Part shown: one piece after another, positions 1 to 64,000 of the stretch
How positions within the stretch are numbered: position 1 is the first letter of the stretch
How the letters are laid out: the number at the start of each line of letters is the position of its first letter
Origin: Mycobacterium sp. UM_CSW
Lineage (GTDB): Bacteria > Actinomycetota > Actinomycetes > Mycobacteriales > Mycobacteriaceae
Direction of reading: 5' to 3'
Assembly (NCBI RefSeq): GCF_000455205.1
Contig: NZ_AUWQ01000041.1
Location: forward strand, 62,001 to 126,000
DNA: 64,000 nt
Translations under genes and position numbers: made by a program
Notes under the pieces: generated by a model
What the model was told of the DNA's origin: nothing
The model's input: the letters and a program-made list of their open reading frames with translations, nothing else
Databases searched by the model: none

Positions 1-228
1 CACCGCGGCCGTCATCGCGCTGAAGTCGCCGACGTCGGCCAGACCCGTCGCGACGCGCACCCCATGCCGTGCAACGGCGGTCGCGGTCTGTTCGAGGTCG
101 GCGGCCGACTGGGGCATGTCCAGCGCGATCACGTCGGCGCCCTCCTCGGCGAACCGCTCACAGTGGCAGCGTCCGCTGCCCCGGGCGGCCCCGGTCACCA
201 ACGCCACGCGGCCACGCAGACCAGACAT
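1..228 (-). CDS. Short-chain dehydrogenase/reductase, partial (C-terminus beyond left edge)
   Basis: An ATG on the minus strand at 228 opens a frame that runs off the left edge, giving 76 residues. The N-terminus carries the Rossmann glycine motif TGAARGSGR followed by EEGADVIALD, as in SDRs of the mycofactocin-associated type. It would oxidise an alcohol or reduce a ketone with a nicotinamide cofactor in the cytosol. The ATG overlaps the TGA of the upstream BVMO gene by one base, so the two are translationally coupled and the SDR probably makes or removes the BVMO's ketone substrate. The YxxxK catalytic motif lies outside the window, so only the family is certain. Confidence 0.85.
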   Translation of the reverse strand, partial: MSGLRGRVALVTGAARGSGRCHCERFAEEGADVIALDMPQSAADLEQTATAVARHGVRVATGLADVGDFSAMTAAV

Positions 229-1853
229 CAGGATCCCTTGATCAGTGAGAATCCCTTGTAGCCGGCGTCGGCGACCTCGGTGCAGATGTCGAGATAGACC
301 CCGAAGCCGCCGATGAAAAGCATGAACACGCGCGGCTTCCCGGGGATGTTCGCGCCGAGGTACCACGAGTTGGCCTTGGTAAACAGGGTGGCGTCGGCCC
401 GGCGGGCGCACTCGGCGACCCAGTCATCGACCGCGTCCGGGGTCGCCTCGATCGCGGTGTAGCCGTGGGCGTCGAGGTAGGTGATGCAATCGGCGATCCA
501 GTTCACGTGGGCCTCGGCGTGCAACACCATGTTCGCCAGCACCGCGGGAGCCCCCGGGCCGCATATCACGAAGAGATTGGGGAACCCGTCGACGCCCAAA
601 CCGAGGTAGGTGCGCGGTCCTTCGCGCCAGTAATCACGGAGCCGCCTGCCGCCCCGGCCGACGATGTCGATCTTGGTCAGCGCACCGGTCATCGCGTCGA
701 AGCCGGTCGCGAGCACGATCATGTCGACGTCGTAGTGGGCGTCGGTGGTGTTGATCCCGGTCGGGTCGATGGACTCGATCGGTGTGTTGCGCACGCTGAC
801 CAACTTCACATTAGGGCGATTGAAAGTTTGAAAGTAGTTGGTGTCGGTGCAGATTCGCTTGGTACCGATCGGGTGGTCGTTAGGGATCAGCAGTTCGGCC
901 AGCGACGGGTCGTCGATGACCGCACGGACCTTCTCTTCGTAGAACTTGCGGGCCTCGTCGTTGGCGGCCGGGTCGACCATCTGGTCCGTGAAGGTCTTGG
1001 AGAACAGCACGCCGCCGAGATCCCAGCGCTTCTCGAATGCCGCGCGGCGTTCCTCGGGCGTGGCCTCCATCGTCGGCTTGGGATACGCCACGTGGGGCGA
1101 ACCGCCGGAGCTGCGCCATGACGCCCGCCGCCGCTTCGCGTAGTTGGCCTTGACCTCGGCGCGGTCGGCATCGGTGAGAGGCCGATTGCCCGCGGGCACG
1201 CTGTAATTCGGGGTGCGCTGGAAGACATAGAGCTGGGACGCGGCTTCGGCGATGATCGGGATCGACTGGATGCCAGACGATCCGGTGCCGATCACCGCCA
1301 CCCGCTTGCCGGTGAAGTCCACCGGCTCGTGGGGCCACGATGCGGTGTGGTGGACATCCCCGGCGAAGGTCTCCAACCCGGGGAAGGAAGGGGTCAGCGC
1401 CGCCGACAAGGGGCCGGTTGCCATCAGGCAGAACCGTGCGGTTACCTGCTCGCCGCTATCGGTGGTCACCGTCCAGCGCAGGCTCCGTTCGTCGACTACC
1501 GCCGACGTAATGCGGGCGTTCAAGGTCACGTCGCGGCGCAGATCCAGTCGGTCGGCGACCCAGTGGATGTAAGCGAGGATCTCGGCCTGGGTGGCGTACT
1601 TCTCCGACCAATCCCACTCCTGCTGCAATTCATCCGAAAACGAGTAGCAATAGTCCACGCTTTCGACGTCGCAGCGGGCGCCGGGATATCGGTTGAAGTA
1701 CCAGGTACCGCCAATGTCGGGCCCGCTCTCGAAGACCCGGACGCTCAACCCCGCCGACCGTAGCTTGTGCAGCGCGTAGAGGCCCGCGAAGCCCGCACCG
1801 ACGACAACGGCATCGACTTCCGGGGCCACCCGCGGATCACTGGCAGTCTTCAC
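228..1853 (-). CDS. Flavin-containing Baeyer-Villiger monooxygenase
   Basis: The 541-residue protein has the full class B flavoprotein layout. FAD is bound by GAGFAG at about residues 19-24, NADPH by GTGSSG at about 189-194. Between them is a canonical BVMO fingerprint FxGxxxHxxxWP at 163-174 with His169 present. Such enzymes use O2 and NADPH to turn a ketone into an ester or lactone. Length fits the cyclohexanone/phenylacetone monooxygenase family. It leads a minus-strand pair with the coupled SDR and is divergent from the ferredoxin operon, with about 130 bp of shared promoter region. The substrate cannot be deduced. Confidence 0.92.
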   Translation of the reverse strand: MKTASDPRVAPEVDAVVVGAGFAGLYALHKLRSAGLSVRVFESGPDIGGTWYFNRYPGARCDVESVDYCYSFSDELQQEWDWSEKYATQAEILAYIHWVADRLDLRRDVTLNARITSAVVDERSLRWTVTTDSGEQVTARFCLMATGPLSAALTPSFPGLETFAGDVHHTASWPHEPVDFTGKRVAVIGTGSSGIQSIPIIAEAASQLYVFQRTPNYSVPAGNRPLTDADRAEVKANYAKRRRASWRSSGGSPHVAYPKPTMEATPEERRAAFEKRWDLGGVLFSKTFTDQMVDPAANDEARKFYEEKVRAVIDDPSLAELLIPNDHPIGTKRICTDTNYFQTFNRPNVKLVSVRNTPIESIDPTGINTTDAHYDVDMIVLATGFDAMTGALTKIDIVGRGGRRLRDYWREGPRTYLGLGVDGFPNLFVICGPGAPAVLANMVLHAEAHVNWIADCITYLDAHGYTAIEATPDAVDDWVAECARRADATLFTKANSWYLGANIPGKPRVFMLFIGGFGVYLDICTEVADAGYKGFSLIKGS

Positions 1854-1984
1854 GGGTGTCTACGGTAGGTCGCGGCGGGCACCGTCAGCCGCGATCTCCC
1901 GGTGACCGGACGCCGTGATAACGGCCTCCCGGCCATCGGAATGAAGCAGCCGCCCGTGCTGTCCGCCTCGTAAGAATCGCGGGC

Positions 1985-2302
1985 ATGCCAGAAGTCCGAA
2001 GGTGCGAGGTCGCCGTGCACGCCGATGCAGAGGCCGCCTCCGTCGAGGTCGACTTGGACGGCGAGCTCTATCGGCTGCGGTGGCCGCGCGACAAATCCCT
2101 CGTGGACACGATGCTCGACGCGCGAATTGACGTGCCACATTCGTGCCGCGAGGGCCATTGCGGCTCGTGCGTGGCGACGGTGCTGTCCGGGGAGGTGGAC
2201 TTGGTCGGTGGCGACGTTCTCGGACCCCAAGACCGTGCCGAGGGCTTAATCCTTTGCTGCCAGGCGCGCCCGCTCAGTGACCATGTCCGCGTCGAGTTTT
2301 AA
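1985..2302 (+). CDS. 2Fe-2S plant/bacterial-type ferredoxin
   Basis: The 105-residue protein contains the cluster-binding pattern Cx4Cx2C (CREGHCGSC, about residues 54-62) and a fourth cysteine in LCCQ near residue 91, the arrangement of plant-type [2Fe-2S] ferredoxins. It would carry single electrons to an oxygenase or desaturase. No ferredoxin reductase, P450 or Rieske oxygenase is adjacent, so its partner is elsewhere; the nearby BVMO takes electrons straight from NADPH. It starts the plus-strand operon, and the SDR follows 6 bp after its stop codon. Confidence 0.9.
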   Translation: MPEVRRCEVAVHADAEAASVEVDLDGELYRLRWPRDKSLVDTMLDARIDVPHSCREGHCGSCVATVLSGEVDLVGGDVLGPQDRAEGLILCCQARPLSDHVRVEF

Positions 2303-2308
2303 CGCCGC

Positions 2309-3142
2309 ATGACAGAGCGTCTGGCGGGCAAGGTCGCGCTGATCACCGGTGCGGCGCGGGGGATCGGCCGCGCACAGGCGGTGCGGTTCGCGCAGGAGGG
2401 CGCCGACATCGTGGCGCTCGACGTGTGCGGACCCATCGACACCGTGGTGGTCCCGCACAGCACAGTCGCCGACCTCGACCGGACGGCTTCGTTAGTCGCG
2501 GAGGCCGGTGGTCGGGTGCACACCGAAACGGTCGACGTGCGGGACCTCGCCGCTGTCCAGGTCGCCACCGACCGCGGCGTGCGGCGGTTCGGCGGATTGG
2601 ACGTGGTGTGCGCGACCGCCGGAATCACGTCGCGCGGAATGGCGCTCGAGCTGGATGAAAAAGCCTGGCGCACCATGCTGGACGTCAACCTCACCGGTGT
2701 GTGGCACACATGCCGGGCCAGCGCACCACACCTCATGGCGCGCGGCGCCGGGGCGATGATCCTCACCAATTCCATCGCCGGGTTGCGCGGTCTGGTCGGT
2801 GTGGCGCATTACACCGCGGCCAAGCACGGCGTGGTCGGCCTGATGCAGAGCCTGGCCAAAGAGCTTGCGCCGCAGAATATTCGGGTGAACTGCGTGCACC
2901 CCACCAACGTCGACACCCCGCTGATCCAGAATGACGCGGTGCGCACAGCATTCCGCCCCGACTTGGGTCGGGCGCCGACGCGCGACGAATTCGCCGAGGC
3001 GGCACGGAACATGAACATGCTTCCGGTTCCGTGGATCGATGCGGTCGACGTGGCCAACGCGGCGTTGTTCCTGGCGTCCGACGAGGCGCGCTACATCACT
3101 TCGGTCAGCTTGCCGGTCGACGCCGGCGCCACCCAACGATAG
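2309..3142 (+). CDS. Mycofactocin-coupled SDR family oxidoreductase
   Basis: This 277-residue SDR has TGAARGIGR near the N-terminus followed by EEG-type ADIVALDVCG and the catalytic YTAAK motif. The longer-than-classical loop after the first Rossmann strand (DVCGPID...) and the ending SLPVDAG match the carveol-dehydrogenase-like group whose NAD is held tightly and re-oxidised through mycofactocin (family knowledge). It likely oxidises a secondary alcohol. It is in line with the ferredoxin before it and a classical SDR after it. It closely resembles the SDR at 55443, suggesting paralogues placed in two catabolic clusters. Confidence 0.88.
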   Translation: MTERLAGKVALITGAARGIGRAQAVRFAQEGADIVALDVCGPIDTVVVPHSTVADLDRTASLVAEAGGRVHTETVDVRDLAAVQVATDRGVRRFGGLDVVCATAGITSRGMALELDEKAWRTMLDVNLTGVWHTCRASAPHLMARGAGAMILTNSIAGLRGLVGVAHYTAAKHGVVGLMQSLAKELAPQNIRVNCVHPTNVDTPLIQNDAVRTAFRPDLGRAPTRDEFAEAARNMNMLPVPWIDAVDVANAALFLASDEARYITSVSLPVDAGATQR

Positions 3143-3150
3143 GGGTAATC

Positions 3151-3942
3151 ATGACGGACATCAGCAAATACGGCCCGTGGGCGGTGATTGCCGGCGGCTC
3201 GGAAGGGGCCGGTGCCGAGTTCGCCAAGCAATTGGCGGCCGACGGATTCAACCTGGTCCTGATTGCCCGCAAGCCGGCACCCCTGCAGGACACAGCGCGG
3301 CAATGCCGCGAGATAGGGGTCGAGGTGCGCGAGCTGGCAGTCGATCTCCTTGACCCCGAAGCAGTTTCAGCGATCATGGCCGCGACGGCCGATCTCGAGG
3401 TCGGCCTGCTGATCTACAACGCGGGCGCGAACACCTGCAGCGAGCCTTTTCTGGATGCCGACCTCGCTGACTTCTTCCGGGTGATCGACCTCGACGTCAC
3501 CCGGATGCTGCAACTCGTGCAGCACTACGCCCGGCCGATGCGCGAGCGCGGGCGCGGCGGCATCCTGTTGGTCGGCTCGATGGCCGCCACACACGGCTCG
3601 ATGCGGCAGTCGGTCTACACCGGCGCCAAGGCCTTCAGTCGGCTGTTCGCCGAGAGCTTGTGGCTCGAATTGCGCGAGTTTGGTGTGGACGTGCTCGAAC
3701 TCGTGCTGGGGGTGACCCGCACGCCGGCCATGGCACGGCTGGGACTGAACTTCGACGTGCCGGGTCTACGGATCTCGGAACCGGTCGATGTGGCCCGCGA
3801 GGGACTCGACCACCTGAGCGATGGTCCCGTGTTCATCGCCGGCGGCAACGCCGAGGCGGTACACCAGGGCAGCGGGCCGGACCGCGCCGCGATCGTGTTG
3901 GGCGCGCATCGCACCGTGCAGGAACTCCTGGGCCAGAAATGA
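3151..3942 (+). CDS. SDR family NAD(P)-dependent oxidoreductase
   Basis: A 263-residue SDR beginning at ATG 3151; an upstream extension of the frame would overlap the preceding gene and lacks homology-like sequence. It has an atypical glycine motif GGSEGAG instead of TGxxxGxG, and YTGAK as the catalytic YxxxK. The sequence resembles the group of SDRs that act on acyl or keto substrates with NADPH, but the substrate is unknown. It lies 8 bp after the mycofactocin-type SDR, and its TGA overlaps the ATG of the following LLM gene, so it is part of one operon. Confidence 0.85.
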   Translation: MTDISKYGPWAVIAGGSEGAGAEFAKQLAADGFNLVLIARKPAPLQDTARQCREIGVEVRELAVDLLDPEAVSAIMAATADLEVGLLIYNAGANTCSEPFLDADLADFFRVIDLDVTRMLQLVQHYARPMRERGRGGILLVGSMAATHGSMRQSVYTGAKAFSRLFAESLWLELREFGVDVLELVLGVTRTPAMARLGLNFDVPGLRISEPVDVAREGLDHLSDGPVFIAGGNAEAVHQGSGPDRAAIVLGAHRTVQELLGQK

Positions 3943-4811
3943 TGCGGCTCGGATTGGCCACCCCGGTGGTGGCCGGGCTGCCTGGTGTCGCAAGCGAGTG
4001 GGAGGCGACCGCCTCGGCCGACGCGCTGGCCAGTATCGCCGAGGCCGCCGACAGGCTTGAGTTCGACTTTCTCACTTGTTCCGAACATGTCGCGGTGCCG
4101 CTCGCCGATTGCGCTACCCGCGGAGACACCTACTGGGATCCGCTGGCCACGTTGGGATTTATGGCCGCGCGGACCACCCGGATACGGTTGACGACATCGG
4201 TGGTGGTGCTCGGCTATCATCATCCGTTGGCGATCGCCAAGCAGTACGGCACCTTGGATCGGCTCAGCGGCGGCCGCGTGATACTGGGCGTCGGTGTGGG
4301 CTCGCTGGCGGCCGAATTCGACTTGCTCGGTGCGCCGTTCACCGATCGCGGCGAACGGGCCGACGACGCGCTGCGCGCCCTCCGGGCATCGCTGTCGCGA
4401 CCGGAGCCGGTCTACGCTGGCAAGTACTTTTCGTATTCGGGAATCGCGTTGCGGCCGTTCGCGCTTCAATCCCCAATGCCGATCTGGGTGGGCGGCAGGA
4501 CGCGACGTTCGCTGCGCCGCGCGGTGGAACTGGCGGACGGATGGATGCCGTTCGGACTGGGCCTCGACGATATCGGTCTGATGCTGACGGCCGTCGAGCT
4601 TCCCGAAGACTTCGATATCGTGCTTGGCACTTGCGGGGCCCTGGATCCCGCTCACGAACCCGCGTGTGTCCGAGAACACCTGCGCGCGCTGCGTGACGTC
4701 GGAGCCACCGCGGTGACATGCTCGGTGCGCGCCCACTCGGCGGCGCACTACGTCGATCAGTTATCAGCCCTACGGGACCTGGTGAAGGATGAGGAAGGAA
4801 TCGGGTCATGA
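3939..4811 (+). CDS. LLM class F420-dependent oxidoreductase
   Basis: The 290-residue protein follows the bacterial luciferase-like TIM-barrel pattern: an early strand reading LGLATPVV, the LTCSEHVAVP segment, then RLTTSVVVLGYHHPL and LDRLSGGRVILGVGVG. These fit F420-dependent members of the family, which transfer hydride between F420 and an alcohol or ketone. Two adjacent ATG codons (3939 and 3942) are possible starts; both overlap the stop of the SDR. The C-terminal part is short, as in the Rv2161c-like subgroup. The downstream gene overlaps its stop by 4 bp. Confidence 0.85.
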   Translation: MMRLGLATPVVAGLPGVASEWEATASADALASIAEAADRLEFDFLTCSEHVAVPLADCATRGDTYWDPLATLGFMAARTTRIRLTTSVVVLGYHHPLAIAKQYGTLDRLSGGRVILGVGVGSLAAEFDLLGAPFTDRGERADDALRALRASLSRPEPVYAGKYFSYSGIALRPFALQSPMPIWVGGRTRRSLRRAVELADGWMPFGLGLDDIGLMLTAVELPEDFDIVLGTCGALDPAHEPACVREHLRALRDVGATAVTCSVRAHSAAHYVDQLSALRDLVKDEEGIGS

Positions 4812-5311
4812 CCGAGATCGACGATCTTGCGGCACGGCTTCGCCATCTCGAAGACGAACGCGAAATCTCCCGGCTCATCGCATCGTACGGCCCGGCCGTA
4901 GATGCCGGGGACGCCGACGCCGCCGCGCAACTCTGGGCGACCAACGGCACCTACGACGTCGAGGGCTGGCACATGGACAGCCGGAACGACGTTCATGCGA
5001 TGGTGGATTCTGCGTCCCACCAGAATCTGGTAGCCAATGGCTGCTGTCACTTCATCGGACCGAGCGTCGTGACGGTGACCGAAGATTCGGCGGTGGCGGT
5101 CGCCGAATCGCTGGTGCTGGTCCGAGATGGCGAGAGCTACCGCGTATGGCGCTCGACGGCAAACCATTTCGAGCTGCAGCGCATCGAGGGGCGCTGGCGG
5201 ATCATCAAACGCACCAGTCGTGTGCTCAACGGCGACCCCGGAGCGCGCGCTTTGCTGACTGCTGGGCTCGCCGGTGCGGCGGCACCAGCACTGGGTGCGG
5301 GGCCAACGTGA
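4808..5311 (+). CDS. SnoaL-like (NTF2-fold) polyketide-cyclase-type protein
   Basis: 167 residues with the NTF2-like layout: an N-terminal helix (LEDEREISRLIASYG), an aspartate-rich turn (DAGDADAAAQLW), TYDVEG, then strands ending in RWRIIKRTSR. Members act as hydratases, isomerases or small-molecule binding proteins, often on steroid- or polyketide-like substrates. The reaction here cannot be assigned. The ATG overlaps the LLM stop as ATGA, with a GAAGGAA ribosome site just upstream, so it belongs to the same operon. Another SnoaL-like gene, at 10503, is only distantly similar. Confidence 0.8.
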   Translation: MTEIDDLAARLRHLEDEREISRLIASYGPAVDAGDADAAAQLWATNGTYDVEGWHMDSRNDVHAMVDSASHQNLVANGCCHFIGPSVVTVTEDSAVAVAESLVLVRDGESYRVWRSTANHFELQRIEGRWRIIKRTSRVLNGDPGARALLTAGLAGAAAPALGAGPT

Positions 5312-5389
5312 GGGTAAGCGGCTTTCGGCCAAAGCCGGCACCTGACGCGCGATCGCGACGGACCCGGCTGATTCAACGGGCGGCCAGTC

Positions 5390-5977
5390 GTGGCTGATGA
5401 CAACGAAGCCGGTAGGCCGGCGGGATATGAGTCGCTCGCCGGCTCCGTCCGTCGGCTCATCGATGTCACCATCCGCACCGAAGTGGACGGTGCCGTCGTT
5501 GCGGCGGCAAAAGCGCACATCGATCGCGCGGTAGGGCTGTTGAGCGCAGACCTGATGCCCGGCTCATTCGGGGTTCGCCAAGTCGCCGACGGCCAATCGG
5601 TGGCGTCAGGAAACGTCGCAATCGGGCTCCGCAATGCCGTCGCACCGCCCCTGGTGATACACCACGACGCGGAAGGCGTTGTGTGGACTGAGGTAACGCT
5701 CGGTGCCGCTTACGAGGGTCCGCCCGGTCATGTTCACGGCGGCGTGTGCGCGTTAATCCTGGACCACGTCCTCGGCGCAACCGCGCATCGGCCGGGACGC
5801 CCGGCCTACACGGGCACGCTCAGCCTGCGTTATGTGCGGGGAACGCCCTTGGGTCTCGTGCGCGCAAGCGCGCGCGTCGATCGCATCGACGGCACAAAGA
5901 CCTTCGCGATGGGCGAGATTGCCGACGGTGAGGGAACGACCGTCACCGCCGAAGGCGTGTTCATCACCCCGCGATGA
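5390..5977 (+). CDS. PaaI-like hotdog-fold thioesterase
   Basis: The 195-residue protein begins with GTG and carries the hotdog signature GHVHGGVCALILDHVLG near residues 111-127, where the HGG turn and the following aspartate are typical of PaaI/4HBT thioesterases that hydrolyse acyl-CoA thioesters. The first 90 residues form an extension found in some actinobacterial members. It follows the SnoaL-like gene after a 78-bp gap and probably frees CoA from products of this pathway. The N-terminal start is a best guess; no strong ribosome site precedes it. Confidence 0.8.
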   Translation: MADDNEAGRPAGYESLAGSVRRLIDVTIRTEVDGAVVAAAKAHIDRAVGLLSADLMPGSFGVRQVADGQSVASGNVAIGLRNAVAPPLVIHHDAEGVVWTEVTLGAAYEGPPGHVHGGVCALILDHVLGATAHRPGRPAYTGTLSLRYVRGTPLGLVRASARVDRIDGTKTFAMGEIADGEGTTVTAEGVFITPR

Positions 5978-6045
5978 CAATCAACTGCCGGGTCCGGCGA
6001 TGCGATATGAGAGGTCGGCTCCCGCTGAGCGAAACGTCTGGCGTT

Positions 6046-6057
6046 CGATAGCTATCG
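6046..6057. promoter_or_regulatory. Perfect 12-bp palindrome upstream of amidohydrolase
   Basis: CGATAGCTATCG reads identically on both strands and sits about 50 bp upstream of the ATG at 6107, in a 129-bp gap between thioesterase and amidohydrolase genes. It could be an operator or part of a promoter. No matching copy was seen elsewhere in the window, so support is weak. Confidence 0.3.
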
Positions 6058-6106
6058 GCTGGGGGGACTATTACGCTTATCGCATTCCCGTCGAGGAGAT
6101 GAATTC

Positions 6107-7378
6107 ATGGCCGCGCCTGAGACTCTTTCCCGCTACACCGTCATTTCCGCGGATACGCACGCCGGAGCCGACCTCTACGACTACAAGCCTTACCTGCCCC
6201 AGGCGTTTCATGACGACTTCGATGCGTGGGCCAAGACTTACGCGAGTCCGTTTGACGATTTGATCATTGCCACTGCGAAGCGCAATTGGGACAACGAGTT
6301 GCGCATTTCCGAGATGAACGACGACGGGGTGGCGGCGGAGCTGTTGCTCCCGAACACCGTTCCTCCCTTCTTCCCGACATCTCCCAACATCACCATTTCG
6401 TTGCCGCAGACTCGAGACGAGCTCGAACGTCGGTGGGCGGGTGTGCAAGCGCACAACCGCTGGCAGGTTGACTTCTGTTCCCTGGCGCCGGTGCGGCGGC
6501 GAGGGTTGATCCAGGTTTTCCCCAACGATGTGGACGCCGCATTAGACGAAATACGGTGGGGGAACGAGCAGGATTGCTTTGGTGGAGTGTTGTTGCCCGC
6601 GGTATCGCCAGGCGACCCCAACGTCGCTCCGCTGTTCCACACCCGCTACGAGCCAATTTGGGCATTGTGTGACGAACTCGATCTCACGATCGTGCAGCAC
6701 GGGGGTCCGGGAAGTCCGGCGATGCCCATGGATCAGCCGGCATCGAATGCCGTGCTCATCACGGAAATGGCGCTGTGGGCCCAGCGCACCCTTGGGCACC
6801 TGATACTGGCCGGGGTGTTCGAACGTCATCCGACATTACGGTTCGCGCCCACTGAGCAGGGCACCCTTTGGGTGCAACAGCAGCTGATGACCCTGGATTC
6901 GATGGTGCCGACGCTGAAGACGGAAGCCGGTAACCGCACCTACGGCATGTTCGGAGGTTCCTCGGTCGATCAGCTAACCCTGACACCAACTCAGTACGTT
7001 CAGCGGAACTGCTACCTGGCCAGCGAATTGACCCCCTTCGAATCGGGCATGATCGACTTCATGGGCGCTGACCACATACTTTGGGGAAGCGACTACCCCC
7101 ACGAAGAGGGCTTCGCCCCGCATTCGAAGCTGGCCATCCGGTGGGCGTTGCACGACAGATCCGAAGACGAATGCCGGAAAATTCTCTCCGAGAATGCGGG
7201 TCGGCTCTACCGGTTCGACCTCGACGCGCTGGCGCCGATCGCGGCTGAAATCGGCCCGACGGTAGCGGAAGTGCACACGCCTCTTGAGAAGACCGGATAT
7301 CACGCCCCGGCCGCGTTCGGCTACCGCCCGTTCGAGGGCGGGCTCGCGCTGAAGCGCCTCGCTCCCCAACGCCAGTAG
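6107..7378 (+). CDS. Amidohydrolase family (ACMSD-like TIM-barrel metal hydrolase)
   Basis: 423 residues starting at ATG after a GAGGAG ribosome site. An early D-x-H metal motif (SADTHAG), a central IVQHGG histidine and a late WGSDYPHEEG aspartate follow the metal-ligand order of the amidohydrolase_2/ACMSD family. Members decarboxylate or hydrolyse ring-cleavage products and related acids. A related gene lies at 42464. The position at the end of the ferredoxin-SDR-LLM-SnoaL-thioesterase run suggests it works on the same pathway, although it may have its own promoter. Confidence 0.88.
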   Translation: MAAPETLSRYTVISADTHAGADLYDYKPYLPQAFHDDFDAWAKTYASPFDDLIIATAKRNWDNELRISEMNDDGVAAELLLPNTVPPFFPTSPNITISLPQTRDELERRWAGVQAHNRWQVDFCSLAPVRRRGLIQVFPNDVDAALDEIRWGNEQDCFGGVLLPAVSPGDPNVAPLFHTRYEPIWALCDELDLTIVQHGGPGSPAMPMDQPASNAVLITEMALWAQRTLGHLILAGVFERHPTLRFAPTEQGTLWVQQQLMTLDSMVPTLKTEAGNRTYGMFGGSSVDQLTLTPTQYVQRNCYLASELTPFESGMIDFMGADHILWGSDYPHEEGFAPHSKLAIRWALHDRSEDECRKILSENAGRLYRFDLDALAPIAAEIGPTVAEVHTPLEKTGYHAPAAFGYRPFEGGLALKRLAPQRQ

Positions 7379-7429
7379 AACGCGCAACCGGATTTCGGCC
7401 GGCCCCCCGGCGCCCAACCCCGGGTCGAA

Positions 7430-8308
7430 CTATGTGCGCGACAGGAACGCCAGCACAGTGCTTTCGAACGCCTGCCTGGCCTCGATCATGGCCCAGTGCC
7501 CGGAGTTCGGGAAGATGTGCAGCTCTGCGTTGGGGATGGTGCGCATCGGCAGGAGCGCCATGTCGGGCGGGCTCACCCGGTCGTCGCGGCCCCACGTCAG
7601 CAGGGTGGGCGCCGACAGTTTGTGCATGACCGCCCACGGCATCGGCCGGTCGGAGGCGGCCATGCCGGCGTTCATCGCGGCGAACGCCGCCTTGCCGTAC
7701 ATCCGGCGGGCGGCGTCCAGGGCAACGGGATCCGTCGCGAGCGCCCAGCGCTCCTCGATCAGCTCGTCGGTGACCAGCGACTGGTCGTAGACCATCGACT
7801 TCAGCCAGTCGACCAGCCGTTGGCGCGTCGGGTCCTCGACGAACTCCTGCAGCAGCCGGATGCCCTCACTGGGGCTCGGGCTGAAGATGTTGGTGCCGAT
7901 GCCGCCGATGGTGACCAACCGGTCGACGCGGTCGGGATTTCCGATGGCGAAGTTGATGCCGACGCCGCCGCCCATCGAGTTGCCGACGATGTGCGTCTTG
8001 CCGACACCCAGCGCGTCCAGGAACGGCCCGACGGTGCCGAACGCCATGACCATCGGGTGGCCGCCGAAGTCGTCGCTGACGCCGAAACCGGGGAATTCCA
8101 GGACCAGGCAGCGGTACTGCTCGGCGAATGTCGGCAATATCCCGCGAAAGTTGCGCCAGCCGGTGACCCCGGGACCCGAGCCGTGCAGGAAGAGCAGGGT
8201 CGGCGCCGAATCCGGCCCACAGTCGTAGTAGCGCAACGCGCCCTTCGGAGTTCCGATTTCGCGCAGGTCGTGTTCGACGAGTTCAGAAGTGTTGGCCACG
8301 GATGTCAC
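7430..8308 (-). CDS. Alpha/beta hydrolase, meta-cleavage-product hydrolase type
   Basis: The 292-residue protein has an oxyanion segment HGSGPGVTGW, nucleophile elbow GNSMGGG, acid in TWGRDDRVSP and a final GHWAMIE histidine, the complete Ser-Asp-His set. HGSGPG followed by GNSMGG is typical of C-C hydrolases of the BphD/HsaD/MhpC type, which split vinylogous diketone acids formed by ring-cleavage dioxygenases. No extradiol dioxygenase is nearby, so another C-C or ester hydrolase role is possible. It converges with the amidohydrolase and diverges from the cupin gene. Confidence 0.88.
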   Translation of the reverse strand: MTSVANTSELVEHDLREIGTPKGALRYYDCGPDSAPTLLFLHGSGPGVTGWRNFRGILPTFAEQYRCLVLEFPGFGVSDDFGGHPMVMAFGTVGPFLDALGVGKTHIVGNSMGGGVGINFAIGNPDRVDRLVTIGGIGTNIFSPSPSEGIRLLQEFVEDPTRQRLVDWLKSMVYDQSLVTDELIEERWALATDPVALDAARRMYGKAAFAAMNAGMAASDRPMPWAVMHKLSAPTLLTWGRDDRVSPPDMALLPMRTIPNAELHIFPNSGHWAMIEARQAFESTVLAFLSRT

Positions 8309-8373
8309 CCTGCCATGCCGCCGCGGCGCGCGGGAGCGGTGTTCCGCCGACCGGTCATCTAAAGTCTCTGGCC

Positions 8374-8811
8374 ATGTCGGGTCGCTTGCTGATCACCGGC
8401 GTCGACGCGTCCGGGCGGTCATGCGCGGCGCGCGACGAACCCGTCACGCTGCAAGGGGACGCCGGCCGCGGCGGCCTGCGCTATTCGGTGCTGTACGCGG
8501 CGCCGTCGTTGCCGTCCGTTGCGGCCGGCGGGCGGGTCGCGGACCTGCTCGACCTGGTCGTCCCGCCCGGCGCGCTGCGCTGGACGATGATCGAGTATGC
8601 ACCCGGCGCCGAGTTCGCCATGCACCACACGGACACCGTCGATTTCGACGTCGTGCTCTCCGGGTCGGTGGACCTGATCCTCGACGACGGCGCGCACCCG
8701 CTCGCCGCCGGTGACAGCGCGGTGGTCACGGGCGTCGACCACGCCTGGCGCGCGGGACCGGACGGGTGCCGCCTCGCCGTCCTGACGATCGGCGCAGCGC
8801 CCCCGGCCTGA
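8374..8811 (+). CDS. Cupin domain protein
   Basis: 145 residues from ATG 8374. The C-terminal half is a single cupin barrel: PGAEFAMHHTDTVDFDVVLSG supplies the first motif, with His-His and a later acidic residue, and DDGAHPLAAGDSAVV the second. The barrel probably binds a metal or small ligand; many such proteins are found beside degradation genes without known activity. It is divergent from the alpha/beta hydrolase with 65 bp between starts, and is followed by a strong hairpin before the convergent WS/DGAT gene. Confidence 0.8.
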   Translation: MSGRLLITGVDASGRSCAARDEPVTLQGDAGRGGLRYSVLYAAPSLPSVAAGGRVADLLDLVVPPGALRWTMIEYAPGAEFAMHHTDTVDFDVVLSGSVDLILDDGAHPLAAGDSAVVTGVDHAWRAGPDGCRLAVLTIGAAPPA

Positions 8812-8843
8812 AACACCAAGCGGCGCCGCAAGATCCGCGTCGG

Positions 8844-8894
8844 GTGTGGGGGATATGTACACAGAACGACCGTTTCTCGTCCATATCCCCCACA
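8844..8894. terminator. Long inverted repeat between convergent genes
   Basis: TGTGGGGGATATG (8845-8857) and CATATCCCCCACA (8882-8894) pair over 13 bp around a 24-nt loop, exactly between the convergent cupin and WS/DGAT genes. A bidirectional terminator is the simplest role. There is no U-tract, as is common in mycobacteria. It belongs to a set of similar GTGTG/CACAC hairpins in this window. Confidence 0.65.
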
Positions 8895-8909
8895 TTCGCG
8901 AATCGAATG

Positions 8910-10298
8910 CTATCCGGCACCGGGCGGGGCGCAATCCATCAATTCCTTCAGCGCCGCGGGAAACGCGTCGGCGAGCTCCCACAGGTCCGGAACAAGGTCG
9001 GGGCACGAAATGATGCCGATGCCGAGCCGGCCGTTGAGCGACATGACCGTCACGTTGAGTCCGGCGCCCGCGATGATCGGACCGAGCGGATACATGGCGT
9101 CGATCCGGCACCCCAGGAAGTAGAGCTGTTCCTGCGGGCCGGGCACGTTCGACAACACCAGGTTGTGTGGGGGCTTCTCGGGCAACGGGATTCGCGGCAA
9201 CAGCTTCATGGCGGCGCCGAACATGGTTTGCCCGGCCACTTGCGTCCAGTCCTGCAGCAGGGTGGGACCCATCGCGGCGGCATGTTCTTTGGCGCAGGCG
9301 TTGGCTTCGGCGATGCTGATCAGTCGCTCGGCCGGGTCGTCGATGTGGGTTTCGAGCCGGCACAGCATCCACGTGGTCTGGTTTCGGCCCGGTCGATCGG
9401 ACCTGCCGCGCACCGACACCGGCACGCTGGCCACCATCGGGCTGTCCGGCAGTTCGCCCCGCTCGGACAGGAACTGGCGCAGCGCCCCCGCGCACAGGGC
9501 CGTCACGACGTCGTTGATCGTCACGCCGAACCGGTTCTTGACCGTCTTGACGTCGTCGAGGTCCACGGTGGTCAGGGCGACGTTGCGCCGGCGGGTGAAC
9601 GGGCCGTTGAACGCCGTCGGCGGCGCGGCGAACGGGGCGGCCATCGTGGGCCGGCCGCCCCGGGCGCGCAATATGGTCTGCCCGAGGGTCAGCACGGTCG
9701 CCGGCACCACTTTGGCCAACCGCCAGGGCCGCAACGCGGCGCCGATCAACCCAGACGCGGCGATCTGCAGTGGGTTCGCCCCGCCGGTGCGTTCCACCGG
9801 GGCGGGCGGCGGCGCGTCGGCCACACCGCTGCACAGCTGGGCCAGCAGGTTGGCGCCCCCGACCCCGTCGACCACCGCGTGGTGGGCCTTGAGGACGATG
9901 GACAGCGCCTCGGTGCCGTGCAGGCCCTCGATGACCCACATCTCCCACAGCGGGCGATCCCGATCGAGGGCCAGGCCCGCGACGTGCCCGCAGATCTCCG
10001 CTAACTCCTTCGGCCCGCCGGGCGAGGGGAGCGCGACGTGGTGCAGGTGTCGAGAGAGGTCGAAGCTTTCGTCGTCGACCCAGACCGGATGGTCGAAGTT
10101 CAGTTGGCTGTCGGCCAGCTTGAGGCGAAATTCGGGCACGGTGTCCACCCGCGCCGCCAGCGCCTCCCGGAACCCCTCGAACGTGTAGCCGCCCGGTTTC
10201 GTTTTCGGGTCCAGCTCCACGACACAGCAAACATTCAATGGCTGCGTCGGTGACTCCAGGTACAAAAAGAACGCGTCCAGCCCGCTCAGTCGCTGCAT
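8910..10298 (-). CDS. WS/DGAT wax ester synthase / diacylglycerol acyltransferase
   Basis: 462 residues starting MQRLSGLDAFFLYLE, the usual opening of this family. The catalytic HHxxxDG motif appears as HHAVVDG near residue 135-141, and the C-terminal region contains NVPGPQ, typical of the acyltransferase fold. The enzyme esterifies fatty acyl-CoA to diacylglycerol or fatty alcohol at the membrane surface, forming storage lipid. It is a single transcription unit facing the cupin gene. Mycobacteria carry many paralogues, so the exact one is not named. Confidence 0.93.
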   Translation of the reverse strand: MQRLSGLDAFFLYLESPTQPLNVCCVVELDPKTKPGGYTFEGFREALAARVDTVPEFRLKLADSQLNFDHPVWVDDESFDLSRHLHHVALPSPGGPKELAEICGHVAGLALDRDRPLWEMWVIEGLHGTEALSIVLKAHHAVVDGVGGANLLAQLCSGVADAPPPAPVERTGGANPLQIAASGLIGAALRPWRLAKVVPATVLTLGQTILRARGGRPTMAAPFAAPPTAFNGPFTRRRNVALTTVDLDDVKTVKNRFGVTINDVVTALCAGALRQFLSERGELPDSPMVASVPVSVRGRSDRPGRNQTTWMLCRLETHIDDPAERLISIAEANACAKEHAAAMGPTLLQDWTQVAGQTMFGAAMKLLPRIPLPEKPPHNLVLSNVPGPQEQLYFLGCRIDAMYPLGPIIAGAGLNVTVMSLNGRLGIGIISCPDLVPDLWELADAFPAALKELMDCAPPGAG

Positions 10299-10502
10299 GC
10301 CCCGCCCATCTCGTTCGCACGGTCGTGACCCCTGGTCACATGACCGGCGGTCAACCCCGGACCCCGACGGCGCACAGCATCAGAGCAGACCGCAACCTCT
10401 TGATGTGATCCCTAATCTGTAGCCGGTTGGCGGCCTTTGGCAAACATCTCGGCGGGACATTTAACGAAATCGCCACCAAGATTCATCTGACCGCCGCGCG
10501 GG

Positions 10503-10937
10503 TCAGCGGGCCATGGTCGAATCCGGGGCCGCCCAGTCGGTCGACACCTTTCGATGCTTGATCAGCCACCGGTCGCCGTCCGGCACGAGCATGTCGCGGT
10601 AGCGCCCGAAATGGTCGAGCCCGATCTGGGTGACCACGGTGAAGTAGGACGAGACCTCCGCCCGGTCGGGGGTGAGGCCGGTGAAGAGCACATTGGTGAC
10701 GTTGTGCCGCACGACGGGCTTGACGTCGAGGTTGCGGGCGACGTTGCCCGTCACGCCGCCGAGGAACGACACGATCTCGGTTCGCCCGCGCAACGGCTCC
10801 AGCCCGCGGATCTCGAGGACGCCGTCCGCGCAGAATGTGTCCGCCAGGCCCTCGAGCCGGCCCGCGTCACCCGACCAGTTGTAGCGCGCGAGGGTGTCCC
10901 GGATCTGCTCCCGAGCGACCAATTCCCACATCTCCAC
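10503..10937 (-). CDS. SnoaL-like (NTF2-fold) protein
   Basis: 144 residues of NTF2-like fold: N-terminal helix VAREQIRDTLARYNWSGD, then LADTFCADGVLEIRG, with strands ending in DRWLIKHRKVSTDW. These proteins act as small hydratases or isomerases or simply bind ligands. The protein stands alone on the minus strand between the WS/DGAT gene (204-bp gap) and a short hypothetical gene, so context gives no function. Confidence 0.78.
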   Translation of the reverse strand: MEMWELVAREQIRDTLARYNWSGDAGRLEGLADTFCADGVLEIRGLEPLRGRTEIVSFLGGVTGNVARNLDVKPVVRHNVTNVLFTGLTPDRAEVSSYFTVVTQIGLDHFGRYRDMLVPDGDRWLIKHRKVSTDWAAPDSTMAR

Positions 10938-10978
10938 CGTGCGAGCCTAATCCGCGACAGTGCTGCGGCACGGGTGCG

Positions 10979-11227
10979 TTACCTGACGAGATAAGGCCGG
11001 AAGCCACGCTGGGCCGCCGGCGTGACTCCGTTCAGGTCGAAGACGGCGATGAGGGCACGCAAGAGGGCGGGGGACCAGTCGTCGAAATGCTGTGCATCCA
11101 TGCGATCGAGTAACTCGCTGCGCAGGTGCTCGATGCCGGTGGGTTCCTGATGATCGCTCATGTCGTGAACGACGCTAAAAGCGACGTCCGCCGCTTGTAC
11201 AGCCAACTGGTCGGATTCAAATGTCAT
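10979..11227 (-). CDS. Small hypothetical protein
   Basis: An 82-residue frame from ATG 11227. It is acidic and rich in helix formers, with segments such as GIEHLRSELLDRMDA and LLRALIAVFDLNG, and no signal peptide or membrane segment. I do not recognise the family. It is divergent from the PPOX-type gene with about 55 bp between starts, and its downstream neighbour on the same strand is the SnoaL-like gene. Codon third positions look like those of coding DNA, but the case rests mainly on open frame and spacing. Confidence 0.5.
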   Translation of the reverse strand: MTFESDQLAVQAADVAFSVVHDMSDHQEPTGIEHLRSELLDRMDAQHFDDWSPALLRALIAVFDLNGVTPAAQRGFRPYLVR

Positions 11228-11281
11228 TCCTGCCAAATATGAAGCGGGAATGAAACGCCGCGCGCGACGGTATAAGCACGC

Positions 11282-11707
11282 ATGAAACTCAACGACGCCG
11301 CGCGCGATCTTATTGGTAAGGGTGCCGACGCCACGCTGGTCACCCTGAATCCCGACGGCAGCCCCCAAGTCAGCGTTGTCTGGGTCGCGCTGCAGTCGAC
11401 GCCCGACGGGGACGAACTCGTCACCGCGCACCTCGCCGAACACAAGAAGGTGCGCAACGTCCGCAACGACCCCCGCGTCGCCGTCACGATCCTGGCACTG
11501 GACAAGGCGGGCCAGGGCATGCGGCCCTACCTGTCGGTCACCGGTACCGCGCGCATCGTCGAGGGCGGGGCGCCCGAGCTCCTGACCGAGCTCAACCCCG
11601 TCCTGGGCGACCCGAACATGAAGTTCCCGCCGGACGGCGCGCCGCCGGGATTCCTCACCCGCATCCGCATCGAGAAGGTCGGTGGCATCGGGCCCTGGAC
11701 GGCCTGA
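11282..11707 (+). CDS. PPOX-class F420-dependent oxidoreductase
   Basis: 141 residues of the split-barrel flavin/F420-binding fold related to pyridoxamine 5'-phosphate oxidase: ATLVTLNPDGSPQVSVVWV, then KKVRNVRNDPRVAVTIL and YLSVTGTARIVEGG are characteristic strands. Mycobacterial relatives such as Rv1155 bind F420 and reduce unsaturated substrates (family knowledge). The protein has no membrane segment and acts in the cytosol. A long hairpin follows immediately after its stop codon. Confidence 0.87.
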   Translation: MKLNDAARDLIGKGADATLVTLNPDGSPQVSVVWVALQSTPDGDELVTAHLAEHKKVRNVRNDPRVAVTILALDKAGQGMRPYLSVTGTARIVEGGAPELLTELNPVLGDPNMKFPPDGAPPGFLTRIRIEKVGGIGPWTA

Positions 11708-11713
11708 AATCCA

Positions 11714-11804
11714 GGGCCTTGCGGCGTGTGAATCCAGGGCTTTCAGCGTGTACAAGTGGCGGGAATCGCGCGATCTTCCCACCTAGGATTCACACGCAAG
11801 GCCC
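11714..11804. terminator. Long inverted repeat between convergent genes
   Basis: Left arm 11714-11735 and right arm 11786-11804 pair over 19 bp with a two-base bulge; the paired core includes GTGTGAATCC against GGATTCACAC. A third related segment, GATTCACACCC, lies at 11807-11817 and another AATCCAGGGC repeat in the left part. The element sits between the convergent PPOX and LLM genes and probably terminates both. Confidence 0.65.
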
Positions 11805-11831
11805 ACGATTCACACCCAACGCCGAAGGCCG

Positions 11832-12758
11832 CTAGCCGGCGTACCGCCGCAGCAGGCTCCGGGTGCGGGCCCGGCCCTCGTCCGAGGTGTCGAACGCGTA
11901 GCCGACGAACTCGTCGACACCGGCCGCCCGCAGTTCGTCGAGGCGTTCCGTGACGGTCGCCTCGTCGCCGATGAGGGCCGCATCCTGCGGGTCGCGGTAG
12001 CCCTCGCGATCGAGCATTGCCCGGTATGACGGCAGTTGCCCGTAGAGCACGAACTGCTCGGCGGCTTGCGCGCGCAGTCCGTCGACGTCATCGGTGACCG
12101 CGATCGGCAGCGAGGCCGCTACCCGCACCGCGCCCTCCGGGCGGCCGGCCTCGGCGGCCGCGTTGCGAAGGGTGGGCCCGACGTGTTCGGCGAGGGTCTT
12201 CGGTCCGGTCATCCAGGTCTCGGTCCCCGCGCAGCGCCGACCCGTCAGCCGCAGCAGCTGCGGGCCGAGGGCCGCGATATACACCGGAGGCGTCGGCGCA
12301 CCGGGAACGCGCACCGATCCGCGGGTGGTCACCGTCTCACCCGTGGCGTTGGCGTCCTTACCGTCCAGCAGGGGCAGCAGGCCGTCGAGGTATTCGCCGA
12401 GTCGGCGCACCGGCTTGTCCCACGGAATCCCCCACATTCCCTCGGTGACCATGCGATGGGTCATGCCCAGCCCGAGGGTGAATCGGCCGCCGGAGATCAA
12501 ACTGAGGGTGAGCGCGCGCTGCGCCATCAGCATCGGCTGCTGGTTCTGGATCGGCAGCACACCCGTCGCGACCTCGATCCTGTCCACCTCGCGGAACGCG
12601 ACCGCAAGGACGGTCAACACATCTGCCTGCCAAGGCATTTGGGCCACCCAGACCCGCCGGAATCCCTCGTCGCGCAGCGTCGCAAGCTCCGACACGAAGT
12701 CGTCCACCAGCGACCGCGCGGGGTCGTCGCCGAGAAAGCAATTCACGCTGATTTGCAC
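11832..12758 (-). CDS. LLM class F420-dependent oxidoreductase
   Basis: A 308-residue luciferase-like TIM barrel. RRVWVAQMPWQAD, IEVATGVLPIQNQQPMLMAQ and LISGGRFTLGLGMTHRMVTEGMWG follow the TIGR03564-type pattern of F420-dependent mycobacterial enzymes, with G-MTHR-V near the cofactor site. It would exchange hydride with F420 on an unknown substrate. It is divergent from the molybdopterin oxidoreductase; the palindrome at 12796-12818 lies in the shared promoter region, so both genes may be controlled together. Confidence 0.88.
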   Translation of the reverse strand: MQISVNCFLGDDPARSLVDDFVSELATLRDEGFRRVWVAQMPWQADVLTVLAVAFREVDRIEVATGVLPIQNQQPMLMAQRALTLSLISGGRFTLGLGMTHRMVTEGMWGIPWDKPVRRLGEYLDGLLPLLDGKDANATGETVTTRGSVRVPGAPTPPVYIAALGPQLLRLTGRRCAGTETWMTGPKTLAEHVGPTLRNAAAEAGRPEGAVRVAASLPIAVTDDVDGLRAQAAEQFVLYGQLPSYRAMLDREGYRDPQDAALIGDEATVTERLDELRAAGVDEFVGYAFDTSDEGRARTRSLLRRYAG

Positions 12759-12795
12759 CCTATGTTCCTCTCTTTCGCCCCCTGAAAGATGCTAC

Positions 12796-12818
12796 TTCCG
12801 CTACCGGCAGTAGCGGAA
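12796..12818. promoter_or_regulatory. Perfect palindrome, probable operator
   Basis: Arms TTCCGCTAC (12796-12804) and GTAGCGGAA (12810-12818) are exact inverted repeats with a 5-nt spacer, a size typical of TetR- or GntR-type dimer sites. It lies between divergent genes (LLM start 12758; molybdoenzyme GTG 12831). It would fall within the coding frame if the molybdoenzyme began at the earlier ATG 12789, which argues for the GTG start. No regulator gene is adjacent. Confidence 0.6.
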
Positions 12819-12830
12819 TACAGTGGGTGG

Positions 12831-15065
12831 GTGGCGACCGGCGATGACGGCAGGCACCTGCGCACCTGCCCACTGTGTGAAGCGATGTGCGGCTTGGAAA
12901 TTCAGGTCGAGGGCGGCAAAGTCACCAGCATTCGCGGCAACCGCGACGACGTCTGGAGCCGTGGGCACCTCTGCCCGAAGGGCGTGTCGCTGGCCGCGGT
13001 GCACGAGGACCCGGACCGCATCAGGCACCCGATGATCAAGGTCGACGGGCAGTGGCAGGAAGTCAGCTGGGACGCGGCGTTTCGTCGCTGCACCGAACTG
13101 CTCACACCGGTGATCGAAAAGTACGGGATCGGTGCGGTCACCGCCTATACCGGTAACCCGCTGGCGCACTCGTTTTCGCTGGCCCGATATGCGGGCGTGC
13201 TGATGGGCATGTCCGGGATGCCGGTCACCTACTCGCCCGGGACCGTCGACCAGTGGCCGAAGAATCTGTCGTCGCATCTGATGTACGGCCTGTGGTGGAA
13301 CTTCCCGGTGCCCGACATCGAGCGCACCGACCTGATGGTGATCATGGGCGCCAACCCCGCCGCGTCGCAGGGCTCGCTTTTGGCCGCGCCCGACGTGATG
13401 GGGCTGATCAACGGGATTCGCAAACGCGGCAAGGTGATCGTCATAGACCCGGTGCGGACCCAGACCGCCGTCCAGGCCGACGAGTGGCTCCCAATCGTTC
13501 CGGGCACCGACGCGGCGCTGTTGCTGGCCGTTGCGCACACCCTCTTCGACGAGGACCTGGTCGACGCCGGACCGCATGTCGACGGTCTCGACACGATGCG
13601 CCGGGTCGCCGCCGAGTGGCCGCCGGAGCGGGTGAGCGCGGTCACCGGCATCGACGAAGACCGCATACGCCGGCTGGCCCGCGAACTCGCCGGCACCGAG
13701 CGATCAGTGGTGTACGGGCGAATCGGCCTGTGCAATCAGGAGTTTGGCAGCCTGGCCAGCTGGCTGGTCGACGTGATCAACATTCTGACCGGCCATTTCG
13801 ACACGCCCGGCGGCGCGATGTTCCCCAAGCCGGCGGCCTGGTCGATCACCACGCAGCCACTGCCCGGCCTGGAGGGCGGCCTCCCGGAATTCGGGCGCTG
13901 GCGCACCCGGGTGCGCGGCGCGAAGGAGGTTCTCGGGCAGGCCCCGGTGTCGTGCATGGCCGAAGAAATCGCGACACCCGGCGAGGGGCAGCTGAAGGCG
14001 CTGATCACGGTCGCCGGCAACCCGGTGCTGTCGACTCCCGGCGGCGACAAGCTCGACGAGGTGCTGCCGATGCTGGAAGCGATGATCTCCGTTGACCTTT
14101 GGCTCAACGAGACGACGCGGCACGCGGACGTGATCCTGCCCGGGCTGTCCCCGCTCGAGCAGCCGCACCACGACGACCTGATCCTCCTCTTCGCGATCCA
14201 CAGCATCGCCAACTACTCGGCGCCGGTATTCGACCCGGGCGACCGCCCGCACGAATGGGAGATCCTCATCCGGCTGACCGGCCTGTGCACCGGGACACCG
14301 GCCGAGGACGTCGACGTCGCCGCCATCGACGACGGGTTCTTCGACTACCTGGCCTTCACTCAAGGCGTCGACGGCGCGGAGATCCGCAAGCTCTACGATC
14401 ACGGCGGGCCCGAGCGGATGCTCGACCTCACGCTGCGAACCGGGCCGTTCGGGGACCAGTACGGCAAGAACCCAGGCGGGCTGACGCTCGACATGCTCAA
14501 GGCGAACCCGAACGGCATCGACTTCGGGCCGATGGTGCCGCAGCTGCCCGATATCCTCGGCACCCCCGACAAGAAGATCCGCCTCGCGCCCCAATACCTG
14601 CTCGACGACCTGCCGCGGCTGGCGGCACGCATGGAGCGCCCGGCCGAGCCGCTCGTCCTGGTCAGCCGCCGGCACCTGCGATCGAACAACACCTGGATGC
14701 ACAACGTGCCCGCGCTGATGAAGGGCAAGGATCGGTGCACCTTGCTGATCCACCCCGACGACGCGGCCCGCTGCGGAGTCTCCGACGGCGACATCGTGAC
14801 GGTGAAATCGGCGGCCGGTGAGATCAAGGTGCCCGTCGAGGTCACCGACACGATCAAACCCGGCGTCGTGTCGATGCCGCACGGCTGGGGGCATGGTAAA
14901 CCGGGCACCCGCATGTCGGTGGCCAACGGTTCACCGGGCGCCAACACCAACGTGCTGTCCCCGCCGACGTTCCTCGACGAGCCTTCCGGCAACGGCGCCC
15001 TCAACGGCATCCCGGTGACCATCATCGACGATCAAGCCCGGTTTCGGTCCGCGCAAACGGTTTGA
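12831..15065 (+). CDS. Molybdopterin-dependent oxidoreductase with 4Fe-4S site
   Basis: 744 residues from GTG 12831. The N-terminus binds a [4Fe-4S] cluster through Cys13, Cys16, Cys20 and Cys48 (CPLCEAMC ... LCPKG), followed by the molybdopterin domains of the formate dehydrogenase/BisC family and a C-terminal MGD-binding domain (LIHPDDAARCGVSDGDIV, MPHGWGH). The size and layout resemble the M. tuberculosis Rv0197 type. No Tat signal is visible, so it is cytosolic. No electron-transfer subunit or cofactor gene is adjacent, and the substrate is unknown. Confidence 0.9.
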   Translation: MATGDDGRHLRTCPLCEAMCGLEIQVEGGKVTSIRGNRDDVWSRGHLCPKGVSLAAVHEDPDRIRHPMIKVDGQWQEVSWDAAFRRCTELLTPVIEKYGIGAVTAYTGNPLAHSFSLARYAGVLMGMSGMPVTYSPGTVDQWPKNLSSHLMYGLWWNFPVPDIERTDLMVIMGANPAASQGSLLAAPDVMGLINGIRKRGKVIVIDPVRTQTAVQADEWLPIVPGTDAALLLAVAHTLFDEDLVDAGPHVDGLDTMRRVAAEWPPERVSAVTGIDEDRIRRLARELAGTERSVVYGRIGLCNQEFGSLASWLVDVINILTGHFDTPGGAMFPKPAAWSITTQPLPGLEGGLPEFGRWRTRVRGAKEVLGQAPVSCMAEEIATPGEGQLKALITVAGNPVLSTPGGDKLDEVLPMLEAMISVDLWLNETTRHADVILPGLSPLEQPHHDDLILLFAIHSIANYSAPVFDPGDRPHEWEILIRLTGLCTGTPAEDVDVAAIDDGFFDYLAFTQGVDGAEIRKLYDHGGPERMLDLTLRTGPFGDQYGKNPGGLTLDMLKANPNGIDFGPMVPQLPDILGTPDKKIRLAPQYLLDDLPRLAARMERPAEPLVLVSRRHLRSNNTWMHNVPALMKGKDRCTLLIHPDDAARCGVSDGDIVTVKSAAGEIKVPVEVTDTIKPGVVSMPHGWGHGKPGTRMSVANGSPGANTNVLSPPTFLDEPSGNGALNGIPVTIIDDQARFRSAQTV

Positions 15066-15139
15066 GCGATGCGCGATTTCACAGCTGATCGCTAACCACG
15101 ATCCAGCGCGCTGCTAACACCGACCCGCACCATGGCGGG

Positions 15140-15466
15140 ATGGCGGCAAACAGGCAATTCATACTGATGCAAACGTTTTTCGCCGGGGTGGCGACCTTCG
15201 CTACGCTGGCGCTGTTTCACGCTGTGCAGCCCGATGACACGAAAACCGTTGGGACAGATACGAGTTTAGCGGACCGGAGCTTCGCCACGGATGGCGACGA
15301 CGACGAAGCCCAACTGCAACAGCAGCTGCAAATTCAACAGGAGATTCAACAGTCCGAGCAACAGGCCGAACAGCAAGAGCAACTCGACCTTCAGGAGGCC
15401 CAGCAAGCCGAGCAGCAGGGCCAACAGGTCGAGCAGCAGGCCACCCTGTCGGTCCCCGGAAACTGA
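15140..15466 (+). CDS. Small membrane-anchored or secreted glutamine-rich protein
   Basis: 108 residues. An N-terminal hydrophobic stretch (about residues 8-29, ILMQTFFAGVATFATLALF) could be a signal anchor. After an acidic linker, residues 56-105 hold 23 glutamines in QQ/EQQ units mixed with Glu, Leu and Ala, likely forming a long helix or coiled coil. I do not recognise a characterised family. It is a single gene between the molybdoenzyme and the convergent SDR. The composition is unusual for such a GC-rich genome, where CAG/CAA runs are rare. Confidence 0.65.
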   Translation: MAANRQFILMQTFFAGVATFATLALFHAVQPDDTKTVGTDTSLADRSFATDGDDDEAQLQQQLQIQQEIQQSEQQAEQQEQLDLQEAQQAEQQGQQVEQQATLSVPGN

Positions 15467-15494
15467 ACGCCGCCTTGGGCTACGCCTAGCGATG

Positions 15495-16346
15495 TCAGGG
15501 AGCGACGGGACGGTTCGTCCACTCCCGGTCGGCCCGGCGCGACGAGCGGAACCAGCCGCCCGCCGCGCCGGTGCCGCCGTCCGTCGGGATGGTGTGGCCG
15601 GTGACGAACGCCGACAGCTCCGACGCGAGGAAGAGGATCACGCGAGCCTGGTCCTCGGGTAATCCCATCCGCCCGACCGGCACCCACTGCGGCCACTGCG
15701 TCTGCTCGTCCGGGGACAGCCACTGCGAGTACGGGACCTGCAGCGATTCGGTGACGTCGGGGCCGATCGCGTTGACCCGCACCCCGTCCCGACCCACCTG
15801 CACGGCCAGGCTGCGCGTGAAATGGATGACGGCGGCCTTGAAGGCGGCGTAGACCGGATCCTCGGGATAGCCGCGCAACCCCTCGACCGATGAAACGTTG
15901 ACGATCGCCCCGGCACGCTGCTCGATCATCGCGGGCAGGAACGCGTGCGTGACGAGAAAAACGTGGTGCAGGTTGATGCGGTACAGGTCGTCCCACAGGT
16001 GTGGATCGGTGTCGACGAAGCTGCCCGGATGCCGCAACCAGTGGCCCACGTTGTTGACCAGCACGTCCACCCGGCCGTAGCGATCCAGCACGGTCCGCGC
16101 CAGCGCGCTGACCTGGTCCTCGTCCCGGACGTCGGTCACGGCCGCCAGGCCCGAGCCGCCCGAGGCCGCGATCTCGTCGACGACTCGCTCGGCGAGGCCG
16201 GCGTCGATGTCGGCGACGACCACCCGGGCGCCGTGCTGGGCGAACAGGCGTGCGGTTGCCGCGCCGATACCACCGCCGCCCCCGGTCACCACCGCGACCC
16301 GGTTGGCCAGCAGCGCGCCGGCCTGCATCGCCTCTGTCATGGTCAT
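15495..16346 (-). CDS. SDR family oxidoreductase
   Basis: 283 residues from ATG 16346 (a second ATG at 16340 is possible). TGGGGGIG is the cofactor glycine motif, NNVG the structural motif, VSSVEG the serine region and YAAFK the catalytic YxxxK, so this is a classical SDR. An upstream extension of the frame reaches 16577 but lacks SDR-like sequence and crosses the divergent promoter region. The C-terminal 20 residues after the usual DGG end are extra. It is divergent from the esterase gene and convergent with the glutamine-rich protein gene. Confidence 0.87.
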   Translation of the reverse strand: MTMTEAMQAGALLANRVAVVTGGGGGIGAATARLFAQHGARVVVADIDAGLAERVVDEIAASGGSGLAAVTDVRDEDQVSALARTVLDRYGRVDVLVNNVGHWLRHPGSFVDTDPHLWDDLYRINLHHVFLVTHAFLPAMIEQRAGAIVNVSSVEGLRGYPEDPVYAAFKAAVIHFTRSLAVQVGRDGVRVNAIGPDVTESLQVPYSQWLSPDEQTQWPQWVPVGRMGLPEDQARVILFLASELSAFVTGHTIPTDGGTGAAGGWFRSSRRADREWTNRPVAP

Positions 16347-16496
16347 ATCTTGAGGCACCCGGGACGCGGCGGGCGGTATTACCCAACTTCCGCTGGCACC
16401 AAACAGTGAGGAAGCCAACATTTGCCCGGGATTCATCGGGCGTTTTTCCCGATTTGGGCCGGGTACCCCCTTTACCTCTACGAAAGTTGAATACAA

Positions 16497-17711
16497 ATGC
16501 TGACCAAGCCAGACCGACGCCGAATATTGCCAAGCCACGCAATGAATCGGCGAGTGCACCATCGGCACAGTCCGCAATCACTTGCGGTGTCGTTGGCCAG
16601 TCGGCTTATCGTCAAGAACATAGTGCGCGCGTGGGCCATTCAGCCGAATTTGCATTGGCCGCTGGGGTACGTCGACGAGATGGCCGGTTTGCTGCCGCAT
16701 TTCCCGTCCTCGGCGAGCATTGAACAGCTAAGGCTTGACGGCTGCGCCGCCGAATGGGTTCGCGCACCCGGCGTCTCGTCCGACCGCGCGATTCTCTACT
16801 TCCACGGCGGCGCGTTCCTGACCTGCGGCCTCAACACCCACCGATCACTGGTGACCCGTCTGTCGAAAGCGGCGGACGCCGCGGTGCTGACCGTCGGATA
16901 CCGCAAGCTGCCGTCCCATCAGATCGCCGACGCGATCGAGGACGGAATGTGCGGACTCCGCTGGCTGCAGGACCGCGGCTACGACGGGAACCGGGTGGTG
17001 GTGGCGGGCGACTCGGCCGGCGGATACCTCGCGTTCATGACCACCCTCGCCGCCATCCGGACCGGCCTGCTCAGGCCGGCCGGCGTCGCCGCGATCTCGC
17101 CGTTCACCGACGCGGACCCCACCCGAAAACTGCGGCACCGCAACGCCCGCCGGTGTTCGATGTTCACTCGCGGTGCGCTCTCGATGTTCGCCCGTTACCT
17201 CGGCGAGGTGCGCGTTCCGCAGGGCAACGGCACGTCCACCCGCCGCGTCGAGTCTCCGGTCGATGCGGACCTCTCCGACTTGCCGCCGGTCGCGATCCAT
17301 GTGAGCTCCGACGAACTATTGCTTCCCGACGCCGAGCTCATGGCCGAACGGTTGCAATTCAGCGGAGTTCGCTGCGACCTTCACCTGTGGGACGGCCAAA
17401 TCCACGACTTCCCGTTGGCGGCCGACGTATTGCCGGAAGGCCGGCGGGCCATTCGCTATCTCGGCGATTTCATCAAAGAGGTCACCGGGGAAGTGAAGTC
17501 CGTGCCGTACGGTGTCGCGCGGCGGGATAGTCGCTATTCAGGGATAGATGTCTTTGGCGGCCCCGGATCGGGCCGTCATTCGCGTCGTTGGGGTTCCTCG
17601 AGATCGGGGCGGGGAAGGACGGTTACCGCTGTTGCTGCCGCTTGGAAGCCGTCGTCTCCAGCGGCATCTACGTCGCCGTCCCGCACAACCCGAGGTCGTG
17701 CCGGGCGTTGA
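16497..17711 (+). CDS. HSL-family alpha/beta hydrolase (esterase/lipase)
   Basis: 404 residues from ATG 16497 (ATG 16542 also plausible). HGG at about 103-105 forms the oxyanion hole, GDSAGG with nucleophile Ser173 follows, then SSDELLLPD (acid) and GQIHDFPL (His), the full hormone-sensitive-lipase triad. It would hydrolyse short- or medium-chain esters. The fold should end near IKEVTG around residue 330; the following 65 or so residues are Arg/Ser/Gly-rich and look like readthrough of former intergenic DNA. The FHA-ABC gene starts 45 bp downstream. Confidence 0.82.
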   Translation: MLTKPDRRRILPSHAMNRRVHHRHSPQSLAVSLASRLIVKNIVRAWAIQPNLHWPLGYVDEMAGLLPHFPSSASIEQLRLDGCAAEWVRAPGVSSDRAILYFHGGAFLTCGLNTHRSLVTRLSKAADAAVLTVGYRKLPSHQIADAIEDGMCGLRWLQDRGYDGNRVVVAGDSAGGYLAFMTTLAAIRTGLLRPAGVAAISPFTDADPTRKLRHRNARRCSMFTRGALSMFARYLGEVRVPQGNGTSTRRVESPVDADLSDLPPVAIHVSSDELLLPDAELMAERLQFSGVRCDLHLWDGQIHDFPLAADVLPEGRRAIRYLGDFIKEVTGEVKSVPYGVARRDSRYSGIDVFGGPGSGRHSRRWGSSRSGRGRTVTAVAAAWKPSSPAASTSPSRTTRGRAGR

Positions 17712-17756
17712 CTACTTGGCCTGCAATCGGGCCGGCTGCCGATACAGTTGGTCATC

Positions 17757-20441
17757 GTGAGCCCACCAGCCCCGCCAGTGCTGACCGTGCGGTACGAGGG
17801 ATCGGAGCGCACCTTCGCAGCAGGCACCGACGTCGTAATCGGGCGTGATCTTCGCGCGGACGTCCGCGTCGCACACCCGCTGATCTCCCGGACGCACCTC
17901 ATCGTGCGATTCGACCAGGGGCGATGGATCGCCATCGACAACGGCAGCCTCAACGGGCTCTACGTCCACAACCGTCGCGTGCCGGTCGTCGACATCCAGG
18001 ACGGCCTGCGGGTCAACATCGGCAACCCGGACGGACCGGCGCTGACCTTCGAAGTTGGCCGCCACCAGGGTTCGGCCGGGCGGCCGCCCCTCACCACGTC
18101 GATACCGATTTACACCGCGGGCACGCCGAGCGCCCCCGCGTCCCAGAGCCAGCCGCAGCAGGTCGGGACGCCCTGGCCCGGCCAGCCCCAGCAGACGCCG
18201 TCGGCTCCGGTCCGCCAGCCGACGCATCCGCCGAGCGCGTCCAGGCCGATCCATCCGCCCAGTGCTCCCCAGCCGATGCATCCGCCCAGCGGGCCGCAGC
18301 CGATCCATCCGCCCAGCGGGCCGCAGCCGTGGCAGCCGACCGGTGCACACCCGACGGGAGCGCCCAGCGAACCGCAGCAGGCGCCGAAGATCTACCGGGC
18401 ACAACCCATGCAGGTGCCGCCCGCTGAGTCCGAGACGGGCCGCGTCGGCGATGCCGCGAACATCGCGACGTCGATGATGAAGATCCTGCGGCCGGGTCGA
18501 ACCGGGTTGGTGTCGTTGCCCGGCGCGGTCAAGATCGGCCGCGCCAACGACAACGACATCGTCATCCCCGAGGTGCTGGCATCGCGCCACCACGCGACCC
18601 TGATCCCCACGCCGCAGGGAACCGAAATCCACGACAACCGCAGCATCAACGGGACTTTCGTCAACGGCGCCCGGGTCGATTCGGCCGTGCTGCACGAGGG
18701 CGACGTCGTCACGATCGGCAACATCGACCTCGTTTTCGCCGGCGGCACGCTGGCCCGGCGCGACGAGTCCGCGACCGCGACGCGCACCGGCGGCCTCGAC
18801 GTTCGCGGGGTGACGTGGACGATCGAGAACAACAAGGTGCTGCTCGACGACATCTCGCTGGGTGCGCAGCCCGGAACGCTGACCGCCGTCATCGGTCCGT
18901 CGGGGGCGGGAAAGTCGACGTTCGCGCGGTTGGTGGCCGGCTACACGCACCCCACCAAGGGCACGGTGTCCTTCGAGGGCCACAACGTTCACGCGGAATA
19001 CGCCTCGCTGCGCAGCAGGATCGGGATGGTCCCTCAGGACGACGTGGTGCACGGGCAGCTGACGGTGCAGCAGGCGTTGATGTATGCAGCCGAGTTGCGG
19101 CTGCCCCCGGACACCACCAAGGACGACCGCGCGCAGGTGGTCGCGCGGGTGCTCGAGGAACTCGAGATGACCCAGCACCTGCACACCCGGGTGGACAAGC
19201 TGTCCGGCGGCCAGCGCAAGCGCGCGTCGGTGGCGCTGGAGCTGCTGACGGGGCCGTCGCTGCTGATCCTGGACGAGCCGACGTCCGGCCTGGACCCGGC
19301 CCTGGATCGCCAGGTGATGACGATGCTGCGGCAGTTGGCCGACGCCGGTCGTGTGGTGCTCGTGGTCACGCACTCGCTGACGTACCTGGATGTCTGCGAC
19401 CAGGTCTTGCTGCTGGCGCCCGGCGGAAAGACGGCGTTCTGCGGGCCGCCAAGCCAGATCGGTCCGGCGATGGGCACGACGAACTGGGCCGACATCTTCA
19501 GCACTGTCGCGGGCGACCCCGACGGCGCCAAGGCCCGCTACCTGGCGCGGACGGGACCGCCCCCGCCGCCACCGCCGGCGGAGAAACCCGCCGAGATCGG
19601 CGACCCGTCGCACACCAGCCTGTTCCGGCAGTTCTCTACGATCGCGCGGCGGCAGGTGCGGCTGATCGTGTCCGACCGCGGCTATTTCGTGTTCCTGGCG
19701 CTGCTGCCGTTCATCATGGGCTCGCTGTCGATGTCGGTGCCCGGTGATGTGGGCTTCGGCAGGCCGAACCCCATGGGCGCGGCGCCCACCGAACCGGCGC
19801 AAATTCTGGTGCTGCTCAACGTCGGCGCGGTCTTCATGGGAACGGCGCTGACGATTCGGGATCTCATCGGGGAGCGGGCGATCTTCCTGCGCGAGCAGGC
19901 GGTCGGCTTGTCGACGTCCGCCTACCTACTCGCGAAGGTGTTCGTCTATACCGTGTTCGCCGTCATTCAGTCCGCGATCGTGACCGTCATCGCGGTCCTC
20001 GGGAAGGGCGGCCCGACGCAGGGTGCGGTGGCGCTGGGCATTCCCAACCTGGAGCTCTTCGTCGACGTCGCGATGACGACCGTCGCCTCGGCGATGCTCG
20101 GGCTGGTGTTGTCATCGATTGCCAGGTCGAACGAGCAGATCATGCCGCTGCTGGTCGTGGCGGTGATGTCGCAGCTGGTGTTCTCCGGCGGCATGATTCC
20201 GGTCACCGATCGCCTCGGGCTGGACCAAATGTCTTGGGCCACACCGGCCAGATGGGGCTTCGCGGCGTCGGCCTCCACCGTCGACCTGCTCAGCCTGCAG
20301 GACAAGGTTCCGCAGACGCCGCACGACTCGCACTGGCGTCACACGGCCGGCGCGTGGTGGTTCGACATGGGCATGCTGATATTGCTCTGCGTCGTGTACC
20401 TGGGGTTCGTGCGCTGGAAGATTCGCCTCAAGGGCGGCTGA
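17757..20441 (+). CDS. Double-FHA ABC transporter (Rv1747-type ATPase-permease)
   Basis: 894 residues from GTG 17757 (TTG 17748 possible). FHA domain 1 spans about 10-100 (VIGRDLRADV, SRTHL, NGSLNGLYV), followed by a Pro-rich linker with repeated HPPSxPQP units, FHA domain 2 about 240-320 (KIGRANDNDIV, SRHHA, NRSINGTFV), an ABC ATPase with Walker A GPSGAGKS, signature LSGGQRKR and Walker B LLILDEPTSGLDP, and a C-terminal membrane domain of about six helices. M. tuberculosis Rv1747 has this order and is controlled by kinase phosphorylation recognised by its FHA domains (established). No kinase is adjacent here. Confidence 0.93.
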   Translation: MSPPAPPVLTVRYEGSERTFAAGTDVVIGRDLRADVRVAHPLISRTHLIVRFDQGRWIAIDNGSLNGLYVHNRRVPVVDIQDGLRVNIGNPDGPALTFEVGRHQGSAGRPPLTTSIPIYTAGTPSAPASQSQPQQVGTPWPGQPQQTPSAPVRQPTHPPSASRPIHPPSAPQPMHPPSGPQPIHPPSGPQPWQPTGAHPTGAPSEPQQAPKIYRAQPMQVPPAESETGRVGDAANIATSMMKILRPGRTGLVSLPGAVKIGRANDNDIVIPEVLASRHHATLIPTPQGTEIHDNRSINGTFVNGARVDSAVLHEGDVVTIGNIDLVFAGGTLARRDESATATRTGGLDVRGVTWTIENNKVLLDDISLGAQPGTLTAVIGPSGAGKSTFARLVAGYTHPTKGTVSFEGHNVHAEYASLRSRIGMVPQDDVVHGQLTVQQALMYAAELRLPPDTTKDDRAQVVARVLEELEMTQHLHTRVDKLSGGQRKRASVALELLTGPSLLILDEPTSGLDPALDRQVMTMLRQLADAGRVVLVVTHSLTYLDVCDQVLLLAPGGKTAFCGPPSQIGPAMGTTNWADIFSTVAGDPDGAKARYLARTGPPPPPPPAEKPAEIGDPSHTSLFRQFSTIARRQVRLIVSDRGYFVFLALLPFIMGSLSMSVPGDVGFGRPNPMGAAPTEPAQILVLLNVGAVFMGTALTIRDLIGERAIFLREQAVGLSTSAYLLAKVFVYTVFAVIQSAIVTVIAVLGKGGPTQGAVALGIPNLELFVDVAMTTVASAMLGLVLSSIARSNEQIMPLLVVAVMSQLVFSGGMIPVTDRLGLDQMSWATPARWGFAASASTVDLLSLQDKVPQTPHDSHWRHTAGAWWFDMGMLILLCVVYLGFVRWKIRLKGG

Positions 20442-20453
20442 GCCTCATCGGCG

Positions 20454-20553
20454 TTTGAGTGTGCGCTGGCGGTTTTCGGTCTGCGTCCGGGGCGGTGAAG
20501 TCGCGATCTTCTCGCCCTGGCTTCACGCTGAGAGCACTGGGTTCACACTCAAA
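20454..20553. terminator. Long inverted repeat between convergent genes
   Basis: TTTGAGTGTG (20454-20463) and CACACTCAAA (20544-20553) are exact inverted repeats enclosing about 80 nt. The element lies just after the FHA-ABC stop codon and just beyond the stop of the 54-residue minus-strand gene, so it could terminate both. It shares the GAGTGTG/CACACTC arm with the elements at 38606 and 42353. Confidence 0.55.
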
Positions 20554-20556
20554 GCA

Positions 20557-20721
20557 CTAGGCGCCTTTTCGCACCGCCTGCTCGGCGGCGGCGCGCATCC
20601 GGTCCGACAGCTGAAGCAGGGCATGCTCGCCGACCCCGTGTGGCACCGTGTAGGCAAGTTGCCGTAACTCAAGGGCGCAATCGCGCAACTCCTGGCGGAG
20701 GCGGGTCTCAAGGGTGGGCAT
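20557..20721 (-). CDS. Small hypothetical protein, 54 residues
   Basis: ATG at 20721 is preceded by GAGGAAGAAGCC, a good ribosome site 6-10 bases upstream, and the frame runs 54 codons to TAG. The product is soluble and helical (LETRLRQELRDCALELRQLAY, then LQLSDRMRAAAEQAV), with no signal peptide or known motif. It could be a small regulatory or structural protein. It converges on the FHA-ABC gene and is separated from the SMP-30-like gene to the right by about 100 bp, which does not read through in frame. Confidence 0.6.
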   Translation of the reverse strand: MPTLETRLRQELRDCALELRQLAYTVPHGVGEHALLQLSDRMRAAAEQAVRKGA

Positions 20722-20821
20722 GGCTTCTTCCTCTACGCGTGGCGGCTGAGAGAAATTTTCTCAGCCCGCCCACGGATCCGCGATCGGGGCGAAGCGTTTT
20801 TACGGGAGATTGACAGGGTTT

Positions 20822-21814
20822 TTACATCTGGTGAACGGGATCCAATTCGACGCGCAGCAGTGCGCCCCGGCGCGTGATGCCTTGCGGGGGAGCGGTGGTG
20901 CCGCCGTCTGTCGTGACGAAGGCGACGCGTCCGTGCTCGCCGGGGCCGCGTCCCCACGCGGCGCTGGACGGTCCGACGAGCATTTCATCGAACGGGTCGC
21001 CGGCGATGTGGCGGACCTCGCTGCCGTGCCGCGGCGCGAGCGGCACCCGATCGATGGTGTTGGTGCGATGCCTTGTGACGTAAGCGAATCCGGCGTCCTC
21101 GTCGAGGCAGAAGTCGTCGGCATTGTCGATCGCGGCGACGAACTGCGGCGCCCCGGCTGGATCGAGGGTGGATGAATCCACGGGGACGCGCATGAACACC
21201 TTCTGCGCGGTTGAGGTGTAGTACAGGTATCCGGTCTGCGCCCCGTAACGCACCCCGTTGACCCCCGGCTGCGGCGGCGGGGGCACGCCGCTGTCGGGAT
21301 CATCGCCCATCGTGTCGTCGGCGAGCCACACCCGGGCCGTCGCGCTGCGGGCGTCATCGGCCAGGTCCACGCGCCAGATCAGTCCGGCAAAACAGTCGGC
21401 GATCGCCAGTACGTTCGGCCCGAGCACGCAACTGCCATTGAGGGCGCGGACGCGGTCGTCGAACGTGAACATGAGCTCCGGCGATAACGGCGCTCCGGGG
21501 GCCCACCCATTGAAATCGATTCGGGCCAAATGCGATTCATGGGTGGTGTAGCCCTCGGTGAGGCAGACCACGAACACGTCGGGCGCCACCTCCGCGATGC
21601 CGGTGATCGGGTGGTCGAAGGTATGCGCCAAAACCGGTTCGGCGACCGCTCCGGGCTCCGTGGGCCGAACCCACCAGAGCTCTTTGTGCACGACATCGGT
21701 GACGAGAATCGACCCGTCGGCGCGCACGGCGAGGTTTTCCGGGAAGTACCACTGCGGGAAGAAGGCGACGGGCGTCATCGTGACGGCGGGCAGTGGTGGC
21801 AGGGCCATCCTCAT
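20822..21814 (-). CDS. SMP-30/gluconolactonase-like beta-propeller protein
   Basis: 330 residues; start ATG 21814 overlaps the stop of the CMD-family gene (ATGA). Repeated strand motifs of propeller type are seen: ENLAVRADGSILVTDV, GIAEVAPDVFVVCL, LNGSCVLGPNVLAIAD and DDFCLDEDAGFAYVTRH. Relatives are calcium-dependent lactonases or esterases of the SMP-30 superfamily. It has no obvious signal peptide. In context, a lactonase could open lactones made by the nearby BVMO at 29835, but that is inference. Confidence 0.72.
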   Translation of the reverse strand: MRMALPPLPAVTMTPVAFFPQWYFPENLAVRADGSILVTDVVHKELWWVRPTEPGAVAEPVLAHTFDHPITGIAEVAPDVFVVCLTEGYTTHESHLARIDFNGWAPGAPLSPELMFTFDDRVRALNGSCVLGPNVLAIADCFAGLIWRVDLADDARSATARVWLADDTMGDDPDSGVPPPPQPGVNGVRYGAQTGYLYYTSTAQKVFMRVPVDSSTLDPAGAPQFVAAIDNADDFCLDEDAGFAYVTRHRTNTIDRVPLAPRHGSEVRHIAGDPFDEMLVGPSSAAWGRGPGEHGRVAFVTTDGGTTAPPQGITRRGALLRVELDPVHQM

Positions 21815-22380
21815 TGCGCCAATCCCTGGGCATTGGCCGGGACGTCGAAGGCGCTCAGCGTCATACACACCATGGTGAACCAGCCCAGCAGCACGGCGAC
21901 GTCCACGATGCCCGCGTAACCGAGCAACTCCGTGGCGCGCCGGTACAGGCCTAGTGGCACGACGCGTGCGGCGACCAACGCCGATGCCAGCTCGTAAACC
22001 ACCTGCTGGCGCGGGTCGTCGAAAGACGTTGGCAGCCCGGCGATCATCGCTTCGACCCGCCGCGGGTCCAGGCGGCCATCGCGCTCCGCGATGATCTCGT
22101 GTTCGTAATTGGCGTATGGGCTGCGCCACCGGGCGTTGACGATGGTGGTCGCGATCTCGATCTCGGCTTTCGTCAGCGTCGACTCGCGCTGGAAGTAGGC
22201 ACCGGTCGGGACGATCGTCTTCGACAGCGTGGGGTTGGCGAGCCAAATCTTGTGCGGACCGGGAACCAGCCCCCGCAGTTCGCGGGTGAAGTTATAAGCC
22301 TCTTTCATCTGCGGCGACATCTCGCCGACCGGCGTCTCGACGAACCGGCCGAATGTGCCGAAATCTGATCTGTCATCCAC
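21811..22380 (-). CDS. Carboxymuconolactone decarboxylase (CMD/AhpD-fold) family protein
   Basis: 189 residues of all-helical AhpD-like fold: ELRGLVPGPHKIWLANPTLSK, then LTKAEIEIATTIVNARWRSPYANYEHEIIA, and ELLGYAGIVDVAVLLGWFT are characteristic. The redox CxxC of AhpD is absent (YANYEH in its place), so it is not a peroxidase of that type. Such CMD proteins with YxxxH often sit in degradation clusters. Its ATG lies about 55 bp after the diiron protein gene, and the propeller gene overlaps its stop, so both belong to the TetR-led minus-strand unit. Confidence 0.83.
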   Translation of the reverse strand: MDDRSDFGTFGRFVETPVGEMSPQMKEAYNFTRELRGLVPGPHKIWLANPTLSKTIVPTGAYFQRESTLTKAEIEIATTIVNARWRSPYANYEHEIIAERDGRLDPRRVEAMIAGLPTSFDDPRQQVVYELASALVAARVVPLGLYRRATELLGYAGIVDVAVLLGWFTMVCMTLSAFDVPANAQGLAQ

Positions 22381-22434
22381 CGATCAGAAGTACCGCGGTG
22401 CCGGGCTGTCGAAACAGGATCGCCGCGCTGCGGC

Positions 22435-23259
22435 TCAGGGGCGCACCGCGACGAAGGTCTCGTTGGGCACGCCGGCGGCCAGCCCGTCGACGTCGAAGGG
22501 TTCGCGCAGCCGCGCGCGCAGCTTCGCGGGGTCGAGGAGCAGGCTGATCTCGGCGGTCTGGCGCGCGAACAGGCGTCCGAAAAGCGGGTACAGCCAACGC
22601 ATCAACGCCCGTTCGGATCGGCTGCACCGCGCCGCGCAGTAGCCGACGTGGCCCAGCTCGTCGGTGAGGATCTCGGTGTAAAGCCGGTCGATCCGGGCGG
22701 CCACGTCCGGCTCGTCGGCGAACAACTCGACGCCAACCCGGCGCAACTCGTCAAACATGATGCAGCCCGCCATCTCTCCGGCGCCCACGAACGGGAACCC
22801 GATTCGCTCGGGCAGGAAAACTTCCATCTTGACGAATTGCCGCATCACGAACGGCGGCACGACGACCTGGAACGGCAGGCCGAACATGTCCAGCACGTAG
22901 CTCAAGAGCCGGGTGTGGTAGTGCTCCTCGAGCGCCAGGTACACCCGCTCGGGCGGCTGGTCCGCGCCGCCGATCAGTCCATACGCATCGCCCAGGTCCA
23001 CGCCGAATCGCTCCGTCTGGTTCAGTTTCGCGGTGGCCAACAGGAACAGCATCTCGGGGGAGAGCCCCGCTTCGGGTCGGCGGCGGCGCAGGTTTCGCAG
23101 GAACACGCGCTGATCGATGGGCCGGCTGGAGCGAACCGGGTCGGCCACCAGCGACGCGAAGAAATCCTCCCGGCTGGACAGCCGGCGATGCAGCAGATCC
23201 GCGTCGCCGTCCCGACGGACGAGAAAGTCCCGATAGCCCTCGATGGCCGTGCTGGTCAT
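22435..23259 (-). CDS. Ferritin-like diiron protein
   Basis: 274 residues, mostly helical. Two ExxH motifs are visible: EEHYH (about residue 110) and DELGH (about 200), with further acidic residues in GAGEMAGCIMFDEL between them, the pattern of a four-helix diiron site. Oxygenase, aldehyde-deformylating or regulatory roles are all possible; I cannot assign a named family. The ATG overlaps the TetR stop by 4 bp, so it is cotranscribed with the regulator and may act on the same compounds as the divergent acyl-CoA dehydrogenase operon. Confidence 0.7.
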   Translation of the reverse strand: MTSTAIEGYRDFLVRRDGDADLLHRRLSSREDFFASLVADPVRSSRPIDQRVFLRNLRRRRPEAGLSPEMLFLLATAKLNQTERFGVDLGDAYGLIGGADQPPERVYLALEEHYHTRLLSYVLDMFGLPFQVVVPPFVMRQFVKMEVFLPERIGFPFVGAGEMAGCIMFDELRRVGVELFADEPDVAARIDRLYTEILTDELGHVGYCAARCSRSERALMRWLYPLFGRLFARQTAEISLLLDPAKLRARLREPFDVDGLAAGVPNETFVAVRP

Positions 23260-23864
23260 GATGCCTCCATTCCGTCGACGATGGTCTTGACGTATCGGTC
23301 CAGGAGCGCCACGCGTGACCGGTGCGCCGTTGCCGCGGTGACCAGCAATGCGAACAGCCCGGTCAAGAAGATGGCGCCGAGTTCGCCGGCGTCCGCGTCC
23401 GGCGCCACCCGCCCGGCGGCCTGCGCTTCCGCGATCGCGGCGATGACGAACTCCGCCAGCGGGTGCTCGGCCAGCTCGTCCTCGATGGGGCGCGTCGCGG
23501 AGAAGTGCAGCGCGAGCATGTCCCTGAAGACGACCGGCCCGAGCCGCTCCTCGGCGGCAAGCACCTGGCGCACGAGCGAAGTAAGCATCGACCTCAGGTC
23601 GCCCGGCGCGCCGGTCTCCGTGGCGAGCATCGCCACGATCTTGGCCTCTTCGTCGCGTTCCAGCTCGGCCAGCACGTGTTCCTTGGTCGGGAAATGGAAA
23701 TAGAACGTGCCCCGCGCCACGCCGACCGCCGAAGCGATCGCGGCGACGTCGGTGCCCGCCAACCCCGACCTCCCGATCTCGGCGACGGCGGCGTCGAACA
23801 GGCGAGCGCGCGTCTGCAGCCGCTGCGCCTCCCTCGCGCTCACCACCTGCGTCACCGACGGCAT
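23256..23864 (-). CDS. TetR/AcrR family transcriptional regulator
   Basis: 202 residues from ATG 23864. The N-terminal helix-turn-helix (TDVAAIASAVGVARGTFYFHF, about 35-55) is the standard TetR DNA-binding segment; the C-terminal helices are variable and ligand-binding. A TTG at 23900 would extend the frame into the palindromic operator, so the ATG is preferred. It probably represses its own unit and the divergent operon starting at 24026, with an acyl-CoA or sterol-like intermediate as inducer (inference). Confidence 0.9.
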   Translation of the reverse strand: MPSVTQVVSAREAQRLQTRARLFDAAVAEIGRSGLAGTDVAAIASAVGVARGTFYFHFPTKEHVLAELERDEEAKIVAMLATETGAPGDLRSMLTSLVRQVLAAEERLGPVVFRDMLALHFSATRPIEDELAEHPLAEFVIAAIAEAQAAGRVAPDADAGELGAIFLTGLFALLVTAATAHRSRVALLDRYVKTIVDGMEAS

Positions 23865-23886
23865 ACGAGCGAACGTACCGGGTTCA

Positions 23887-23912
23887 TTGACGCGCGTCAA
23901 TGACGACCGTCA
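23887..23912. promoter_or_regulatory. Two abutting palindromes, probable TetR operator
   Basis: TTGACGCGCGTCAA (23887-23900) and TGACGACCGTCA (23901-23912) are perfect palindromes with the shared form TGACGNNCGTCA, placed edge to edge. They lie 22 bp upstream of the TetR ATG and about 115 bp upstream of the acyl-CoA dehydrogenase, so one operator could serve both directions. Two dimers could bind side by side. Confidence 0.75.
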
Positions 23913-24025
23913 ACGAGCTGCGGGGGAATCGCAAGCCTGGTTAATGGAACGGATATCTGGCGCCGGCCATCGTGGCTGAGCACACTGAGAGGGCACGTCA
24001 CCTGATGTGGGGCAAAGGGGCCGCG

Positions 24026-25204
24026 ATGGATTTCGAACTCGACGCCGGGCAACGCGCCTGGCTGGCCGAGGTTCGCGAATTCCTCCAGGAGAACGTCACC
24101 GCGGAACTGCGGGCCGAACTCGCCGAGCATGACCTTGAGTTCCCCGACGGCGAAGTCGCCCGGTTTCGCCGCAAGATCGGCGAAAAAGGCTGGTTCGGGC
24201 TCAACTGGCCGCGCGAGTACGGCGGGCTGGGCCTCGGCGCCGTGCACCAGCACCTGCTGATGAGCGAGTTCGAATACTGGGGCGTGCCCGGGCCCGACCT
24301 GACCGTCACCTCGGTAGCGCCGATGATCATGCGGCACGGCACCGAGCGGAACAAATCCGAATGGCTGCCACCGATCGCCAGGGGCGAAATGATCTGTGCG
24401 GTCGGCTATTCCGAGCCCGACGCGGGCACCGACCTGGCTAGCCTGCGCACCCGCGCGACGCGCGACGGGCGGGACTGGGTGATCAACGGCACCAAGACCT
24501 GGAACAGCGGCGCCCAGCGCGCCACCCACGAGTGGCTGTGCGTGCGCACCGACCCGAATGCCGCGCGCCACCGGGGGATTTCGGTCATCATCGTGCCGAT
24601 CGACAGCCCGGGCGTCGAAATCCGCCCGCTGTACGCGTGGTCGGGCTATCGCACCAACGAGGTGCACTTCCGCGACGTGCGCGTCCCCGTCACCAACCTG
24701 ATCGGCGAGGTCAACCGGGGCTGGACCTACATCACCGGCGCCCTCGACCTCGAGCGCGGTGCGCTGACCAACGCCGGCGATCTGCGCCGCGCCGTCGACG
24801 ATCTGCACGCCCTGGCGCGAAGCCCGCGCCGCGACGGCTCGGTGCCGGTGCGAGACGGGGCGCTGCGCCGCCGCCTGGCACGAGTCGAGGCCGACGTGGA
24901 GGCGGCCACGCTGATGGGCTACGAGGCCGCCTCGATCCTGGACGGCGGCGCTATCCCGACCGTCGAGGTCAGCGTCGAGAAGGTCTTCACCAGCGAGTTG
25001 CGCCAGCGCATCGCCGAATTGGCGCTCGATCTCCTCGGGCCGGACGGCCTGCTGGCGCATCGCGGCCCGGACGCGCCGCTGGCCGGCAAGTTCGAACGGC
25101 TCTACCGGGCCGCCCCGCTGATGCGCTTCGGTGGCGGCACCAACGAAGTCCTGCGCGACATCATCGCCCAGCGCGGCCACGGGATGCCGTCGTATGGACG
25201 TTAG
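24026..25204 (+). CDS. Acyl-CoA dehydrogenase (FadE28-like partner)
   Basis: 392 residues from ATG 24026, with GGGG-rich spacing AAAGGGG upstream; an earlier GTG at 23972 is less likely. Family motifs include GYSEPDAGTDLASLR (flavin/substrate site), IINGTKTWNSGAQ-type strand VINGTKTWNSG, and C-terminal FGGGTNEVLRDIIAQ. It oxidises an acyl-CoA at the alpha-beta bond. It overlaps the next acyl-CoA dehydrogenase by 11 bp; such tandem pairs form alpha2beta2 enzymes (ChsE type) for sterol side-chain CoA esters (established for mycobacteria). Confidence 0.92.
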   Translation: MDFELDAGQRAWLAEVREFLQENVTAELRAELAEHDLEFPDGEVARFRRKIGEKGWFGLNWPREYGGLGLGAVHQHLLMSEFEYWGVPGPDLTVTSVAPMIMRHGTERNKSEWLPPIARGEMICAVGYSEPDAGTDLASLRTRATRDGRDWVINGTKTWNSGAQRATHEWLCVRTDPNAARHRGISVIIVPIDSPGVEIRPLYAWSGYRTNEVHFRDVRVPVTNLIGEVNRGWTYITGALDLERGALTNAGDLRRAVDDLHALARSPRRDGSVPVRDGALRRRLARVEADVEAATLMGYEAASILDGGAIPTVEVSVEKVFTSELRQRIAELALDLLGPDGLLAHRGPDAPLAGKFERLYRAAPLMRFGGGTNEVLRDIIAQRGHGMPSYGR

Positions 25205-26303
25205 GCCGACCGCCGAGCGGCGCGAGTTCGCCGCGACGCTGCGCGCGCTGCTGGCCGCGGAGAGCCCGATCAGCCTGGTCCGCGGCCTGACCGAATCGGG
25301 CGCGGAACGAAGCACCCCCGCGCTGTGGAAGGCGTTGGCCGACGCCGGTGTCTTCGGGCTGGCCATCGCGCAGCAGCACGGCGGCTCCGGGGGATCGGTC
25401 GAAGATCTCGCCGTCTTCTACACCGAGGCGGGGCGCGCCCTATGCCCGACGACGGCGCACAGCACGATCCAGGCCGCGTTGGCGATCGATCAGCTCGGCC
25501 GCCAACCCGCCAAGGCCGAGTGGCTGCCGCGGCTGACGAGCGGCAGCCTTCGCGGCGCGACCGCGCTGTGGAACGCCCGCGACGCCGCCGTCATCACCCC
25601 GGTGCTTGGCGCCGAACCCGACTCGACCGGTGGCTGGCGGCTCACCGGCACGGCGGACTACGTCAGCGACGCCGACGTCGCCGACGTCGTCGTGGTGTCG
25701 GCCGCCGCCGGCGCGCGCACGCTGGTCTTCGTCGCGGACGCGCATGCAAACGGCCTAACCGTCGAGCCGCTCGCCATGGCCGGCGGCCACCGGGCCTGCA
25801 CGGTGCGCTTCGACGGCGCGGTCGTCGACGCCGACGCGCTGCTCGGCGACGTCGACCGGCCGGGCCTGCGGCGCGTCGCCAACACCGCGGTGGCGCTGGG
25901 ATCCCTCGACCTCGTTGGGGTCGGGCAGGCCGCGCTGGATCGCACCGTCGAATACACCAAGCTGCGCCACCAATTCGGACGCCCGATCGCGTCGTTCCAG
26001 GCGGCCCAGCACCTGGTCGCCAACATGCACATCGCCTTGGCCGCCGCACGATTGGCCGCGCACTCCGCGGTCTTCTGGCTGGCGCGCGGTCAGCTGGCCA
26101 CCCGGCAAACGGCGATCGCGCGCATGCACGCCGCCGCCGCGGCCCGGCTGATCACCCGGGACGCCCACCAATTGCACGGCGGGATGGGCTACGTCACGGA
26201 AACCGACCTGCACCTGTGGAGCGAGCGGGCGCGACTGGGGTCGACGCTCGGCGGGGGAGCCGACGTCGCCGCGGCCTGGCTGGAGGAGAGCATGAATGAG
26301 TGA
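25194..26303 (+). CDS. Acyl-CoA dehydrogenase (second, shorter subunit)
   Basis: 369 residues from ATG 25194. The layout is acyl-CoA dehydrogenase-like, with TKLRHQFGRPIASFQAAQH and ITRDAHQLHGGMGYVTETDLH near the C-terminus. The central flavin-contacting segment is poorly conserved compared with the partner, as usual for one subunit of the heterotetrameric pairs such as FadE28/FadE29. It probably provides part of the FAD or substrate site for its neighbour. The next gene overlaps its end. Confidence 0.9.
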   Translation: MDVRPTAERREFAATLRALLAAESPISLVRGLTESGAERSTPALWKALADAGVFGLAIAQQHGGSGGSVEDLAVFYTEAGRALCPTTAHSTIQAALAIDQLGRQPAKAEWLPRLTSGSLRGATALWNARDAAVITPVLGAEPDSTGGWRLTGTADYVSDADVADVVVVSAAAGARTLVFVADAHANGLTVEPLAMAGGHRACTVRFDGAVVDADALLGDVDRPGLRRVANTAVALGSLDLVGVGQAALDRTVEYTKLRHQFGRPIASFQAAQHLVANMHIALAAARLAAHSAVFWLARGQLATRQTAIARMHAAAAARLITRDAHQLHGGMGYVTETDLHLWSERARLGSTLGGGADVAAAWLEESMNE

Positions 26304-26796
26304 GGACAGCTTGATCGACGCCGAATCGGCGGCGCGCGTCGGCACCGTCGCCGCGTCCGGCACGGGCGAGGTGAACCGTCGCGATTGGCAGCGCTGGGCC
26401 GCGGCGGTCGGTGACCACAACCCGTTATGGTTCGACCCGGAGTTCGCCCGCGCCAACGGCTTTCGCGACATCATCTGCCCCCCGCTGTTCCTGCAATACG
26501 CCGTCCTGGGTGTCACGCGGCTGGACGGGCTGCGCCCCGACGGATCCTCCGGTGCCGCCTCGGGCAGCCTCGCCTTTCCGCGCGCCCCCAAGCGGATGGC
26601 CGGCGGCGAGAGCTTCACCTTCCACCTGCCCGCCTACCACCGCGACGAGATCGAGATGGTCCGCACCATCGAATCCATCGTCGAAAAGCAGGGTCGCTCA
26701 GGAAGATTTGTGCTGGTCAGCTGGCACACCGTGTACCGCAACCAGCACGGCGATCTCGTCGCCGAAGCGTCGACGTCGATGATCGCGCGGCCCTAG
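26296..26796 (+). CDS. MaoC-like N-terminal domain protein (ChsH2-like hydratase half)
   Basis: 166 residues with a hotdog fold of the N-terminal MaoC type. The region GDHNPLWFDPEFARANG resembles the hydratase-2 motif, but the usual histidine after NP[LIV] is Trp, so the active site is probably supplied by a partner. In M. tuberculosis the analogous ChsH2 carries this domain fused to a DUF35 domain (established); here only the hotdog half is present. It overlaps the acyl-CoA dehydrogenase end and precedes the second MaoC gene by 7 bp. Confidence 0.85.
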   Translation: MSEDSLIDAESAARVGTVAASGTGEVNRRDWQRWAAAVGDHNPLWFDPEFARANGFRDIICPPLFLQYAVLGVTRLDGLRPDGSSGAASGSLAFPRAPKRMAGGESFTFHLPAYHRDEIEMVRTIESIVEKQGRSGRFVLVSWHTVYRNQHGDLVAEASTSMIARP

Positions 26797-26803
26797 GAGC
26801 GCC

Positions 26804-27247
26804 ATGACCGACCAAGTGTTCTACGAGGACGTCGCCGTCGGCGACCGGATGCCCACGCTGACGGTCACCGTCGACGAAACGCAGCTGTTCTTCTTCAGCG
26901 CCGCCACCTACAACGGCCACCGCATCCACTACGACAAGGAGTGGGCCCGTACCGTCGAGGGCTACGACGACGTGCTCGTACACGGGCCACTGCAGGCGGC
27001 ACTGCTGGCCCGCGCGATCGGCGACTGGATCGGCGGACGCGGCCGCCTGGTGTCCTTCTCGGTACAGAACCGGGCCGTCGCCTATCCCGGCCAGCCGCTC
27101 AGCTTCGGCGGCGAGGTGACGGGCAAGCGCCTCACCGAGAGCGGCGCGGGCCTCCTGGATCTCGAGATCTCCGGCCACCGCGACGACACCGTGCTGATGC
27201 CCGGAACGGCGACCGTCGAGCTGCCCCGACGCGGAACCCCGTCGTGA
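26804..27247 (+). CDS. MaoC family enoyl-CoA hydratase subunit
   Basis: 147 residues of hotdog fold. YNGHRIHYDKEWA near residue 36-48 is the conserved hydratase motif of FAS1/HTD-type MaoC proteins, with His and Asp likely catalytic. Together with the preceding gene it would form a heteromeric hydratase, as ChsH1-ChsH2 does in cholesterol breakdown. RBS GGAGCGCC precedes its ATG. The thiolase GTG overlaps its TGA. Confidence 0.88.
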   Translation: MTDQVFYEDVAVGDRMPTLTVTVDETQLFFFSAATYNGHRIHYDKEWARTVEGYDDVLVHGPLQAALLARAIGDWIGGRGRLVSFSVQNRAVAYPGQPLSFGGEVTGKRLTESGAGLLDLEISGHRDDTVLMPGTATVELPRRGTPS

Positions 27248-28446
27248 CCGGGCTGCGCGGGGAAGCGGCGATCATCGGGATCGCCGAGCTGCCCGCCGAA
27301 CGGCGCCCGACCGGGCCGCCACGGTTCACCCTCGACCAGTACGCGTTGTTGGCGAAGCTGGCCATCGAGGACGCCGGCGTCGACCCCGGCTGCGTCAACG
27401 GCCTGCTCACCCACGGGGTGGCCGAATCGGCGATGTTCGCCCCGGCCACGCTGTGCGAATACCTCGGCATGGCATTGGATTTCGGTGAGCGGGTGGATCT
27501 CGGGGGAGCCACCTCGGCGGGAATGGTGTGGCGCGCCGCGGCGGCCGTGGAGCTCGGCATCTGCGACGCGGCACTGGCCGTCGTCCCGGGGTCGGCCGCC
27601 CTGCCGCAGTCCCAACGGCGGCCGCCGCCCGCACCGAATTGGTATGGGGCGTCATCGAACACCTACGGCTCCCCGCAGGCCGAGTTCGAGATCCCGTACG
27701 GCAACGTCGGCCAGAACGCCCCCTACGCGCAGATCGCCCAGCGCTACGCGGCCGAGTTCGGCTACGACGCCGCCGCCGTCGCCAAAATCGCGGTCGACCA
27801 GCGCGCCAACGCCTGCGCGCATCCGGGCGCGGTGTTCCACGGAACCCCGATCACGGTTGACGACGTTCTCGCCAGCCCGATGATCGCCGATCCCATCCAC
27901 ATGCTCGAGACGGTGATGCGGGTGCACGGGGGAGCCGGGGTCCTGGTCGCCAGCGCCGACATCGCGCGCCGAAGCCGCAACCGCCCCGTCTGGATCACGG
28001 GCTTCGGTGAGCACATCGCGTTCAAAACCCCGACCTACGCCGACGACCTGCTGCGCACGCCGATTGCGCGCGCCGCCGAGAAGGCGTTCGCGATGGCGGG
28101 GCTGGACCGGTCCGATGTCGACGTCGCCTCGATCTACGACTGCTACACCATCACGGTGCTGATGAGCCTGGAGGACGCCGGCTTCTGCGCCAAAGGCCAA
28201 GGCATGTCCTGGGTTAGCGACCACGATCTGACTTACCGCGGCGACTTCCCCCTCAATACCGCGGGCGGTCAACTGTCCTTCGGTCAGGCGGGGATGGCCG
28301 GGGGGATGCACCACGTCGTGGACGGGGCGCGTCAGGTCATGGGCCGGGCCGGCGACGCACAGGTGCCCGGCTGCGACGTCGGGTTCATCACCGGCAACGG
28401 CGGGATCATGAGCGAGCAGGTCGCCTTGCTGATCCGGGGGGACTAG
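27244..28446 (+). CDS. SCP2-thiolase-like lipid-transfer protein (Ltp2-like aldolase)
   Basis: 400 residues from GTG 27244. The fold is the thiolase-like Ltp type: AAIIGIAELP opening, LGGATSAGMVWRAAAAVE, YGNVGQNAPYAQIAQRYAAEFG, then YDCYTITVLMSLEDAGFCAKGQG and GGQLSFGQAGMAGGMHHVVDGARQ. Ltp2 of M. tuberculosis performs a retro-aldol cleavage of the hydrated side chain when bound to a DUF35 domain (established). Position after two MaoC genes and before a DUF35 gene strongly supports the same role. Confidence 0.9.
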   Translation: MTGLRGEAAIIGIAELPAERRPTGPPRFTLDQYALLAKLAIEDAGVDPGCVNGLLTHGVAESAMFAPATLCEYLGMALDFGERVDLGGATSAGMVWRAAAAVELGICDAALAVVPGSAALPQSQRRPPPAPNWYGASSNTYGSPQAEFEIPYGNVGQNAPYAQIAQRYAAEFGYDAAAVAKIAVDQRANACAHPGAVFHGTPITVDDVLASPMIADPIHMLETVMRVHGGAGVLVASADIARRSRNRPVWITGFGEHIAFKTPTYADDLLRTPIARAAEKAFAMAGLDRSDVDVASIYDCYTITVLMSLEDAGFCAKGQGMSWVSDHDLTYRGDFPLNTAGGQLSFGQAGMAGGMHHVVDGARQVMGRAGDAQVPGCDVGFITGNGGIMSEQVALLIRGD

Positions 28447-28447
28447 C

Positions 28448-28855
28448 GTGACCGCCGAATACCCCGTGCCCGAGCCCACGCCGGTCTCCCAACCGTTCTG
28501 GGACGGCCTGCGCCAGCACCGAATCCTGGTGCAGTACTCGCCGTCGCTGCAACGCCACGTCTTCTACCCGCGCAGCCTGGCCCCCGGTTCGCTTGCCGAC
28601 GACCTGGAATGGCGCGAAATCGACGGCGCCGGAACGCTGTACACGTTCACCGTCGCGCGCCGACCCACCGGCCCGCCCTGGGCCGACGCGGTGCCGCAAC
28701 TGCCCGCGGTGGTGGCTTGGGACGCCGGGCCACGGATCAGCACCGAATTGGTGGACGTCGACCCGGCCGGCATCCGAATCGGAATGCGGGTCACGCCCGT
28801 GTTTTACGATCTGCCCGAGAGCGGAATCACCTTGCTGAAGTATCGGCCGGCGTGA
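28448..28855 (+). CDS. DUF35 OB-fold protein lacking zinc-ribbon cysteines
   Basis: 135 residues. LQRHVFYPRSLAPGSLADDLEWREIDGAGTLYTFTVARR matches the zinc-ribbon-plus-OB layout of DUF35 in order, but the four ribbon cysteines are replaced (QYSPSLQ where CxxC is expected), so no zinc can be bound in the usual way. DUF35 partners activate Ltp-type aldolases and thiolases. In the igr operon the domain is part of ChsH2; here it is a separate gene directly after ltp. The next start overlaps its stop as GTGA. Confidence 0.85.
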   Translation: MTAEYPVPEPTPVSQPFWDGLRQHRILVQYSPSLQRHVFYPRSLAPGSLADDLEWREIDGAGTLYTFTVARRPTGPPWADAVPQLPAVVAWDAGPRISTELVDVDPAGIRIGMRVTPVFYDLPESGITLLKYRPA

Positions 28856-28878
28856 CCGGCCCAGCGGCGGAGGCCACC

Positions 28879-29838
28879 ATGGACGACCCGATCGACGGCG
28901 TCGTGCAGGCGATGCTGCGCGAACTGAACGACGGATTCCCGCGCGTCGAGACCATGACCGGACCCGAAGCCCGCGCCGCGGTCGCCCAACGACGGCTGCC
29001 CGTCGAGAACGTCGGCGACGTTCGCGACACCATCGACCACGCGATCCCGGGCCCGGCGGGCGCCCTCCCGGTGCGGATCTACCACCCGCACGGCGAACCG
29101 TTCGGCCGCCGCCCCGGGATCGTCTTCTACCACGGCGGCGGATTCGTGTTCTGCGACATCGAATCCCACGACGGCTTCTGTCGCGCCCTGGCGCGCGGCG
29201 CCCAGGCCGTCGTCGTGTCCGTCGGCTACCGCCTGGCCCCCGAACACCCCGCACCCGCGGCCGCGCTCGACGCCTTCGCCGCGTACTGCTGGGTGGTAGA
29301 ACACGCGGCCGGGCTCGGCATCGACCCCATGCGGACGGCGGTCGCCGGCGACAGCGCCGGCGGGAATCTCGCGGCCGTCACCGCGATCCTGTGTCGCGAA
29401 CGAAGCGTCTCCCCGCCGGCCGCCCAGCTGCTGCTCTACCCGGCCATCGACCCGTCGTTCGACACCGACAGCTACCACCGCTATGGCACCGGATACTTCA
29501 ACACCCGCGCCGCGATGCAGTGGTACTGGCGGCAATACCTCGGCGCCGACAGGCTCGTCGACCCGCCCTACCTGGTGGCGCCCGCCCGCGCGGATTCTCA
29601 TGCGGACCTGCCCCCCGCGGTGATCGCGACCGCCGGGCTGGATCCGCTGCACAGCGAAGGATGCCACTACGCGCACCGCCTGCGCAGCGCCGGGGTACCG
29701 GTCGTGCACCGCGATTTCCCGGGATTGTTCCACGGGTTCATGACGATTCAATCCTTTCCGCCGGCGGCCTCGGCGCGCGAGATGATATGCGGCGACCTGC
29801 GCGGGCTCCTCGCGCCGACGCGTTGCGAGGCGACATGA
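28879..29838 (+). CDS. HSL-family alpha/beta hydrolase (esterase)
   Basis: 319 residues from ATG 28879 with GGAGG 5 bases upstream; GTG 28852 overlapping the DUF35 stop is an alternative. FYHGGGF forms the oxyanion site, GDSAGG the nucleophile, GLDPLHSEG the acid and LFHGFM the histidine, the hormone-sensitive-lipase triad. It is next to the BVMO, so it may hydrolyse the ester or lactone that the BVMO makes. Its stop overlaps the BVMO ATG, indicating coupled translation. Confidence 0.9.
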   Translation: MDDPIDGVVQAMLRELNDGFPRVETMTGPEARAAVAQRRLPVENVGDVRDTIDHAIPGPAGALPVRIYHPHGEPFGRRPGIVFYHGGGFVFCDIESHDGFCRALARGAQAVVVSVGYRLAPEHPAPAAALDAFAAYCWVVEHAAGLGIDPMRTAVAGDSAGGNLAAVTAILCRERSVSPPAAQLLLYPAIDPSFDTDSYHRYGTGYFNTRAAMQWYWRQYLGADRLVDPPYLVAPARADSHADLPPAVIATAGLDPLHSEGCHYAHRLRSAGVPVVHRDFPGLFHGFMTIQSFPPAASAREMICGDLRGLLAPTRCEAT

Positions 29839-31433
29839 CCGATACGGACGTCATCGTCGTCGGCGCGGGGTTCGCCGGACTGTATGCCGTGCACCGGGCG
29901 GCCTCGGCGGGGCTGTCGGTGATCGGCATCGAGGCGGCTCCCGACGTGGGCGGCACCTGGTATTGGAATCGCTATCCTGGCGCACGGTGCGACGTCGAAA
30001 GTGTGGACTACTCATACTCGTTCGACGAGGAACTGCAGCGGAGCTGGACCTGGACAGAACGCTTCGCCGCGCAGCCGGAGATCCTGGCCTATCTCCGCCA
30101 CGTCGCCGACCGGTTCGACCTGCGCCGCCACTACCGGTTCGGCGTCCACGTGGTCGGCGCCGACTTCGACCAGGACGACGGGCGCTGGCACGTGCGCACC
30201 TCCGGCGGCCAGGAGCACGCCGCGCGTTATCTGTTGTGCGCGACGGGCTGCCTTTCGGCGGTGAACCGCCCCGACATCCCCGGCGCCGGCGACTTCGCCG
30301 GCGAGGTGTACTTCACGGCCGAGTGGCCAGACGAGGATCCGGACCTGCGCGGCAAATGGGTGGGGCTGATCGGCACGGGTTCGTCTGGCATTCAAGCGGT
30401 TCCGGTCATCGCCGCCGAGGCGGAGCGGCTGGTGGTGTTCCAGCGCTCGGCGAACTACAGCATCCCGATGCCCAACCGCCCATGGTCTCCCGAGGAACAG
30501 CAACAGATCCGGGAGGACTACCCGGAGCGCCGCCGGCTGTCGGCCTACGCCTCGGCGGGCACGCCGCACGGCACCTACCACAAGAAGGCGATCGACACCG
30601 AACCGCAGGAGCGCCTCGATGCCCTGTGGCGGCGCTGGCGCGAGGGCGGCGTGCTGTTCGCCAAGACCTTCCCCGATCAGAACAGCGACCCGGCGGCGAA
30701 CGACATCGCAAGGGAATTCGCCGAGGAACGCATCCGGGAAATCGTGCACGATCCCGTCGTCGCGGCCGATCTCATACCGGTCGACCACCCGATCGGGACC
30801 AAGCGGATCTGTACCGACGCAGGTTATTACGCGACGTTCAACCGCGACAACGTCCGGCTGGTGAACCTGCGCCGCGAGCCCATCGACTCCATCACCGGTG
30901 AGGGCGTGCGAACCAGCGAAGCCACCTACCCGTGCGACGTGCTGGTCTTCGCGACCGGCTTCGACGCGCTGACCGGTGCGCTGACCCGGATCGACCCGTG
31001 CGGGCCCGGCGGAGTGCGGCTGCGCGACGTGTGGGCCGACGGCCCGCTGACGTTCCTCGGCCTGATGGTGCCGGGCCTGCCCAACCTGTTCACCATCAGC
31101 GGGCCCGGCAGCCCGTCGGTGCTGGCCAACATGGTGCTGCACGCCGAGGTGCAGATCGACTGGGTGATCGAACTGATGCTCACGGCGCGCCGACTCGGCC
31201 TCAGCGAGGTGGAACCGCGCCGCGACGCCGCCGTGGCCTGGACCCGCCACGTGGCACAGGCCGCCGACCAGACGCTTTTCCCCAAGGCCGCGTCGTCGTG
31301 GTACCTGGGCGCCAACATCGAAGGCAAGAAGCGCGTATTCATGCCCTACGCCGGCGGTTTCGGTAACTACCGGCGCCACTGCGACGCGGTCGCCGCCCAC
31401 AACTACGCCGGGCTGGTGCTGACCACCCGATGA
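29835..31433 (+). CDS. BVMO-like flavin monooxygenase with altered fingerprint
   Basis: 532 residues. FAD motif GAGFAG at about 10-15 and NADPH motif GTGSSG at about 180-185 are intact. The BVMO fingerprint FxGxxxHxxxWP reads FAGEVYFTAEWP at 154-165: Phe160 stands where the histidine should be. The rest of the protein closely resembles the BVMO at 228. It may be an active but altered Baeyer-Villiger enzyme or a different class B monooxygenase. It is coupled to the esterase before and the CoA synthetase after it. Confidence 0.88.
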   Translation: MTDTDVIVVGAGFAGLYAVHRAASAGLSVIGIEAAPDVGGTWYWNRYPGARCDVESVDYSYSFDEELQRSWTWTERFAAQPEILAYLRHVADRFDLRRHYRFGVHVVGADFDQDDGRWHVRTSGGQEHAARYLLCATGCLSAVNRPDIPGAGDFAGEVYFTAEWPDEDPDLRGKWVGLIGTGSSGIQAVPVIAAEAERLVVFQRSANYSIPMPNRPWSPEEQQQIREDYPERRRLSAYASAGTPHGTYHKKAIDTEPQERLDALWRRWREGGVLFAKTFPDQNSDPAANDIAREFAEERIREIVHDPVVAADLIPVDHPIGTKRICTDAGYYATFNRDNVRLVNLRREPIDSITGEGVRTSEATYPCDVLVFATGFDALTGALTRIDPCGPGGVRLRDVWADGPLTFLGLMVPGLPNLFTISGPGSPSVLANMVLHAEVQIDWVIELMLTARRLGLSEVEPRRDAAVAWTRHVAQAADQTLFPKAASSWYLGANIEGKKRVFMPYAGGFGNYRRHCDAVAAHNYAGLVLTTR

Positions 31434-33007
31434 CCGAGACTGTGCAGCAGCTGCTACGCGAACGCCGCAACGACGACACTGTCGCGGTCGTCCACGCCGA
31501 CCGGACGTGGACCTGGCGGCAACATCTGGCCGAGGCCGAGGCCGAGGCGGCCGCGCTGATCGGCCTCGCCGACCCCGCCCGTCCGCTGCACGTCGGCGCG
31601 CTGCTCAGCAACTCCCCGGCGATGCTGCGCGCCATGGCCGCCGCCGCGCTGGGCGGCTACGTGTTGTGCGGGATCAACACCACCCGGCGTGGGCCAGGGC
31701 TGCTCGCCGACATCCGCCGATCCGACTGCCAGATCCTGCTCGTCGACGGCGAGCACCTGCCCCTGTTGGAAGGCCTGGCGCTCAACGGGATTCAGGTCAT
31801 CGACGTGGGCTCGACGCGTTACGCCGACGCGGTCGCCGCGGCCCCGGCCCTCGTTCCGCATCGCGAGGTCACCGCCGCGGACACCCTGATGATGATCTTC
31901 ACCTCCGGCACCAGCGGAGACCCCAAGGCCGTCCGATTCGCGCACGGCATGGCGATCATGTGCGGGACCAGCCTGATCTGGCAGTACGACGTCACCGCCG
32001 AGGACGTCTGCTACCTGGCCATGCCGCTGTTTCACTCCAACGGGATCGCCGCCGGATGGGCGGTCGCCATCGGCAGCGGCGCCACGATGGTGCCGGCCAA
32101 GTTCTCGCCGTCACGCTTCATCGACGACGTGCGCCGCTACCAGGTGACCTACCTGAACTATGTCGGCAAGCCGCTGGCGCTGATCCTTGCCACGCCCGAA
32201 CGTCCCGACGACGCCGAGACCTCGCTGCGGATCGCGTTCGGCAACGAGGCGACCGATCGCGACATCGACGAGTTCGCACGGCGTTTCGGATGCCGCGTCA
32301 TCGACAGCTTCGGCTCCAGCGAGTTCGCGGTGATCGTCGTGCGCGAGGACGGCGCCCCACCCGGCTCGATCGGCAAGCCCTACCCGGGAGTCAGCATCTA
32401 CAACCCGCGAACCCTGACCGAGTGCGCGGTGGCGGAGTTCGACGACCACGGCGCGCTGACCAACTTCGACGACGCCGTCGGCGAACTCGTCAACACCCAG
32501 GGCGCCGGACCGTTCACCGGCTACTACAACGATCCCGCCGCGACGGCCGAGCGCATGCGGCACGGCATGTACTGGTCGGGCGATCTGGCCTACCGCGACG
32601 CCGACGGCTGGATCTATCTGGCCGGGCGCACCGCGGACTGGATGCGGGTGGACGGCGAAAACCTGGCGGCCGCGCCGATCGAGCGGATCCTGGAACGGCT
32701 GCCGCAGGTCGGTCAGGTCGCGGTTTATGCGGTGCCCGACGACCGGGTCGGCGACCAGGTGATGGCCGCACTCGTGCTACGCGACGAAACCCCCTTGAGC
32801 CCCGATGATTTCGAGAAGTTCCTCGCCTCGCAGCCCGACCTGTCGCCCAAGGCGTGGCCGCGCTACGTGCGGATCAACGACGACCTGCCCGCGACCGCCA
32901 CCAACAAGATCCTCAAACGGGAGTTGATCGCCGCCGGCATCACCGCGCAGGGTGGGATGCTGTGGACCCGCGCGACGCGCGGCACCACCTACAGCGTGAC
33001 GCCGTGA
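31430..33007 (+). CDS. AMP-dependent acyl-CoA synthetase (FadD17-like)
   Basis: 525 residues of ANL superfamily. The P-loop region reads MIFTSGTSGDPKAV (about 155-168), the later motifs are FGSSEFAVIV, YWSGDLAYRDADGWIYLAGR and the C-terminal lysine segment TATNKILKREL. It activates a carboxylic acid as acyl-CoA for the dehydrogenases of this operon. M. tuberculosis places FadD17 beside FadE26/FadE27 in a similar setting. Its stop codon is the first base triplet of the direct repeat that begins the adjacent islet. Confidence 0.9.
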   Translation: MTETVQQLLRERRNDDTVAVVHADRTWTWRQHLAEAEAEAAALIGLADPARPLHVGALLSNSPAMLRAMAAAALGGYVLCGINTTRRGPGLLADIRRSDCQILLVDGEHLPLLEGLALNGIQVIDVGSTRYADAVAAAPALVPHREVTAADTLMMIFTSGTSGDPKAVRFAHGMAIMCGTSLIWQYDVTAEDVCYLAMPLFHSNGIAAGWAVAIGSGATMVPAKFSPSRFIDDVRRYQVTYLNYVGKPLALILATPERPDDAETSLRIAFGNEATDRDIDEFARRFGCRVIDSFGSSEFAVIVVREDGAPPGSIGKPYPGVSIYNPRTLTECAVAEFDDHGALTNFDDAVGELVNTQGAGPFTGYYNDPAATAERMRHGMYWSGDLAYRDADGWIYLAGRTADWMRVDGENLAAAPIERILERLPQVGQVAVYAVPDDRVGDQVMAALVLRDETPLSPDDFEKFLASQPDLSPKAWPRYVRINDDLPATATNKILKRELIAAGITAQGGMLWTRATRGTTYSVTP

Positions 33008-33028
33008 CTCACCCGGCCTCGGCGGGCG
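33005..33028. repeat. Left copy of 24-bp direct repeat flanking the islet
   Basis: The copy begins TGACTCACCCGGCCTCGGCG and matches 37727-37750 at 23 of 24 positions (C here versus A there at position 8). It starts with the acyl-CoA synthetase stop TGA and contains, in reverse, the last codons PAEAG and stop of the DUF6545 gene. Identity stops abruptly on both sides. It resembles an attachment or target site duplicated by insertion. Confidence 0.8.
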
Positions 33029-34208
33029 CAATCTGGCTGAACTGTTCGGTGGCCGCTAGGGCGGGCTTCCACCATTTCGCCAGGGCCAACAGTTCGGTGA
33101 CCTCCTCGTCGAGGGTTGTCGCCCGGGAGCGCAGGATCGTTGCCACGTCGGGGGATCCGGGCGTGGCGTCTGCGGTTTTGGCTCTGGCGGCGTGAGCCAG
33201 TTGTAAGGTTTGCGACGCCGCGTCGTGTTCGGCGGTTGGCACGGCGTTTGCCTGGAGGAACCCGGCCAGCTCGTGCGGCGCTATGTCGCGGAAATAGGGA
33301 CGCAGGTGCAGGATGGCGTCGCGGATTTCGATAATTGTTTGGTGTAGCTGCAGGGTGGTCTTTTGAAACCGATAATTGTCGTCGTCGAGGTTGAAACTGC
33401 TTTCCGGGACCACCGTTGTCAAGCTTGCCCTTAAGGCGGCCAAGTTTTTCCAGGAGCGGCTGGTGGGATCCAGTCCGAGGTACCGCAGCACTCGCGCTAC
33501 GAGCGGAACAGCTCCGAAGCCATACACGATGACTGCTATGCAAAAGGCCTCAAAGCCGTGCAACCAGAGCCGGAACCTCAGGGTGTCGGTCCAGCCGAGC
33601 TGATCGGTCGCGGCAGAGACCAGCGCTTCCAGGCAGGCTGCTGCGGTCAGCACACCGACCAGTAGCCCGCCGACGGCGAGGAAGAGGTCACGTTTCTGGG
33701 TGCTCTTTCGCACCTCGGCTGCGAACATCCAAATAGCCCGAACCGCCAGCAGGAGAATCATGGCCGTATAGAAGCTGCAGGCCAAGACTCCGTCCCAGCC
33801 GCCGGCGACTTCAAGGGTTTGACCGGCAACGCGGGCACGGGTCGCCGCGACCAGGTATGCCACGCATAATATGACCGCGGCCAGGCGGTAATAGCGGTGA
33901 CCCCGGCGCGTTTCGACCGGTGAGAGCCGAGTCCACAACATCGTGAAGCCAATGAATTCGGTGGCGGCGAAGATCATTGCCGCGGAAGATAATTGCTGGG
34001 CGGTGGTGACGGTCAACAGAGCCCGTTTGGACAGCATGACTTCTACTTCGTGCTCACGCAGGAGCTCGATCAGCAGGATCCAGGCCATCAGATTGCTGTA
34101 GTACCTCTCGTAGAGGTTGGTCCTGCACCAGCGGAAGCGCGCGGCGAGAAGCACCGCCATGGCGATGATCACGGGCCAGGCGATGAAGCCTGGGACGGTG
34201 GAGGTCAT
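33009..34208 (-). CDS. DUF6545/MAB_1171c-type multi-pass membrane protein
   Basis: 399 residues with about seven hydrophobic helices in the first 250 (e.g. IAWPVIIAMAVLLAARF, FSAAMIF-type AAMIFAATEFIGFTML, VLACSFYTAMILLLAV), then a cytosolic helical tail. It looks like the actinobacterial family annotated as a MAB_1171c-type putative transporter, which is typically found beside HTH and ImmA/IrrE genes (recalled family knowledge). It overlaps the peptidase gene by 4 bp. Its last residues PAEAG are encoded in the flanking repeat and are shared with the DMT transporter. Confidence 0.75.
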   Translation of the reverse strand: MTSTVPGFIAWPVIIAMAVLLAARFRWCRTNLYERYYSNLMAWILLIELLREHEVEVMLSKRALLTVTTAQQLSSAAMIFAATEFIGFTMLWTRLSPVETRRGHRYYRLAAVILCVAYLVAATRARVAGQTLEVAGGWDGVLACSFYTAMILLLAVRAIWMFAAEVRKSTQKRDLFLAVGGLLVGVLTAAACLEALVSAATDQLGWTDTLRFRLWLHGFEAFCIAVIVYGFGAVPLVARVLRYLGLDPTSRSWKNLAALRASLTTVVPESSFNLDDDNYRFQKTTLQLHQTIIEIRDAILHLRPYFRDIAPHELAGFLQANAVPTAEHDAASQTLQLAHAARAKTADATPGSPDVATILRSRATTLDEEVTELLALAKWWKPALAATEQFSQIAPAEAG

Positions 34209-34708
34209 CGCCGATGGAAGAAGGCGCTACGCATCATCATCGACGAGCGTTCGTTGGCTTCGGCGGCCGCGATCATCAGCAGGGAAGCGAACATTTCGGC
34301 ATCGCGCTCTTGCTCGCTGCCGCCATTGCTGCGCCCGAGCACCGCGTGCACGGTTTGAGGATCGATATCGGGCAAGACCTGGCGGCACAGGTCGTGTTCC
34401 CGCCCCTTGTCTGCGCCGAAAGCAGGACTTCGGTGGTGACCTAGGAGCATGTGCCCGATCTCGTGGCCGACGATCTGGTCGATGTGGTAGTCGGTGGTCC
34501 CGATCTCGTGCAGGATCAGGTCGTCGTTGTCGCGAGCCAGCCACAGCCCGCATGGACTGTCGGCCAGAGCGGCGGTGTCGGTCGGAATCAATCTGATTGG
34601 GCGGCCGCGCAATTCGGCCAGATTGCGGATGAACACGTCCCTGTCCCAGGGGACCGGGATCGGTTGGCGACGTGCCAGCGCCAAGATGTCACCATTCGAA
34701 AGTGTCAT
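34205..34708 (-). CDS. ImmA/IrrE family metallo-endopeptidase
   Basis: 167 residues. The zinc motif HEIGH is at about residues 82-86 (VGHEIGHMLLGH), with a third ligand candidate in QERDAEMFASLL near the C-terminus, the arrangement of the ImmA/IrrE family. Such peptidases cleave a repressor or HTH protein to relieve repression under stress or in mobile elements (established for ImmA of ICEBs1 and IrrE/DdrO). Here it directly follows the EspR-like gene and overlaps the membrane protein gene. Confidence 0.88.
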   Translation of the reverse strand: MTLSNGDILALARRQPIPVPWDRDVFIRNLAELRGRPIRLIPTDTAALADSPCGLWLARDNDDLILHEIGTTDYHIDQIVGHEIGHMLLGHHRSPAFGADKGREHDLCRQVLPDIDPQTVHAVLGRSNGGSEQERDAEMFASLLMIAAAEANERSSMMMRSAFFHRR

Positions 34709-35173
34709 TTACGCCTCCCCCTCACCGGCGCCCGGGTGCGCGATCGGCGGAAGCCGCTCAAGTTCGCGAACGCGGTCAAGAATCAGGGCCACACTGTTGA
34801 GTGCCTGCGGAGTAAGGCCGCTCGCACGCATGGCCAAGTCCCGTACGCCGTTATCACGCAACGCTTGCAGAAGATTGAGTTGGGCATCGATCTGCGCGTC
34901 CGGATCGCGATCAATGAGATAGCTGGCCGGTACCCCGAAAAACTCGGCGATGGCGCGCAAATGTTGGACCGTTGGGTTGTCCTTGACTCCGCTTCTCAGC
35001 TGCCAGAGGTATGCCGGGCTGATCGAGACACCGGTTTGGGTGGTGATCGCGGCCGCGGCGGCAGCATTCGACAGCGGCGGCGTGTCTGGCCGACGCATGA
35101 TCTCGAAGAGCTTGTTCAGGCGGGCCGCCAGGTCGCCCTTCTCCACGCCTTGCGCATCCCCGTGGCCGCCCAT
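34709..35173 (-). CDS. EspR-like helix-turn-helix regulator
   Basis: 154 residues. LAARLNKLFEIM, then ISPAYLWQLRSGVKDNPTVQHLRAIAEFFGVPASYLID, closely follow the N-terminal HTH layout of EspR (Rv3849), a mycobacterial nucleoid-type regulator, and residues LQALRDNGVRDLAMRASGL match its dimerisation part. It is first in the three-gene minus-strand unit and divergent from mmpL. The adjacent peptidase might cleave it, by analogy with ImmA systems (inference). An internal GTG start is possible. Confidence 0.85.
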   Translation of the reverse strand: MGGHGDAQGVEKGDLAARLNKLFEIMRRPDTPPLSNAAAAAAITTQTGVSISPAYLWQLRSGVKDNPTVQHLRAIAEFFGVPASYLIDRDPDAQIDAQLNLLQALRDNGVRDLAMRASGLTPQALNSVALILDRVRELERLPPIAHPGAGEGEA

Positions 35174-35174
35174 G

Positions 35175-35213
35175 TGTACTCCCGTTTATCATGACCGCTA
35201 TCGGCATGTACTC
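35175..35213. promoter_or_regulatory. Paired TGTACTC motifs in divergent promoter
   Basis: TGTACTC occurs at 35175-35181 and again at 35207-35213, 32 bp apart, about three helical turns, on the same strand. The pair lies in the 104-bp region between the EspR-like start and the mmpL start and could be a binding site for the regulator. No further copy was noted. Confidence 0.4.
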
Positions 35214-35277
35214 ACGTTACTCAACTGGGGATGGTACGTCGGGCGATACCGGGTGACAAACTTTGGAAGGACACTAC

Positions 35278-37539
35278 ATGCTGCACCGGATCGCGCTGTT
35301 GGCTATCGCCGCGCCGCGGCGGGTCATCGCCGTTGCCTTGCTGATCCTTATCGGGGCAACGGTTTTTGGCGCCCCGGTCGCTCCGAGCCTGTCGGTAGGC
35401 GGCTTCCGGGATCCGAGCTCGGAGTCGGCCCACGCCAGCGGGCTGTTAACCGACAAGTTCGGTCAAAGCGATCAACAGCTGGTGTTTGTGGTGACTGCGC
35501 CCGGAGGTGCCGCCAGCGATCAAGCTCGTCGGGTCGGCACCGATATCGGCGAACAGCTGTTGCGGTCCCCGCACGTGCTGAACGTGTCCTCGGCGTGGAC
35601 CGCTGCACCGGAAATCGCGGCCGGGCTGATTAGCAAGGACGGCAAGTCCGGCTTGATCGTGGCCAACCTCAAAGGCGGGGAAAACAACGCGCCGAAATAC
35701 GCCAAGGCGCTGTCCGATCAAATCGGGGGCGACCGCGACGGAGTCGACGTGCGCGCTGGGGGAATGGCGATGGTCTACGCGCAGGTCAACGATCAAACCC
35801 AGCGCGACCTGGTGTTGATGGAATTCATCGCAATCCCGTTGAGCTTCCTTGCGCTGGTGTGGGTGTTCGGTGGCCTGCTCGCGGCGGCGCTGCCCGTTGC
35901 CGTGGGGCTGATCGCCATCGTCGGTTCCATGTCGATACTGCGGCTACTGACTTTCACCACGGACGTCTCGATTCTGGCGCTCAACCTCAGCACCGCGCTG
36001 GGCCTGGCGCTGGCCATCGACTACACGCTATTGATCATCAGCCGCTACCGCGACGAGCTGGCCGAAGGAGCCACTCCCAACGACGCACTGATCCGGACGA
36101 TGGCCACGGCCGGGCGAACCGTGCTCTTCTCCGCGACCACGGTAGCGCTGTCGATGGCCGTGATGCTGTTGTTCCCCATGTACTTCTTGAGATCGTTCGC
36201 CTATGCCGGAGTTGCAACCGTCGCATTTGCGGGTCTGGCGGCGATCATGGTGACCCCGGCAGCGATTGCCGCACTGGGGCCCCGGCTGGACTCCCTGGAT
36301 GTTCGCCGGCTGGCACGTCGGGTGCTGCATCGACCTGATCCGCTGCCGAGACGACCGGAACAGCTGTTCTGGTACCGGTCAACCAAGCTGGTGATGCGCC
36401 GAGCGATGCCCATCGGGCTGGCCGCGCTCGCCGTGCTGCTGCTGCTGGGATTCCCATTCCTGCACGTGAAGTGGGGCTATTCCGACGACCGCCTGTTGCC
36501 GCGATCTGCGTCCGCCCATCAGGTGGGCGACCAGCTCCGCAACGGTTTCGCCAACGATTCCGCGCCGGCGATACAGGTCGTCATCCCCAACGCGCGCGAC
36601 CTGGTTCCTTCCGACTTTGACGGCTACGCTGCCGAACTGTCTCGGGTGCCCGACGTGTCCGCGGTAGCCGCTCCGGCCGGCACCTTCATCGATGGGCACG
36701 ATGTTGGGCCACCGGAGGCCGCGACTGGGATCGTCGGCGGCAGTGCATTTTTGACCGTCGCCAGTTCCGCGCCGTTGAATTCGTCAGCCTCCGACACCCA
36801 ACTCGACCGGTTACACAAGCTGCCGGGCCCCGGTGGCCGGTCAGTCCAGCTCGCTGGCCTCGCGCAAGCCGACCGCGACAGCGTCGAAGCCATCACCTCG
36901 CGCCTGCCGCTGGCGGTCGGATTTATCGCTGTCGTCACCTTCGCCCTGCTGTTCTTGCTTACCGGTAGCGTGGTGCTGCCACTCAAGGCGTTGATCCTCA
37001 ACGTCTTATCGCTGACGGCGACGTTCGGTGCCTTGGTGTGGATATTCCAAGAGGGCCACCTTGACGCCCTGGGGACCACGTCTACCGGAACGCTGATCGC
37101 CAACACGGCGGTACTGATGTTCTGCATCGCGTTCGGCCTATCCATGGACTATGAGGTGTTCCTGGTGTCACGGATTCGCGAGTACTGGCTGGCATCGGCC
37201 CGTAGCAGCGACGCCAACGACGTGTGCGTGGCGTTGGGAGTGGCCCGTACCGGGCGCGTGATCACCGCCGCCGCGCTGGTCATGTCAATCTCGTTTGCCG
37301 CGCTGGCCGCCTCGCAGGTCTCGTTCATGAGGATGTTCGGGCTCGGACTGACCCTGGCCATACTCATGGACGCGACCGTGATACGCACCGTACTGCTACC
37401 GGTCTTCATGCATGTGCTGGGCCGGGCCAACTGGTGGAGCCCCAAACCGCTAGCCTGGCTGCACAACCGAATCGGCATCAGCGAATCCGCCAGCCACGCC
37501 AGGCACGTGGCGCCCGGTTACTTGGCCGAGGATGAATAG
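35278..37539 (+). CDS. MmpL/RND family membrane transporter
   Basis: 753 residues from ATG 35278, 8 bases after GGAAGGA. Two repeats of an RND-type membrane domain are seen, each with a conserved Asp-Tyr pair: LALAIDYTLLIISRYRDEL in the first and FGLSMDYEVFLVSRIREY in the second. Large periplasmic loops follow TM1 and TM7. Such proteins export lipids or small molecules using the proton gradient. It is shorter than classical MmpL3-type proteins, closer to the MmpL13/YdfJ type. It is divergent from the EspR-like gene inside the islet. Confidence 0.93.
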   Translation: MLHRIALLAIAAPRRVIAVALLILIGATVFGAPVAPSLSVGGFRDPSSESAHASGLLTDKFGQSDQQLVFVVTAPGGAASDQARRVGTDIGEQLLRSPHVLNVSSAWTAAPEIAAGLISKDGKSGLIVANLKGGENNAPKYAKALSDQIGGDRDGVDVRAGGMAMVYAQVNDQTQRDLVLMEFIAIPLSFLALVWVFGGLLAAALPVAVGLIAIVGSMSILRLLTFTTDVSILALNLSTALGLALAIDYTLLIISRYRDELAEGATPNDALIRTMATAGRTVLFSATTVALSMAVMLLFPMYFLRSFAYAGVATVAFAGLAAIMVTPAAIAALGPRLDSLDVRRLARRVLHRPDPLPRRPEQLFWYRSTKLVMRRAMPIGLAALAVLLLLGFPFLHVKWGYSDDRLLPRSASAHQVGDQLRNGFANDSAPAIQVVIPNARDLVPSDFDGYAAELSRVPDVSAVAAPAGTFIDGHDVGPPEAATGIVGGSAFLTVASSAPLNSSASDTQLDRLHKLPGPGGRSVQLAGLAQADRDSVEAITSRLPLAVGFIAVVTFALLFLLTGSVVLPLKALILNVLSLTATFGALVWIFQEGHLDALGTTSTGTLIANTAVLMFCIAFGLSMDYEVFLVSRIREYWLASARSSDANDVCVALGVARTGRVITAAALVMSISFAALAASQVSFMRMFGLGLTLAILMDATVIRTVLLPVFMHVLGRANWWSPKPLAWLHNRIGISESASHARHVAPGYLAEDE

Positions 37540-37726
37540 CAGGAGCCGGTCTGTAACGGGCCGTGTGACGCAATCGGGTTGGCCCCGAGCCGTTTTCGCA
37601 TGCCTGGGTTCCGGCCGGCCGGACCGCGCACGAAAACCGACCCGCGTCGTCGTCGCCCTGGACTCAGTCGTCACTCAGGGTCGCTATATCGGCTGCAGCA
37701 GAATAGGTTCCGCGGGCAGAGCGAAA

Positions 37727-37750
37727 TGACTCAACCGGCCTCGGCGGGCG
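37727..37750. repeat. Right copy of 24-bp direct repeat flanking the islet
   Basis: Matches 33005-33028 at 23 of 24 positions. This copy contains, in reverse, the stop codon and last codons (PAEAG) of the DMT transporter gene. If the DNA between the copies were removed, the acyl-CoA synthetase stop and the transporter stop would lie one base apart in a convergent arrangement. Confidence 0.8.
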
Positions 37751-38582
37751 TGGGCGCCTCGCCGAAGCGCGCCAACACCAGCGTTCCGCACACGGCCACA
37801 ACGAATCCCGCGATCACCAGCCAGCCGAGGCCGTCGCGGGCGGAGTCACCCAGCCAGACGACGCCCACGATCGCGGGTGCGATCGTCTCGCCGACGACCA
37901 TGGCCGCCACCGTCGTCGTCACCGAACCGCGGTGCAGGGCGGAGGTGAGCAGGAGAAATCCCGCGACCCCGCCGCCCGCGCCCGCGTAGAGCGCCGGCTG
38001 GGTGTAGAAGGCAGGCTTGGTCGGGTCGACCACGTCCATCAGGCGCACCGCGATTTCGACCACGCCGAATCCGCTTCCCGCGCAAAGGCCCAGGGCGAGC
38101 CCCCGGGCGCGGTCATGCAACCGGCCGGCGGCGGCACCGATGAGGAATATCGCGGCGACCACACCGATCAGCGCCCAGCCGAGTCCGGCCGGGGCGCGGC
38201 GAAAGTGCCCGGGACCCGCAGCGCACGCGAGCACGACGAGGCTCACGCAGACCACCGCGACGGCCGTCCATTCCGTCGCGGACAGCCGTGCCGACAGCAC
38301 CCACGCCGAGACGATGCCGGTGACCGCGATCGATGCTGCCAGCGCCGCGGCCACGACGTAGATCGGCACCAACCGCAGCGCCATCACCTGAAGCAGAAAC
38401 CCGAGGACGTCAAGGCCGATGCCGGCGATATAGCGCCACTGCCGGACGGCCCGCATCAGCAGCACCGCGTCGACGCCGGACTTGCTGGCGGGTTCGACCG
38501 ATCGTGTGGCGACCGCCTGCAATACCGTGGCGGTGCCGTAGCACACCGAGCAGCCCAGCGCGAGCAGGAACCCGATGAGCAC
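37731..38582 (-). CDS. DMT-superfamily (EamA-like) membrane transporter
   Basis: 283 residues from GTG 38582. About nine to ten hydrophobic helices follow one another (VLIGFLLALGCSVCYGTATV, LVPIYVVAAALAASIAV, WALIGVVAAIFLIGAAAG, GWLVIAGFVVAVCGTLVL), typical of drug/metabolite transporters. An in-frame ATG at 38648 exists, but the hairpin at 38606-38661 separates it from the gene body and fits a terminator of the preceding gene, so the later start is favoured. Its last seven codons are the target of the flanking repeat. Confidence 0.82.
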   Translation of the reverse strand: MLIGFLLALGCSVCYGTATVLQAVATRSVEPASKSGVDAVLLMRAVRQWRYIAGIGLDVLGFLLQVMALRLVPIYVVAAALAASIAVTGIVSAWVLSARLSATEWTAVAVVCVSLVVLACAAGPGHFRRAPAGLGWALIGVVAAIFLIGAAAGRLHDRARGLALGLCAGSGFGVVEIAVRLMDVVDPTKPAFYTQPALYAGAGGGVAGFLLLTSALHRGSVTTTVAAMVVGETIAPAIVGVVWLGDSARDGLGWLVIAGFVVAVCGTLVLARFGEAPTPAEAG

Positions 38583-38605
38583 AGAATGACAATACGGGGG
38601 CCGGC

Positions 38606-38661
38606 GAGTGTGGGCCCTAGGTAGGGAAACTGCCGCGGATTCGTCCATAGGCCCCACGCTC
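38606..38661. terminator. Hairpin between SHOCT-protein and DMT genes
   Basis: GAGTGTGGGCC (38606-38616) pairs with GGCCCCACGCTC (38650-38661) with one mismatch and one bulge, around a 33-nt loop. It lies just downstream of the minus-strand SHOCT gene and upstream of the DMT start, so it is a likely terminator. The arm sequence matches other GTGTG-type hairpins here. Confidence 0.5.
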
Positions 38662-38674
38662 AAGCCCAGGCAAC

Positions 38675-39022
38675 TCACATCTGCGAGAGGATGCGGGCGA
38701 GCTTGGCGGTGTACTCCGACTCGGAGATCGCGCCGGCGGCGCGCAGCGCCTCCAGTTCCCTGAAGCGCTCGGGAACCGGCACCGGCGGGTCCGGATACGA
38801 AGGCGCCGTCGGATGCGCGGGCTGCCTCGTGTCCCGGATGCCCCATCCCGAGCCGAGGTTGACGAGCCGGAGCGCGAAGAGCACCCCGCCCGCGGTGATC
38901 GGCAGCCCGAGGTAGAGCATCCACCCGAGCGGCACGCCCGCGCGGCTCAGAGCGAAGTAGCGCGAGACCAGCAGCAGGGCGATCAGCGCGCCGGACAACA
39001 GGACAGCGGCCTTGGTCTTCAT
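38675..39022 (-). CDS. Small membrane protein with C-terminal SHOCT domain
   Basis: 115 residues from ATG 39022. Two hydrophobic segments (VLLSGALIALLLVSRYFAL and GWMLYLGLPITAGGVLFAL) are followed by a Pro-rich linker and a SHOCT-type helix pair, RFRELEALRAAGAISESEYTAKLARIL. SHOCT segments are short oligomerisation modules at protein ends. Function is unknown. It lies 26 bp downstream of the larger membrane protein gene and probably shares its transcript. Confidence 0.8.
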   Translation of the reverse strand: MKTKAAVLLSGALIALLLVSRYFALSRAGVPLGWMLYLGLPITAGGVLFALRLVNLGSGWGIRDTRQPAHPTAPSYPDPPVPVPERFRELEALRAAGAISESEYTAKLARILSQM

Positions 39023-39048
39023 GCGGCAAGTGGAAACCGGGCGGGTGG

Positions 39049-39546
39049 CTACCGATCCCAACTGCGGCAAAGGCAATCCAGCACCAGGGCGGTGACGACG
39101 CCGTAGCCGAAGTGCGGAACCAAATCGCTGATCCAGCCGACGACGCCCCAGGTTCGCGGGTCGGTCACGCCGAGCACGGTCATCGGCCCGTTGGTGCCTA
39201 TCAAGGCGATCGCCGTCGCGACCAGCGTGGCGACCACGAGGCTCGGGCGCCAGCCCAGCGCGTAGGCCAGCCCGAGGATCAGGCCCATCCCGATCCCCGC
39301 GGCATACCCGGTCAGCGCGCCCAGGCCGAGCAGCCGGTTGGCCAGGACGTCACCGGATCCCGGCACCGTCAGGCCGAACAGCTTCGCCATCGCCTCGACG
39401 GTCCGTTCGGGCGTGGAGCTCGTCGGCCGGCCGCGCACCGCGATGTCGAGATAGGTGATCACGTTGAGCGCGGTGGTACCGGCGGCTCCCGCGGCGGCGC
39501 CGCTCAGCAGCCCCGGCCACAAGTGGGAAGCCCGTGGGTATTTCAT
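39049..39546 (-). CDS. Hypothetical multi-pass membrane protein
   Basis: 165 residues with about four hydrophobic helices (LLSGAAAGAAGTTALNVITYL, LTGYAAGIGMGLILGLAYAL, VVATLVATAIALIG, LVPHFGYGVVTALVLDCL). I do not recognise a characterised family; glycine-rich helix packing hints at a small integral membrane protein of unknown role. It is divergent from the secreted protein gene at 39610 and probably forms a unit with the SHOCT gene downstream. Confidence 0.75.
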   Translation of the reverse strand: MKYPRASHLWPGLLSGAAAGAAGTTALNVITYLDIAVRGRPTSSTPERTVEAMAKLFGLTVPGSGDVLANRLLGLGALTGYAAGIGMGLILGLAYALGWRPSLVVATLVATAIALIGTNGPMTVLGVTDPRTWGVVGWISDLVPHFGYGVVTALVLDCLCRSWDR

Positions 39547-39609
39547 CCTGCCGCTGCCCTCCGCTTGTCGCGATGCGCATCTTCTGAAAAGAAACTACAG
39601 TTGACTGCC

Positions 39610-39915
39610 ATGACGAACCGTATGCGCCGTACGGCGGCCGCGGTCTGCGCTGGCGCCGGTGTCGTGCTTGCGGTCGGGCTGGGCGTCACCGGCGCTGGTG
39701 AGTCGCCGAGCGGCGCGACGGCCCAGTCCTCGAGTGTCGCGCCCGCTCCCGGCGATGGGGGCGGCGCGATACCGGTGCAGCCCGTCGGCGGCGGCGCCTG
39801 CATCATCGGCCTGAACTGTGGCTGCATTCCGCACCGCACCTGTCCCACGCCGCACCCGCATCCCGGTACGGCGGGCGCCAACCAACACGACGCTCCGCCC
39901 CCGCAAAATCCGTAG
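39610..39915 (+). CDS. Small secreted cysteine-containing protein
   Basis: 101 residues from ATG 39610. An Arg-rich start and hydrophobic stretch (AAAVCAGAGVVLAVGLGVTGA) form a signal peptide. The mature part is Ser/Gly/Pro-rich and contains four cysteines in GGACIIGLNCGCIPHRTCP, likely two disulfides, then a His/Pro tail. I believe similar proteins occur across mycobacteria, with unknown function. Earlier in-frame codons belong to antisense of the membrane protein gene and were not used. Confidence 0.75.
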   Translation: MTNRMRRTAAAVCAGAGVVLAVGLGVTGAGESPSGATAQSSSVAPAPGDGGGAIPVQPVGGGACIIGLNCGCIPHRTCPTPHPHPGTAGANQHDAPPPQNP

Positions 39916-39964
39916 CGACCGGGCTTCCTGACCAGGACCCGGGCGGCTTTCCTATCATTTGCGA

Positions 39965-41578
39965 ATGAGCGCAGGTGGGCTGGATACCGTCGGCTCGCCG
40001 GCATTCACCGACGAGGACCCGGCCCTGTTTCGCGCCGCCGGCTGGTGGTCCGATTTGACGCTGTCGGCCGCGGTGCGCCAGAACGCTCGGTCGGCGCCGG
40101 AGCGTCCCGCCTACGTCGACCATCCCGGGAAGTCGCTGTCATGGCACGAATTCGACCGTGCCGCAACACAATTGGCCGAGCTACTGGCCGGTGTCGGTGT
40201 GGCGCACGGTGATCGGGTCGCGGTGTGGCACGGCGACTCCGCCGCCATCCACGTGCTGTTCGTCGCGATTGAACGGTGCGGTGCCGTCGTGGTCGGCATC
40301 GGCGCGCGCGCCGGGACCCGCGAGGTCGCCGCGATCCTGCGCAACGCGGGGCCGAAGATTCTGGTCAGCGACGCCCAGCGCGCCGACGCCGCGGTGGGCG
40401 TGGCCGGCGAATCCGCGCTGGTCCTGGACGGCGATCCGGGCGCGCTGCGGCTGAACGTCGACGCGGAGCCAAGGTCGGTGACCGCGGAGACACAACTGGG
40501 TCCCGACGACGTCTTCCTGATCAACTCCACCTCCGGGACCACCGGCCTGCCCAAATGCGTCGTGCACACGCAAAACCGTTGGCACTACTTTCACCAGAAG
40601 GCCGTCGCAAACGGGTTGCTGACACCGGACGACGTCTTCCTGCCGGTGATACCGACGCCGTTCGGGTTTGGACTTTGGACCAGCCACACGACGCCGATCT
40701 ACCTCGGCGCCACCGCGGTGATCCTGCCGAGGTTCACCGCGTCTGCGGCGTGTGAGGCGATCGCCCGCCACCAGGTCACCGTGCTGTGTTGTGTCAGCAC
40801 ACAACTGACGATGCTGATGGCGGACCCGACATCTCGCGATCACGACCTGAGTTCGCTACGCGTCGTTTTCGCGGGCGGCGAGGCGCTGCCCTACCGGCCC
40901 GCCGCGGAGTTCGAGGACCTCACCGGAGCGAAGATCCTGCAGTTCTACGGCTCGAACGAGACGGGGATGCTGAGCGCGACCACGGTCGACGACCCCCGGG
41001 AGCGCCGGCTGCGCACCGGCGGCCGGATCGTCCCGGAGATGGCGGTTCGGCTCTTCGACGGCGACCGGGACGTCACCGCGACGGGGCGCGGACAGCCCGC
41101 GTGCCGGGGCCCGGCGACGAGCCTCGGGTACCTGGGCGGGACCGACCACGACAAGCTGTTCACCGCCGACGGGTGGATGCGCATGGGCGACATCTGCGAG
41201 ATCGACGCGGACGGCTATCTGAGCGTCACCGGCCGGACGTCCGACTTCATCGTCCGCGGCGGCAAGAACATCAGCGCCAGCCAGGTCGAGGACGCCGCCA
41301 CCACCCACCCCGCGATCGCGGTAGCGGCGGCCGTCGCGATGCCCGATCCGGTATTCGGTGAAAAGGTTTGCCTTTACGCCGAACTCGTCGAATCGCGGGC
41401 CGTCGATCTGCCGGAGCTCGTCGAGCACCTGTTGGCGCTGGGCGTCTCCAAGGAGCTGCTGCCCGAACGGCTCATCGTGGTCGACGAGCTGCCCCGATCG
41501 TCCGGCGGCAAGATTGCCAAAGGCCAGCTCCGCGAGGATATTCGAATCAGGACGGAGGCGGATCATGAACGCTCCTAA
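39965..41578 (+). CDS. AMP-dependent acyl-CoA synthetase/ligase
   Basis: 537 residues from ATG 39965. ANL motifs are clear: NSTSGTTGLPKCVVH (P-loop, about 183-197), FYGSNETG, GWMRMGDICEIDADGYLSVTGR, and the C-terminal catalytic lysine in SSGGKIAKGQLRED. It resembles ligases for cyclic or aromatic acids such as cyclohexanecarboxylate-type ligases, though the substrate is unproven. The class II aldolase ATG lies 14 bp before its stop, so both are translated together. Confidence 0.9.
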   Translation: MSAGGLDTVGSPAFTDEDPALFRAAGWWSDLTLSAAVRQNARSAPERPAYVDHPGKSLSWHEFDRAATQLAELLAGVGVAHGDRVAVWHGDSAAIHVLFVAIERCGAVVVGIGARAGTREVAAILRNAGPKILVSDAQRADAAVGVAGESALVLDGDPGALRLNVDAEPRSVTAETQLGPDDVFLINSTSGTTGLPKCVVHTQNRWHYFHQKAVANGLLTPDDVFLPVIPTPFGFGLWTSHTTPIYLGATAVILPRFTASAACEAIARHQVTVLCCVSTQLTMLMADPTSRDHDLSSLRVVFAGGEALPYRPAAEFEDLTGAKILQFYGSNETGMLSATTVDDPRERRLRTGGRIVPEMAVRLFDGDRDVTATGRGQPACRGPATSLGYLGGTDHDKLFTADGWMRMGDICEIDADGYLSVTGRTSDFIVRGGKNISASQVEDAATTHPAIAVAAAVAMPDPVFGEKVCLYAELVESRAVDLPELVEHLLALGVSKELLPERLIVVDELPRSSGGKIAKGQLREDIRIRTEADHERS

Positions 41579-42338
41579 CGCACGTCGAGGTGGCGTCGAG
41601 GTGTGGGCGCCGTCGGTGGTGCCCCCGATCGGCGTCGACCTGTCCAACGAGCAGGCGCTGGCCGTGGCTTTCCGGCACCTCGCCGGCATCGGCTTCGCGG
41701 AAAACATGGCCGGACACATCACTTGGCAGCTCGACGGCCAGACGGACATGTTCGTCAATCCGTGGGGGCTGTGGTGGCAGGAGCTCACCGCCTCGGATAT
41801 CTGCGTGGTGGACAGCGAGGCGCGGGTGGTCCGCGGTCGATGGGATGTCACCCCGGCCATCCACATCCACACCGAACTGCACCGGGTGCGCGACGACGCC
41901 CGGGTCGTCATCCACAACCACCCCTACTACGTGTGCGTGCTCGCCGCGTTGGGCAAGCTTCCCGAACTCGTCCACCAAACCGGTTCGCTCTACCTCGACG
42001 ACCTGTGCCTGGTCGACACGTACGACGGGGAAGTCGACAGCCCCGCGCGCGCCGCGGATCTCGCCGCGCGGATCGGCGGCGCCAACCTCACGATCCTGGC
42101 CAACCACGGCGTCATCGCGACGGGTCGCAACCTGCCGGAAGCCGTGTACCGGGCGGCGTCCATCGAACGGGTCTGCAAGCTGGCCTACGACGTCATGCTC
42201 ACCGGCCGGGAACCGGTGAAGATGAACTGGTCGGACATGGCCGGCATGCAGCGGTCGCTGATCGAGCGCGCCGCCGACGTGTACTGGGCGGGGGCGGCCC
42301 GGATGACCATCAAGGCCGATCCCGATGTCCTCACGTGA
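41565..42338 (+). CDS. Class II aldolase/adducin family protein
   Basis: 257 residues from ATG 41565, with GGAGG 7 bases upstream inside the end of the previous gene. Zinc ligands of the family are visible as HIHTELH, IHNHPYY and ANHGVI, and ENMAGHITWQL is the usual N-terminal segment. Members cleave or form carbon-carbon bonds in sugar-phosphate or keto-acid metabolism; adducin-like forms are also used in degradation pathways. The substrate is unknown. A hairpin and then an amidohydrolase follow. Confidence 0.9.
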   Translation: MNAPNARRGGVEVWAPSVVPPIGVDLSNEQALAVAFRHLAGIGFAENMAGHITWQLDGQTDMFVNPWGLWWQELTASDICVVDSEARVVRGRWDVTPAIHIHTELHRVRDDARVVIHNHPYYVCVLAALGKLPELVHQTGSLYLDDLCLVDTYDGEVDSPARAADLAARIGGANLTILANHGVIATGRNLPEAVYRAASIERVCKLAYDVMLTGREPVKMNWSDMAGMQRSLIERAADVYWAGAARMTIKADPDVLT

Positions 42339-42352
42339 TGCCCGTGAAACGT

Positions 42353-42441
42353 GGGCGTTGCGTGTGTCCCCTTGGCGCGTGTCGGCCCAGATTCCCGCCC
42401 TGGGCGCACAGTCAAAGCCGTCAGCGCACACTCAAGCGCCC
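42353..42441. terminator. GTGTG-type inverted repeat between tandem genes
   Basis: GGGCGTTGCGTGTG (42353-42366) pairs with CACACTCAAGCGCCC (42427-42441) with one mismatch and one bulge, enclosing about 60 nt. It lies between the aldolase stop and the amidohydrolase start on the same strand, so it may terminate or attenuate. It is the same hairpin type as at 20454 and 38606. Confidence 0.45.
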
Positions 42442-42463
42442 TGCCCCGCGAGGAGACTGACGA

Positions 42464-43732
42464 GTGAAATCGATCGATGAGCTGGCCGGCGACCTGAACT
42501 TCACCACCGCCAAGACGGGCGGCGACCGCTCGGTTACCTTCCTGCCCGATCCGCCCCGCGCGCCACGGCGTTACGCGGTGATCTCGGTGGACGACCACAT
42601 CGTCGAACCGCCCGACACCTTCACCGGGCGACTGCCCCGCAAGTTCGCCGACCGCGCCCCAAAAGTCGTGGAGACCGGCAGCGGGGGACAGACCTGGGTG
42701 TACGACGGCCGGGAACTGCCCAACGTCGGATTCAACGCCGTCGTCGGGCGGCCGGTGGCCGAGTACGGCTTCGAGCCGGTCCGGTTCGACGAGATGCGCA
42801 GGGGCGCATGGGATATCCACGCGCGCGTCAAAGACATGGACCTCAACGGCATCTACGCCTCGCTGAACTTTCCCTCGTTCCTCCCGGGGTTCGCAGGCCA
42901 GCGGCTGCAGCAGGTCACCACGGACCGCGACCTGGCGTTGGCGTCGGTGCGGGCATGGAACGACTGGCACCTCGAGGTCTGGGCGGGCTCGTATCCCGAA
43001 CGCATCATTCCCTGCCAGCTGCCGTGGCTGCTGGACCCCGAACTCGGCGCGAAGATGATCTATGAGAACGCCGAACGCGGCTTTCACGCCGTCACTTTCA
43101 GCGAGAACCCGGCGATGCTCGGGTTGCCCAGCATCCACTCCGGCCACTGGGACCCGATGATGGCGGCGTGCGCCGAGACGGACACCGTGGTGAACCTGCA
43201 CATCGGCTCCTCCGGTTCTTCACCGTCCACCACCGACGACGCGCCGCCGGACGTCCAGGGCGTGCTGTTCTTCGCCTACGCCATTTCCGCGGCGGTCGAC
43301 TGGCTGTACTCCGGCCTGCCCAGCCGGTTCCCCAACCTGAAGATCTGCCTGTCGGAGGGCGGAATCGGCTGGGTCGCGGGCTTGCTGGACCGCCTCGACC
43401 ACATGCTCAGCTACCACGCGATGTATGGCACCTGGCAGGCCCTCGGCGAAAGCCTCACTCCCGCAGAGGTTTTCACCCGCAACTTCTGGTTCTGCGCGGT
43501 GGAGGACAAATCGTCGTTCGTGCAGCGCGACCGGATCGGCGCTGACAACATCATGCTGGAGGCCGACTACCCGCACTGCGACTCCACCTGGCCGCATACC
43601 CAGGAAACGATCCACGAACAGATCGGCGATTTGCCACCGGACGTGATCCGAAAGTTCAGTTGGGAGAACGCGTCTCGGCTGTACCGGCATCCCGTGCCGG
43701 TCGAGGTCCAGCGCAATCCCGATGCTTTCTAG
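42464..43732 (+). CDS. Amidohydrolase family (ACMSD-like) protein
   Basis: 422 residues from GTG 42464 after GAGGAG. VISVDDHIVEPPDTF holds the first D-x-H metal motif, ENPAMLGLPSIHSGHW and VNLHIGSSG supply later histidines, and LEADYPHCDSTWP is the C-terminal aspartate motif. The protein is related to the one at 6107. It probably hydrolyses or decarboxylates a product of the preceding synthetase/aldolase genes. Its last 4 bp overlap the convergent small membrane protein gene. Confidence 0.88.
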   Translation: MKSIDELAGDLNFTTAKTGGDRSVTFLPDPPRAPRRYAVISVDDHIVEPPDTFTGRLPRKFADRAPKVVETGSGGQTWVYDGRELPNVGFNAVVGRPVAEYGFEPVRFDEMRRGAWDIHARVKDMDLNGIYASLNFPSFLPGFAGQRLQQVTTDRDLALASVRAWNDWHLEVWAGSYPERIIPCQLPWLLDPELGAKMIYENAERGFHAVTFSENPAMLGLPSIHSGHWDPMMAACAETDTVVNLHIGSSGSSPSTTDDAPPDVQGVLFFAYAISAAVDWLYSGLPSRFPNLKICLSEGGIGWVAGLLDRLDHMLSYHAMYGTWQALGESLTPAEVFTRNFWFCAVEDKSSFVQRDRIGADNIMLEADYPHCDSTWPHTQETIHEQIGDLPPDVIRKFSWENASRLYRHPVPVEVQRNPDAF

Positions 43733-44025
43733 GCCTTTTCGGGTTGACGCTCGTGGGGACACGGGCAATCCGTGTCGCCGCGCGCCGAAAGGTGGTGCGA
43801 CGCGCCCACCGGCGCCGACACGGATGACGATACGGACGCCAGCGACACGTCCCTCGGGCACGACGGCTCCGCGATCCAGTTCATGAACTGCCAGATGGCG
43901 GCCACCAACGTGATGAGCAGCAAGGCCGTCGCGACCGCGTGGAAAACCAGGTAGTAGCAGTATCCGGACGGGGACTGCGGTGAACCATCGCCAGCGGCAA
44001 CCGTTTTGAACGTCGCAATTCCCAT
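43729..44025 (-). CDS. Small single-pass membrane protein
   Basis: 98 residues from ATG 44025, with AGGGAGG about 9 bases upstream. A strong hydrophobic helix YCYYLVFHAVATALLLITLVA is near residues 24-45, followed by a Ser/Val-rich soluble tail with cysteines near the end (DTDCPCPHE). No known family is recognised. It faces the amidohydrolase gene, overlapping 4 bp at the 3' ends, and diverges from the kinase region. Confidence 0.6.
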   Translation of the reverse strand: MGIATFKTVAAGDGSPQSPSGYCYYLVFHAVATALLLITLVAAIWQFMNWIAEPSCPRDVSLASVSSSVSAPVGASHHLSARGDTDCPCPHERQPEKA

Positions 44026-44134
44026 CAAGACAGCCTCCCTATTCGACCCGACGGCATCGACCCCGACAACAATTGCTCGTTAGTCCTTCGGAGCGAGGCC
44101 CCCACCGGATGGCGAACACGTCGCATCGACCGAA

Positions 44135-44152
44135 CACAATGCGCAAAAGCTC
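44135..44152. repeat. First copy of 18-bp repeat flanking the kinase gene
   Basis: CACAATGCGCAAAAGCTC occurs here and identically at 45443-45460, either side of the Ser/Thr kinase gene. In the second copy it forms part of a hairpin; here the potential to fold is weaker. Confidence 0.6.
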
Positions 44153-44269
44153 TGGTCGCGGCGGTCGCGGGCGTGCGTTTTGAACCGCCGGGCGATGGGT
44201 AGCCGTTCGGGGACGTCGGTCCGCGCGTTCAAATCCGACCGTCAGACAAGCAGTGGGATTGGCAGGCGA

Positions 44270-45424
44270 ATGAACACCCTCGCGTTGCTGGCCGGCCGCT
44301 ACGAGGTGCGCGGCAGGCTGGGCCTGGGCGGCATGGCCGAAGTTCGCGACGGCTGGGACACCCGACTGAACCGGCCCGTCGCCATCAAGCTATTGCACCC
44401 GGTGTTCAACGCGCAGCCCGACATTCGGAAGCGATTCGACGCGGAGGCGCGCGCGGCCGCGGCGCTGAACCATCCGAACATCGTGGCGGTTCACGACTGC
44501 GGCGAGCACGACGGCATACCTTTCATCGTGATGGAGCGGTTGCCGGGCAGTTCGCTGGCCGACCAGATCGCCCGCGGTCCCCTTCCGGTCCCGCACGTCC
44601 GAGCCACCCTCGACAACGTTCTCGCCGCGCTGACGGCCGCGCACCGCGCAGCGATCCTGCATCGGGACATCAAGCCCGGAAACATCCTGGTCGGTGCCGA
44701 CGGCGAGGCCATGAAGGTCGCCGACTTCGGGATCGCCAAAACCCACGAGGCAGTCGCCCACACGATGACGGGCCAGGTCTTCGGCACCATCGCCTACCTG
44801 AGTCCCCAGCGGCTCGCCGGGGCGCCGGCGACCGTGGCCGATGACCTCTACGCCGTCGGGGTGGTCGGCTATGAGGCGCTCGCGGGGCATCGCCCCTTCC
44901 CGCAGGAGAACATGGGCGCCCTGGCCCGCGCCATCTTGCACGACCGGCCGCCGCCGCTGGCCCTGCTGCGACCCGACGTCGATCCCGCCCTGATCACCGC
45001 GATCGAACGCGCGATGGCGCCGGATCCGCGACAGCGGTTCGGCGGCGCCACGGACATGCGGGGCGCCCTGCACGGTCGTGGGGCGGCCGTGGTGGCGGGG
45101 ATGCCCGTCGCGGCGCCGCCGCGCCGGCCGACCAAGGTGCTCGAGGCGCCCCTGCCGGCGCGGAATCCGCGGCCCGGGGGCCGGACGAGGAAGCTGCTTG
45201 CCGCCGCGGCCGTCCTGGCGGCGATGCTCGTTGTCCCGTTTGCGATCGCTTCCGACCCGGCGCCCTCGAGCGCGCCCGCCAATCCGGTGACGACGAGCAC
45301 CCCGTCGCCGGTGCCGGTGCCGGTGAGCAATCCGGTTCCGCCGGCCCCTCCCACGGAACAGCCGGCGCCTCCGCCACGGCATGGCCCCGGCAAGGGGCAT
45401 GGCAAGGGACACGGCGGCGATTAG
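44270..45424 (+). CDS. Membrane Ser/Thr protein kinase (PknX type)
   Basis: 384 residues from ATG 44270; earlier in-frame codons lie in the promoter region. Kinase motifs: GLGGMAEV (glycine loop, with Ala in place of the last Gly), VAIKLL with Lys40, HRDIKPGN at 131-138 and DFG at 152-154, then GTIAYLSPQ. A transmembrane helix follows at about 307-328. The outer part is a Pro/Ser/Thr linker ending in GPGKGHGKGHGGD, which could bind metal or be disordered. Activation-loop Thr are present. Substrates are unknown; FHA proteins elsewhere in the window are possible. Confidence 0.9.
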   Translation: MNTLALLAGRYEVRGRLGLGGMAEVRDGWDTRLNRPVAIKLLHPVFNAQPDIRKRFDAEARAAAALNHPNIVAVHDCGEHDGIPFIVMERLPGSSLADQIARGPLPVPHVRATLDNVLAALTAAHRAAILHRDIKPGNILVGADGEAMKVADFGIAKTHEAVAHTMTGQVFGTIAYLSPQRLAGAPATVADDLYAVGVVGYEALAGHRPFPQENMGALARAILHDRPPPLALLRPDVDPALITAIERAMAPDPRQRFGGATDMRGALHGRGAAVVAGMPVAAPPRRPTKVLEAPLPARNPRPGGRTRKLLAAAAVLAAMLVVPFAIASDPAPSSAPANPVTTSTPSPVPVPVSNPVPPAPPTEQPAPPPRHGPGKGHGKGHGGD

Positions 45425-45442
45425 GCCTCCCAACCCCACGAG

Positions 45443-45489
45443 CACAATGCGCAAAAGCTCAAAATCGCTCGTTGAGCGGGTATTGCGCA
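45443..45489. terminator. Two-stem hairpin with second copy of 18-bp repeat
   Basis: The 18-bp repeat of 44135-44152 recurs at 45443-45460. Here TGCGCAA (45448-45454) pairs with TTGCGCA (45483-45489) and GCTCAA pairs with TTGAGC inside, giving a nested hairpin 19 bp after the kinase stop, a probable terminator. Confidence 0.55.
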
Positions 45490-45578
45490 CAAGCGCGTCT
45501 GCGCCGTAATCGCTCCGTAGCTTCGAGTGAACAAGGTGTCGAGACCCCCTCGACCCAGACACCGACCAGGAGCGCGCC

Positions 45579-46574
45579 GTGTTCACTCAGCCGGAACTGA
45601 CTACGGGATCAAACGCCTACAGCGGGACGTCCGCTGCGCTTCCGCAGCGACTGCCCACGGGGCGGGACGGCTATGTCGAGCGCACGGTCATCGCCAGTGA
45701 CGGCGTGCGGCTCGCGGTCCGTGACTACGGTGCGGCCGGCGCCCGGGATCACACCGTGGTCCTGATGCACGGCCTGTGCCTGACCCAGTCGAGCTGGGCC
45801 CTTCAGGTCCGCCACCTGGTGCGTCGGTGGGGCGACAGCGTGCGAATCATTACCTACGACCACCGCGGCCACGGCCGTTCGACCGGGGCCGACATGCACA
45901 CTTACGAGATCGACCGGCTGGCCGCAGACCTCGCCGACGTCCTCGCCGTTCTGCGCGTGAGCGGCCCGCTGACCCTGGCAGGCCACTCGATGGGCGGGAT
46001 GACGGCCCTGGCCTACCTGGCGCGGCCGGCCGCCGAGCGCCCGGTGGAGCCGCAGGGCCTCGTCCTGGTGGCGACGGCGGCGGGCCGGCTCGCCGAGCGT
46101 GGGCTGGGCCGCTTGCTGGCCAGCCGGGCCACGGGAGCGCTGTTCGATCTCGTGCACCATATGCCGCGGCGGGCGACGGATCAGGCGATCAACGGGCTGG
46201 TGCGACCCGTCTGCGAAGGCCTCATCAAATATTCCGGCGTCGAGCGCAACGGCGCCGCAGCGGTCACCCAATCCGCGATCCGCACGATCTCCTTGACGAC
46301 GGCGGCCGGCTTCCTGCCCAGCCTGAAGCGGTACGACCAGTACGACGGGCTCTCCGCGATCGCCGCGAACACGGTCGTCATCAGCGGTGGAGCGGACCGG
46401 ACCACGCCGGCCGAGCACGCGCGTGATCTGGCGGCCGCCATCCCGGGCGCCACCCACCTGCACCGGCCCTCCGCGGGGCACATGCTGCTGGAAGAGGACG
46501 CGGAGTGCGTCAGCGCGGCGATCGACGGAGTGATGTCCATGCGGCGCCGGCCTGTCCGTGGCGCGGCCAGCTGA
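45579..46574 (+). CDS. Alpha/beta hydrolase
   Basis: 331 residues from GTG 45579 after AGGAGC. The nucleophile elbow GHSMGG is near residue 130, HGLCLTQSSW the oxyanion region, YDHRGHGRST the lid entry, GGADRTTPAEH the acid and GHMLLEEDA the histidine, so the Ser-Asp-His set is complete. A lipase/esterase role is likely. It has no signal peptide. The 5' region holds a small inverted repeat GGTGTC...GACACC (45535-45563), possibly regulatory. Confidence 0.87.
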   Translation: MFTQPELTTGSNAYSGTSAALPQRLPTGRDGYVERTVIASDGVRLAVRDYGAAGARDHTVVLMHGLCLTQSSWALQVRHLVRRWGDSVRIITYDHRGHGRSTGADMHTYEIDRLAADLADVLAVLRVSGPLTLAGHSMGGMTALAYLARPAAERPVEPQGLVLVATAAGRLAERGLGRLLASRATGALFDLVHHMPRRATDQAINGLVRPVCEGLIKYSGVERNGAAAVTQSAIRTISLTTAAGFLPSLKRYDQYDGLSAIAANTVVISGGADRTTPAEHARDLAAAIPGATHLHRPSAGHMLLEEDAECVSAAIDGVMSMRRRPVRGAAS

Positions 46575-46716
46575 CCGCCGGCGGCAGGCTCGAATGTTAT
46601 GAGCGTGCAAATTCTTTTCGTTTGCTGTGCGGGAACGCCCGCGGCTCGCTAACGTCGGGCCATCGCAATTGGCTGACATCTCCGCCCCGGGGCGGAAGCG
46701 AACTGGAGGTTGCCCG

Positions 46717-46941
46717 ATGAGGAAGATCGTTGCCGCCGGTGCTTTGGCGTTCTGTGGGCTGCTGACCACCGGCGTCGGCATCAGCAACGCCGAAGAGATT
46801 CAGGTCGAAGGCAACTACGCGACCCAGGCCGCGTGCGAGGTAGACGGCCCCCACGTAGAGGTCAACCACCCCGGCACCTTCACCCATTTCTCCTGCGTTC
46901 AGCATTCCGACGGCCTCTGGTACCTGTATCTGAGCAACTGA
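46717..46941 (+). CDS. Small secreted protein
   Basis: 74 residues from ATG 46717 with GGAGG 7 bases upstream. MRKIVAAGALAFCGLLTTGVGISNA is a signal peptide with a likely cleavage after SNA. The mature part is about 50 residues with two cysteines (AACEVDG and FSCVQH), possibly a disulfide, and ends in WYLYLSN. I believe such proteins are widespread among mycobacteria and uncharacterised. It is a single gene between hydrolase and nitronate monooxygenase. Confidence 0.75.
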   Translation: MRKIVAAGALAFCGLLTTGVGISNAEEIQVEGNYATQAACEVDGPHVEVNHPGTFTHFSCVQHSDGLWYLYLSN

Positions 46942-46966
46942 TTTCCCGGCCCCGGCCGGTAGCCGG

Positions 46967-49686
<2,720 letters not shown>

Positions 49687-49742
49687 AAGCGGATTTCTTC
49701 GATAGCCGTGGCGGGTTGCGCCCGAGTGCTAGCGTCGGCTCC

Positions 49743-50741
49743 GTGTCAGCTGACGGCAACCCCATCCGTATCGGCATCTTGGGCGCGGCCCGCATCGCGC
49801 CCCTGGCGGTCGTCAACCCCGCAAAGCAACACAGCCAGGTCGAGGTGACCGCCGTGGCGGCCCGCGACCCGGCGCGTGGGCGGGACTTTGCCGCCAAGCA
49901 CAGCATCCCGCGGGTGCACGACAGCTACGACGCGCTGATCGCCGACCCGACCGTCGACGCGGTCTACAACCCCCTGCCGAACGGCCTGCACGGCCGGTGG
50001 ACGCGGGCCGCGCTGGACGCCGGCAAGCATGTCCTGTGCGAAAAGCCGTTCACCGCCAACGCCGCCGAGGCGCGCGAGATCGCCGCGATCGCCGCGAATT
50101 CCGATCGGGTGGTGATGGAGGCCTTCCACTATCGCTACCACCCGCTGACCCGCCGCGTCGAGGAGATCATCGCCTCCGGCGAGCTGGGCAAGCTGCGAAG
50201 GGTGGAGGCCGCCATGTGCTTCCCCCTGCCCAGGTTCTCCGACATCCGCTACAACTATTCGCTTGCCGGCGGGGCGCTGATGGACGCCGGGTGCTACTCG
50301 GTCCACATGGTCCGCACCTTCGGTGGTTCGACGCCGGAAGTCGTCTCCGCGCGGGCGAAATTGCGCGATCCGCAGGTCGACCGGGCCATGACGGCCGAAG
50401 TGAAGTTCGCCGGCGGGCACACCGGCCGAGTCCGCTGCTCGATGTGGTCGTCGCGGCTGCTGCAGATCAGCGCCCACGTGGTGGGCGAGCACGGTGAGGT
50501 GCGGGTCTTGAACCCCGTGTTGCCCAGCGCTTTCCACCGGCTCACGATCCGATCGCACGATGGTCGACGCGTCGAGCGCTTTTCGCGCCGCACCACCTAC
50601 GCCTATCAGCTCGACGCCTTCGCCGCGGCGGTGCTGCGCGGGGAACCGGTCAAGACGACCCCCGAGGACGCGATCGAAAACATGACCGTCATCGACGAGA
50701 TTTACCGGGCCGCGGGGCTTCCCCTACGCAACCCGAGTTGA
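49743..50741 (+). CDS. Gfo/Idh/MocA family oxidoreductase
   Basis: 332 residues from GTG 49743. GILGAARIAPLAV is the NAD(P)-binding glycine motif, and YNPLPNGLHGRWTRAALDAGKHVLCEKPFT contains the family's EKP lysine motif. HYRYHPLT and the C-terminal barrel follow. It probably oxidises or reduces a sugar or cyclitol derivative. It may cooperate with the isomerase-like protein at 51898, which belongs to a family often paired with Gfo/Idh/MocA enzymes, although it is on the other strand. The metallopeptidase follows after 7 bp. Confidence 0.9.
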   Translation: MSADGNPIRIGILGAARIAPLAVVNPAKQHSQVEVTAVAARDPARGRDFAAKHSIPRVHDSYDALIADPTVDAVYNPLPNGLHGRWTRAALDAGKHVLCEKPFTANAAEAREIAAIAANSDRVVMEAFHYRYHPLTRRVEEIIASGELGKLRRVEAAMCFPLPRFSDIRYNYSLAGGALMDAGCYSVHMVRTFGGSTPEVVSARAKLRDPQVDRAMTAEVKFAGGHTGRVRCSMWSSRLLQISAHVVGEHGEVRVLNPVLPSAFHRLTIRSHDGRRVERFSRRTTYAYQLDAFAAAVLRGEPVKTTPEDAIENMTVIDEIYRAAGLPLRNPS

Positions 50742-50748
50742 TCCTCCG

Positions 50749-51816
50749 GTGCACGCGTTCGCCTGCCCCCGGTGTCGCGGCTTCGCGCCCTTCGAATCGA
50801 CGCGCTGCCCGAATTGCTCGGCCGAGCTTGGACTGCATGTGCCAAGCCGCGCGATGGTCGTGACCTCCTCCGGTGCGGCCGTCGTCGACGGCGAGGTCTG
50901 GATTCGGTGCACGAGGTCGGCCACCCTCGGCTGCAACTGGTTAACCCCGGAGCGCCAAGAAATCGGCGGCGAGCAGGGCCGATGCCTAGCCGATTCGCTG
51001 ATCCGCCGAGAGCCCGACGCGGACGACACCATCGCAGTGGAGAAGCTCGCGTCCACCGCGCGTGCGCTGCGCCGCTTGGTATATCAACTCATCGACATCG
51101 GGTTGCCGATCGATCCCTACTGGCGGAAGGACGGCGGGCTGGCGTTCGACCTGCTGTCCAGTTACAGCGGCGGCGAGCGGGTGGTGATCGGACACGCCGA
51201 CGGGGTGATCACCATCGACCTGGTGGAGTCGCTCGACGCCTACCGTGAGGCGCTGCGGGTCAATCTCGGCGAGCCCTATCGCACCATGCTCGGTCACTTC
51301 CGCCACGAGATCGGCCACTACTACCAAAACGTCCTCGTGGAGCAGGATCCCGGCGCCGCCCGCTATCTCGAAGAATGCCGCGAGATCTTCGGCGACGAGC
51401 GCGCGGATTACCAACACGAGATGGCACGACACTACAAATTCGGCCCCCCGCCGGACTGGGGCGACTCCTACATCTCCGAATACGCGACGATGCACCCGTG
51501 GGAGGACTTCGCCGAATGCTTCGCGCATTACCTGCACATCGCCGACACCATGGCCACCTCCCGCGAGGCCGGGATGGTCTTGCACGCCGACCGGGTCCGC
51601 TTCTCGGTGCCGCGCGATATTGTTCCGCTCGCGTCGTATGACGCTGCGCCGATTGAGCATCTGCTCGAAGACTGGAAGTGGTTGGCGCTGTTCTTCAATC
51701 AGGTGAACACCGCCATGGGAAAGAACCCGCTCTACCCGTTCCACATCCCGCCTCCGGTGGTCCGCAAGCTGGCATTCGTGCACAAAGTGATTCGAGGGAC
51801 CGCGCGGCAGGGGTAG
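50749..51816 (+). CDS. Putative zinc-binding metallopeptidase with N-terminal zinc ribbon
   Basis: 355 residues from GTG 50749. The N-terminus has a two-CxxC ribbon (CPRC ... CPNC) and another Cys pair further on (CTRS ... GCNW). A metallopeptidase core follows: HEIGHYYQ near residue 184-191 and WEDFAECFAHYLHIADT near 250 supply zinc ligands. The layout fits the 'putative zinc-binding metallo-peptidase' family (Peptidase_Mx). Substrate and location are unknown; no signal peptide is seen. It is 7 bp after the Gfo/Idh/MocA gene. Confidence 0.85.
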   Translation: MHAFACPRCRGFAPFESTRCPNCSAELGLHVPSRAMVVTSSGAAVVDGEVWIRCTRSATLGCNWLTPERQEIGGEQGRCLADSLIRREPDADDTIAVEKLASTARALRRLVYQLIDIGLPIDPYWRKDGGLAFDLLSSYSGGERVVIGHADGVITIDLVESLDAYREALRVNLGEPYRTMLGHFRHEIGHYYQNVLVEQDPGAARYLEECREIFGDERADYQHEMARHYKFGPPPDWGDSYISEYATMHPWEDFAECFAHYLHIADTMATSREAGMVLHADRVRFSVPRDIVPLASYDAAPIEHLLEDWKWLALFFNQVNTAMGKNPLYPFHIPPPVVRKLAFVHKVIRGTARQG

Positions 51817-51897
51817 GCGAGGAGAGCCGGATGGGGCGGGATTGCCGGGACGTCGAGAAGCGCGCCTTCCGGCCCGTCGCCCCCACGGCCTGATAAC

Positions 51898-52710
51898 TCA
51901 GGAGATCTCGGCCAACAAGCGCCGCGCCGCCTCGACGCAAGGGCGGAGGCGATCGATCGGGCTGACGCCCGCCAGCGCCAGAGACCTTCTCGGGACTTCG
52001 ATTTCGATCACGATATCTGCGGGCAGCGCGGAAAGGATGTCGTGGAGCGGCAATTCACCCTCGCCGGGAACCATGCGTTCGAACATGGCTTCCTCCATGT
52101 AGTTGTCGCCCCGAGGCGCCAGCGTCGTGTCGTTGACTTGGGCGTACCCGATGTGGTTGGGGTCCATGGCCGCGATGTCCGCGGCGGTCGAGCCGGATCG
52201 CACCAGGTGCATGGTGTCGATCAGCAACCGAAAGTCGGCCCGCGCCACGTGTTCCCGGGCGGCCAGCGCGGTAGGCAGGTCGCCAATCGTCAGCCCCGGC
52301 ACCGGTTCCACGACCGTCTGGATGCCGCGCTCGGCGGCCAGTTCTGTAAGGATCGCGAACTGGTCGAACGTGCGGCCGAGGTCGGGGTCAAGGCTCACCA
52401 CGTTGATCCGCGGAACGCCGAGGTCGGCCAGCGCGTCGAGATCGCCCGCGAAATCCCGCATGTCGGCGCCGGGCGATACCAGGAACCCGTCGCCGAGCGA
52501 GATCGTGACGCCACGGTTGTCCATCGCGGTCCGCACATCTCGCCGCAGCGCCGCGTCCTTGAGGGAGAACGGCGGATAGCCGAGCGCTACCAGCGGAAGC
52601 CCCCGCACAACCGCCGACATGTACCTGCAGCCGAGGTCCGCGGTGAGATCGACGAATTCCGCTGGGGGAAGGCCGAAGCCGCCGAGAAATCCGACACCGA
52701 GGCGGTCCAT
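51898..52710 (-). CDS. Sugar phosphate isomerase/epimerase-like TIM barrel
   Basis: 270 residues. The AP-endonuclease-2/xylose-isomerase-like barrel is recognisable from VGFLGGFGLPPAEFVDLTADLGCRYM at the start, VVEPVPGL with a metal glutamate, LIDTMHLVRSG and VQVND-like YAQVNDTT, and EIEVP near the end. Members isomerise or dehydrate sugars or inositols with a divalent metal. Its ATG overlaps the stop of the lipoprotein gene upstream by one base, so the two minus-strand genes are cotranscribed. Confidence 0.85.
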   Translation of the reverse strand: MDRLGVGFLGGFGLPPAEFVDLTADLGCRYMSAVVRGLPLVALGYPPFSLKDAALRRDVRTAMDNRGVTISLGDGFLVSPGADMRDFAGDLDALADLGVPRINVVSLDPDLGRTFDQFAILTELAAERGIQTVVEPVPGLTIGDLPTALAAREHVARADFRLLIDTMHLVRSGSTAADIAAMDPNHIGYAQVNDTTLAPRGDNYMEEAMFERMVPGEGELPLHDILSALPADIVIEIEVPRRSLALAGVSPIDRLRPCVEAARRLLAEIS

Positions 52711-53279
52711 TACGCGGGCCGGCCGGCCAGTTGGGCCAATTGATCAGCGGCCTGGGGTGTTTGCGTGGTCAACGCGATCTTCCCGGAAGTCACCGGCTCG
52801 ACGATGATCGGCGCCTCCAGAACCAGGTCGTCGCGGACGAAGGCGACGTGGTCCTGCAGGTGGGCGGCGGTGAACGTTGCCCAGGCAGCCGCCGAAAGCG
52901 GGTCCATTGTCAGGCTCACCTCGTAGAAACCGGACGTCAGCGACGCCGGCGGGTCCACGTGTGTCAGCGCCAGCCGCATCGTCTCGGGACCCAACGTATA
53001 GAGGGTGCTCCGGGCCAGGTCGCAGGTAACCAGCACGTTCGTCGGCGCCACCGGACTACCCGGGTTGGTGGCGGGGCACTTGTTGGGCGTCGTCGGCTGC
53101 GACCTCTGCACCGGCCGGACCGGCAACGGCTGAATGCTCACCACGGGCGGCGGCGATTGGGTGGTCGTCGATGCGGCGGCGGTGGTTGGCGCGGTCGTGG
53201 AGGTGTGGTGTGGCGTCGAGTGGCAGCCGCACATCACCGCGCCGAGCAGCACAGCGCTCGTGAGGCCGCGGGCGCCCAT
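52710..53279 (-). CDS. Lipoprotein-like protein with SecD P1-head-like segment
   Basis: 189 residues. The N-terminus has a hydrophobic signal with cysteines at 17 and 19 (AVMCGCHS), an imperfect lipobox, followed by a Thr/Ser/Pro-rich linker. The C-terminal part reads YEVSLTMDPLSAAAWATFTAAHLQDHVAFVRDDLVLEAPII, which resembles the P1 head of SecD (WTKFTxxHxGxxVAFVLDGxVxSAPxI pattern as recalled). It may be a cell-envelope lipoprotein derived from or related to SecD. Function is unknown. Confidence 0.7.
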   Translation of the reverse strand: MGARGLTSAVLLGAVMCGCHSTPHHTSTTAPTTAAASTTTQSPPPVVSIQPLPVRPVQRSQPTTPNKCPATNPGSPVAPTNVLVTCDLARSTLYTLGPETMRLALTHVDPPASLTSGFYEVSLTMDPLSAAAWATFTAAHLQDHVAFVRDDLVLEAPIIVEPVTSGKIALTTQTPQAADQLAQLAGRPA

Positions 53280-53385
53280 CAGGGGCTTACGAGCGCGAGC
53301 GCTCGCCGGGATCCACGTCGGATCATGTCCACCACATTTTCATCCGACAACCCGTTGCGTCGGCGCGACACGCCCTTTACGGACA

Positions 53386-53401
53386 CTACGAATATAGAGT
53401 A
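53386..53401. promoter_or_regulatory. 16-bp motif upstream of TetR gene, probable operator
   Basis: CTACGAATATAGAGTA lies 14 bp before the TetR ATG and matches CTACGAGAATAGAGTA at 54122-54137, upstream of the P450 gene, in 14 of 16 positions. The two copies, both within promoter regions, suggest a shared binding site for the TetR protein. Confidence 0.6.
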
Positions 53402-53415
53402 CTGTCTCGCTGCGG

Positions 53416-54117
53416 ATGCCCGCGATGGACAAACGACGAAAGCCCAACCCCACCGAACGCCGCCGCGACCTGTGCGACGCGGCGATCCATCTGCTGGCCG
53501 AGGAGGGCGCCAAGGGGTTGAGCCATCTCAAGGTCGACCGCCAGGCCGGGGTCCCGGACGGCACGACCTCGTTCTATTTCCGGACCCGCTCGGCGCTGCT
53601 GCGCGCCGCGGCCGAGCGGCTGGCGGAGCTGGATTTGGCGACTTTGCAGTCCGTGGCGGACGGGGCCGAGCGTCCCGACGGACAGCGAAACCACCCGTCA
53701 CCGTCGCGGTTGTCGCAGGTGGTGATCCAGGCCGGGAACGAACCGCAATTGTCGCGAACCAGGGCCCGCTACGAGCTGACCATGCAGGCCACCCGCGACC
53801 CGGCGGTGGCGGCGATCCTGCAGCACGCCACGGACGCGTTCACCAAGCTGCACCGCGAAATCCTGGTGCAGCTGATGCCGCGCGGCGCCGACCTGGAGCC
53901 GGCCGTGGTCGAGGACCTGAGCAACATCACGCTCACCTTCATCAACGGTCTGCTGCTGCGCTTCGCCCATGGCGACCGAATCATCGACAGTCCCGAGCAG
54001 CTCGACGGGATCCTGGCGGCCATCGCCACCGGCATCCTGAAGAACCCCAACAAGGGCCGGCTGACTGAGACCGGCGGGTCGTCGGCTCAAAGCCTTGCCA
54101 GAGCACCCGCCATATGA
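53416..54117 (+). CDS. TetR/AcrR family transcriptional regulator
   Basis: 233 residues from ATG 53416 (ATG 53425 possible). The N-terminus RRRDLCDAAIHLLAEEGAKGLSHLKVDRQAGVPDGTTSFYFRTRSALL is a TetR HTH followed by its linker helix. The C-terminal half is a helical ligand domain. It lies directly upstream of the P450 operon on the same strand, and both promoters carry the same 16-bp motif, so it likely represses itself and the operon until an inducer is present. Confidence 0.9.
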   Translation: MPAMDKRRKPNPTERRRDLCDAAIHLLAEEGAKGLSHLKVDRQAGVPDGTTSFYFRTRSALLRAAAERLAELDLATLQSVADGAERPDGQRNHPSPSRLSQVVIQAGNEPQLSRTRARYELTMQATRDPAVAAILQHATDAFTKLHREILVQLMPRGADLEPAVVEDLSNITLTFINGLLLRFAHGDRIIDSPEQLDGILAAIATGILKNPNKGRLTETGGSSAQSLARAPAI

Positions 54118-54121
54118 TTCT

Positions 54122-54137
54122 CTACGAGAATAGAGTA
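54122..54137. promoter_or_regulatory. 16-bp motif upstream of P450 operon, probable operator
   Basis: CTACGAGAATAGAGTA begins right after the TetR stop and about 105 bp before the P450 GTG. A second element, two AACGTAT copies 15 bp apart (54143-54149 and 54158-54164), follows, and a possible -10 box TATAAA is at 54162-54167. These could form the P450 promoter and its control site. Confidence 0.6.
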
Positions 54138-54240
54138 GGCGCAACGTATTTAAGCGAAACGTATAAATCATTCGGCCCGATTCCGTCGCCGACGGACGGC
54201 TCAGTGGATAGGTGAAAATGCAGGCGCTAGGAGGGATTTC

Positions 54241-55443
54241 GTGACGGCGAGCACGGACAGCGATGTTCATTTCGACCCGTACGACGTCGAGCTGATCGCC
54301 GACCCGTATCCGATGTTCGCGCGCCTGCGGGACGAGGCGCCGCTCTACTACAACGCCGAATACGACTTCTATGCGCTGAGCCGCTACGCCGATGTCAACA
54401 AGGCCCTCATCGACAACGGCACTTACAGCTCGGCCCGGGGCGTGATCCTCGAGTTGATCAAGGCCAACCTCGAAATCCCTTCGGGCATGCTGATCTTCGA
54501 AGACCCCCCGATCCACGACGTGCACCGCAAGCTGTTGTCGCGGATGTTCACCCCCCGCAAGATCAACGCGCTGGAACCGATGATCCGGGACTTCTGCGCG
54601 CAGCTCCTGGATCCCCTGGTGGGGTCGGGGCGATTCGACTTCGTCACCGATCTCGGTGCGATCATGCCGATGAAGGTCATCAGCATGCTGCTCGGGATTC
54701 CCGAGGAAGATCAGGAGTACATCCGCGATCGCGGGAACGCCCAGCTACGCACCGAGCCCGGCAAGCCGATGAGCGCCGCCGAGCACGGCCTGTCGGTGGG
54801 CGAGCAGTTCGAGGCCTACATCGACTGGCGCGCCGAGCATCCGTCCGACGACATCATGACCGAGCTGCTCAACGTGGAGTTCGTCGACGAGACCGGCACC
54901 ACGCGGCGGCTCACGCGCAACGAGATCCTGGTGTACCTCAACGTCGTGGCCGGGGCGGGCAACGAAACCACGACCCGGCTGATCGGTTGGGCGGGAAAGG
55001 TACTCGCGGAGCACCCCGATCAGCGCCGCGAGCTCGTGCAGAACCCCGGCCTCATCCCGCAGGCCATCGAGGAGCTGCTGCGCTACGAGCCGCCGGCACC
55101 GCACATGGCGCGCTACGTGACGCGCGACGTCAGCCTGTATGACCAGACGGTGCCCGAAGGCAGCGTGATGATGATGCTGCTCGGGGCGGCCTGCCGCGAC
55201 GAGCGCCAATTCGGGCCCGACGCGGGCGAATTCAACATTCATCGCCCCGCCCGCCCGCACCTCACCTTCAGCGTCGGTGCCCACTTCTGCCTGGGCTCGG
55301 CGCTGGCCCGGCTGGAAGGCCGGGTCGCGCTGGAGGAAATCCTCAAGCGCTTCCCGGAATGGGAGCCCGATCTGGCCAGCGCCACGCTCAGCCCTACGTC
55401 GTCGGTGCGGGGCTGGGAGACCCTGCCAACCGTGGTGCCGTGA
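54241..55443 (+). CDS. Cytochrome P450
   Basis: 400 residues from GTG 54241. Heme-binding motif FSVGAHFCLG places the thiolate at Cys350; ExxR is in EELLRYEPP, and the I-helix AGAGNETTT holds the oxygen-activation Thr. A ferredoxin and reductase are needed; none is adjacent. The gene starts an operon with an SDR, enoyl-CoA hydratase and CoA-transferase, so it probably hydroxylates a side chain or ring, after which the SDR oxidises the alcohol. The next gene overlaps its stop by one base. Confidence 0.94.
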   Translation: MTASTDSDVHFDPYDVELIADPYPMFARLRDEAPLYYNAEYDFYALSRYADVNKALIDNGTYSSARGVILELIKANLEIPSGMLIFEDPPIHDVHRKLLSRMFTPRKINALEPMIRDFCAQLLDPLVGSGRFDFVTDLGAIMPMKVISMLLGIPEEDQEYIRDRGNAQLRTEPGKPMSAAEHGLSVGEQFEAYIDWRAEHPSDDIMTELLNVEFVDETGTTRRLTRNEILVYLNVVAGAGNETTTRLIGWAGKVLAEHPDQRRELVQNPGLIPQAIEELLRYEPPAPHMARYVTRDVSLYDQTVPEGSVMMMLLGAACRDERQFGPDAGEFNIHRPARPHLTFSVGAHFCLGSALARLEGRVALEEILKRFPEWEPDLASATLSPTSSVRGWETLPTVVP

Positions 55444-56279
55444 TGGCGGGCCGGGTAGCAGGGAAGGTCGCCTTCATCACCGGCGCTGCCCGGGGGCAGG
55501 GCCGCAGTCACGCGGTGCGCCTGGCCCAGGAAGGCGCCGACATCATCGCGATCGACGTATGCGGACCCATCGACAACCTGGCCTACCCGCATTCGACCCC
55601 TGAGGACCTCGCGGAAACCGCCGATCTGGTGAAGGGCCACAACCGCCGCATCGTGACCGCACAAGTCGACGTGCGTGACTACGACGCGCTCAAGGCGGCG
55701 GTCGACGGCGGGGTGGAACAACTCGGCCGTCTCGACATCGTCGTCGCGAACGCGGGCATCGGCACCTTCGGCAACAAGCTGCACAAGATTCGCGAGAACG
55801 TCTGGCAGGACATGATCGACGTGAACCTTTCGGGCGTCTGGCACACCGTGAAAGCCGGTGTGCCGCATATCATCGCCGGCGAACGCGGCGGCTCGATCGT
55901 GCTCACCGGCTCGGTCGGGTCGCACAAGGCCATGGCGTACACCGGCCACTACATCGCCGCCAAGCATGGGGTGATCGGGCTGATGCGCGCCTTCGCCGTG
56001 GAGCTGGGCCAGCACATGATCCGGGTGAACTCGGTGCACCCCAGCCAGGTCAACACGCCGATGACCATGAACGACGTGACGTTCCGCCTGTTCCGCCCGG
56101 ACTTGGAGAACCCCGGACCGGAAGACTTTGCGCCGTTCTCGCAGATGACCCACACGCTGCCGGTGCCCTGGGTGGAAGCCGCCGACATCAGCAACGCCGT
56201 CCTGTTCCTCGCCTCTGACGAATCTCGTTATGTCACCGGCGTTTCGCTACCCGTCGACGCGGGAGCTTTGCTCAAGTAA
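55443..56279 (+). CDS. Mycofactocin-coupled SDR family oxidoreductase
   Basis: 278 residues from ATG 55443. TGAARGQGRSHAVRLAQEGADI at the start, DVCGPIDNLAYP, catalytic YIAAK and SLPVDAG at the end match the mycofactocin-coupled carveol-dehydrogenase-like SDRs. It should oxidise the alcohol formed by the coupled P450. It strongly resembles the SDR at 2309. The one-base overlap with the P450 gene indicates translational coupling. Confidence 0.92.
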   Translation: MAGRVAGKVAFITGAARGQGRSHAVRLAQEGADIIAIDVCGPIDNLAYPHSTPEDLAETADLVKGHNRRIVTAQVDVRDYDALKAAVDGGVEQLGRLDIVVANAGIGTFGNKLHKIRENVWQDMIDVNLSGVWHTVKAGVPHIIAGERGGSIVLTGSVGSHKAMAYTGHYIAAKHGVIGLMRAFAVELGQHMIRVNSVHPSQVNTPMTMNDVTFRLFRPDLENPGPEDFAPFSQMTHTLPVPWVEAADISNAVLFLASDESRYVTGVSLPVDAGALLK

Positions 56280-56294
56280 AGAAAGTGGAGACCG

Positions 56295-57263
56295 ATGCCT
56301 GAGTACGACTACGAGAAGCTGAAGAAGGAAGCCGAGCAGTACATCAAGTTCGAGAAGGACAAAAAGAACAGGATCGCCTACATCACTTTCGACCGTCCCG
56401 ACGCGCAAAACGCCACGACGCTGGGCATGCGGCAGAACTACGCCGACCTGATCCACAAGTGCAACGTCGACGACGACGTCAAGGTCGTGGTGATCCGCGG
56501 CGAGGGCGAGGATTTCGGTAGCGGCGGCGACCTGCCCGAGCAACGCCCGATGCTGGAGAATCCGGGCCTGCCGCTGCTGCACGAGCTCGCGATCAACGAC
56601 GACGACGTCAAGTACCCGCCGGGCGGGTCGTACCGCTACCTGTCCACCGTCACGGACTTCTACGCCAAGGCGCGCGCGGGAAACCGCCCGCTGCAAGAAC
56701 TTCGGAAGATCAGCATCATCGAGGCGAAGGGCTACTGCTACGGGTGGCACTTCTATCAGGCCGGCGATGCCGATCTGGTGGTGTCCTCGGACGACGCCTT
56801 GTTCGGCCACCCCGCGTTCCGGTACGTGGGCTGGGGCCCCCGCCTTTGGTGGTGGGCGGAGACGATGGGCCTGCGGAAGTTCTCCGAAATGCTGTTCACC
56901 GGGCGACCGTTCAGCGCGAAAGAGATGTACGACTGCGGTTTCGTCAACAGCGTGGTGCCCCGCGAGAAGCTCGAAGAAGAGACGCTGAAATACGCGATGG
57001 CGTGCTCGCGCTCGCGTCCCACGGACACGGTGGCGGTGCAGAAGACCTTCCTGGAGCTCTACAAACAGCACAAGGGCGAGTACTTCGGCAGCCTGCTCAC
57101 CGGCATGGTCGAGGGCATGCTGCCGCTGATCCAAAACGATGCACAAGAGGTCGACCTCACCGAGGGCACCTTCGAAAAGGGCCTCAACAATGTGGTGAAG
57201 GACAATGACCTGAACTTCCCGCCGGAGTGGCGCCTGAGCCGCTCGGGACGGAAGAAGCCCTGA
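56295..57263 (+). CDS. Enoyl-CoA hydratase/isomerase family protein
   Basis: 322 residues from ATG 56295. The crotonase oxyanion segments IAYITFDRPDAQNATT and FGSGGDLPEQ are visible, followed by EAKGYCYGWHFYQAGDADLVVSSDDALFGHPAFRY, the second part of the family signature. The N-terminal 20 residues are lysine-rich and extra. It would add water to or isomerise an enoyl-CoA, or hydrolyse a C-C bond, in this pathway. It has a GAAAGTGGAG ribosome site and lies between the SDR and the CoA-transferase. Confidence 0.88.
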   Translation: MPEYDYEKLKKEAEQYIKFEKDKKNRIAYITFDRPDAQNATTLGMRQNYADLIHKCNVDDDVKVVVIRGEGEDFGSGGDLPEQRPMLENPGLPLLHELAINDDDVKYPPGGSYRYLSTVTDFYAKARAGNRPLQELRKISIIEAKGYCYGWHFYQAGDADLVVSSDDALFGHPAFRYVGWGPRLWWWAETMGLRKFSEMLFTGRPFSAKEMYDCGFVNSVVPREKLEEETLKYAMACSRSRPTDTVAVQKTFLELYKQHKGEYFGSLLTGMVEGMLPLIQNDAQEVDLTEGTFEKGLNNVVKDNDLNFPPEWRLSRSGRKKP

Positions 57264-57282
57264 CCGTTCCGAGGGGCCGTCC

Positions 57283-59619
57283 ATGTCCGCGTTGACGGGC
57301 TTTCGGATCGTCGAGTTGGCCGAGACGGTCGCGGGGGAGTACTGCGGAAAGCTGCTCGCCGACTTCGGTGCCGAGGTGATCAAGGTCGAGGCGCCCGAAC
57401 GCGGCAGCCGCACTCGCGCGATGGCGCCCATCCTTGCCGACGGTCCTGAGGGCAGCGCGCTGTTCGCCTACCTCAATAGGAACAAGCGCTCCGTCGTCAT
57501 GGACGCCGAGCGCCTGGATGACCTGATCGGATCGGCCGACGCGGTCATCGAGGACGGGGTTTCTGGGGCCCCGGGCCGTTCGGAACGGCATCCGTCCGTC
57601 GTGTTCTGCTCGATCACGCCGTTCGGCGCCGAGTTCGATAACGCCAAGAGCCTCAACGTGTTCCACGCCAGCGGGTGGGGATATCACACACCCAGCCACG
57701 CCGATCCCGCCAAGCCGCCGCTGCAGGGGCCGGGGCGGTTCCTGGCGGACTACGAGGCGGGCCTGGACGCGGCGCTGTGTGTCGCGTCATCGCTGTTCGG
57801 TCGGCTGCACACCGGCCGGGGAGAGTCCATCGACATCTCGCAGCACGCCGTGCTGGTCTCGCGGGCGGACTGCATCCTGGGCCGATTCATCACCGGGGAG
57901 GTTCCCGCCGAAGGGCGCCGCGACGACTACGACCAGGCCGGCCCCGCGTCGTTTTTCGCCTGCGCCGACGGCTTCGTCTACCTGTACATGACCAGCCGCG
58001 CCCACTGGACGGGACTCAAGGAACTCATGGGTCATCCGGACTGGCTGGATGCCTTCGAGGACGACTGGCTGGAGTTCTCGGTCACGCCGGAGAAGGTCGA
58101 GGCGTTTCGGCGGGGCTTCGCCGCATGGGTGCGGGACCTGACCAAAGAGTCGGCGGCCGATCGCGCGCAGCGCCTCGGGGTGCCGTTGGTCCCGGTCAAC
58201 GAGGCCGCCGATCTGCACCGGTCGCCGCAATACCGCCACCGCGGGTTCTTTCAGGAGATGAGCCACCCCGCGCTGGGTGACGCGGCGTATCCCACCGTTC
58301 CGTACGCGCTGGGCGCGTCGCCGGCCCGAATCACCTCGGCCGCACCCACTCTCGGCCAGCACACCGACGCGGTCCTGGGCGGCCTGGATGTGCCGCGCAC
58401 GCCGCCGACGGTCAGATTGCCGCAACTCAAGCCGCCGAAGCGCCCGCGGGGCGGGCCGCTGCAGGGCGTTCGCGTCGTCGAGCTCACCAAGGTGTGGGCC
58501 GGCCCGTACGCCGGTAAGCTCCTGGCACAGTTGGGCGCCGAGGTGATCAAGATCGAAACGGCAACCGCCCCCGAGGAAATGCGGGCCTACGGCGGCACCG
58601 ACATCGACCACGCCCCGTACTTTCTCAGCATCAACCACGAGATTCTCAGCGTGGACCTCGATATCAAGTCGGACGAGGCCATGGCGCGGCTGCGAGAGCT
58701 GATCGCGCGCAGCGACATCGTCATCAACAACCTGCGGCCGGGCGCGATGGAGCGCCAGGGCCTGGGTTACGAGCAGCTCAGGGCCATCAAGCCGGACATC
58801 ATCTCAGTGTCGATCAAGATGTGGGGCAACGACGGGCCGCTGGGGCATCAAACCGGTTACGCCCCATGCTTCGCCGCGCTGGCCGGGCTGGCGTCGCTGG
58901 TCGGCTACCCGGGCGGACCGCCCCTCGGAACGAGCATGCGCTACGGGGATTCCACCGTCGGAGCCGCCGCTGCGTACGCCGCCGTGGTGGCGCTGCTGCA
59001 CCGGGAAGTCAGCGGCGAGGGCCAGTTCGTCGACGTGTCGGCGGTGGAGACGCTGTCCTCGATGGTCGGCGACTGCCTTCTCGAGCAAAGCCTCACCGCA
59101 GAACGTTTGGGGCGCAACGGCAACAAGCATCCCGATCTGTGCCCACATGGCTGTTACCCGTGCCGGGACGATTCCTGGATAGCGGTGGCCGTGGCAGACG
59201 ACGCCGAATGGCGCCGCCTGTGCGAGGTGTTCGGCGCCGAGGCGTTGGCCGGCGATGCACGTTACGCCACGATGGAGGCCCGGCACCGCCACGCCGAACC
59301 GCTGGACGGCGAGCTCGCCGGGCTCACCCGTGACCACGACGCCGAGGAGTTGGCGCGACGACTGCGGGCCGCGGGAGTGGCGGCGTGCAAGAGCGCTACC
59401 GTGATTGACGTGATCGGCGACCAACGCCTGTGGGACCGCGAGCTCTTTCGCTTCGTGACGGATCACCGCGAAGGCCAGCGCCCGATAGTGGGGCCGTCGT
59501 GGCGGATGGCGCACTGCCCGGCGCGAATCGAACGCGGCGCACCGGACTTGGGCGAGGACACCGCGTACGTCTTGGGGGAGATCCTGGGTGCGGGATCCCC
59601 AATGGGAGGCGGACGGTGA
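57283..59619 (+). CDS. Double-domain CaiB/BaiF CoA-transferase
   Basis: 778 residues, about twice the usual CaiB length. Domain 1 (about 1-370) begins FRIVELAETVAGEYCGKLLAD and has TGRGESIDISQ; domain 2 (about 395-778) begins VRVVELTKVWAGPYAGKLLAQ and has SGEGQFVDVSA. Candidate catalytic aspartates lie in LADYEAGLDAAL and RYGDSTVG. Type III CoA-transferases move CoA between acids. The fused form probably acts as an internal heterodimer. The SDR start overlaps its stop (GTGA). Confidence 0.93.
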   Translation: MSALTGFRIVELAETVAGEYCGKLLADFGAEVIKVEAPERGSRTRAMAPILADGPEGSALFAYLNRNKRSVVMDAERLDDLIGSADAVIEDGVSGAPGRSERHPSVVFCSITPFGAEFDNAKSLNVFHASGWGYHTPSHADPAKPPLQGPGRFLADYEAGLDAALCVASSLFGRLHTGRGESIDISQHAVLVSRADCILGRFITGEVPAEGRRDDYDQAGPASFFACADGFVYLYMTSRAHWTGLKELMGHPDWLDAFEDDWLEFSVTPEKVEAFRRGFAAWVRDLTKESAADRAQRLGVPLVPVNEAADLHRSPQYRHRGFFQEMSHPALGDAAYPTVPYALGASPARITSAAPTLGQHTDAVLGGLDVPRTPPTVRLPQLKPPKRPRGGPLQGVRVVELTKVWAGPYAGKLLAQLGAEVIKIETATAPEEMRAYGGTDIDHAPYFLSINHEILSVDLDIKSDEAMARLRELIARSDIVINNLRPGAMERQGLGYEQLRAIKPDIISVSIKMWGNDGPLGHQTGYAPCFAALAGLASLVGYPGGPPLGTSMRYGDSTVGAAAAYAAVVALLHREVSGEGQFVDVSAVETLSSMVGDCLLEQSLTAERLGRNGNKHPDLCPHGCYPCRDDSWIAVAVADDAEWRRLCEVFGAEALAGDARYATMEARHRHAEPLDGELAGLTRDHDAEELARRLRAAGVAACKSATVIDVIGDQRLWDRELFRFVTDHREGQRPIVGPSWRMAHCPARIERGAPDLGEDTAYVLGEILGAGSPMGGGR

Positions 59620-60377
59620 CGACGCTGGCGAATACCGTGGCCCTGGTTACCGGCTCCAGCAGCGGTATCGGGGCGGCAACGGCGAAGGCGCTGGCGGCAG
59701 AAGGCGCCGCGGTGGCCCTCCTGGCACGCCGTGCCGACCGACTCGCCGATCTGAAGGCCGAGATCGAATCAGCCGGTGGCACAGCGCTGGTCGTCACCGC
59801 CGATGTGACCGACGCCGAGGGCGTATCCGCGGCCGTGCAGCGCACAGTCGCCGAGCTGGGGCGGCTCGACACCGTGGTGAACAATGCCGGCCTGATGCGG
59901 TCCGGGCCGGCGACCGAGGCCTCCCTGCAGGATTGGGACGACATGGTCGCGGTCAACGTGCAGGGTGTCCTCTACGTCACCCGCGCCGTGCTCCCGCACC
60001 TGGTTGAGGCGGCCGGCAACTCACCGCGCGGCGTCGCCGATCTGGTCACCATCAGCTCGACCGGCGGCTGGGTGGCCCGACCCAACACCGCGGTGTACTC
60101 GCTCACGAAATTCGGGGTGAACGCGTTCAGCGAGGGCATCCGCCAAGAGCTGCTCGAAAACCGGGTGCGCGTCGGCGTGGTGGCTCCCGGAACTGTCGAC
60201 ACCGAGATCTTCAGCCACCTTCCCGTACCCGCACGGGAGGCGGTCGCGCGCCAGACGGCCGGCATGGTCAAGTTGCGGCCGGAAGACATCGCCGACGCGG
60301 TGCTCTACATGGTGACCCGCGATCGCCGGGTCGCCGTCAACCACATGCTGGTGCGCGCGGCGGAACAGACTTGGTGA
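59616..60377 (+). CDS. SDR family oxidoreductase
   Basis: 253 residues from GTG 59616. TGSSSGIG is the cofactor motif, NNAG the structural motif, and YSLTK the catalytic motif, as in classical SDRs close to clavaldehyde-dehydrogenase-type enzymes. It would reduce or oxidise a carbonyl group. Stop and start codons overlap with the CoA-transferase gene before and the APH-like gene after it, so it lies in the middle of a coupled operon. Confidence 0.9.
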   Translation: MTTLANTVALVTGSSSGIGAATAKALAAEGAAVALLARRADRLADLKAEIESAGGTALVVTADVTDAEGVSAAVQRTVAELGRLDTVVNNAGLMRSGPATEASLQDWDDMVAVNVQGVLYVTRAVLPHLVEAAGNSPRGVADLVTISSTGGWVARPNTAVYSLTKFGVNAFSEGIRQELLENRVRVGVVAPGTVDTEIFSHLPVPAREAVARQTAGMVKLRPEDIADAVLYMVTRDRRVAVNHMLVRAAEQTW

Positions 60378-61627
60378 GCTACGGCGAGCAATCCGGCCTC
60401 GCGATCCCGGCGGACCCCAACGCTTTACGCCACGCCGGCGCGCGGTTCCTGACCGAGGCGTTTCGGGCTTCGGGCGTGCTCGCCGACGGTAACACCGTCA
60501 CGCGCATATCGGAGTTCCGGGAGGTCGCCGGCGGCAGCACCGGACGCAAAGTCGAGCTGTCGGTCGAATACAACCGACCACAACCTGATTTGCACACCGA
60601 CCTGTTCGTCAAGTTCTCGCGCGATCTCGAAAACCCGGTGCGGGACCGGGGAAGGACGCAAATGGAGCCGGAGGTCCGGTTCGCTGCCCTGTCGCGGACA
60701 CCCGGATTTCCCATCGCCGTGCCCACGGTGCAGTTTGGCGACTACGACCGCCAGACCGGGACGGGAATCCTGATCACCGAACGAATCCCCTTCGGCTGCA
60801 ACGGCATCGACCCTCAGTATCGCAAGTGCCTGGACTACGACATGCCCGACCCGCTCGGCCACTACCGCGCGCTGCTCAGCGCGCTGGGCCGGCTCGCGGG
60901 AACTTACGGATCCGGACGCCTTCCGGAGTCGCTGGCGTCATGCTTTCCGCTGGACGTGCGGGCGGCGATGGTGGGTGACCGAGCCCCGTTCAGCCCCGAG
61001 AAGTTGGACCGGCGCGTGTCCCAGCTGACCGGATTCATCGAAACTCACCCTGGGCTAGTGCCCGCCAATGTCGGCTCGCCGGAGTTCTTGGCGCGCCTCC
61101 GGGCCGAGGTGCCGCGAGTCGCGCGTCACGAGCACACGATCACGAGCCGGCTGACCGACGACCCCGACTACGTCGCGCTGTGCCACTGGAACGCCAACAT
61201 CGACAACGCCTGGTTTTGGCGCGACGGCGACGGCGTTTTGCGCTGCGGCCTGCTGGACTGGGGATGCGTGAGCCAGATGAACATGGGCATGGCCATCTGG
61301 GGCGCGATGTCCGGCGCCGAAACCGACATGTGGAACGAGCATTTCGACGAGTTGCTGCAGTTGTTCGTATCGGAGGTTGAGCGCTGTGGTGGCCCGCGGC
61401 TCGATCCCGACCGACTGCGCCGGCACACGCTGCTGTACGCGGCGGTGATGGGGGTCGCGTGGCTGCTCGATGTGCCGGCGTTGATCCGCGCGCGATTCGG
61501 AACCGATGCGCCGGCGAGCCGGATGGATCCGCGGATCAGGGACGACGAGAGCGTGCGGGCGCCCCTGCAGATGCTGTCAAATCTGCTGAACCTCTGGGAA
61601 AGGCATTGCGTGGAATCCCTTGTGTAA
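60374..61627 (+). CDS. Aminoglycoside-phosphotransferase-fold protein
   Basis: 417 residues from GTG 60374. The APH-type kinase fold is suggested by [15 protein letters not shown] (catalytic loop, with His, Asn and Asp residues) and [11 protein letters not shown] (metal-binding DWG). [18 protein letters not shown] and [11 protein letters not shown] are N-lobe parts. It may phosphorylate a small molecule such as an alcohol or hydroxy-acid of this pathway. It ends the P450-to-CoA-transferase operon. The exact substrate is unknown. Confidence 0.8.
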
Positions 61628-61689
61628 CTTTAGTTTCACTGGTCACAAATCAGGGTTTCTTGTCGGTGGCTGTTCCTACGATTTGTGGC

Positions 61690-63054
61690 ATGGGTTCGGG
61701 CAGTCGTGAGGAGATCGTCGAGGTTTTCGACGCGCTCGACGATGCCCTGAAACGCCTGTGTGACTTGTCCTTTGACGTGCTCACCACCCCGGAACGACTG
61801 CGGGCCCTGGAACGTCTGGAAGGCGCGGGGCGCCGGCTGCGCGCCCCGCAGCACGAGCTGATCAATCAGCTCGACGCGCAGGCCACTCCGGCAGAGCTGG
61901 GCGGCAACCTGTGTTGCGCGCTGGCGGATCGGCTGCGCATCACCAAAGCCGAGGCCGGGCGGCGCATCGCCGAGGCCGAGGATCTGGGTGAGCGGCGGGC
62001 GCTGACCGGTGAGCCGCTGGCCCCGCAGTTGGCCGCGACGGCCGCGGCTCAACGCGAAGGACTGATCGGTGATTCGCATGTGCGGGTGATCCGCAGCTTT
62101 GTCGCCCACCTGCCCGACGCGGTGGACGTCGCGACCCGGGAGGCGGCCGAGGCGGATCTGGCCGGCAAGGCCAGCCAGTATCGCCCCGATGAGTTGGCCC
62201 AATACGCCCGCCGGATCATGGAGTGGCTCAACCCGGACGGGGAGTTCAGCGACCAACAACGGGCCCGCCGGCGCGGCATCGTCCTGGGCAACCAGGACTT
62301 CGACGGCATGTCACGCATCACCGGCCTGATCACCCCGGAACTACGCGCGGCGATCGAGGCCCTGTTGGCCAAGCTGGCCGCCCCCGGCGCGGCCAACCCC
62401 GACGACGACACCCAGGTCATCGACGACACCCCGGATGAGGACGCGGTGCGCCGCGACACCCGCTCCCAGGCCCAGCGCAACCACGACGCCTTCCTCGCGG
62501 GGCTGCGGGCCCTGTTCTCCTCCGGGAACCTGGGCAGCCACAACGGCCTGCCGGTGTCGATCGTGGCAATGACGACGCTCAAGGAGCTCGAGGCCGCCAC
62601 CGGCAAAGCCCTGACCGGCGGGGGCACCCTGGTGCCCATGTCCGACGTCATCCGCTGGGCCGGCCACGCGCATCACTACCTGGCGATCTTCGATGACGCC
62701 AAGCCGCTGGCGCTCTACCACACCAAGCGGCTGGCCTCACCGGCGCAGCGCATCATGCTCTTCGCCCAACACCGGGGCTGCACCAAACCGGGCTGTGATG
62801 CCCCGGCCTACCACAGCCAGGTCCACCACATCCAAGGTTGGACAACCACCCACCGCACCGACATCGACGACCTCACCCTGGCCTGCGGACCCGACAACCG
62901 CCTCGCCGAACAAGGCTGGACCACCCGCATCAACACCAAAGGCGAAACCGAATGGATCCCCCCACCCCACCTCGACCACGGCCAACCCCGCACCAACAAC
63001 TTTCACCACCCCGAACGATTCCTCCGCGACACCGACGACGAGGAACCCGTTTGA
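61690..63054 (+). CDS. DUF222 / HNH endonuclease (13E12 repeat family)
   Basis: 454 residues from ATG 61690. The first 300 residues form the DUF222 helical domain; the C-terminus has an HNH motif with [10 protein letters not shown], then [19 protein letters not shown] and following His. This matches the mycobacterial REP13E12 family, present in several copies per genome and often near prophage sites. Its DNA-cutting activity has not been shown to my knowledge. Upstream DNA (61640-61690) contains the family's conserved start region. Confidence 0.88.
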
Positions 63055-63094
63055 CGGCAGGCAGTTTTCGATCAGGCGTCGCCCGCCACGCAGA

Positions 63095-63313
63095 TCAGGG
63101 TTTGGGTGCTGGGGCCGGGTTTCCGTACAGGCAATCATGGAGTTCCTGACTACCCGGGGCGAAGTCGAACCCGCAGTTGCACTCACGAGCGTCCCTGGGG
63201 GGAAGCGAGTTGCAATAGGGCGTATCAGCAGAGGCTGATGGTGCGGTCCACATGACACCGGCCGCCAAGGCCGCGGCAGCACCGAACGTGGCCATCAATA
63301 CTCTCGTCTTCAT
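63095..63313 (-). CDS. Small secreted protein
   Basis: 72 residues from ATG 63313. The N-terminus MKTRVLMATFGAAAALAAGVMW is a signal peptide with probable cleavage after SASA. The mature 43 residues contain four cysteines (YCNSLPP, RECNCGF, HDCLYG) and end in a Pro-rich tail, suggesting a small disulfide-stabilised peptide. Similar short Cys-rich secreted proteins occur in mycobacteria without a known function. It lies between the HNH gene and the M24-like gene. Confidence 0.72.
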   Translation of the reverse strand: MKTRVLMATFGAAAALAAGVMWTAPSASADTPYCNSLPPRDARECNCGFDFAPGSQELHDCLYGNPAPAPKP

Positions 63314-63364
63314 GTTGGTAACCCTTGCACACACGGGCGAAATCCGCAGGTCGGCCGGCGGCCG

Positions 63365-64000
63365 TCATACACCCCACGACGGGCTGGCGGTCAGCACCTC
63401 TGCACCATCGTCGGTGACGTGGACGGTGTCGCGGCGCAGAACCGCGCCAACACCCTCCTGCCACACATAGCCGGTCACCGCCAGCACCATCCCGGCATCG
63501 AGGCGGTCGTCTTCGCCTGCCGCCGCGAGAGTTTCGGAGACGACGGGCGGATCGAAACCCAATCCCAAGCCGTGCGCGACGGGCATCGGCGGTATCGGCT
63601 CGCCGGCCGCCCGATAGGCGGCTAGCAGCCCGGTCGCGACTGCACCGGGGCGGCAGGCCGCGATCATCTTGTCGAACAACGCATCCGAGCGTCCGAACAG
63701 CTTCCTGGCCGAACCGTCGGCCGCGTCGCCCGCCGGCCAGGTCCGGCCCACCTCACCGACGTACCCGTCCGCCAGCGCGCCCGCGGCGAAGGCGACGAGG
63801 TCACCGGACCGCACCTCGCGATCACCGCGTCGCCAGGGGTGCTCGCGCGAGGTCACCCATGCGACGTCCTGGGTGGCCGGCGTGCTCACGCCGCCCGCAG
63901 CCATGGCCTCCAGCGCGGCCCCGGCGAGCGCCTGCTCGGACACCCCGGGCCGCAACTCCTTGACGGCGGCGGCGAGGCCATGTTCCGCCACCCGAAGCGC
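63365..64000 (-). CDS. M24 aminopeptidase-like protein, partial, degraded metal site
   Basis: At least 212 residues, extending past the right edge at the N-terminus. The pita-bread fold is evident (RSGDLVAFAAGALADGYVGEVGRTW, VAHGLGLGFDPP, LDAGMVLAVTGYV). Of the five metal ligands of catalytic M24 enzymes, the Asp pair reads Ala and Glu (FAAG, GEVGRT), the later Glu positions are Thr and Asp, and only the His in AHGLGLG is clear. It is probably a non-catalytic or altered creatinase-like protein. Confidence 0.8.
   Translation of the reverse strand, partial: ALRVAEHGLAAAVKELRPGVSEQALAGAALEAMAAGGVSTPATQDVAWVTSREHPWRRGDREVRSGDLVAFAAGALADGYVGEVGRTWPAGDAADGSARKLFGRSDALFDKMIAACRPGAVATGLLAAYRAAGEPIPPMPVAHGLGLGFDPPVVSETLAAAGEDDRLDAGMVLAVTGYVWQEGVGAVLRRDTVHVTDDGAEVLTASPSWGV

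Follow-up and report, generated by a model that had tools for sequence, protein, structure and literature searches.

A four-gene islet between two convergent genes

In the stretch of Mycobacterium DNA studied here (64,000 nucleotides, subsequently called the window), four genes are enclosed by two almost identical 24-bp direct repeats. This raises the question of whether the islet was inserted between two formerly neighboring genes and, if so, by which route it arrived. The left repeat (33005-33028, TGACTCACCCGGCCTCGGCGGGCG) and the right repeat (37727-37750, TGACTCAACCGGCCTCGGCGGGCG) agree at 23 of 24 positions and the identity ends at both edges, which reproduces what the sequence-only reading of this locus had described. 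At this level of identity and a spacing of up to 10 kb the window holds two direct pairs including that of the islet; the other one is a near-tandem repeat at 18270-18330. As a control, eight locally shuffled windows were searched and none of them contained a 23/24 direct pair. The left repeat includes the stop codons of fadD (33005-33007) and, on the minus strand, of the DUF6545 gene (33009-33011), and the right repeat includes that of the DMT gene (37731-37733, minus strand); these positions agree with the earlier description. The left flanking gene encodes a fadD1-type acyl-CoA synthetase (31430-33007, plus strand; NF009927 FadD1, 973.5 bits), the right one a DMT-family transporter (37731-38597, minus strand; NF038012, 55.2 bits). 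For the latter the listed open reading frame extends to 39029, while homology to the DMT gene of the relatives ends at about 38596.

Related genomes show what the site looks like when it is not occupied. Among the alignments listed, a single alignment runs through the fadD1-DMT junction in 32 of 238 genomes of the genus, hence the site is empty there. The spacing at the empty junction varies from -21 to +70 bp relative to genome G017 (30 loci measured; 29 genomes besides that of the query), and in G017 itself the stop codons of fadD1 and DMT overlap, as read by eye. The proposal that an insertion had separated two convergent genes is thus borne out by empty sites in relatives. Among the loci examined, the islet occupies this site only in the window, in M. 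sp. E796 and in M. sp. 1245805.9. Its base composition stands apart as well: the GC content of 33029-37726 is 0.633, lower than that of any of the 250 other overlapping segments of equal length in the 64 kb (0.647-0.711), and GC3 amounts to 0.735-0.798 in the islet genes, whereas the two genes that flank it reach 0.865 and 0.907.

The short repeat is a remnant of a long duplication

In E796 the direct repeat flanking the islet measures 117 bp (110/117 identical), spans the 3′ end of the DMT gene and has the same outer edge as the 24-bp repeat of the window. In both genomes direct repeats thus flank the islet on both sides with the gene 3′ end retained, and the 24 bp that had been taken for the whole repeat turn out not to be so. 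The right copy (37727-37843, plus strand) is in place within the DMT gene and was aligned over 117 bp with the left and right copies of E796. Copies on the left differ in length: 117 bp in E796 (positions 2806-2922 of its locus, L039), 14 bp plus a few bp in 1245805.9 and 24 bp in the window. Judged from these alignments, the 24 bp of the window are the remnant of a DMT 3′-end duplicate of at least 117 bp and not the original repeat, left behind by a deletion of 146 bp at a CGGGCG microhomology. The same event bears on the DUF6545 protein, which had been read as ending naturally in PAEAG like the transporter. Its homologs end in PEVQASSPT (E796), PEVKANSPT (1245805.9) and PEAQLHSQG (G058), and by the same comparison the window protein gained its PAEAG end later, when the loss of 146 bp fused its gene to the duplicated piece of DMT. 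A later deletion can therefore give two unrelated proteins identical last codons, and a short terminal repeat can be the worn remainder of a long duplication.

We compared the left copy of E796 with DMT genes over 104 columns. Five mismatches separate it from the DMT copies of E796 and the window, 10 from that of 1245805.9, and 20, 23, 25 and 20 from those of genomes G017, G058, G134 and G201, respectively; from its sequence, the left copy looks local in origin rather than imported. At one position the left copy, E796 and the window carry a G where 1245805.9 has a C, so that conversion or homoplasy must be allowed. At the other end, the insert closes with a non-coding tail (37540-37726, plus strand); deletions of 65 and about 125 bp have removed part of it in the two relatives. 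Besides the genome of the window, only E796 gave a long match to this tail (93%) among 198 genomes; the remaining matches do not exceed 51 bp, with E values of 1.2e-4 or worse.

Cargo genes and a candidate operator

The cargo consists of four genes: an XRE regulator, an HExxH protease, a DUF6545 membrane protein and a divergent MmpL transporter. The DUF6545 (MAB_1171c-like) protein, now ending in PAEAG, is encoded at 33009-34208 on the minus strand (PF20182, 3e-20) and scores 94.4 bits against NF042915, slightly below the cut-off of 100. A structural model (mean pLDDT 75.4) found no PDB match at E≤0.001; a seven-helix receptor was considered as a homolog, but as the matches were low-scoring, homology was not accepted. 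In a full-text search of open-access literature the name MAB_1171c was found in one paper and the name DUF6545 in none. The next gene (34205-34708, minus strand) encodes an ImmA/IrrE-like metallopeptidase with a HEIGH motif. Its match to PADLOC capP is weak (E 3.4e-4), it has no Pfam or NCBIfam match and, by sequence, no relative among solved structures at E≤1; residues H82, E83, H86 and E138 are invariant in all 10 sequences. The XRE-type HTH regulator (34709-35173, minus strand) matches PF01381 exactly at the cut-off and PADLOC capH at 3.2e-7, and it has no match in viral contigs. The islet was not classed as a defence system because its PADLOC matches (capH, HTH_VI and capP) are all weak. 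In the opposite direction lies the MmpL-family transporter (35278-37539, plus strand), with an MMPL domain (PF03176, 1.6e-75) and a match to MmpL3 structures at E 7.1e-91; its ATG start at 35278 was chosen by eye, the listed frame beginning at TTG 35263. Neither Pfam nor NCBIfam names an integrase, transposase or recombinase among the four genes, as had been noticed earlier.

Between xre and mmpL we found two operator-like boxes 32 bp apart, TGTACTCCCGTTTAT at 35175-35189 and TGTACTCACGTTACT at 35207-35221 (both given on the plus strand). The pair with its 32-bp spacing occurs in 14 of 18 loci carrying the module and never in five shuffled sets; it is missing from the other four loci. From sequence and gene order, we give even chances to the cargo being a self-controlled export cassette. 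Through the two putative boxes, the XRE protein would repress both the operon it belongs to and the divergently transcribed mmpL. On a signal it would be removed by the HExxH protease, which the DUF6545 membrane protein may gate. ImmR-ImmA (ICEBs1, TnSmu1), CapH-CapP and DdrO-IrrE likewise join an XRE HTH gene to an adjacent HExxH peptidase gene, and these pairs are described as acting by repressor cleavage (PMC10233336, PMC10904395). The islet differs from them by its third gene, that of the DUF6545 membrane protein, and by the neighboring divergent MmpL exporter. Similarity of its regulator and peptidase to CapH and CapP is weak, and repressor cleavage would apply here by analogy.

The module at other sites

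The sequence-only reading had suggested a search for the islet elsewhere, and indeed the same four genes were found at an unrelated site in genome G058. This copy has no comparable flanking repeat (best pair 20 bp, E 0.054). No direct repeat resembling the 117 bp of E796 was seen around 14 other module loci, in a test that is insensitive: it missed the window's own 24 bp because the module ends were excluded. At individual loci large similar genes lie on either side of the module, in direct orientation in G199 (72%) and inverted in G120; matches of 23 bp (inverted) and 32 bp (direct) were seen in G271 and G357, respectively. The M. avium plasmid p1-JPH1 and the mycobacteriophage Adler carry clusters with XRE, protease and DUF6545 genes in the same order as in the islet. 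However, these continue into a cytochrome P450 gene, which the islet lacks, having a divergent mmpL instead. A similar box pair is present on p1-JPH1 but not in Adler.

Origin of the islet

From sequence comparison we consider it probable that the islet (about 33029-37726) was acquired horizontally in a single insertion that dates back to the ancestor shared by the window genome, E796 and 1245805.9 and that duplicated at least 117 bp of target. The islet went in where the convergent fadD1 and DMT genes meet. As the comparison shows, the duplicated local target starts at the fadD stop codon and extends about 110 bp into DMT. Since the duplication covered the DMT 3′ end, the gene kept it; the right copy preserves the final codons, as had been predicted for an insertion at this gene end. 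The non-functional left copy then decayed separately in the three genomes. As to the route of entry, we tentatively infer, at somewhat less than even chances, that a staggered break captured a linear fragment independently of any recombinase, with fill-in and end-joining to follow. When linear DNA integrates illegitimately in slow-growing mycobacteria, no recombinase is needed either, and a Ku gene is present in all four genomes tested. However, all 13 mutants obtained by such insertion in the laboratory in M. avium had deletions (2-669 bp), and no word beginning with 'duplicat' occurs in that text (PMC3511198), whereas the islet shows a duplication. A duplication of 117 bp would thus not be the usual product of end-joining, as far as this source goes.

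Direct repeats of this length are known from transposition. IS1549 of M. smegmatis and IS1634 are reported with direct target repeats of 8-514 bp (PMC2266710), a range into which 117 bp fits, and the islet could be a passenger whose transposase was lost or acted in trans. Three sub-cut-off matches to the IS1634 family occur in E796, at two places on one contig (C212). However, an IS1634 transposase scored above the cut-off in none of the four genomes tested (a single weak partial match turned up in G000, and nothing in G017 or G058), and the islet, with its four genes of other kinds, contains no named transposase. It also lacks terminal inverted repeats: the best score in E796 was 9, reached in 41 of 300 shuffles, and that in 1245805.9 was 7. 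We regard this origin as unlikely. The related suggestion that the islet was moved in trans found no backing in these inverted-repeat searches, nor in mobile DNA: none of 50,697 phage records matches the right edge (37545-37860) at E≤1, and its plasmid matches all lie at E 0.3 to 1, with no convincing DMT 3′ fragment.

Many integrative islands target the 3′ end of a gene and preserve it. Site-specific integration by a tyrosine or serine recombinase that was later lost, with the repeats as attL and attR, would account for the targeted and preserved DMT end and for direct repeats at both islet edges. We find it quite improbable, as no recombinase is named in the islet, the left copy looks local, no att copy of the DMT end appeared on mobile DNA and the G058 islet has no DMT-like sequence at its edges. 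Single-crossover homologous recombination of a circle already bearing the islet beside a DMT 3′ fragment would yield exact direct repeats without any recombinase, and p1-JPH1 and Adler show the XRE-protease-DUF6545-P450 cluster on mobile DNA. Yet the plasmid and phage records searched offered no convincing fragment of this kind and an earlier capture event would be required, which pushes the question back; this makes the route very improbable. An alternative in which the repeat is due to chance, the four genes having stood between fadD and DMT from the start and disappeared from other genomes, can practically be dismissed: we found no point in its support, and the shuffled windows, the 32 empty junctions, the stop-codon overlap in G017, the low GC content and the 117-bp duplication in E796 all speak against it.

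With its many empty sites, and with three related genomes at differing stages of scar decay, this natural insertion allows the route by which recombinase-free islets enter mycobacteria to be studied. The conserved box pair provides a directly testable candidate operator for DUF6545 cassettes. A broader reading, which we put forward as distinctly unlikely, is that mycobacteria possess a recombinase-free route inserting kilobase cassettes with duplication of at least 100 bp of target, here delivering a self-regulated exporter together with a DUF6545-gated ImmA-type protease that would remove the XRE repressor of the divergent mmpL. If true, such a route would let genes enter beside others without destroying them, and the later loss of one repeat copy would lock the cassette in.

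Insertion between fadD1 and DMT

In the window, an islet of four genes (~33029-37726) separates the convergent fadD1 and DMT genes. The sequence-only reading had proposed that it was inserted there, and relatives with an empty site were indeed found. When 118 genus genomes were searched at the DNA level for the locus, the fadD and DMT matches overlapped in genome G017, where by eye the fadD TAA overlaps the DMT stop, and lay 28 bases apart in G058. When the natural G017 junction was used as query against 238 genomes, 226 gave matches; among the matches listed, at least 32 genomes, G017 included, had a single alignment running through the junction. Spacing relative to G017 ranged from -21 to +70 bp in 30 of the spanning loci (from 29 genomes, not counting that of the query), and in most other genomes among the matches listed only one of the two genes was matched. 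G062 and G048 do not fit the simple empty-site picture, as they show two separate matches 108 and 77 bases apart, respectively. G195 shows fragmented and in part inverted fadD matches next to DMT, and G188 carries a different 2.8-kb insert at the junction (L179 1837-4653), encoding a fatty-acid desaturase and a Fer2/FAD reductase, for which no direct repeat was found. The islet occupies the fadD-DMT site in the window, in G051, taken to be M. sp. E796, and in M. sp. 1245805.9 (among the loci examined, which cover part of the partial module matches).

Further features claimed from the sequence held as well. The 24-bp copies at 33005-33028 and 37727-37750 agree at 23 positions, with divergence starting at both edges; one other pair in the window, a near-tandem repeat, reaches such a match (direct, 23/24 or better, no more than 10 kb apart), and eight locally shuffled windows contain none. 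Pfam and NCBIfam named no integrase or transposase among the islet genes, which code for a DUF6545 protein (PF20182, 3e-20), a small HExxH peptidase without Pfam match, an XRE regulator (PF01381, exactly at the cut-off) and a divergently transcribed MmpL transporter (PF03176, 1.6e-75). With a GC content of 0.633 the insert lies below all 250 other equal-length overlapping windows in the 64 kb. Just upstream of DMT, the window has a stretch of only ~80-110 bp (38597-38705) compared with ~0.8-2.8 kb in E796, 1245805.9, G017 and G058, so that the long DMT reading frame listed up to 39029 is probably not real.

A longer repeat and its decay

In E796 the left copy of the DMT 3′ end is 117 bp long (L039 2806-2922) and identical at 110/117 positions to the right copy within the DMT gene (L039 7609-7725). 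Over the last 104 columns of the repeat alignment (columns 14-117), the left copy differs from the DMT ends of E796, the window and 1245805.9 at 5, 5 and 10 positions, from those of G017, G058, G134 and G201 at 20, 23, 25 and 20, and from the more distant G165, G061, G038 and G230 at 30, 25, 30 and 65 (G230 being visibly out of register). With the fewest mismatches to the E796 and window DMT ends, the left copy is a local duplication and not imported DNA. One site departs from a simple tree, with G in the left copy and C in 1245805.9, which may reflect conversion or homoplasy. By eye, a TAA interrupts the E796 fadD reading frame a little ahead of the usual end, by a few codons (L039 2791-2793).

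A 146-bp stretch of E796 between two CGGGCG words is missing from the window, and 1245805.9 lacks ~101 bp of the left copy. The right non-coding tail is kept in the window, whereas E796 and 1245805.9 have lost 65 bp and ~125 bp of it. The C-termini of the DUF6545 proteins read PEVQASSPT in E796, PEVKANSPT in 1245805.9 and PEAQLHSQG in G058; in the window the protein ends in PAEAG, the end of the DMT fragment, which is read in frame after the 146-bp deletion, and two unrelated proteins thus share their last codons. The shared PAEAG end noted earlier is therefore real in the window, but it is a later product of deletion and the other DUF6545 ends differ.

Spread of the islet genes

The same islet was also found at another site, a check suggested by the sequence-only reading. 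G058, which has an empty fadD-DMT site, carries all four genes elsewhere (L041 8190-12942), flanked by an M28 peptidase gene on one side and a zinc-metallopeptidase lipoprotein gene on the other; their DNA is 78% identical to the window over 33043-37563. No flanking repeat comparable to that of E796 surrounds this copy. The distance between flanking matches indicates other DNA at the G058 site in several genomes, with a DUF222 gene in G017, and the site seems to hold different inserts. The XRE, peptidase and DUF6545 genes gave DNA matches in 50/396 genus genomes including the window's own, nearly full length in far fewer. A close mmpL (at least 80%) was found only in G058, E796 and the window's genome among 379 scored genomes (17 more were unscored); the next best matches reach 76%, and the module is absent at the three of these 76% loci that were checked (G117, G071, G083). 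Ten genomes (L074-L083) carry the three-gene module at one common location; in G358 (L075 7649-11072) it adjoins a class I tRNA-synthetase-like gene and LuxR-type regulators.

On M. avium plasmid p1-JPH1, as in mycobacteriophage Adler, the gene order is XRE, small peptidase, DUF6545, P450, and a P450 gene adjoins the DUF6545 gene in G057 too. Both small peptidases are annotated 'hypothetical protein' and were named here by position and DNA match; that of Adler has no Pfam match. The family is thus carried by mobile replicons. Horizontal entry of the islet is plausible on these grounds, but they do not indicate the route taken here.

Possible routes of entry

Most known routes agree poorly with a duplication this long (at least 117 bp) and with the absence of both a recombinase and terminal inverted repeats. 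The one we rank first, somewhat short of an even chance, would be fill-in at a staggered break followed by end joining; illegitimate insertion is documented in M. avium, but with deletions in 13/13 cases according to an excerpt of PMC3511198. Transposition of the IS1549/IS1634 type, elements for which a partial text (PMC2266710) gives repeats of 8-514 bp, would leave repeats as long as that of E796, but their other marks are absent from the islet, and we rank this route second and consider it rather unlikely; the remaining routes stand lower. Whichever way the repeat arose, direct repeats in M. smegmatis induce perfect deletion of the intervening sequence ~1,000-fold over background, as stated in part of PMC3519483, and by analogy the loss of one copy would stabilise the islet.

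Regulation and possible function

In 14/18 loci the region upstream of xre contains two copies of a 15-bp operator-like box, TGYACTCNYGTTWCA, at a distance of 32 bp; the consensus was derived from the same loci in which it was then counted, and 10 of the 14 share flanks and represent one orthologous locus. No pairs were found at other spacings from 20 to 60 (up to 2 mismatches per box) or in five shuffled sets (up to 3 mismatches). The loci lacking the pair are G057, G199, G120 and G357, the last three with a single box-like site. In the window the boxes (35175-35189 and 35207-35221) lie in the divergent xre-mmpL promoter (35174-35277) and are the only matches with up to 2 mismatches within 64 kb. 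Plasmid p1-JPH1 has the pair at the same 32-bp distance with 1 and 2 mismatches; the xre region of Adler has none. A repeated GGAAACTGAYATTRC motif is seen by eye in that region (L196 3700-4050).

The islet peptidase has a conserved HExxH motif and a further invariant Glu, which we take to be a metal ligand. The regulator-peptidase pair gave weak capH and capP matches. ImmR-ImmA, CapH-CapP and DdrO-IrrE pairs work via repressor cleavage, as described in excerpts of PMC10233336 and PMC10904395, and the fitting parts are present in the islet. We found no paper on DUF6545 by name in the open full-text literature searched, and none in the open literature searched that joins metalloprotease, XRE, mmpL, mycobacterium and genomic island. 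A knock-out of M. abscessus MAB_1171c, namesake of the DUF6545 family, formed about half of the control's biofilm, as reported in part of PMC8707978. The DUF6545 protein is predicted to contain several membrane helices and a C-terminal region that is also helical, and its model had no significant fold match. It may sense the signal for the protease.
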